Positions 1-33,207 of a stretch of 33,207 nt of DNA are shown here, piece by piece (the stretch's first letter is position 1; each line of letters begins with the position of its first letter). The stretch is from Herpetosiphonaceae bacterium (lineage in GTDB: Bacteria > Chloroflexota > Chloroflexia > Chloroflexales > Kallotenuaceae). Under the pieces are notes generated by a model, which worked only from the letters and a program-made list of their open reading frames with translations, was not told where the DNA came from and did not search any database. The DNA is taken from NCBI GenBank assembly GCA_036374795.1, contig DASUTC010000081.1, forward strand, positions 1 through 33,207. Reading direction: 5' to 3'. A program made the translations under genes and the position numbers.

Positions 1-5100
<5,100 letters not shown>

Positions 5101-5112
5101 AGGAGTACACCG

Positions 5113-7617
5113 ATGCTCATACGACGGCTGGGAAAGATTCTGGGCTGGATTGTGCTGATCCTGCTGATCGTGGTGCTTGCCACGGGCGCGGGCGGCTACT
5201 TCTACGTCCGGCGCTCGCTGCCGCAGGTACACGGCGTCGTCAAGGTGCCGGGGCTGAGCGCGCCCGTCGAGATCCGGCGCGACCGCGACGCGGTGCCGCA
5301 TATCTACGCCCAGAGTCGACAGGATGCGCTCTTTGGGCTGGGCTTTGTCCACGCGCAAGATCGGCTGTGGCAGATGGAGTTCTACCGCCGCAGCGGCCAG
5401 GGCCGTCTCTCGGAGATCCTGGGCGACTCGACGATCACCGCCGACCGCTTTACCCGCGCGACCGGGATGCACCGGGCCGCGCAGAGCGCCTGGGAGGATC
5501 TGCCCGAAGACATCAAAGTTGACGTGAGCGCCTATGTCGCCGGGATCAACGCGCTGATCGACGGCGGTGGCACGCTGCCGCCTGAGTTTATCGCGATGGG
5601 CCACAGGCCGGAGCCATGGACCGGCGCGGATGTGATGCTGTGGGCCAAGCTGCTGTCGTGGGCGCTCGGCGGCGCGGGCATCGAAGACGAGCTATTCCGC
5701 TCCAGCCTGATCGACGAGGTCGGGCCGGAGCGTGCGGCGCAGCTCATCCCCGACTACGCGCCCGATGGGCTGAGCATCCTCTCGCCGAGCGGACAGCCGC
5801 CGCATGCCGCGCAGCAATCGTGGCGCGAGAGCCTGGCGACCAGAGAGCTATCCGGCGAGGCATTGCGCAGCGGAAACTACGAGGCGCTGATCGCGCTCGA
5901 CGAGCAGACGCGCGCCCTGTTGCAGCTTGACGACGCGCAGCGCTACGGCGTCGGCTCGAACAACTGGGTCGTCTCCGGTGCCAAAAGCTTCACCGGCAAG
6001 CCGCTGCTGGCGAACGATCCGCATCTGGCGGCCACAATGCCATCGCGCTGGTATCTGGCGCATCTCTCCGGCGGCGATATGGATGTGATCGGCGCGACGA
6101 TCCCCGGCCTGCCCGCCGTCGTCGTCGGTCGCAACCGCACGATCGCCTGGGGCATGAGCAGCAATCACGTCGATAGTGTCGATTTCTTCCGCGAGCGCCT
6201 CGACTCGACCGGGACGATGGCCGAGTTTCAGGGCCAGATGGAGCCGATGACGATCATCACCGAGACGATCAAGGTCAAGGGCGGGGCCGATGTGCAGGTG
6301 CCCGTGCGCATCACTCGTCACGGCCCGCTGCTCTCCGACGCGATCGTCGCCAACCGCCGCCCCGGCTCGCTTGAGTCGCAGCTCCCACCGCTGGAGCCGC
6401 TGGCGATGCAGTGGATCGGCCTGATGGAGGGCGATAAGACCGTCGGCGCGTTTCTCAAGCTCAACCGCGCGCAAAACTGGGAGGCGTTTCAGGATGCGCT
6501 GCGCGACTACGACGGCCCCTCGCAGAACTTCATCTACGCCGATACCGAGGGCAATATCGGCTTCTACCTGCCGGGCCGCCTGCCAACTCGCATGCGCGAT
6601 ACCGCGTCGATCCCGGTCGAGGGCTGGTCGGGAGCCTATGAGTGGACCGGCTGGGTGCCCTTCGAGGAGCTGCCGCACAGCTACAACCCGCCTGAGCATT
6701 TCATCGTCACGGCCAATAATCGCCCCTTCGATCGAAGCTATCCCTACTTCCTGGGCCGTGGCTGGCTGATCCCCTACCGCGCCGAGCGGATCATGGAGCT
6801 GATCACGAGCAAAGACACGTTCAGCCTCGACGACTTCGCGACCATGCAGGGCGATACCGTCTCGATCATGGCGCGGCAGACGCTACCGGAGCTGCTCAAG
6901 CTGGCGACGCCCAAGACCGAGCAGGAGCGGCAGGCTATCGCGCTGCTCCGCGACTGGAACTACGACATGCGCGGCGATAGCGCCGCCGCCGCGATCTTTG
7001 CCGCCTGGATCGATCCGCTGCCGCGCACGCTGGTCGAGGACGAGCTTGGGCCGCGTCTCGGCAGACGCTGGCGCGGCGGTATCGAGAACTACGTCGGCAC
7101 GTTCGTCGCCAGCACGCTGCGCGAGCGCGACAATCCCTGGTGCGATAACGCGAAGACCCAGCCGCGCGAAGATTGCGCCGCCGTCGTGAATGAGGCGCTG
7201 AGCGCCGCTATACAGCATCTTACGCAGAAGATGGGCAATGATCTCAGCACGTGGCGCTGGGATCGCGTTCACAGCGTCGTCTTCGGGCATCAGCCCTTCA
7301 CCGCCACGCCGGTGCTCGAGTCGCTTCTGGATCGGCGGATCGGTCACGGCGGCACCTGGGGCACGGTCAATATCGGCAATCCGGCGCTGGAGGCCAACTT
7401 CGATCAGTTCCAGAGCGCCAGCTATCGCCAGCTTGTCGACCTGAGCAGCACCCAGAACGACCGCTTTATCATCGCGATCGGACAGTCGGGCAACCCGCTC
7501 TCGCCGCACTACGACGACTATCTCGACGACTGGCACGCCGTACGCTATCGCTCGCTGCGCCTCGATCGTGAGGTCGTGGACCGCGACCAGCAAGCGCTGC
7601 TGCGGCTGGAGCCGTAG
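5113..7617 (+). CDS. Penicillin acylase family (S45) Ntn hydrolase, membrane-anchored
   Basis: An 834-residue amidohydrolase of the penicillin/acyl-homoserine-lactone acylase family. These enzymes self-cleave and use the new N-terminal Ser of the beta chain to hydrolyse amide bonds. Seen here: Arg-rich start then one hydrophobic segment (about residues 9-30) without a clear cleavage site, so probably an uncleaved anchor holding the enzyme outside the membrane; a DRLWQMEFYRR segment; the nucleophile in GSNNW (Ser282); a TANN motif (Asn535/536) matching the oxyanion-hole Asn region; and a C-terminal GHGGTWGTVN block. Length fits the family. AAAGGAG lies about 8 bp before the ATG. The gene lies 12 bp after the NRPS and before another NRPS gene. 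Inferred role: trimming an acyl group or prodrug cap from the peptide after export, as PvdQ does for pyoverdine. Defence against foreign amides is an alternative. Confidence 0.9.
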   Translation: MLIRRLGKILGWIVLILLIVVLATGAGGYFYVRRSLPQVHGVVKVPGLSAPVEIRRDRDAVPHIYAQSRQDALFGLGFVHAQDRLWQMEFYRRSGQGRLSEILGDSTITADRFTRATGMHRAAQSAWEDLPEDIKVDVSAYVAGINALIDGGGTLPPEFIAMGHRPEPWTGADVMLWAKLLSWALGGAGIEDELFRSSLIDEVGPERAAQLIPDYAPDGLSILSPSGQPPHAAQQSWRESLATRELSGEALRSGNYEALIALDEQTRALLQLDDAQRYGVGSNNWVVSGAKSFTGKPLLANDPHLAATMPSRWYLAHLSGGDMDVIGATIPGLPAVVVGRNRTIAWGMSSNHVDSVDFFRERLDSTGTMAEFQGQMEPMTIITETIKVKGGADVQVPVRITRHGPLLSDAIVANRRPGSLESQLPPLEPLAMQWIGLMEGDKTVGAFLKLNRAQNWEAFQDALRDYDGPSQNFIYADTEGNIGFYLPGRLPTRMRDTASIPVEGWSGAYEWTGWVPFEELPHSYNPPEHFIVTANNRPFDRSYPYFLGRGWLIPYRAERIMELITSKDTFSLDDFATMQGDTVSIMARQTLPELLKLATPKTEQERQAIALLRDWNYDMRGDSAAAAIFAAWIDPLPRTLVEDELGPRLGRRWRGGIENYVGTFVASTLRERDNPWCDNAKTQPREDCAAVVNEALSAAIQHLTQKMGNDLSTWRWDRVHSVVFGHQPFTATPVLESLLDRRIGHGGTWGTVNIGNPALEANFDQFQSASYRQLVDLSSTQNDRFIIAIGQSGNPLSPHYDDYLDDWHAVRYRSLRLDREVVDRDQQALLRLEP

Positions 7618-7623
7618 CCTAAT

Positions 7624-7662
7624 CAGGGTTTCGAGTTCAAAGGACTCGAATCTCGAAACTGA
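7624..7662 (+). repeat. Short intergenic copy of the heptad repeat with a small hairpin
   Basis: The gap between the acylase and the next NRPS gene is made almost entirely of repeat-family words (GTTTCGAGTTC, CTCGAATCTCGAAACT). It contains a 7-bp perfect inverted repeat, TTCGAGT at 7630-7636 and ACTCGAA at 7644-7650. No terminator T-tract follows, so the flanking genes may still be co-transcribed. Confidence 0.55.
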
Positions 7663-7665
7663 GCT

Positions 7666-9735
<2,070 letters not shown>

Positions 9736-9777
9736 TCGGGCATGCGTGTGCCGCCATGCCGACCAGCCGCTCGACAA

Positions 9778-9811
9778 GCGACCCCCGCAGTCTTTCCCCG
9801 GCGGGGGTCGC
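9778..9811. terminator. Strong hairpin between convergent genes
   Basis: An 11-bp perfect inverted repeat (GCGACCCCCGC at 9778-9788, GCGGGGGTCGC at 9801-9811) with a 12-nt loop. It lies between the end of the A-T gene and the end of the convergent phosphorylase gene. No T-tract follows on either strand, so it may terminate or protect 3' ends of both transcripts. The rest of the 9736-9886 gap shows nothing else. Confidence 0.6.
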
Positions 9812-9886
9812 GATATGAGGCTGGAGGAAGAAGCGAGATGAGGGCCACCCGCCCCGGCCTGACGACCCCTGTTCGTTCGCCCCCGC

Positions 9887-12436
9887 CTACGCCCAGCGAA
9901 TCAGGCCAAGCTCGTACTTCGTGGCTAGATCGGGGTGCGCGGGCACAACCCGCACGCCATAGACCAGGCTACCGCCGTGCTGGGCGGCAATGCTGCCGGT
10001 GTAGGTGTACGTTCCTGTGACGGTCTGACCGGTTCGCGCCAGCTCGACCGAGCCGGTTTCGAGCACCTCCCAGTCCTCGTCGCGCCCAACGACCAGCTCC
10101 ACCGTGACATCTTCCGGACGGAGCGCGCCCAGCGTGATCGCCGCTGTCACGGCCACCTGATCACCGATACCAAGCTGTGTCTCCTGCGGACCCTGCACCC
10201 GCAGCGTCACCTCGTGCCAGTGCGCAGTCACATGATGCTTCCAGCTTGCCAGCGTCCGCGCCTTCTCGTAGCCGGTGCTGGAAAAATCCTTGTTGCGCTC
10301 GGTGGTCGGGATATAGAGCAGATTAGCGTACTCCTCCACCTGTCGGGTCATCGAGAACTGCGGCGCGCAGGTTGTGATCGCCGCCTTCATCACCTGAATC
10401 CAGGCATGAGGCACGCCATCGGCATCGCGCTTGAAGAACGTCGGGATGATCTCCTGCTCCAATTTGTTGTAGAGATCGGCGGCATCGGCCTCGTTCTGCG
10501 TCTCAAGATCCTGGTACTCGCGCTCCTCGCCGATTGCCCAGCCGTTGGTGCCGTTGTAGCCCTCGGCCCACCAGCCGTCGAGGATCGAGCAGTTGGGCAG
10601 GCCGTTGAGCGCCGCCTTCATGCCGCTGGTACCGCTGGCCTCATGCGGTCGGATGGGATTATTGAGCCAGAGATCGCAGCCCGACACAAGGTAGCGCGCC
10701 ATGTCCATATCGTAGTTCTCAAGAAAGAGGATCCTCCCGGCAAACTCAGGGCTGCGCGAGAGCGTATAGATCTCTTTGATCAGCTCTTTGCCCGGCTGAT
10801 CGGCGGGGTGTGCCTTGCCCGCAAAGATGATCTGCACCGGTCGGTCGGGATTGTTGAGCAGGCGGTGCAGCCGTTCACGATCGCGGAAGATCAGCGTCGC
10901 GCGCTTGTAGGTGGCGAACCGCCGCGCAAAGCCGATCGTCAGCGCGTCGGGATTGCCGATCGTCTCAGTCTCAGCCAGCGCGTTGGGACCTTCGCCCAGG
11001 CGCGTGCGATGTTTGCGCAGATGCGCCCGCATATACGAGAAGAGATACTGCTTGCGGGCGTTGTGCGCGGCCCACAGCTCGGCATCGGGAATGCCCGCAA
11101 CCGCCTGCCAGGTTGCTGGATTGCTGCGGCGATCCTGCCAATCCGCCTGGAGGTAGCGCGTATAGAGATCGCGCATCTCAGGCGCGAGCCACGTCGGGAT
11201 ATGCACGCCGTTGGTGATATGCGTGATCGGCACCTCGTCCTCGGTAATACCGGCCCAGAGGAAATGCCACATCCGGCGCGCCACAGCGCCGTGCAGCTTG
11301 CTCACGCCGTTATGCAGCGACGAGAAGCGCAGCGCCAGGATGGTCATCGAGAAGACCGAGCCCCAGGGCATGATCTGCCGCGCCAGCTCGTGAAACTGAT
11401 CGCGGCTCAGGCCAAGCTGCGGCCAGTAGCCGCTAAAGTACTTATCGATCAGATCGTAGCCGAAGACCTCGTTGCCTGCCGGTACGGGCGTGTGCGTGGT
11501 GAAGACCGTGCTGGCGCGAACAACCTCGCGCGCCACGTCGAACGAGAGGCCATCCTGCTGCACCAGCTCGCGCACCCGCTCCAGCACCAGAAAGACCGGA
11601 TGCGAGTCGTTCATGTGGAAGACCGACGGCTGCAAGCCCAGCGCGCGCACCACGCGCAGACCGCCGATGCCCAGCACGATCTCCTGCGAGATCCGCAGCT
11701 CGTGATCGCCGCCGTACAGCCGCGCCGAAAGCTCACGATCGCCGGGCGCGTTGCCGGGCACGTCCGTATCCATCAGGTAGAGCGCCACGCGCCCGATCTG
11801 GAGCTTCCAGACCTTGGCGTACACACGGCGTCCCGGCAGATCGACATGCACCTCGATCTCTTTGCCGTCCTGCCCGACCGCAGGCGTCGCCGCGACGCTG
11901 GCAAACGACAGCTTATCGTAGTACGCCTCCTGCGTGCCGTCGCGCGTGATGCGCTGGGTAAAATATCCCTGCGGATACAAAAAGCCGATGCCCACAAAGG
12001 GCAGGCCCAGATCGCTGGCCTCTTTGATGTGATCGCCCGCGAGCACGCCCAGGCCGCCGGAGTAGATCGGCAGCGACTCGTGCAGGCCGAACTCTGCCGA
12101 AAAATAGGCGATCAGCGTGTGCCTGCGCTGGGGATAGGTCGTCTGGAACCAGGTATCCTTGCGGCTCATGTAGGCGTCGAACTCGGCCAGCACCGCGTCG
12201 AAGCGCGCCAGATAGCCCTGATCGTCGGCGACCGCCTCCAGCTTCGTCGGCTCGACCTCGGCCAGCATGCGCACGGGATTATGGTTGACCTTGCGCCATA
12301 GTGCCGGATCGAGATCGGCATACAACGAGCGGGCCTCAGGCGTCCACGACCACCAGAGGTTATACGCCAGATCATAGAGCCGACTAATGCGCTTCGGCAG
12401 CGTCGGAAAAACGGCAACACGGCCTAGAATGTTCAC
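9887..12436 (-). CDS. glgP: Alpha-glucan (glycogen/maltodextrin) phosphorylase
   Basis: An 849-residue cytosolic phosphorylase that releases glucose-1-phosphate from alpha-1,4-glucans with pyridoxal phosphate. The N-terminus (PKRISRLYDLAYNLWWSW...) is the DUF3417-type start of the bacterial/archaeal short GlgP group. YFSAEFGLHESLPIYSGGLG and HEASGTSGMKAALNG are clear; in the latter Lys607 is the expected PLP-binding lysine. The last ~110 residues form an extra beta-rich region predicted to be Ig-like. Start: GTG at 12436, with AAAGGA about 8 nt upstream. The gene is monocistronic, convergent with the NRPS unit and divergent from the UbiA-family gene, so it is probably central metabolism unrelated to the neighbours. 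Its promoter region carries a palindrome and a leader hairpin (separate entries). Confidence 0.93.
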   Translation of the reverse strand: MNILGRVAVFPTLPKRISRLYDLAYNLWWSWTPEARSLYADLDPALWRKVNHNPVRMLAEVEPTKLEAVADDQGYLARFDAVLAEFDAYMSRKDTWFQTTYPQRRHTLIAYFSAEFGLHESLPIYSGGLGVLAGDHIKEASDLGLPFVGIGFLYPQGYFTQRITRDGTQEAYYDKLSFASVAATPAVGQDGKEIEVHVDLPGRRVYAKVWKLQIGRVALYLMDTDVPGNAPGDRELSARLYGGDHELRISQEIVLGIGGLRVVRALGLQPSVFHMNDSHPVFLVLERVRELVQQDGLSFDVAREVVRASTVFTTHTPVPAGNEVFGYDLIDKYFSGYWPQLGLSRDQFHELARQIMPWGSVFSMTILALRFSSLHNGVSKLHGAVARRMWHFLWAGITEDEVPITHITNGVHIPTWLAPEMRDLYTRYLQADWQDRRSNPATWQAVAGIPDAELWAAHNARKQYLFSYMRAHLRKHRTRLGEGPNALAETETIGNPDALTIGFARRFATYKRATLIFRDRERLHRLLNNPDRPVQIIFAGKAHPADQPGKELIKEIYTLSRSPEFAGRILFLENYDMDMARYLVSGCDLWLNNPIRPHEASGTSGMKAALNGLPNCSILDGWWAEGYNGTNGWAIGEEREYQDLETQNEADAADLYNKLEQEIIPTFFKRDADGVPHAWIQVMKAAITTCAPQFSMTRQVEEYANLLYIPTTERNKDFSSTGYEKARTLASWKHHVTAHWHEVTLRVQGPQETQLGIGDQVAVTAAITLGALRPEDVTVELVVGRDEDWEVLETGSVELARTGQTVTGTYTYTGSIAAQHGGSLVYGVRVVPAHPDLATKYELGLIRWA

Positions 12437-12484
12437 ACAGCCATCCTTTCAACAGGGTCTTGGTTTCCCGCAATCGATAAAGAC

Positions 12485-12527
12485 GCGGCTCGCCATCGAT
12501 CGCACAGGTGGCGCAACGGCGAGCCGC
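12485..12527 (-). promoter_or_regulatory. Hairpin in the glgP 5' leader
   Basis: A 10-bp perfect inverted repeat, GCGGCTCGCC at 12485-12494 and GGCGAGCCGC at 12518-12527, with a 23-nt loop. It falls within the predicted untranslated leader of glgP, about 50 nt before the start codon. There is no clean U-tract on the glgP side, so a classic attenuator is not supported. A stability element or protein-binding site is possible. Confidence 0.45.
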
Positions 12528-12554
12528 AAGAATGTGCTTTCAAAAAACATGGAT

Positions 12555-12582
12555 GCATCGTCGACGATGCGGCTGCATTATA
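12555..12582 (-). promoter_or_regulatory. glgP promoter -10 with 16-bp palindromic operator
   Basis: On the minus strand a perfect TATAAT occurs at 12582-12577 (no good -35 was seen). Immediately downstream, over the expected transcription start, is the perfect 16-bp palindrome GCATCGTCGACGATGC (12555-12570). A dyad placed at +1 is a typical repressor site. The binding protein cannot be named from this window. Confidence 0.5.
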
Positions 12583-12682
12583 CTCCACGTTGCGGATCTG
12601 TACGACACGGCGCGCGGCTTGATCGCGCAGGCGGCATAGCTCACGGCTGAAGCGCGGTGCAGACCGCTCAGCGCCCCGCTCG

Positions 12683-12711
12683 TTGCCATCCCGCTGGGCC
12701 TCAGGTACAAT
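12683..12711 (+). promoter_or_regulatory. Sigma-70-type promoter of the UbiA-family gene
   Basis: TTGCCA (12683-12688), a 17-bp spacer, and TACAAT (12706-12711). Each box is one mismatch from consensus and the spacing is ideal. It gives a leader of roughly 75-80 nt before the GTG start at 12796. Confidence 0.6.
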
Positions 12712-12795
12712 GCTTCGTGGTGCCAGCGCCAGACTTATGATTGCGCGGCGTTTTGCAGCATCCGCCGACAGAAGAGGACGTATAGGACAGACAGC

Positions 12796-13758
12796 GTGAA
12801 CCAACCGACGGTCATTCCACAAACATCCGCAACCGCAACGATCAAACACCTGCTCAGGGCGATGCGGCCAAAACAGTGGGTCAAAAACGCCTTCGTGTTC
12901 GCAGGTATCGTCTTTGCCGAGCAGCATCTTTTCACTAATGCAGGCGCGCTGGTCAAAGCCTTCGCGGCGTTTGCGCTCTTCTGCCTGATCTCAAGCTCGG
13001 TCTATCTGATCAACGATCTCGCCGACATTGAGCGCGATCGACAGCATCCTCGCAAGCGCCTGCGTCCGCTCGCTTCGGGCAAGCTCTCGCCGACCGTCGC
13101 GCGGATCGTCGCCGCGGCCTTATCGCTCGGCAGCCTGCTGGTCGCTGTCGGCGCGGCGTTCAGCGCAACGCCCACCGACTGGGGCTGGATCTGGTTTAGT
13201 CTGATTCTGCTGCTCTATTTTGCGCTGCAAGTCGGCTATACATTCGTGCTCAAGCACATCGTGATCATCGACCTGTTTGCGATTGCGGCTGGCTTCGTCT
13301 TGCGCGCGCTCGGCGGTGCCGCGATCCTCTCGGTGACGATCACCTCGTGGTGGCTAATGTGTGTTCTGTTTCTGGCCTTGTTCCTGGGCCTGGGCAAGCG
13401 CCGGAACGAGCTTCAGGTGCTCGAAAACGGCGCGGGCGAGCATCGCCGGATCTTGCAGGAGTACTCGCCGCAGTTCCTTGAGCACCTGCTGACGATCGAT
13501 GTCGCCTGTACGATCATCGCCTACAGCATGGCGACGTTTACCGCGCCCTCGGTGCCGAAAGAGCCGTATCCGTTCCTGATGCTGACGATCCCGTTTGTGG
13601 TCTACGCGATGTTTCGCTACCTCTACCTGATCATCCAGAAGGGCGAGGGCGGCGAGCCCGCCGATCTGCTCTTCCGCGATCGTCCGTTCCTGATCTCGAT
13701 TGTCGCCTGGGGCCTGCTCGTCGTCACAATCCTGCTCGTCTCCGGCCAGCAAGGCTAA
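12796..13758 (+). CDS. Decaprenyl-phosphate phosphoribosyltransferase (UbiA family)
   Basis: A 320-residue integral membrane prenyltransferase-fold protein with about eight hydrophobic segments. The first Asp-rich motif NDLADIERD (residues 73-81) is followed by RPLASG; the second conserved region is IVIIDLFAIAAGFVLRALGGA (about 155-175). This pattern, with LRAMRPKQWVKN at the start, matches the actinobacterial/chloroflexal branch that transfers ribose-5-phosphate from PRPP to decaprenyl phosphate. That is the first step to decaprenyl-phospho-arabinose, the donor for cell-wall arabinan. GTG at 12796 is the start and no strong Shine-Dalgarno sequence is seen. The oxidase/reductase (DprE1/DprE2-like) partners are not in the window, so the product's fate is unknown here. 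Other UbiA-type transfers are possible. Confidence 0.8.
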   Translation: MNQPTVIPQTSATATIKHLLRAMRPKQWVKNAFVFAGIVFAEQHLFTNAGALVKAFAAFALFCLISSSVYLINDLADIERDRQHPRKRLRPLASGKLSPTVARIVAAALSLGSLLVAVGAAFSATPTDWGWIWFSLILLLYFALQVGYTFVLKHIVIIDLFAIAAGFVLRALGGAAILSVTITSWWLMCVLFLALFLGLGKRRNELQVLENGAGEHRRILQEYSPQFLEHLLTIDVACTIIAYSMATFTAPSVPKEPYPFLMLTIPFVVYAMFRYLYLIIQKGEGGEPADLLFRDRPFLISIVAWGLLVVTILLVSGQQG

Positions 13759-13848
13759 GGCCAGGGCATTTACTATTTCTTACTATTTTCTCAGCTTTTG
13801 TTCAGCCTACGCTTAAGCACGAGCCATACAATCGAGATGTGCATCCGT

Positions 13849-13924
13849 GTGTAGCGGTGTGATAACGATATATTGGCGCTTGGGGGAGAGTCAATATCTT
13901 GTTCGTCACACCGCTACACGTTTT
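13849..13924 (+). terminator. Long stem-loop terminator after the UbiA-family gene
   Basis: A perfect 14-bp inverted repeat (13849-13862 with 13906-13919, GTGTAGCGGTGTGA and its complement) encloses a further ATATTG/CAATAT stem, followed by GTTTT. It lies about 90 bp after the stop codon and fits a rho-independent terminator, though the loop is unusually long (43 nt including the inner stem). Confidence 0.6.
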
Positions 13925-13940
13925 AACCTGCTGCCCGCAA

Positions 13941-13974
13941 AGACAAAACGGGTGCCCTACCAAGAGGACACCCG
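13941..13974 (-). terminator. Rho-independent terminator of the radical SAM gene
   Basis: On the minus strand a 10-bp stem with one mismatch (13949-13958 with 13965-13974) is followed by GTTTTGTCTTT, a U-rich tail. It lies about 40 bp past the stop of the radical SAM gene. The GGGTGCC/GGACACC arms resemble the GC core of the dispersed repeat, so it may derive from it. Confidence 0.6.
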
Positions 13975-14015
13975 GCGCAGCATGGGGCTACGGATCGATG
14001 AATAGGCGCAGCGCC

Positions 14016-15302
14016 CTAAACGGTATGCGCTGAGGCTTTGACCACGTAGTTCGGTAAGCTCTGGACAGAAGCCTGGAACTCTTCCAGGTCCGAGCACCAG
14101 TAATGCTGCTGCCCGATCGACTGTGAGACGGCGGCAAAGTCCTCCCATGAGGTGATGCGGATGTCCGCAGGCGCGTGCATGTCCCAGAGCGTGGTATGCG
14201 GTCGCGGCAGCAGCAGGCTATAGTGAAAGGTCGCCGGAACCTCCGACAGCCAATCGAGAAGCTGGCGCGCAATCGCCGGATCTTGGTTCTCCAGGCCGAG
14301 CAAAATAAAGAGGAAGCAGCGAATCCCAACCTCGTTCGTCTCGCGGATCACCCGGTCGATCACCTCGCGCGGCGTTGGCTTGACCATATGCGTCTGCGAG
14401 ATCCAGGGCGACTCGACGCCATAGAAAATCCCCGCGCATCCGGCATCTTTCATCTCCTGAAGCAATTCCCGATCGACACGTTCGCAGCGCGTCTGGCAGA
14501 TCCAGCTAACCTCCAGCTCGGCAGCTTTCAGCGCCGTACAGAGCTGCCGGACCCACTGCTTATCCAGCGTGAAGGTGTAGTCGAGGAAGAAAAAATGACG
14601 CACGCCGTGAGCAGCCTGCTGCCGCAGTTCCTCGATGATCAGCGCGACGGGACGGTAGCGAATCTTTCTGCCAAACCAGACAAAGCAATAGGCGCAGGTG
14701 TAGGGACAGCCGCGATTCGCAAAGATCAGACCGGCCTTGTCGTAGCGGATCCGCTGACTTTCCCGATCGATCACCTCGCCGCGATACGCTTCCACATCGA
14801 TCAGCGAGTAGTTCGGCACCGGCAGCGTGGCCGGATCGACCTGGAGTGGAACCGCGTCTGCCGCCAAGGGTCGCGCCAAAAAGTGGGGATCGTTCTGGTA
14901 GTGCTCCACGAGCCAGGGGATCGCCGACTCAAGCTCGCCCGGCAGCGTCAGATCCGTATCCAGGGTACGGCTTGTAACGGCTGTCTCGATGCTGCCGTGC
15001 ATGCCCACGGTGACGATCGGAACGCCCGGCAGCGCCGCGCGGAGCAGTTGCACGGTATCTTTCGCTCCGTTGAGCGTCAGCGCGTAGCACTGGCTGAGGT
15101 CGTAGGTCTGCGTCACTAAAAAGACGAGATCGGGGGAGTGCTGGCTCAGCTCCGGCTCGGTCATCGAGCCAACGCGCACATCCCAGACCGCAACGTCATG
15201 CCCCATCTGCTGCAAGATCGTGCCGGTGTACAGCACCTCTACGGGCTGTTGCAGAAAAGGCGTTTTCAGGTCCGACTTCGTCACGCAGAACAGGATCTTC
15301 AT
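14016..15302 (-). CDS. Radical SAM protein with B12-binding-type N-terminal domain
   Basis: A 428-residue protein. The N-terminal ~130 residues have a Rossmann-like layout typical of the cobalamin-binding region of class-B radical SAM enzymes (ILQQMGHDVAVWDVR, PIVTVGMHGS). No DxHxxG signature is seen, as is usual for this class. The radical SAM core starts at about residue 190 with the [4Fe-4S] motif CPYTCAYC (Cys199, Cys203, Cys206), followed by FFFLDYTFT and YGVES strands. Enzymes of this class do methylations, ring contractions and C-C bond changes on lipids, tetrapyrroles and natural products; the substrate cannot be told here. ATG 15302 is preceded by GAGGGAG about 9 nt upstream. The gene stands alone between its terminator and a structured intergenic region. 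Confidence 0.88.
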   Translation of the reverse strand: MKILFCVTKSDLKTPFLQQPVEVLYTGTILQQMGHDVAVWDVRVGSMTEPELSQHSPDLVFLVTQTYDLSQCYALTLNGAKDTVQLLRAALPGVPIVTVGMHGSIETAVTSRTLDTDLTLPGELESAIPWLVEHYQNDPHFLARPLAADAVPLQVDPATLPVPNYSLIDVEAYRGEVIDRESQRIRYDKAGLIFANRGCPYTCAYCFVWFGRKIRYRPVALIIEELRQQAAHGVRHFFFLDYTFTLDKQWVRQLCTALKAAELEVSWICQTRCERVDRELLQEMKDAGCAGIFYGVESPWISQTHMVKPTPREVIDRVIRETNEVGIRCFLFILLGLENQDPAIARQLLDWLSEVPATFHYSLLLPRPHTTLWDMHAPADIRITSWEDFAAVSQSIGQQHYWCSDLEEFQASVQSLPNYVVKASAHTV

Positions 15303-15770
15303 CGGCGGACTCCCTCGCTGGTCGATGGTATGTTTATCGTCGCGGGTATTTCAAAGCAGCAGCCATACGCGGCATTGAAGGTCGCTTCGGGCAGCGTGAG
15401 CGGGCTTAAGAGCAACGATACCCATCGATAGGAATGGCTACGACTGTGCTAGAGGCGTGGATCGAGCAGCGCGATGATTTAAAGTCGTTTAAATCATATC
15501 GTGCCGGATAGTAGCACACGCCTCTGACGCGCGTCAAGCAAGCGATGACCCAACTTGCTTTAGCCGCTTGCGATACCGTTGATTAGGACATTCGCCGATG
15601 GTTAAAAAGTAGCAAAAAAAAGGACGGCGTTGTAAGATAGCCCTATCGGTTCCCGTCGTGTAACGCCGCCGCATGGATCTGCTGTGATCGGCAGATCCAA
15701 TCGACGCGCGCTGCATCCAGACCTTGTTTCAGGGTTCATATTCCCAGCTTCCAGTATGTGAGGGTACGCG
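15303..15770. other. 468-bp intergenic region with nested dyads
   Basis: The region separates the divergent radical SAM and phosphatase genes. It is locally AT-rich around 15470-15510 and 15595-15625 (a run of A at 15600-15622). It holds nested inverted repeats (separate entry) and a further 7-bp dyad, GCAAGCG at 15538-15544 with CGCTTGC at 15565-15571. Promoters for both neighbours must lie here, but no hexamer pair stands out. No convincing gene was found. Confidence 0.6.
15451..15525. promoter_or_regulatory. Nested palindromes, candidate operator or cruciform
   Basis: The inner dyad is a perfect 24-bp ATGATTTAAA-GTCG-TTTAAATCAT (15474-15497). The outer arms are AGAGGCGTG (15451-15459) and CACGCCTCT (15517-15525). 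An AT-rich symmetric site in GC-rich DNA between divergent genes suggests a regulator-binding site serving one or both promoters. Confidence 0.5.
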
Positions 15771-16442
15771 ATGGCGCACACGGAATCTTCTCCGCCCGAT
15801 CGTATGACGCGCTCGTTATTCTTATGCCGCCACGGGCATCGGATCGACATGGAGCAGCCGCAGTGGTACGGCGATACCGACAACCGGCACGATCCGCACC
15901 TCTCGGCACAGGGCATTGTCCAGGCGCGAGTGCTGGCCCGCCGCCTCAAAAACGAGCCGATCGCCCACATCATCGCCTCGCCCTATCTGCGGGCGCTGGA
16001 AACCGCGCACTACATCGCCGAGGCGCTCCACCTGCCGCTATCGGTCGAGCCGGGCATCGGCGAGTGGCTCAATCCTGCCTGGATGGATGCCGACCCGCAG
16101 ATCGCTCAGCCGCACGAGCGTGCCGCCCGCTTCGCCGAGATCGATCCGCATTACGTACCGGCGCTCGCGCCGATCTATCCCGAAACCTGGGAGCAGATGC
16201 AGCGCCGGGCAGCCACCGCGATCCAGGGCATCCTTGCGCGTCTCGACGGCAATATCGTGGTTGTGGGCCACGGGCATGTGATCGCCGCGACGATCGCCGC
16301 GCTGACGGGAGCTGCCGAAACTACGCTGAATATCGGGCTGTGCAGCGTGACGCGGCTGGATTGCGACGGTGAAGCCTGGCAGCTTGAGCGCTGCGGCGAT
16401 ATATCACATTTGCTGCGCTTTGCGCGACAGGCATCGGCCTGA
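15771..16442 (+). CDS. Histidine phosphatase superfamily protein
   Basis: A 223-residue phosphoglycerate-mutase-like phosphatase. The catalytic RHG is at residues 20-22 (LCRHGHR; His21 the phosphate acceptor). IASPYLRALETA (about 69-80) supplies the second Arg (Arg74), GEW (98-100) likely the acid Glu98, and VVGHGHV the second His (His167). These enzymes remove phosphate from sugars, nucleotides or phosphoproteins. The substrate is not predictable. ATG 15771 follows GAGGGTACGCG. It is the first gene of a plus-strand run with a glycosyltransferase and an ABC exporter, so dephosphorylation of a sugar intermediate is a plausible inference. Confidence 0.9.
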   Translation: MAHTESSPPDRMTRSLFLCRHGHRIDMEQPQWYGDTDNRHDPHLSAQGIVQARVLARRLKNEPIAHIIASPYLRALETAHYIAEALHLPLSVEPGIGEWLNPAWMDADPQIAQPHERAARFAEIDPHYVPALAPIYPETWEQMQRRAATAIQGILARLDGNIVVVGHGHVIAATIAALTGAAETTLNIGLCSVTRLDCDGEAWQLERCGDISHLLRFARQASA

Positions 16443-16517
16443 ACAGAGAATAAACCAACAAAGGAACAAAGGAGCAAGGACGAGATTACAGAACTCGAAA
16501 CTTGAAACTTGAAACTG
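16443..16517 (+). repeat. Intergenic heptad repeat copy
   Basis: The order is AACAAAGGAACAAAGGAGCAAGG then CTCGAAACTTGAAACTTGAAAC, i.e. the two 7-bp modules of the family without the GC core. It occupies nearly the whole gap between the phosphatase and the glycosyltransferase. Confidence 0.8.
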
Positions 16518-16537
16518 GCGATCGAAGGTCGTGATCA

Positions 16538-17671
16538 ATGGATTCTAGCTTCCCAGTCATCAATCTCAACCGGAATACTCGGCTGCTGGTCGTTAAGTTT
16601 GGCGGCATCGGCGACTACGTGCTGACCACACCGGCGCTGCGGGCGCTGCGTCAGGCATACCCGCAGGCGCGCATCGATCTCGTTGCGCAGAGTACGCTTG
16701 CCAAACAGGTCCTTGAGCGGCTGAATCTGCTCGACGACATCATCGTGCTACCCGCTCATCTGGTACTGCAACCCGATCAGGACACTCCGCCGCACACACA
16801 AATCTCGATCGATCTGGTGCGTCGCTTGCGCGCCGGGCGATACGATGCCGTGCTGATCCTTGAGCATCTTTTCCCGGCAGCGCGTATTCAACTGCTGCAC
16901 ATGCTCGTGCGTATCACTGGCGCGACATGGCGCATCGGCCTCGACAACGGGCATGGCGATTTTCTCAACGTGCGAGTGCCAGACGCCGGATTCGGCGCGC
17001 TGCATCAGGCGGAGTATTGCATAGGCGTCGTCGAAGCTGCCGGGGCGTTGGTCCGCGAACGAGGACTGTTCTTTCCGGTGCCCGCCGAATATCACGATCA
17101 GGCGCGCGAGTTCATGTGCAGCTTGAGCGCTCGTCGGCCAATCATTGCGATGCATCCAGGCTGCGATCCACGGGTGATCGCGCGGCGCTGGATGCCGGAG
17201 CGGTTCGCACAGGTGGCGGACGCGCTCTACAAGCAGTTCGGGGGGCAACTCCTGCTGCTGGGCGGCCCCGAAGAGGCCGATCTGCGCTCCCAGGTTGCGC
17301 AGATGATGCGATCGGCCATGTCATGCTCCAGCCTGTCGGGCCGCGAGCATATTCTGCTCACGGCAGCGATCATCGCGCAGTGCGATCTGCTCGTCGGCAA
17401 CGATTCGGGCCTGATGCATCTCGCCACAGCCGTCAACACCCCGACCGTCGGCATCTTCGGCCCGACCAACCATCGTGCATGGCACCCATACACGCCGGAT
17501 GATCCCACGCGCAGCAGGATCGTGCGGCAGGAGCTACCCTGTATGCCGTGTTACCTGCGTGGACACGACGTTGGTAGCAGAGAGGGATGTGCAACCCGCG
17601 ATTGCCTGACTACACTGTCGGCAGCGTCGGTGATCGACGCGGCGGCAGATATGCTGCGTGGATCTATATAA
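16538..17671 (+). CDS. Glycosyltransferase family 9 (heptosyltransferase-like)
   Basis: A 377-residue GT-B fold transferase. The N-terminal acceptor-domain motif KFGGIGDYVLTTPALRALR is at about residues 20-38. The C-terminal nucleotide-sugar half has IAMHPGCDPR, LLLGGPEEADL, then the family hallmark GNDSGLMHLA followed by PTVGIFGPTN. In Gram-negative bacteria this family adds ADP-heptose to LPS core. If the host lacks LPS, as most Chloroflexota do, it more likely builds another heptose- or hexose-containing glycan or decorates a secondary metabolite. It starts at ATG 16538 with AAGG about 10 nt upstream and lies between two repeat copies, upstream of the exporter genes. Confidence 0.9.
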   Translation: MDSSFPVINLNRNTRLLVVKFGGIGDYVLTTPALRALRQAYPQARIDLVAQSTLAKQVLERLNLLDDIIVLPAHLVLQPDQDTPPHTQISIDLVRRLRAGRYDAVLILEHLFPAARIQLLHMLVRITGATWRIGLDNGHGDFLNVRVPDAGFGALHQAEYCIGVVEAAGALVRERGLFFPVPAEYHDQAREFMCSLSARRPIIAMHPGCDPRVIARRWMPERFAQVADALYKQFGGQLLLLGGPEEADLRSQVAQMMRSAMSCSSLSGREHILLTAAIIAQCDLLVGNDSGLMHLATAVNTPTVGIFGPTNHRAWHPYTPDDPTRSRIVRQELPCMPCYLRGHDVGSREGCATRDCLTTLSAASVIDAAADMLRGSI

Positions 17672-17757
17672 AACGTTGCTCGTTGTTCTTCTTTTGTTCT
17701 TTTGTTTCCTTGTTCCTTTGTTCCTTTGCCCAAAGGGCACCCGCCCGGCCTGTCGGC
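17672..17757 (-). repeat. Intergenic heptad repeat copy, reverse orientation
   Basis: On the minus strand it reads GC core (GGGTGCCCTTTGGGC), then AAAGGAACAAAGGAACAAGG and AACAAAAGAAC. It is in the opposite orientation to both flanking plus-strand genes, unlike most copies. The GC core is itself a perfect dyad (GGGTGCCC/GGGCACCC-like) and could act as a weak hairpin. Confidence 0.75.
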
Positions 17758-17776
17758 GCACTAGCAGGAGTGGCGC

Positions 17777-19519
17777 ATGCGCATCCCACTAAGACGGTAC
17801 CTGTCCTTATTCGCGACCTACCTCAAACCGCAGTGGGTCAAGCTCGTCGTGATGGCCTGTCTGATCCTCGCCAACATTGGGCTGCAAGTTTATAATCCTC
17901 AAATCCTCAGCCGTTTCATCGACGCCGCTGCTGCTGACGGCGCATTCTCGTATCTGCTGACGATGGCGCTGCTCTTTCTGGTCATCGCCATCTTCAACCA
18001 GTTCGCGTCGGTGCTTGCCAGCTATGTCAGCGCCAGAGTAGCCTGGACCGCAACCAACAGCCTGCGCCGCGATCTGGTGGCGCACTGTCTCTCGCTCGAC
18101 ATGCGCTATCACACGTCGGTAACGCCCGGCGAGATGATCGAGCGCATCGACGGCGATGTGACGCAGCTCTCCAACTTCTTCTCGCTCTTTGTGATCAACG
18201 TCTTGAGCAACGCGATCGTCCTGCTGGTGGTGCTCACGCTCTTCTTCGGCATCTCGTGGTTTGTCGGGATCGCCATGACGCTCTACGTGATGCTGGTCTT
18301 TGCCTTCCTGACTTACCTGCGCCGCCTGTCCGTGCCGGTGTGGGAGCAGCAGCGCCGGATGAGCGCCACGTTTTTCGGCTTCTTGAGCGAGCGGCTGGCG
18401 GGCACCGAGGATCTTCGCGCCAACGACGCGACCGCCTATACGCTGCGACGATTCCTCCAGCTATCGAGCCAGTGGTATCCCGTGATGTGGAAGGCAAACT
18501 CGCTCGGCTGTCTGCTGTACGTGGGATCGTACTTCCTGTTCGGATGTGGCATCATCCTGGTGCTGGCGCTGGGAGCGTATCTCTGGAGCACGGGCGCGAT
18601 CTCGCTGGGCGTGGTCTATCTGATGTTCGCCTACGCCAACCAGATCACGCAGCCGATTCAGCAGATCCGCTCGCAGCTCTACGATCTCCAGCAGGCCGAG
18701 GCATCGCTGCGCCGCGTCGAGCAGTTGCTTGCTACCCGCAGCGCCGTGACCGATGGCGCTGGCAAGCCGCTGCCGGAAGGCCCGCTGGCGGTAGCATTCG
18801 AGCGCGTCACCTTTGGCTATGTTGCCGACGAGCCGGTCCTGCGCGATGTTAGCTTCCACGTGCAGCCGGGCGAGGTGCTGGGGCTGCTCGGTCGAACCGG
18901 CAGCGGCAAAACGACGATCGCGCACCTGCTGTTTCGGCTCTACGATCCGCAGGAGGGCGAGATCCGCATCGGCGATCTGCCCCTGCGCCAGGCGGCGCTG
19001 CGCGACCTGCGCAAACGGATCGGACTGGTGACGCAAAACGTTCAGCTCTTCCACGCCAGCGTGCGCGACAATCTGACCTTCTTCGATCCGGCGATCGGCG
19101 ACGCGCAGATCCTTGCTACGCTGGACGACGTTGGGCTGATGCCCTGGTATCGCTCGCTGGCCGACGGCCTGGACACGATCCTCACGGCGGGCGGCGGCTT
19201 GTCCGCCGGACAGGCGCAGCTCTTAGCGTTTACCCGCGTCTTCCTGGCCGATCCCAGCCTGGTGATCCTCGACGAGGCATCATCCAGGCTCGACCCCGCG
19301 ACGGAGCACCTGATCGAGCAGGCGATCGGCACATTACTGCACAACCGCAGCGCGATCATCATCGCGCACCGGCTCGCCACAATCCAGCGCGCGGACAGCA
19401 TTCTGATCATCGAGGACGGCCAGATCCTCGAATATGGTCGGCGGGCGGCCCTGGCGGATGATCCCGGCTCGCGCTTTGTGGCGCTGCTGCGAGTCGGGCT
19501 GGAGGAGGTGATGGCATGA
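17777..19519 (+). CDS. ABC exporter half-transporter, subunit 1 (canonical Walker B, LSAGQ)
   Basis: A 580-residue type IV (exporter-fold) half transporter with an N-terminal domain of about six membrane helices (residues ~15-310) and a C-terminal ATPase. Walker A GRTGSGKT is at 372-379, Q-loop VTQNVQLFH, signature LSAGQ from 475 (Gly to Ala), Walker B LVILDE with catalytic Glu500, and H-loop His531. AGGAG lies 8 nt before the ATG. Its stop overlaps the start of the next gene (ATGA), so the two are translationally coupled and probably form a heterodimer. The altered signature complements the altered Walker B of the partner. Likely exports the product of the surrounding cluster. Confidence 0.93.
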   Translation: MRIPLRRYLSLFATYLKPQWVKLVVMACLILANIGLQVYNPQILSRFIDAAAADGAFSYLLTMALLFLVIAIFNQFASVLASYVSARVAWTATNSLRRDLVAHCLSLDMRYHTSVTPGEMIERIDGDVTQLSNFFSLFVINVLSNAIVLLVVLTLFFGISWFVGIAMTLYVMLVFAFLTYLRRLSVPVWEQQRRMSATFFGFLSERLAGTEDLRANDATAYTLRRFLQLSSQWYPVMWKANSLGCLLYVGSYFLFGCGIILVLALGAYLWSTGAISLGVVYLMFAYANQITQPIQQIRSQLYDLQQAEASLRRVEQLLATRSAVTDGAGKPLPEGPLAVAFERVTFGYVADEPVLRDVSFHVQPGEVLGLLGRTGSGKTTIAHLLFRLYDPQEGEIRIGDLPLRQAALRDLRKRIGLVTQNVQLFHASVRDNLTFFDPAIGDAQILATLDDVGLMPWYRSLADGLDTILTAGGGLSAGQAQLLAFTRVFLADPSLVILDEASSRLDPATEHLIEQAIGTLLHNRSAIIIAHRLATIQRADSILIIEDGQILEYGRRAALADDPGSRFVALLRVGLEEVMA

Positions 19520-21363
19520 CCACGGCTGATCGCAAGCAGCGCTACCCATTCTACGGGCTGTGGCAGTTTATCCGCCACAAGCCGATCATCTTCATCCTCC
19601 TGGCGCTGACGCCGTTTCTGGAAAAAGCCTTCGTGATCCTGCTGGGCCTGGTCCAGCAATCGTTTTTCAATCAGCTTGAGACAGCGACGGGATCGCGGCA
19701 GCTTAGCTTCAGCGTCGTGCTGCTGACGCTGCTGGCGCAGTACTTCGGGATCAACGTGATCATCGCCGTGCTGCGGTCGATCGGCAGAATGAGCTTCGCC
19801 GACGCCGAGTTTTCGATCGTCAAGCTGCTGCAATACAACCTTCTGGAGCGCATCCTCCAGCGTCCGGGCGCGCAAGCCCTGCCAGGCTCCACCGGAGCCG
19901 CGATCAGCAACTTTCGCGACGACGTATGGGCCGCGTTTATCCTCTTTTCTCCGCTCAACAACATGGTCGCCAACATCGTCTTTGCGATCGTCGCGTTTGT
20001 GATCCTGCTCCAGGTCAATGTGCTGATCACGCTCTGCGTCTTCATTCCGCTGGCCTGCATCATCGCGATTGCCGAGAAGGCCAAGACCCGGCTGCACACC
20101 TACCGCCAGGCCAGCCGCGAGGCGACCAGCCAGGTGACGGGCGCGATCGGCGAGATCTTCGGCGCAGTGCAGGCGATCCAGGTCGCGGGCGCGGAGGCGC
20201 GTGTCGTCAAGCACTTCGACGCGCTCAACGACCGGCGCATGACGATGGATATTCGCGACGCCGTGCTCAACAACACCGTCAACGCCTTCATGGGCAGCTC
20301 GACGGCGATCGGGACCGGCCTGCTGCTGCTGATGGTCGCGCTGACGATCCGCTCCGATCCCTTCCGCGCGGGCGATCTTGCGCTTTTCAGCGCCTACCTT
20401 GGCATCGTGACCGGCTCGGTTCAGTTCATCGGCAATTTCCGCACGCAGTACATTCGCACGGGCGTCTCGTTCGAGCGCCTGCTGAGCCTGATGCACGGCG
20501 CGTCTCTGAAGCAGCTTGTCGCGCCCAAGCCGCTCTACCTGCGCGGCCCTGAGCCTCCGGCGCTGATCCATCCCGTAAAAACCAGCGCCGATCTCCTCGA
20601 TCATCTTGAGGCGACCGATCTAACGTATCACTATCCCGACACCGGACGCGGCATCGAAGGCATCGACATTCGGCTCAAGCGCGGCTCGCTGACCGTGATC
20701 ACCGGACGTGTCGGCTCCGGCAAAACGACCTGCCTGCGCGTGCTGCTCGGCCTGCTGCCCAAAGAGCGCGGCCAGATCCGCTGGAACGGACAGGACGTAG
20801 CCGATCCGGCGGCCTTCTTTGTGCCGCCGCGCAGCGCGTACACCCCCCAGGTGCCGCATCTCTTCAGCGACACGCTCAAAGACAACATCTTGCTGGGCCT
20901 GCCCGAAGACCGCGTGCGGCTGGCGGAGGCGACGCAGCTTGCGGTGCTTGATCGTGATGTCGCCACGCTGGAGCACGGCCTAGACACGATGATCGGCACG
21001 CGCGGCGTCAAGCTCTCCGGCGGGCAAGGGCAGCGTACGGCAGCGGCCCGTATGTTCGTCCGCGATCCTGAGCTGCTGATCTTCGACGATCTTTCCAGCG
21101 CGCTCGATGTCGAGACGGAGCAGGCCCTATGGAATCAGCTCTTTGCGCGCGGCGATAAAACCTGCCTGGTCGCCTCACACCGGCGGCAGGTGCTCCAACG
21201 CGCCACGCAGATTATTGTGCTCAAAGATGGGCGCGTCGCGGCGACAGGCACGCTTGAAGGCTTGCTGAAAACATCCGAGGAGATGCAGCGGCTCTGGCGA
21301 GGCGAGAACGAGCCAGCGCCAGCGCCGCCGGAGGAGGCCGATCCACAGCCTGGCTCGTCGTAA
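19516..21363 (+). CDS. ABC exporter half-transporter, subunit 2 (degenerate Walker B)
   Basis: A 615-residue half transporter. The membrane domain spans about residues 20-310 and the ATPase follows. Walker A GRVGSGKT starts at 397, Q-loop TPQVPHLF, perfect signature LSGGQ from 500, Walker B LLIFDD where the catalytic Glu is Asp525, and H-loop His555. An E-to-D change in one subunit is the hallmark of asymmetric heterodimeric exporters. The degenerate site would pair this Walker A/B with the LSAGQ signature of subunit 1, leaving one fully competent site. The C-terminal tail is Pro/Glu/Ala-rich. It overlaps the previous gene by 4 bp. A GC hairpin follows before the convergent aminotransferase. 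Confidence 0.93.
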   Translation: MTTADRKQRYPFYGLWQFIRHKPIIFILLALTPFLEKAFVILLGLVQQSFFNQLETATGSRQLSFSVVLLTLLAQYFGINVIIAVLRSIGRMSFADAEFSIVKLLQYNLLERILQRPGAQALPGSTGAAISNFRDDVWAAFILFSPLNNMVANIVFAIVAFVILLQVNVLITLCVFIPLACIIAIAEKAKTRLHTYRQASREATSQVTGAIGEIFGAVQAIQVAGAEARVVKHFDALNDRRMTMDIRDAVLNNTVNAFMGSSTAIGTGLLLLMVALTIRSDPFRAGDLALFSAYLGIVTGSVQFIGNFRTQYIRTGVSFERLLSLMHGASLKQLVAPKPLYLRGPEPPALIHPVKTSADLLDHLEATDLTYHYPDTGRGIEGIDIRLKRGSLTVITGRVGSGKTTCLRVLLGLLPKERGQIRWNGQDVADPAAFFVPPRSAYTPQVPHLFSDTLKDNILLGLPEDRVRLAEATQLAVLDRDVATLEHGLDTMIGTRGVKLSGGQGQRTAAARMFVRDPELLIFDDLSSALDVETEQALWNQLFARGDKTCLVASHRRQVLQRATQIIVLKDGRVAATGTLEGLLKTSEEMQRLWRGENEPAPAPPEEADPQPGSS

Positions 21364-21366
21364 CCA

Positions 21367-21381
21367 CGGGGCGCGGCCCCG
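21367..21381. terminator. Small GC hairpin between convergent genes
   Basis: CGGGGC-GCG-GCCCCG, a 6-bp perfect stem in the 26-bp gap between the ABC subunit 2 stop and the end of the class-III aminotransferase. There is no T-tract. Possible bidirectional transcription barrier. Confidence 0.4.
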
Positions 21382-21389
21382 CACGTCGC

Positions 21390-22688
21390 CTACAAGACCG
21401 GCTCGATCGGCGGGCCGACCAGATAGCGCTCGACGCCCTGCTCAAGCGCGGCCCGGTACGTCTCGGCGGCACGGCGGAATGCCGCCAGCGTTGCGTCAAG
21501 CTCTGTGTCGCGGTGGCTCACCGTGGGGTAGAAGATGCCGCGAAACAGCACGCCATGCTTGACCAACTCCTGAAAAAAGAGCGTCCTGAACGCGCGCGAC
21601 TCCGCCCCCTGCGCGTCGCGGTACTTCATCGCCAGGAAGCAATCGTAGCCGATGAACTCGACCTGCTCGGCGATGCCGTACTCGGCCAGGATTGTCATGC
21701 CCTGCTCGCGGAGCTGTCGCCCACAGGCATAGTTCTGGCCGATCAGATCGTGCGCGGCAAACGTCTCAACAGTTGCGATCATCGCCGCCAGGCTGCTGCT
21801 CTCGCCGCCGTGGGTCGACGAGAGCAGGAAGATGCGCGTGCCGTCGTGCTGCGTTGTATCGCCCAGATCCATGATCGCGCGCGGCCCCGTCAGCGCCGAC
21901 AGCGCAAAGCCATTGGCGATGCCCTTGCCCCAGGTCGTCAGATCGGGCTGCACGCCGAACATGGCCTGCGCGCCGTTGAGGTGGTACTTCATGCCCGTAA
22001 CTACCTCGTCGAAGATCAGCAGCGCTCCCTCGCGGGTACACAGATCGCGCAGACCCTCCAGAAAACCGGGCTGCGGACGATCGAAGCGCACCGGCTCGAC
22101 GATCACCGCCGCGATCTGCTCCGAATAGGTCGCAAACAGCCGCTCCAGATACTCAAGGTCGTTATACGGAAACTCCAGCGTGTACTGGTAGGCTTCCGGC
22201 AAAATGCCGTTGTTACAGCGCGTCTTGCCGATGAACCAGTCGCCGTAGCTAAAGAACGGCTGGTCACGGCACTTGGCGACATAGGAGCGCCCGGTATAGG
22301 CTCGCGCCAGGCGCAGCGCGGCATCGTTAACCGTGCTGCCGTCTTTGGCGAATTTGACCATCTCGGCCAGGGCGATCGTGTCGAGGAAGGTCCGCGCCGC
22401 CGTGTATTCCAGCGCGGTCGGCAGTTGAAAGTTCTGGCCCTGCGCAAGCTGCGCCGCGACCCGCTCGATCACCGTGGGATAGGCGTGGCCCAGCGAAACT
22501 GTCGTCAGCCCGGTAAACCAATCAACGTAGCGGTTGCCGTCGATGTCCCAGACCCACGCGCCCTTGCCGTGTGAGAGCATCCTGGGCGAGCACGCGGGCC
22601 ATTGATCCGCCGCTTTTGAAAAGGCGTGCGCGCCGCTCGGCACCAGCGAGCGCAGTTGATCGGAAAGCTGATGACTCTTTGGAAACAT
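21390..22688 (-). CDS. Class-III (glutamate-1-semialdehyde-type) aminotransferase
   Basis: A 432-residue PLP enzyme of fold type I. HGKGAWVWDIDGNRYVDW (about 40-57) is the class-III start motif. GSTVNDAALRLARAYTGR (117-134) is like glutamate-1-semialdehyde aminomutases. LLIFDEVVTG (223-232) carries the PLP-ring Asp, and TTWGKGIANG contains the Schiff-base Lys255. Homologues outside tetrapyrrole synthesis work on amino sugars, aminocyclitols or glycan precursors. With an SDR, kinases and a DegT aminotransferase nearby, that is the likelier role, by inference. The ATG at 22688 has AGGAGC about 10 nt upstream. It is the last gene of the minus-strand set. Confidence 0.88.
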   Translation of the reverse strand: MFPKSHQLSDQLRSLVPSGAHAFSKAADQWPACSPRMLSHGKGAWVWDIDGNRYVDWFTGLTTVSLGHAYPTVIERVAAQLAQGQNFQLPTALEYTAARTFLDTIALAEMVKFAKDGSTVNDAALRLARAYTGRSYVAKCRDQPFFSYGDWFIGKTRCNNGILPEAYQYTLEFPYNDLEYLERLFATYSEQIAAVIVEPVRFDRPQPGFLEGLRDLCTREGALLIFDEVVTGMKYHLNGAQAMFGVQPDLTTWGKGIANGFALSALTGPRAIMDLGDTTQHDGTRIFLLSSTHGGESSSLAAMIATVETFAAHDLIGQNYACGRQLREQGMTILAEYGIAEQVEFIGYDCFLAMKYRDAQGAESRAFRTLFFQELVKHGVLFRGIFYPTVSHRDTELDATLAAFRRAAETYRAALEQGVERYLVGPPIEPVL

Positions 22689-22713
22689 GCTCTGTTGCTC
22701 CTGACGGCGCTTA

Positions 22714-22830
22714 GTTGCGAGTTGCGAGTTTCAAGTTTCAAGTTCCAGCCCCGTCCCTTTGTTCTTTGTTTATCGACAGGCCCTCACCCGGCATGGCACC
22801 CGGTCTGGCGCCCGCCCTTCCCCATCCGCG
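22714..22830 (-). repeat. Intergenic heptad repeat copy with GC core
   Basis: On the minus strand: GC core with CGGGTGCCATGCCGGGTG, then AACAAAGAACAAAGG, then GGAACTTGAAACTTGAAACTC. The module order matches the other copies. The rest of the 22689-22919 gap (22831-22919) holds only GC-rich short dyads (e.g. GGCCTGACGGCC). Confidence 0.8.
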
Positions 22831-22919
22831 CGGGTCCCGTTCCCGCTCGTGTGCGATAGGAGCGGGGAGGAATTGGTGGGGGACATCCCACACCTCCGGC
22901 CTGACGGCCCTTTCGTTCT

Positions 22920-23681
22920 CTACAACCGCAGAGACAGCCCGCCGTCGACGTAGAGCACCTGGCCGGTGAGATAGGCCGCCGCATCCGAGAGCAAAAAATG
23001 GACGACGTTCGCCACATCCTCCGGCTCGCCAGCGCGCCCCATCGGGACGATCTCGCCGATCAGCTCGCGGCTCCAGCCCGGCTCGGCCAGCGACCGCTCC
23101 GAGGCAACGCTGCCGGGCGCGACGGCGTTGACGCGAATCCCGGCCTGCGCCAGCTCGAAGCCGATCGAGCGCGTAATCATCGACAGCCCCGCCTTGCTGG
23201 CCTCATAGGCCGGGCCATGCCAGACATAGCGGTCGCTCACGGAGGATATGTTCACAATCGCCGTCAGGCGGCAGACTCCGGCCTGATGCGCCAGAAACGC
23301 CGCCTGGCTGATAAAGAGCGGCGCGCGTAAGTTGAGGCAGATCAGCCGATCGAAGTCGTCCGTCGTCACGTCGCGAAAGCGAATCGTGCTGACCTCGGCG
23401 GCGCAGTTGACCACGGCGTTAAGATCGCCAAGCTCATCGATCGCCGCCGCGACCAGGCCGTGATAATCGTACAGCGGATCGGCCAGATCGGCCTGGACCA
23501 TAGCCACTCGTCCGCCGGAGGCTCTCAGGCTGGACCGCAGCTCGTCGGCGCGCTCCGGATGCGAAAAGTACGTGCCGAGCACAGCGTAGCCCGATGCGCT
23601 CAGCAGCCGCGTAATCCCCGCGCCGATGCCGCTATTGGCTCCCGTGACAAGAACAGCCCGATCGGTCAAAGCACACCTCAC
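22920..23681 (-). CDS. Short-chain dehydrogenase/reductase (SDR)
   Basis: A 253-residue classical SDR. The cofactor motif TGANSGIG is at 13-20, NCAA (92-95) stands where NNAG is usual, Ser146/147 precede the catalytic Tyr159-x3-Lys163 (YEASK), and the C-terminal YLTGQVLYVDGG is typical. It oxidises or reduces a hydroxyl/keto group with NAD(P)H. A longer open frame runs back to 23843, but that extends into the upstream kinase gene and lacks SDR sequence. GTG at 23681 overlaps the kinase stop as GTGA, giving a normal-length SDR and translational coupling. A keto group made here could be the substrate of the aminotransferase next door. Confidence 0.9.
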   Translation of the reverse strand: MRCALTDRAVLVTGANSGIGAGITRLLSASGYAVLGTYFSHPERADELRSSLRASGGRVAMVQADLADPLYDYHGLVAAAIDELGDLNAVVNCAAEVSTIRFRDVTTDDFDRLICLNLRAPLFISQAAFLAHQAGVCRLTAIVNISSVSDRYVWHGPAYEASKAGLSMITRSIGFELAQAGIRVNAVAPGSVASERSLAEPGWSRELIGEIVPMGRAGEPEDVANVVHFLLSDAAAYLTGQVLYVDGGLSLRL

Positions 23682-24631
23682 CCCATACTTGATACCGCGC
23701 GCTCGGAGAGCCACTGCGCCATCAAGCCTTGAAACTCGCGCAGCCGATCCGGGCTCGGATACTGCCGCGCGAAGTAGGGCAGCGCGGCCAAATATTCGAG
23801 GCCCTGGTACAGCAAAATCCGCCTGGCCGCGTCGGCGGGCCACGGCTGCGCGCTCCGGTAGCCCGCCAGAAACGGCGCTTCCATCTCTGGATAGTGGCGA
23901 AAGACCCAGGCGTAGAGCTTTACAAAATCCCAGAGGCCATCGTAAAATCGCACGCTCTCGAAGTCGATAACGGTCTTGAACCTGCCCTCATGCACCAGCG
24001 TATTCGGCAAGTACAGGTCGCGGTGCGTAAACACCGGCGCGATGTCGGATGCAAGCTCGGCGATCATGCGGGCACAGCGCTCCTCGACGATCGCAAGCCG
24101 GTCGGGGGGCAGCACTGCCGCCTGCACATTCGACCGGATCAGGTCCGATAGGCGTGTGGCGCACAGATCCCGCCAGGAGGGCAGCACGTTCTCGCCCAGC
24201 GCATCCTCGGAGAAGGCCGCGCCTTCGATCCGATGCATCAGCGCGACCGCCCGCCCAAAATCGCAGGCAAACGCGCTGCGCTGCCGCGCCGACATCGCCG
24301 CCACGGCGGTCGTGCCATCCTCTCCCGGTATCCAGCGCTGGATATAGAAATGCTGGCCCAGCTCGTTGGGCGCGTGGCAGACCGCGACGATCTCCGGCAC
24401 GGGCTGTCCGTGTTGCAGCATGCGCTGCTGCGCGTGAATCTCATTCGCGAAGTAGTAGTCGGTCGGCTGCCGCGTGGCGATCTTGAGCAAGAACGCGCCC
24501 TGCTCTACCGTCCGCAGGTACCAGGCCGCGTGCCCAAAGCCGACGCTCAGCCTGCGCGCCTCGGCGATCGTGATCTGCGGCCCGATCCTCCGGCGCAACG
24601 CTTCGGCAACCGTCCCTGGCTCGTGGCTCAT
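23678..24631 (-). CDS. APH-family small-molecule kinase (phosphotransferase) 1
   Basis: A 317-residue protein with the aminoglycoside-phosphotransferase / choline-kinase fold. LLKIATRQ holds the ATP-binding Lys (Lys50). The catalytic loop HRDLYLPN has His203, Asp205 and Asn210, and VIDFE holds the metal-binding Asp223. These enzymes phosphorylate hydroxyls of sugars, choline, homoserine or antibiotics. It overlaps the amidohydrolase by 4 bp (ATGA) at its start and the SDR by 4 bp (GTGA) at its end, so the three are one coupled unit. A role as self-resistance kinase or as a biosynthetic sugar kinase cannot be separated from sequence. Confidence 0.88.
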   Translation of the reverse strand: MSHEPGTVAEALRRRIGPQITIAEARRLSVGFGHAAWYLRTVEQGAFLLKIATRQPTDYYFANEIHAQQRMLQHGQPVPEIVAVCHAPNELGQHFYIQRWIPGEDGTTAVAAMSARQRSAFACDFGRAVALMHRIEGAAFSEDALGENVLPSWRDLCATRLSDLIRSNVQAAVLPPDRLAIVEERCARMIAELASDIAPVFTHRDLYLPNTLVHEGRFKTVIDFESVRFYDGLWDFVKLYAWVFRHYPEMEAPFLAGYRSAQPWPADAARRILLYQGLEYLAALPYFARQYPSPDRLREFQGLMAQWLSERAVSSMG

Positions 24632-26022
24632 TCGGTCGACTCCTTTGAGATCGGCAGCACCGGAGCATGCAGCAGCCGCTCCCCGATGTGGCCCGTCGCG
24701 GCGCGCGCCTGCTGAAGAATCGCCTCGGCCTCGTCGATCAGCAGATGCCCGCGCTGGTAGAGCACGCGCCCGTCGATCATCGTCAGACAGACATCGGTGC
24801 AGCGGCAGACATAGACCAGGAGATCGTACGGATTATCGATGCCCATACACGCCAGCGGGTCAAGCGCGACCGCGATCAGATCGGCGGACTTGCCAGGCTC
24901 AAGCGAGCCGATCTGATCGTCCAGGCCAAGCGCCGCCGCTCCGCTCAACGTCGCCGCGCGCACAATCCACTCCGATGCCAGCTCCGGCAGGTGCGGCTGC
25001 GCCATGCGGCTGGCAAAGGCCAGCAGGTGCATCTCGTCGAACAGATCGTAGCGGCTGCTGGTCGCGGCGCTGTCCGTGCCCAGGCAAACCTCGACGCCGC
25101 CCGCGAGCAGATTATGCACAGGCGCAAGGCCGTTGCCCATGCGCAGATTCGTATGCGGGCAGAGCACCACGGAGCTGCCAGCCTGCCGCAGCAGCTCGAT
25201 GTCTCGATCGTCGAGCTGCGCGCAGTGGACCGCGCCGGTTCGGCTCGTCAGCAGATCCGCCTGATAGGCCGCGTCGACCGGGCTGCTCACGGCGTCGTTG
25301 TTCTCGTAGAACAGCCGCAGGCCCTCGCCCACCTCGGTGTAGGCTCGTGGCACCCGCTTGAAAAAATCCAGCTCCTCGCGCAGCTCGGCCAGATGGATGA
25401 ACACCCTGAGATCGCGCCGCGCTGCGTAGCGGCTGACCTCGCGCAGCCGTTCGGGCGCGAGGCTGTACACGGTATGCGGCATCAGACCAACCGAGAGCAG
25501 GCCGTCCTGCTGCGGCCCGGCGATCTCCGCCAGCAGCGCGTCGAGCGTTTCTAGCTGCGGTGTTTTGCGCTTGATGCTCAGCAGGCCCATCGTGCGCAGG
25601 CCCAGGGCAGCGCTCAGACGCGGCGTGTACAGGTAATGCCGGTCGACGACGGTGGCAACCGTGGTGATGCCAAAGCGGATCGATTCGAGCGCGCCGAAGG
25701 CGACCGCCGCGCGGGTATCTTCTTCGGTCAGCACTTGATGCTTGATCAGGCTGATCTGCTTCAAGGTCCAGAAGGCATCGCTGAAATCGAGTCGACCGCG
25801 CAGCAGGCTATAGTTCAAATGGCAGTGGGCGTTGACCAGGCCCGGCATGAGGATCGCCGGGCCGTACTCGCGCACCTCGGCACCGAGCTGCGGCGCGGAG
25901 TCTTGCGCGCCGACAAACACGATCCGGCTGCCTTCGACGACAACGCAGCCGCGCCGGATCGGAGGCGTGGCGATCGGCAGCACCCAATCTGCATTTAACT
26001 GAAGACGACCCGTGCGATCCAT
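24628..26022 (-). CDS. Amidohydrolase (TRZ/ATZ / SAH-deaminase-like)
   Basis: A 464-residue metal-dependent hydrolase of the cytosine-deaminase-like amidohydrolase group. Metal ligands are visible: HCH (His66, His68) in VNAHCHLNYSLLRG, His210 in FIHLAE, His266 in AVHCAQ and Asp317 in LGTDS. PHTNLRMGNG and the C-terminal LGSLEPGKSADLIAV are typical. Family members deaminate or dechlorinate ring nitrogen compounds or hydrolyse guanidino/amidine groups. The open frame extends to 26118, but those 32 residues are translated repeat. ATG 26022 has GGAGGA about 13 nt upstream and starts at the fold boundary. It is coupled to the downstream kinase gene. In an amino-sugar-type pathway it could deacetylate or deaminate an intermediate; this is inference. 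Confidence 0.9.
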   Translation of the reverse strand: MDRTGRLQLNADWVLPIATPPIRRGCVVVEGSRIVFVGAQDSAPQLGAEVREYGPAILMPGLVNAHCHLNYSLLRGRLDFSDAFWTLKQISLIKHQVLTEEDTRAAVAFGALESIRFGITTVATVVDRHYLYTPRLSAALGLRTMGLLSIKRKTPQLETLDALLAEIAGPQQDGLLSVGLMPHTVYSLAPERLREVSRYAARRDLRVFIHLAELREELDFFKRVPRAYTEVGEGLRLFYENNDAVSSPVDAAYQADLLTSRTGAVHCAQLDDRDIELLRQAGSSVVLCPHTNLRMGNGLAPVHNLLAGGVEVCLGTDSAATSSRYDLFDEMHLLAFASRMAQPHLPELASEWIVRAATLSGAAALGLDDQIGSLEPGKSADLIAVALDPLACMGIDNPYDLLVYVCRCTDVCLTMIDGRVLYQRGHLLIDEAEAILQQARAATGHIGERLLHAPVLPISKESTE

Positions 26023-26039
26023 GTAGCGCTGTGCTCCTC

Positions 26040-26152
26040 CAGAGAACAACGAAACCGGGTGCCATGCGGGTGCCAGACCCAAAGGGTACCCCGGCATGGG
26101 CGCCCGGCGCACAAACATCGTATCCTTTGTTCTTTGTTTCGCTGTTCTCGCT
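26040..26152. repeat. Repeat copy with terminal inverted repeats (MITE-like)
   Basis: About 110 bp bounded by GAGAACAACGAAAC (26042-26055) and its near-perfect inverse GTTTCGCTGTTCTC (26136-26149, 13 of 14). Inside are GGGTGCC words, a CCCAAAGGG dyad and the complementary CCCCGGCATGGGCGCCCGG segment, so much of it can fold back. The left 33 bp match the inverse of 31116-31147 with one base missing there. It lies in the gap upstream of the amidohydrolase. Confidence 0.75.
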
Positions 26153-26166
26153 ATGAGCCCCAGCCG

Positions 26167-27291
26167 TCAGGCATCGGCCAGCAGCTCAAGCCGATTTTTA
26201 GAGCGCAGCCGCTCGCGCATCGTGCCGCGCCAGCGGTCGGCGGTCGTGCCCGACGGCTTCAGGCTTGAAAGCCAATCCTCGCTCACGGCATCCTGCATCG
26301 CAAGCACCTCCACCATATCGGTGCCAAACGCGCGATCGATATGCGCCAGCACCCAGATCACCGGCTGCACGATGTTATAGCTGCGCAGCAGATCGGCGAA
26401 TGCCTGCGTGTGCAGCTCAGGATGCCGCTGCCAGAACAAGATGATGTCGGCGCATTTGATCAGGTTCACGTCGGCGTTGGTGCTCCACAGCCTGACAAAC
26501 CAGGCCTCGCGGAAGAAATGCAGGATCGTAAAAAGGAAGTGGTACGACGGCCCGAAGACCGGCAGTTGCACATCGTCGATCTGCGGGATCGGCTGGTAGG
26601 CTCGCGTCTGAAAGGCGTCGTCCAGCGGAATCTCGTACTCGCTATTGGTCCAGGTCATCGAAAACGCAAAATCGACGACCGTCGTCGGCACGAAGCGATC
26701 GTTATTCAGCTTGATCAGCTTGGGCAGATGATCAGGACTCATCTGGTAGATCAGTTTCTCCTTGCGCGTGACGGGCAGGGCGCGACCTTTGGCCCAGTCG
26801 CGCCGTCCCTCGGCGTAGCCAAGGCCGCCCATGATCTCGACGATGCGATCTTTGTAGTCGTGCTTCAGCATGAAATCAAGATCGCCCATGTAGCGCGCGC
26901 CCGATCCGTGGTAGATCGTCGACTCGAACGCGATGCCCTTGGTCGCGACGATCGGGATCGACGCCTCGGCAAAGGCTGTGACGATCCGCGCGGCCTCGCG
27001 GCGGTAGATCTCGATCTCATACAGGCCCAGGCGCATCGCGTTGATCATCGTATGCTTGATGTAGCGCGGCACTTCCTCGATCATATCGGTCTGCTCAAGA
27101 TGATACGTGAGCAGCCGCAGAGTCTTATGTCGAATCGCCTGCTCCAGCAGCTCGCCCCAGTTGAGCATCGGCATTTTGACGAGCTGCTCGAAGAGCTGCC
27201 GCTCCTCAGGCGTAGCAAGTCCTCTACAGGATAGCTCAAGCAGCGCCCATTCGGGGCCGAGCTGAAGATCCGGTACGTATGCCTGTCCCAT
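26167..27291 (-). CDS. Nucleotidyltransferase-fold protein (NTP_transf_5-like) A
   Basis: A 374-residue protein resembling the uncharacterised nucleotidyltransferase family PF14907. The core reads IPIVATKGIAFESTIYHGSGARYMGDLDFML, with Lys118 and the metal-binding pair Asp137/Asp139 (GDLDF), preceded by a helical N-terminal domain. A YHFLFTILHFFREAW-type helix lies further on, as in MNT-like folds. Family members are predicted to transfer a nucleotide to a small molecule or protein and often sit in polysaccharide, exosortase-related or modified-peptide loci. ATG 27291 has GAGGAG about 9 nt upstream. It lies 38 bp after the DegT aminotransferase. A second, divergent family member lies two genes upstream. 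No substrate can be assigned. Confidence 0.75.
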   Translation of the reverse strand: MGQAYVPDLQLGPEWALLELSCRGLATPEERQLFEQLVKMPMLNWGELLEQAIRHKTLRLLTYHLEQTDMIEEVPRYIKHTMINAMRLGLYEIEIYRREAARIVTAFAEASIPIVATKGIAFESTIYHGSGARYMGDLDFMLKHDYKDRIVEIMGGLGYAEGRRDWAKGRALPVTRKEKLIYQMSPDHLPKLIKLNNDRFVPTTVVDFAFSMTWTNSEYEIPLDDAFQTRAYQPIPQIDDVQLPVFGPSYHFLFTILHFFREAWFVRLWSTNADVNLIKCADIILFWQRHPELHTQAFADLLRSYNIVQPVIWVLAHIDRAFGTDMVEVLAMQDAVSEDWLSSLKPSGTTADRWRGTMRERLRSKNRLELLADA

Positions 27292-27329
27292 CGTCTCGCT
27301 CCTCTACACACATGACCACAGCCTAGGGG

Positions 27330-28445
27330 CTATTGCACCATCGCGGCGAACGCTTCTACGACATCCTGCCAGTAGTCCAATTCATGCAGCAAATACGGGT
27401 GAAAAATACCGATCACGCTCGTCTGGGCCGCGCGCGCGACCGGATACGACCGATCGATCGCGTACTGGTTGAAGAGACGCTTCTCGTCGGCGAGGCAGTT
27501 GTAGCCCGGAATAAAGGGCAGTTGGCGCTGCCTGGCACGGTCGAGCAGCGCATCTCGATCGTCTCCGGCGGCCTCGTAGCGGAACGAGTACATGTACTGC
27601 GCACGGCACGTCACCTGCGGATACGGCTTGAGCATGCTGCATCCGGGGATCGTCGGCAGCGTCTGCTCCAAAAAATCGATCACGCGCGCGCGCTGCTCGC
27701 ACAGTGCGTTCAGCACGTCCAGCTGTGGCAGCAGCATCGCCGCCGCGAGATCCGCGAGCATATAGTTGCCGCCGAGGATGCCACGGCGATTGACGCCGCC
27801 GCCCACGCCCCGCCCGCGATGCACGATCGCGTAGCATGTTTCGTACAGCTCCTCGTCCGAGGTGGTGATGATGCCGCCCTGCCCGCTGCTCATCAGCTTC
27901 GCGCCGCCGAAGCTAAAAAATCCGGCCACGCCCCAGCTTCCGACGCCCCGACCGGCATAGCTCGCACCGTGCGCCTGCGCACAGTCCTCGATGAGCTGAA
28001 CCTGCGCCGCGCGACACAGCTCGGCCAGACGATCTAGTCGCGCGACGGAGCCGCTGATATGCACGGCGATGACCGCCTTCACATCGGTAAGATCGAGCGC
28101 CGCAAGCTGATCGAGATCCAGCGTCAGCGTGTCGGGATCGACATCGACAAAGACCGGCGTCGCTCCGGCCTGCACCACGTTGTAGACCGGCGAGTAAAAG
28201 CTGTAGGCCGGAAGCACCACGTTATCGCCGGGTCCGATGCCAAGGCCGCGCAGCAGAACGTCGAGCGCCAGCGTCGCGTTACACGTGGCAAGTCCAAAGC
28301 GGGCATCGTGCATCCGGGCAAAGCGCGTCTCCAGCTCACGAACGGCAGCGCCCTGGCTGTGCCACCACTGGCCCGACTGGAACGACTGGCGGATCGACTC
28401 AAGGATCGCCTCCTCGTTCGGCGGCCAGTGCTCATACCGCTTCAC
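27330..28445 (-). CDS. DegT/DnrJ/EryC1/StrS family aminotransferase
   Basis: A 371-residue PLP-dependent sugar aminotransferase. Numbering from the chosen start: LPAYSFYSP, a VDVDPDT strand, EDCAQAHGA (153-161) with the PLP-pyridine Asp, and FFSFGGAKLMSSGQGG with Schiff-base Lys183. Family members usually have SFH/SFN..K....GEGG; here Gln replaces Glu in GEGG, a mild oddity. It transfers an amino group to a keto sugar or keto-cyclitol. An upstream TTG (28469) would also fit, but GTG 28445 has GGGAGG 7 nt before it and gives a standard length, overlapping the upstream gene by 14 bp. Together with the SDR and kinases it points to amino-sugar or aminocyclitol chemistry. Confidence 0.87.
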   Translation of the reverse strand: MKRYEHWPPNEEAILESIRQSFQSGQWWHSQGAAVRELETRFARMHDARFGLATCNATLALDVLLRGLGIGPGDNVVLPAYSFYSPVYNVVQAGATPVFVDVDPDTLTLDLDQLAALDLTDVKAVIAVHISGSVARLDRLAELCRAAQVQLIEDCAQAHGASYAGRGVGSWGVAGFFSFGGAKLMSSGQGGIITTSDEELYETCYAIVHRGRGVGGGVNRRGILGGNYMLADLAAAMLLPQLDVLNALCEQRARVIDFLEQTLPTIPGCSMLKPYPQVTCRAQYMYSFRYEAAGDDRDALLDRARQRQLPFIPGYNCLADEKRLFNQYAIDRSYPVARAAQTSVIGIFHPYLLHELDYWQDVVEAFAAMVQ

Positions 28446-29865
28446 GGATCGCCTCCCGCGCCGCGACAAGCTGCCGCACCAGCGCTCGGCCCGCTTCGAT
28501 CTGGCGCGGATCGAGGATGTAATCGATCGTCGGCAGGTAGGCGTGCCGGTTGCTCAGGATCAGCCCGACATGCTCGTCTTCGACGTAGACGAGCCTGCCC
28601 TGGCCGTACGTATGCTGCGCCACGGGCAACCTCGGCGGCTCGGCCAGGCCCTCTACCGCCGCCAACTCGTAGAGCCGGACGCACGTTCTGGGTGTCACGC
28701 CACCGGCGAGCAGCTTCGGCGTCGAGATCAGCGCCAGGGCCAGCCGCTCCTGCCGGGTACGTGGCCTCAGCGCCAGATCGAAGCTGCGCGTGTAGTAGAC
28801 CAGGCACTCGAACGCGCCTTGCAGGCTGTGCCATCGCTTGCCGGTGCGCGAGCGCTCGGCCTGATAGTTGTAGATCGCATTCACGGCGGCGCGCAGATAG
28901 CGGCTGCGCCGATAGAAGCGCCAGAGCCGCGTGTGTCTGGCCGATCTCAGCACCTTGAGCGCCTGCCGCGCCTGCGCCTGGATCGTCGGATGATCGTACA
29001 GGGCCGCGACGCGCTGAATCACGTGCCGCATAATGCCGTCGAGGTGGCTCCGCGCCGCGAGACTCGCAACCTCGTTCCAGTCCAACCGCGCGTTGAGCAG
29101 GATCGCCGCGACGTCGTTCACGTCTTTGACCAGCACATAGCCGTGCGACAGTAGGTGCGCGAACAGGATGATCAGCGCGTAGGACGGCTTCAGCACCAGG
29201 AGTTCGACGCCGCGCACCGTGACCGGCAGCGCGTGCTGCCATAGATCCTCGTCCAGGTAGCCGGAGTAGCCGATTGAGTAGTAGGTGTAGTGGACATCGA
29301 AGCGCAGCCGGTGGCGCTGCTTCACGTTGAGCAGGTTGATCTGGCCGTAGACTCTGCCCGCCGCATCTTGCTTGAACCATGAGATCTCTTTCTCGTGCTG
29401 CGTGTAGCCCTGATCGATCATCCACTCGTAAAAGACATAGGCATCTTCGACCGTGCGAAACATGAAATCGACATCGTTGGTCAGCCGCTCGTACGGCGCG
29501 GGATAGAACCGACCGACCGAGTAGCCTTTGATCAGCAGGATCTCGATGCCTAGCTCGCGCCGGGCAGCCACGACGATCTCCAGCATCTCGTCGAACGACG
29601 CATCACGGCGGCCAATCCGATCATCGCACATGGCTTTGAGTTGCTCCAGCGCCTCGGCTGCTACGCTGCCCGGCCAGCGCGTACTGGCCTCGATCAGGTT
29701 GTGATAGACGATGCTGACCGTCTTCGGATTGTCGAGAAACCGCTGAAGCAGCGCCGGTCGCTGCCGGAACACGTCGACCGCCCGACGCGCCTGCTCCCAA
29801 TCCCGCTCCGTCAGCAGCAGGCGGCTCAATGTCTCGAAAGTAAAATCTGCTTGTAAACGGTCCAT
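28432..29865 (-). CDS. Nucleotidyltransferase-fold protein (NTP_transf_5-like) B
   Basis: A 477-residue relative of the nucleotidyltransferase-fold protein at 26167-27291. The core is GIEILLIKGYSVGRFYPAPYERLTNDVDFMF, with Lys113 and the Asp pair 131/133. A long all-alpha N-terminal region precedes it, and the C-terminal ~150 residues have no counterpart in the shorter protein. The open frame runs to 29907 by a TTG, but its first 14 residues (LELETRK...) are translated repeat, so ATG 29865 is preferred although no good ribosome-binding site is seen. Its stop lies inside the start of the aminotransferase gene, indicating coupling. Function unknown; nucleotide transfer to a pathway intermediate or carrier is the family-based guess. 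Confidence 0.7.
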   Translation of the reverse strand: MDRLQADFTFETLSRLLLTERDWEQARRAVDVFRQRPALLQRFLDNPKTVSIVYHNLIEASTRWPGSVAAEALEQLKAMCDDRIGRRDASFDEMLEIVVAARRELGIEILLIKGYSVGRFYPAPYERLTNDVDFMFRTVEDAYVFYEWMIDQGYTQHEKEISWFKQDAAGRVYGQINLLNVKQRHRLRFDVHYTYYSIGYSGYLDEDLWQHALPVTVRGVELLVLKPSYALIILFAHLLSHGYVLVKDVNDVAAILLNARLDWNEVASLAARSHLDGIMRHVIQRVAALYDHPTIQAQARQALKVLRSARHTRLWRFYRRSRYLRAAVNAIYNYQAERSRTGKRWHSLQGAFECLVYYTRSFDLALRPRTRQERLALALISTPKLLAGGVTPRTCVRLYELAAVEGLAEPPRLPVAQHTYGQGRLVYVEDEHVGLILSNRHAYLPTIDYILDPRQIEAGRALVRQLVAAREAIREAV

Positions 29866-29881
29866 CCGATCGGACACAGGC

Positions 29882-29983
29882 TTCCTCGTTTCGAGCTCCA
29901 AGTTCAACGTTGTTCGTCCTCGGTTCTTGGTTCTTAGTTCTCTCTTTTTGTTCTGTTGTTCTTTGTTCTGCGCCCCCGGCTAG
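29882..29983 (-). repeat. Intergenic heptad repeat copy
   Basis: On the minus strand: GGGGGCGCAG core remnant, GAACAAAGAACAACAGAAC, AACTAAGAACCAAGAACC, then GTTGAACTTGGAGCTCGAAAC. The module order is the same as in other copies. It separates the HPr-kinase-like gene from nucleotidyltransferase B. Confidence 0.8.
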
Positions 29984-30981
29984 CTCGTCGCCAGCGAGAC
30001 TATGAGCTTCGCGCCGTCCACCAGCGAAGAGAACGATTGGTGCAGCACGTAGGCGGGTACTCGCTCGACCAGCGCTTCGAGCTGCTCGTTCAGGTAGGCC
30101 CGATCGGGAAAGGTGTAGTAGTCGTGCAGGAAAAGGTTGTATTTATCGGGCACCGGCTCCAGATTTTGCCTGAGCAGCTCAAGAGCTTCCGCTTTCGGCA
30201 GCGGCTCAAGATACGCGCCTCTGGAGTCGCGCGGTAAAAAGCGCGGAAACACAAAAAAGCGCAGATCGGCCTCAGGCGAAACCGCGCGGCCACAGGCGGC
30301 GGCCAGCTCCTTCGGGTAAAAAAAGTAGCGCGGCGGGTTTTCGATTCGGTTGCTTGGATGCCGCAGGTCATGCCGCAGATCGCGCATCCTTGGATGCGCC
30401 GCCTCCAGCGCGTCGACTGTGTCGAAGCGGATGCCGACTACGCGCGGCCAGCCCAGCGTGCGCGGCGTGCCGAGCCAGGGCAGCACGGTCAGATCGTCGT
30501 TGTTGACGAAGTTGACACCCTCCTGCGACAGCGCCGCGAGCGTCGAGGATGTTTTACCCGCGCATTTGTGCCCCAGGTAGGCCACGCCCGCGCCAGCGAC
30601 ATCGACCATCGCGCCGTGCAAAAAGAGCGCTCTGGCCTCGTACAGCTCGACCCGCAGCACGTTTCTGATCATCCGCAGCGTGTTCTGCACCTGCCACTCG
30701 CGCGACTCAAAATCAAGCATGATCCATCGCGCAGCGGCATTGACAAACGTCTCGCGCAGCGGCTCGCCCGGCGACTCTTCGAGTAGACGCTGGAAGCCGA
30801 GATCTGGCGGTGTAGCCTCGCGACCGCACGAGACGGTCCAGACGCCGGGGAGCGGCCCGTCGACCCGCCGCATCGGGATGTAGATCTCCGCCAGATCTTC
30901 CAGCTCGGCGATCATGTCACGCTCGGCGGCAACGACGATCTTGGCGTCATAGCGATGGAACAATGCATACTCTAGAGTCAT
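29980..30981 (-). CDS. HPr-kinase-like P-loop protein
   Basis: A 333-residue protein with a C-terminal half like the HPr serine kinase/phosphorylase fold. FLHGAMVDVAGAGVAYLGHKCAGKTSS contains the P-loop GHKCAGKT (about 137-144), followed by GVNFVNNDDLTVLP (acidic pair Asp162/163 at the expected Mg/catalytic position). The N-terminal ~110 residues are not HPrK-like. True HprK uses a capture loop on HPr; no HPr gene is here. Such HPrK-like proteins occur beside lasso-peptide genes (phosphorylating the peptide's C-terminal Ser in paeninodin) and beside nucleotidyltransferase-fold genes in other loci. Start ATG 30981 with GGGAG about 9 nt upstream; the frame to 31014 is repeat-derived. The substrate could be a peptide, protein or small molecule. 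Confidence 0.8.
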   Translation of the reverse strand: MTLEYALFHRYDAKIVVAAERDMIAELEDLAEIYIPMRRVDGPLPGVWTVSCGREATPPDLGFQRLLEESPGEPLRETFVNAAARWIMLDFESREWQVQNTLRMIRNVLRVELYEARALFLHGAMVDVAGAGVAYLGHKCAGKTSSTLAALSQEGVNFVNNDDLTVLPWLGTPRTLGWPRVVGIRFDTVDALEAAHPRMRDLRHDLRHPSNRIENPPRYFFYPKELAAACGRAVSPEADLRFFVFPRFLPRDSRGAYLEPLPKAEALELLRQNLEPVPDKYNLFLHDYYTFPDRAYLNEQLEALVERVPAYVLHQSFSSLVDGAKLIVSLATS

Positions 30982-30985
30982 CTGA

Positions 30986-31152
30986 CGCTCCCGGTTTCGA
31001 GCTTCGAGTTTCAAGTTTCAAGTTTCAAGTTTCGAGCTTCCTTAGTTCTTGGTTCTCAGCGCTTGGTTCTTCCCTTGTTCCTTTATTCATTTGCTCTCTG
31101 TGCGCCCTCTGGGCATGGCACCCGCATGGCACCCGGTTCGTTGTTCTTTCGT
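30986..31152 (-). repeat. Longest, most complete intergenic repeat copy
   Basis: On the minus strand the full module order is seen: AGAACAACGAACCGGGTGCC-type box, GC core (GCCCAGAGGGCGCAC), AAAGGAACAAGGGAAGAACC, GAGAACCAAGAACT, then four GAAACTT units and CTCGAAGCTCGAAACCG. It is the best reference copy for defining the family. Confidence 0.85.
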
Positions 31153-31159
31153 CCCATGC

Positions 31160-32176
31160 TCAGCCAACATCGAGACAGCCCGGCAGCATCTCGCGCTGCG
31201 CCTCGATCGCGCTCAGGACACTCAGCCAGTACTGCACCGCACGATCGACCTCAGCCGCGCCTTTATGCCGCGCCAGCGTCATCAGGTAGCCATAATCGGG
31301 CAACTGCGAAATAAGCATCATCGCAGGGATCGACTGGCGCTCAGCCGGAGCAAGCGGCGCTGTCGTCGCCTGGTAGCGCTGCATGAAACAGCGAATCCGG
31401 TCGGGCCGCAAAACATACCCGCCGCGACCCTGGCGCGCCAGCATCAGCAGCGCAAAGGCCACATCGTAGGCGCGTGGCCGCAGATCGGCGAACTCGAAAT
31501 CAAAGATTGCCACAAGCCGATCGCCGCGATACTTCATGTTCAGCCCGTGAAAATCGCCGTGAGTCCACAGCGTCGGCAGCGTGGTGTAGACCGACCACGG
31601 CAGCCACTCGCGGACCAGACCGGCAAACGCGGCGAAGCGGCTCCAGGCGTCGCGCCACAGATCGGCGCGCTCCGCGCAGCCCGCAGCGATCCGCCAGGTC
31701 GCATCCAGCAGCCGCTCCGGCGCTTTCCACCACAGCTCGATCGATTGGTCGTAGCCGCAGTAGCTCGCTGGCCGGATCTGCCCGGCGCAGGCGTGGATCG
31801 CTCCCAGGCACCTTGCCGCCTCGACGGTATGCCGGAGATTGGCGTAGTCGTAGCTCTCGCCCGCGATGAACTCGTCGCACTGCCACAGCAGCCCGGCCCG
31901 CCCGACGATCAGCTCGCCGGAGCGCGCGGCGTAGCTCCGTGGCACCGGCACGCCCAGCCGAGATAGCGTTTGCTGCACATCGCTCAAGCAGCGAAGCCGC
32001 TCCAGGCGCGGGTCGCGGCGACAGCACCGCAACAAATAGTGCTGATCGCCAGCCGTGATCCAGAACGACGCATTGGGCGAAGCGCTGTCGAGCCGCCGCG
32101 CGCCGTCGAACGTGGCGACACCAAACTCCGCCAGCACGCTCCCGATGAGCGTATCCGAAAACGCCGCGTCTACCAT
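31160..32176 (-). CDS. APH-family small-molecule kinase (phosphotransferase) 2
   Basis: A 338-residue aminoglycoside-phosphotransferase/homoserine-kinase-II-like protein. LLRCC is the ATP-lysine-strand equivalent, with Arg50 where Lys is common. The catalytic HGDFHGLN has His206, Asp208, Asn213, and IFDFEFADLRPRAYD has the metal Asp226. It is distinct in sequence from the kinase at 23678-24631. It starts 4 bp after the stop of the TIM-barrel isomerase, so the two are co-translated, which favours a biosynthetic kinase acting on the isomerase product over a stand-alone resistance gene; this is inference. A large repeat follows its 3' end. Confidence 0.87.
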   Translation of the reverse strand: MVDAAFSDTLIGSVLAEFGVATFDGARRLDSASPNASFWITAGDQHYLLRCCRRDPRLERLRCLSDVQQTLSRLGVPVPRSYAARSGELIVGRAGLLWQCDEFIAGESYDYANLRHTVEAARCLGAIHACAGQIRPASYCGYDQSIELWWKAPERLLDATWRIAAGCAERADLWRDAWSRFAAFAGLVREWLPWSVYTTLPTLWTHGDFHGLNMKYRGDRLVAIFDFEFADLRPRAYDVAFALLMLARQGRGGYVLRPDRIRCFMQRYQATTAPLAPAERQSIPAMMLISQLPDYGYLMTLARHKGAAEVDRAVQYWLSVLSAIEAQREMLPGCLDVG

Positions 32177-32180
32177 GCCG

Positions 32181-33050
32181 CTAGGCGCTCACAAACCAGG
32201 AGCGCAGCGCGCCCTCGAAGAGACTTGCCGCCGCCAGATCAGCCCGTCGTCCGAACGGCTGATGCGCCATGATCGTCGAGCCATAGACCTCCACCGAGGC
32301 ATAGCCCCGGTAGCCATGCTGCCGCCGCAGCGCCTCGACGATCGCGCCGAGCGGCAGGTTGCCCTGGCCTGGCAGCACCCGCAGCGGCTTGACATACTCG
32401 CCCGGCGGCTGCGAGCGCTCGACGACCGTATCGGCCAGATGCAGCCAGACGATCGTGCCCTGTGGCAGCGCCGCGACATAGGCCAGCGGATCGGACACCT
32501 TGTGGAGTCCGTAGGTATCCAGCAGCAGCCCAAGATTATCGCGCCCAGCGCCGCCCACGATCTCGCCCGCCAGCGCGATCATCTCCGCGTCGACAAACTC
32601 CACCGCTACCGTGATGCCGTGCGCGCTGGCATGATCGCAGAGCAGCCGCAGCCGATCGTGCAGCTCGCCCGCCGTGAGCGTAAGCCCGTCCTCCTCGTAG
32701 CCGTTGCCCTTGGCGCTGTTGACCAGCACCGACGCGCGGCGGCAGCCGAGTGTCGCCGCGAAGGCGCAGTTATCCTGCCAGCGCCGCACGCTCTGCTCGA
32801 ACTCGCCCGCCGAGACGCTGACGTTGCTCGGTACGCCCGTGCCGCAGGTAAACTGCGCCAGCTCGATGTTTAGCCGCCGAGTGAGCGCCGCCAGATCCCG
32901 CGCCGAGTGTGCCTGAACGAACGATCTGGCGTGCTCGATTGAAAACTCAACCGCGCGAAAGCCTGCCGCTGCCGCGATCTCCAGGTATTCGACAAAGGGT
33001 ACGTCAAAGCCTATCGTCGCCGGATCGACTGTTGGAATCAACATAGACAT
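32181..33050 (-). CDS. TIM-barrel sugar (phosphate) isomerase/epimerase
   Basis: A 289-residue protein of the xylose-isomerase-like / AP-endonuclease-2 TIM-barrel family (IolE, IolI, hydroxypyruvate isomerase relatives). Visible barrel strands: AVEFSIEH, ITVAVEFVDAEM, LGLLLDTYGLHK, VWLHLADT and YASVEVYGST, whose Glu, Asp, His and Glu would bind the divalent metal. It isomerises or epimerises keto sugars or inososes. The frame opens at 33068, but the first residues (MKLET) are repeat. ATG 33050 or 33044 is the likely start, with no clear ribosome-binding site. An IolI/IolE-like activity would suit an aminocyclitol route, but the family is broad. Confidence 0.83.
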   Translation of the reverse strand: MSMLIPTVDPATIGFDVPFVEYLEIAAAAGFRAVEFSIEHARSFVQAHSARDLAALTRRLNIELAQFTCGTGVPSNVSVSAGEFEQSVRRWQDNCAFAATLGCRRASVLVNSAKGNGYEEDGLTLTAGELHDRLRLLCDHASAHGITVAVEFVDAEMIALAGEIVGGAGRDNLGLLLDTYGLHKVSDPLAYVAALPQGTIVWLHLADTVVERSQPPGEYVKPLRVLPGQGNLPLGAIVEALRRQHGYRGYASVEVYGSTIMAHQPFGRRADLAAASLFEGALRSWFVSA

Positions 33051-33052
33051 CC

Positions 33053-33135
33053 AGGTTTCAAGTTTCAAGTTCCAGGTTTCAAGTTCGAGGCTTCGAGTTC
33101 GTTCAACTTTGAACTTTGAACTTTGAACTCTCGTC
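33053..33135 (-). repeat. Intergenic heptad repeat copy
   Basis: On the minus strand: three GTTCAAA units, then CTCGAAGCCTCGAACTTG and GAAACTTGAAACCTGG. Only the 7-bp tandem module is present, without the GC core. It fills the gap between the right-edge gene and the isomerase. Confidence 0.8.
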
Positions 33136-33146
33136 CCCCGACCACG

Positions 33147-33207
33147 CTAGCACAGCGTGTACTCCCGGTTCAGGATCTTGTTGGTGAACACCGACATATC
33201 GTGCAGC
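33147..33207 (-). CDS. C-terminal end of an unidentified gene, cut by right edge
   Basis: The minus-strand frame open at the window edge ends with TAG at 33149-33147. It encodes the last 19 residues, LHDMSVFTNKILNREYTLC. It has the same GC-rich codon use as its neighbours and is followed directly by a repeat, as real genes here are. It is too short to identify. Confidence 0.5.
   Translation of the reverse strand, partial: LHDMSVFTNKILNREYTLC

Follow-up and report, generated by a model that had tools for sequence, protein, structure and literature searches.

The 113-base sequence at positions 26040 to 26152 of the window (the whole 33,207-nucleotide stretch of DNA analyzed here) is, with a probability that we put at roughly 0.55, a member of a lineage-specific, non-autonomous mosaic repeat that sits behind genes and has spread through replication errors at hairpins or through some other factor; our confidence in the spreading step is lower than in the mosaic-repeat reading as a whole. 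The mobile piece would be a hairpin unit of 26 to 33 bases that lodges in degenerate 7-base arrays, often in copies of itself, and the window copy is one nested palindrome flanked by arrays on opposite strands, an arrangement that the sequence-only reading took for terminal inverted repeats (TIRs). Such mosaics settle directly behind stop codons, presumably because this is the place of least harm, and turn over between species. Their units may spread by slippage during replication and by template switching at hairpins, or through another factor, and array pairs that have an A-rich left and a U-rich right arm may persist as weak two-way transcription stops.

Direct comparison bore out two observations of the sequence-only reading. 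The end at 26042-26055 (GAGAACAACGAAAC) and the reverse complement of 26136-26149 (GAGAACAGCGAAAC) are identical at 13 of 14 positions, and the left 33 bp match the inverted segment 31116-31147 bar one base, the single gap in the 33-base alignment indicating a one-base deletion and no substitution. The window contains one pair of inverted 14-mers that match at 13 of 14 positions with a spacing of 70 to 119 bases, and ten first-order shuffles of it contained 6, 3, 0, 0, 3, 0, 1, 2, 2, and 0 (mean, 1.7); the 14-base ends thus occur at chance frequency, and the "TIR" by itself is without significance. The interior is different: folded as single-stranded DNA, the 113 bases gave a z score of -3.74, and none of 200 shuffles folded equally well. 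The earlier statement that the repeat is not due to chance therefore holds for the interior, with its fold and its dispersed matches, but not for the ends alone.

The element occupies almost the whole gap between two minus-strand genes, an amidohydrolase gene (PF01979) on the left, with its start codon placed at 26022, and a nucleotidyltransferase-like gene (PF14907) on the right, ending at 26167, to which relatives give only partial matches (24 to 34% identity). Its right arm lies 18 bases past the palindrome and is a distinct heptamer array. As the flanks consist of heptamers, a 2-base AC repeat, taken as a putative target-site duplication, is indistinguishable from array sequence. No Rfam family matched at gathering score in the window. 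Table 1 lists the components of the element and the other mosaics. The 31-kb mosaic, read on the minus strand, has the order A, palindrome, A, T. The mosaic at 3736-3823 falls in a loop of an adenylation domain encoded by the nonribosomal peptide synthetase (NRPS) gene that opens the window. Related heptamer and palindrome pieces were also observed, in frame, in the equivalent loops of two other NRPS modules (466-563 and about 9148-9190), modules 2 and 3 having GAACGGGCGCCCT.TGGGCACACAACG in common.

Table 1. Coordinates of repeat components and mosaics (window positions unless a genome and contig are given)
Coordinates	Strand	Feature	Remark
26042..26055	+	Left flank, two A-type (GAAC-) 7-base units, GAGAACA ACGAAAC	Left "TIR" of the sequence-only reading
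26056..26106	.	51-base GC-rich palindrome CGGGTGCCATG[CGGGTGCCAGACCCAAAGGGTACCCCGG]CATGGGCGCCCG, hairpin unit nested in another	Nesting from catalogue alignments
26107..26112	+	Right-end word GCGCAC (GCRCAC)	Common to many copies and congener copies
26125..26149	-	Opposed A-type heptamer array, TTTGTTC direction	Includes right "TIR" 26136-26149
31105..31138	-	Second palindrome copy, 34 bases	91% to 26053-26086
31005..31080	-	T-type (GAAACTTG) then A-type arrays	Mosaic of the 31-kb palindrome
29895..29968	-	Intergenic mosaic, T- then A- arrays	
22725..22802	-	Intergenic mosaic, T-, A-, Q- (GGCCCTCACC), palindrome	
17681..17743	-	Intergenic mosaic, A- array and palindrome	
16464..16515	+	Intergenic mosaic, A+ then T+	
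33055..33128	.	Intergenic arrays, T- then T+	
3736..3823	+	Mosaic A+, GGGCGCCCTCTGGGCACAC palindrome, A+, T+	In frame within NRPS gene
G000:C3:35430-35464, G001:C151:456-490, G001:C380:1855-1890, G002:C67:18760-18793, G003:C98:56452-56485		GAACAAAGG...CCTTTGTTC hairpin sites	

In the genome from which the window derives (G000; 7.75 Mb in 373 contigs), the 113-base sequence matched at least 43 places by BLAST, a lower bound because 40 of 274 candidates were scored. The best other match among those listed, on contig C51, is 98% identical over 63 bases. The copy 5 kb away ranks 22nd of the 43 matches listed, tied with its neighbours (E = 1.5e-9), so that about 20 of the at least 43 places match better and the proposed recent copying or conversion between the 26-kb and 31-kb sites loses its special standing. 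With up to 3 mismatches allowed, the genome contains 121 sites of the hairpin core GGGTGCCATGCCCAGAGGGC and none of the reversed pattern. Among the 60 genomes searched, G000 included, matches were confined to G000 and the congener G001.

We catalogued 58 distinct copies from 1.11 Mb of the genome plus 80 further short loci. The simplest units, of about 26 to 33 bases, read GAAC/CGGGTGCCATGCCCARAGGGCRCCCGGCGCAC/MAAGAAC or, in another version, AGACCC...GGGT, with unit junctions GAAC/CGGGTGCC on the left and ...CCCGGCRCAC/MAAGAAC on the right. GAAC stands at an end of 27 catalogued copies, GCRCAC at an end of 20, and one of each in 16. In G001, judged by eye, the AGACCC...GGGT version carries left GAAC at 4 loci and right GCGCACAAAAGAAC at 3 of those. 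An inner stem pair covaries between versions (G-C in 62, A-T in 16, other in 3; n = 81), and the larger copies, that of the window included, consist of one unit within the arms of another (by eye).

These data leave little of the earlier proposal of a miniature inverted-repeat transposable element (MITE), i.e., a non-autonomous transposon with 14-base TIRs moved by a transposase recognizing GAGAACANCGAAAC. The element is a dispersed, non-coding repeat of about 110 bases with ends that match at 13 of 14 positions, as that proposal would have it, but the ends are not common to the copies, and membership fails for this reason: not one of the 58 copies has inward-pointing GAAC at both palindrome ends. 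The "TIR" recurs exactly at a single other place in 7.7 Mb, within a heptamer mosaic (C18:8631); when the variable base is written as N, 3 genome sites match it exactly, two of which are the arms of the window copy; and at up to one mismatch it has 33 sites compared to 17 for the reversed control. In addition, the ends alone are at chance level and the loops between opposed arrays are unrelated (see below). No transposase with matching ends was seen in the part of the genome's insertion sequences examined. We therefore give the MITE explanation almost no credence. What survives of the suggested non-autonomous mobile or recombination-borne origin is a dispersed, non-coding, non-autonomous repeat; MITE-type ends and special copying are not supported, nor, among the insertion sequences examined, is a matching transposase.

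A second transposition-based explanation, which we consider unlikely, is a REP- or REPIN-like element inserted 3' of the tetranucleotide GAAC without duplication by a Y1 (HUH) transposase since lost. REP, BIME, and REPIN elements are described in PMC3116915 as short extragenic palindromes, present at high copy number, that form inverted pairs with a spacer. The elements studied here are likewise small extragenic palindromes at high copy number, their left tetranucleotide GAAC is fixed, hairpins whose spacer varies arise from their opposed arrays, as they do in REPINs, and excision of a unit plus one AC leaves the flanking heptamers in register (by eye). Membership fails, however, because of the tag and the transposase. 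Most REPs are sorted by GTAG and CGTC tags (PMC3733652), and neither tag occurs within 8 bases of either end in any of the 58 copies. A profile search for Y1_Tnp (PF01797) gave no intact transposase but one 35-position fragment with a stop; as it does not lie near heptamer arrays, we rejected this remnant as the mover. Enzyme negatives here and below refer to profile searches on draft genomes, of which G001 and G048 (another family) are 80 to 84% complete.

The palindromes are surrounded by imperfect 7-base repeats of an A type, GAACNAA (GAACAAA, GAACCAA, GAACTAA), and a T type, GAAACTTG and its kin. Further array words are Q (GGTGAGGGCC) and X (CCGTCAGGCCGGG), both GC rich, and B, the CCCTCTCC hairpin. 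With these words, picked after part of the data had been viewed, 167 of 648 gaps in our sample of the genome contain at least two. Most often the elements follow one another as A, then palindrome or B, then Q and T, and A precedes T in 54 of the 56 chains having both on one strand. Orientation relative to genes has a weak or unclear bias: A>T composites are in the GAAC sense in 24 cases and antisense in 10 (P = 0.024, uncorrected for the several tests), and the corresponding ratio for A arrays and co-directional genes is 29:16 (P = 0.07). As a separate observation, word X contains CGTC and is often first in a mosaic (window sites 9853-9864, 17744-17755, and 22899-22907); it is possibly a separate REP-like repeat.

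The surprise of the analysis is the strict strand polarity of the heptamer arrays. Neighbouring opposed A arrays up to 40 bases apart are convergent in 22 cases and divergent in none in the sample; for 66 kb of G001 the corresponding counts are 10 and 0. When the limit is raised to 150 bases, the sample has 36 convergent and 3 divergent pairs, and a single A-A+ neighbour pair lies within 60 bases. Genome-wide, G000 has 58 occurrences of GAACAAAG N2-30 CTTTGTTC (13 pairs falling in the sample, and nested overlaps being counted twice), G001 has 22, and G048 has 8, while the reverse order, CTTTGTTC N2-30 GAACAAAG, is absent from all three. The 60-genome totals are 103 convergent and 2 reverse, where some of the convergent cases are simple terminator-like hairpins in genomes that have few arrays or none and the reverse-order pairs, one each in G009 and G059, lie at hairpins unlike arrays. 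The edges of whole chains follow a similar rule (left edge A+ or T-, right edge A- or T+): both edges fit in 112 of 141 chains and both break it in none, the 29 mixed chains speaking neither for nor against; in G001, 11 of 12 fit, none break it, and 1 is mixed. The polarity rule is not general to every heptamer-rich genome, since 400 kb of G010 (another family) contain one opposed pair and this has the reverse order. The G010 arrays were also seen to differ in style, GAACTGA being mixed with GAACCAA, and the 400 kb read contain no palindromes.

If arms arose by template copying, an arm should be more similar to its partner than to arms of other pairs. This is not the case, a point against our mosaic-repeat reading. 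In opposed pairs the own arm was the best match in 1 of 31, and the mean similarity score was 14.7 for own and 14.5 for other arms, the total score being reached in 1,738 of 5,000 permutations. We therefore rejected a foldback mechanism that copies one arm into its partner, paired arms resembling each other no more than foreign arms, and the near-perfect match within the "TIR" of the window copy is an exception. The loops between opposed arrays are unrelated (a 7-mer shared in 9 of 231 pairs; shuffles, mean 3.6, maximum 9). Separately, many A+A- loops in the 1.11 Mb contain TTAA, CTAA, or GTTAG, which may reflect adjacent genes whose stop codons fall there.

With genes called by a crude codon-usage finder rather than taken from annotation, the mosaics lie at gene 3' ends. 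For co-directional chains the median distance from the upstream stop codon is 11 bases, and that to the next start is 74; 74 of 110 begin within 20 bases of the stop, compared to 36 expected from uniform placement (maximum of 49 in 2,000 simulations). Opposed A pairs number 12 in 102 convergent, 27 in 425 co-directional, and 3 in 121 divergent gaps, an enrichment of A+A- pairs in convergent over divergent gaps (P = 0.007).

This location, the enrichment between convergent over divergent genes, the polarity counts (58:0, 22:0, and 8:0), and the plain hairpins of like polarity, e.g., GAACAAAGCCAGCGAAGCTGGCTTTGTTC, in relatives with few or no arrays all favor selection of the pairs as two-way terminators, GAACAAAG-hairpin-CTTTGTTC. 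An A-rich 5' arm and a U-rich 3' arm on both strands would explain why only the convergent order is kept. Selection of this kind accounts for A+A- pairs but not for A standing before T; it also leaves the T-T+ pairs and the GAAC-sense bias of A>T composites unexplained, and the reverse order is missing even where neutrality would be expected. Moreover, the window copy has no canonical terminator: a terminator scanner found none there, a GC stem with an immediate T run being absent, and gave little excess elsewhere (7 found, 5.0 expected). We regard terminator selection as rather doubtful. Separately, four congeners, including ones nearly without arrays, were observed to share a hairpin, GAACAAAGG...CCTTTGTTC, whose loops are similar (Table 1); it is perhaps a conserved terminator or operator.

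The edge rule would instead follow from a polar process in which 7-base units are added to 3' ends of DNA where it is broken or where a hairpin tip has opened. Strands of GAACAAA or CAAGTTTC would then extend inward on either side and be joined across a short filler or a palindrome, yielding the edge fits (112 of 141, none reversed at both), non-mirroring arms, and unrelated loops. If true, this would amount to telomere-like end healing in a bacterium in which neither a reverse transcriptase nor Ku was detected. Such end addition accounts for the edge rule yet lacks an enzyme, and we regard it as distinctly unlikely. Profile RVT_1, present in 37 of the 60 genomes, was found in none of G000, G001, and G048, so that a reverse transcriptase was rejected as the agent; Ku was found in 0 of 60 genomes, and Ku end joining was rejected likewise. 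The polarity rule is the part of our mosaic-repeat reading that is without a good explanation.

The mosaics differ between congeners. In a 20-kb syntenic block (C345:40001-60000) with counterparts in G001, G002, G003, and G005, we compared 15 gaps by eye, 6 of which contain mosaics in G000. Five of the six have a G001 ortholog; two of these are mosaic free and three hold a different mosaic. The two mosaic-free gaps measure 68 bases compared to 306 in G000 and 101 compared to 250, with the promoter side conserved. Ten orthologous gaps in G002, G003, and G005 have no mosaic. At C265:17018 and its counterpart in G001 (C970), a palindrome lies at the corresponding place in opposite orientation (by eye). 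The orthologous genes of the nearest congener are 75 to 85% identical, and the empty sites are therefore not base precise; no insertion event was caught in this comparison, which counts against our reading. Given this fast turnover, behind genes and with pieces inside NRPS genes, the mosaics may shape gene ends and protein loops.

The literature that we searched, mostly outside subscription papers, gives no description of such mosaics in this lineage. Tandem 7-base repeats that are dispersed, imperfect, and in many cases intergenic have been described with other units: TAACTGA in Beggiatoaceae and cyanobacteria (PMC4679880), GGGAATC in Xanthomonas (PMC4692102), and GATAGRA in Chloroflexus aurantiacus (PMC6749651). 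The TAACTGA repeats of the Maribeggiatoa genome lie mainly ahead of start codons (PMC4679880), in contrast to the position of the present mosaics behind stop codons. The accessible text of these reports describes no palindrome module for any of the three. REP, BIME, and REPIN elements differ in their GTAG/CGTC tag and intact Y1 transposase, both absent here, and in that the arms here are 7-base arrays. Rickettsia palindromic elements are palindromic repeats, some of them in frame inside genes; they are alike in their in-frame genic palindromes but are longer and of other sequence and lineage.

Heptamer repeats with embedded hairpins are an old puzzle of cyanobacteria, and no agent is known to write them. 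Elhai et al. in 2008 reportedly found small dispersed repeats (SDRs) in Nostoc, tiny hairpins in tandem heptamers, nested in themselves, with compensatory stem changes; they are said to be restricted to one clade and to have no obvious enzyme, and RNA intermediates were reportedly proposed. This is the closest known system. The present units also lie inside tandem heptamers, 27 of 58 copies having GAAC immediately at an end, and they share the nested copies, the covarying stem, and the restriction to a clade. They differ in phylum, the present host being probably a member of the Chloroflexota, in sequence, in slightly longer units, and in the heptamer sequence; there is no RVT_1 match here to go with RNA intermediates, and strand polarity of the arrays is not known to have been reported there. 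That this architecture recurs, with a strict strand rule, in another and unrelated lineage leaves fewer possible mechanisms, narrowed also by the lack of a detected transposase, reverse transcriptase, or Ku, and makes them testable.
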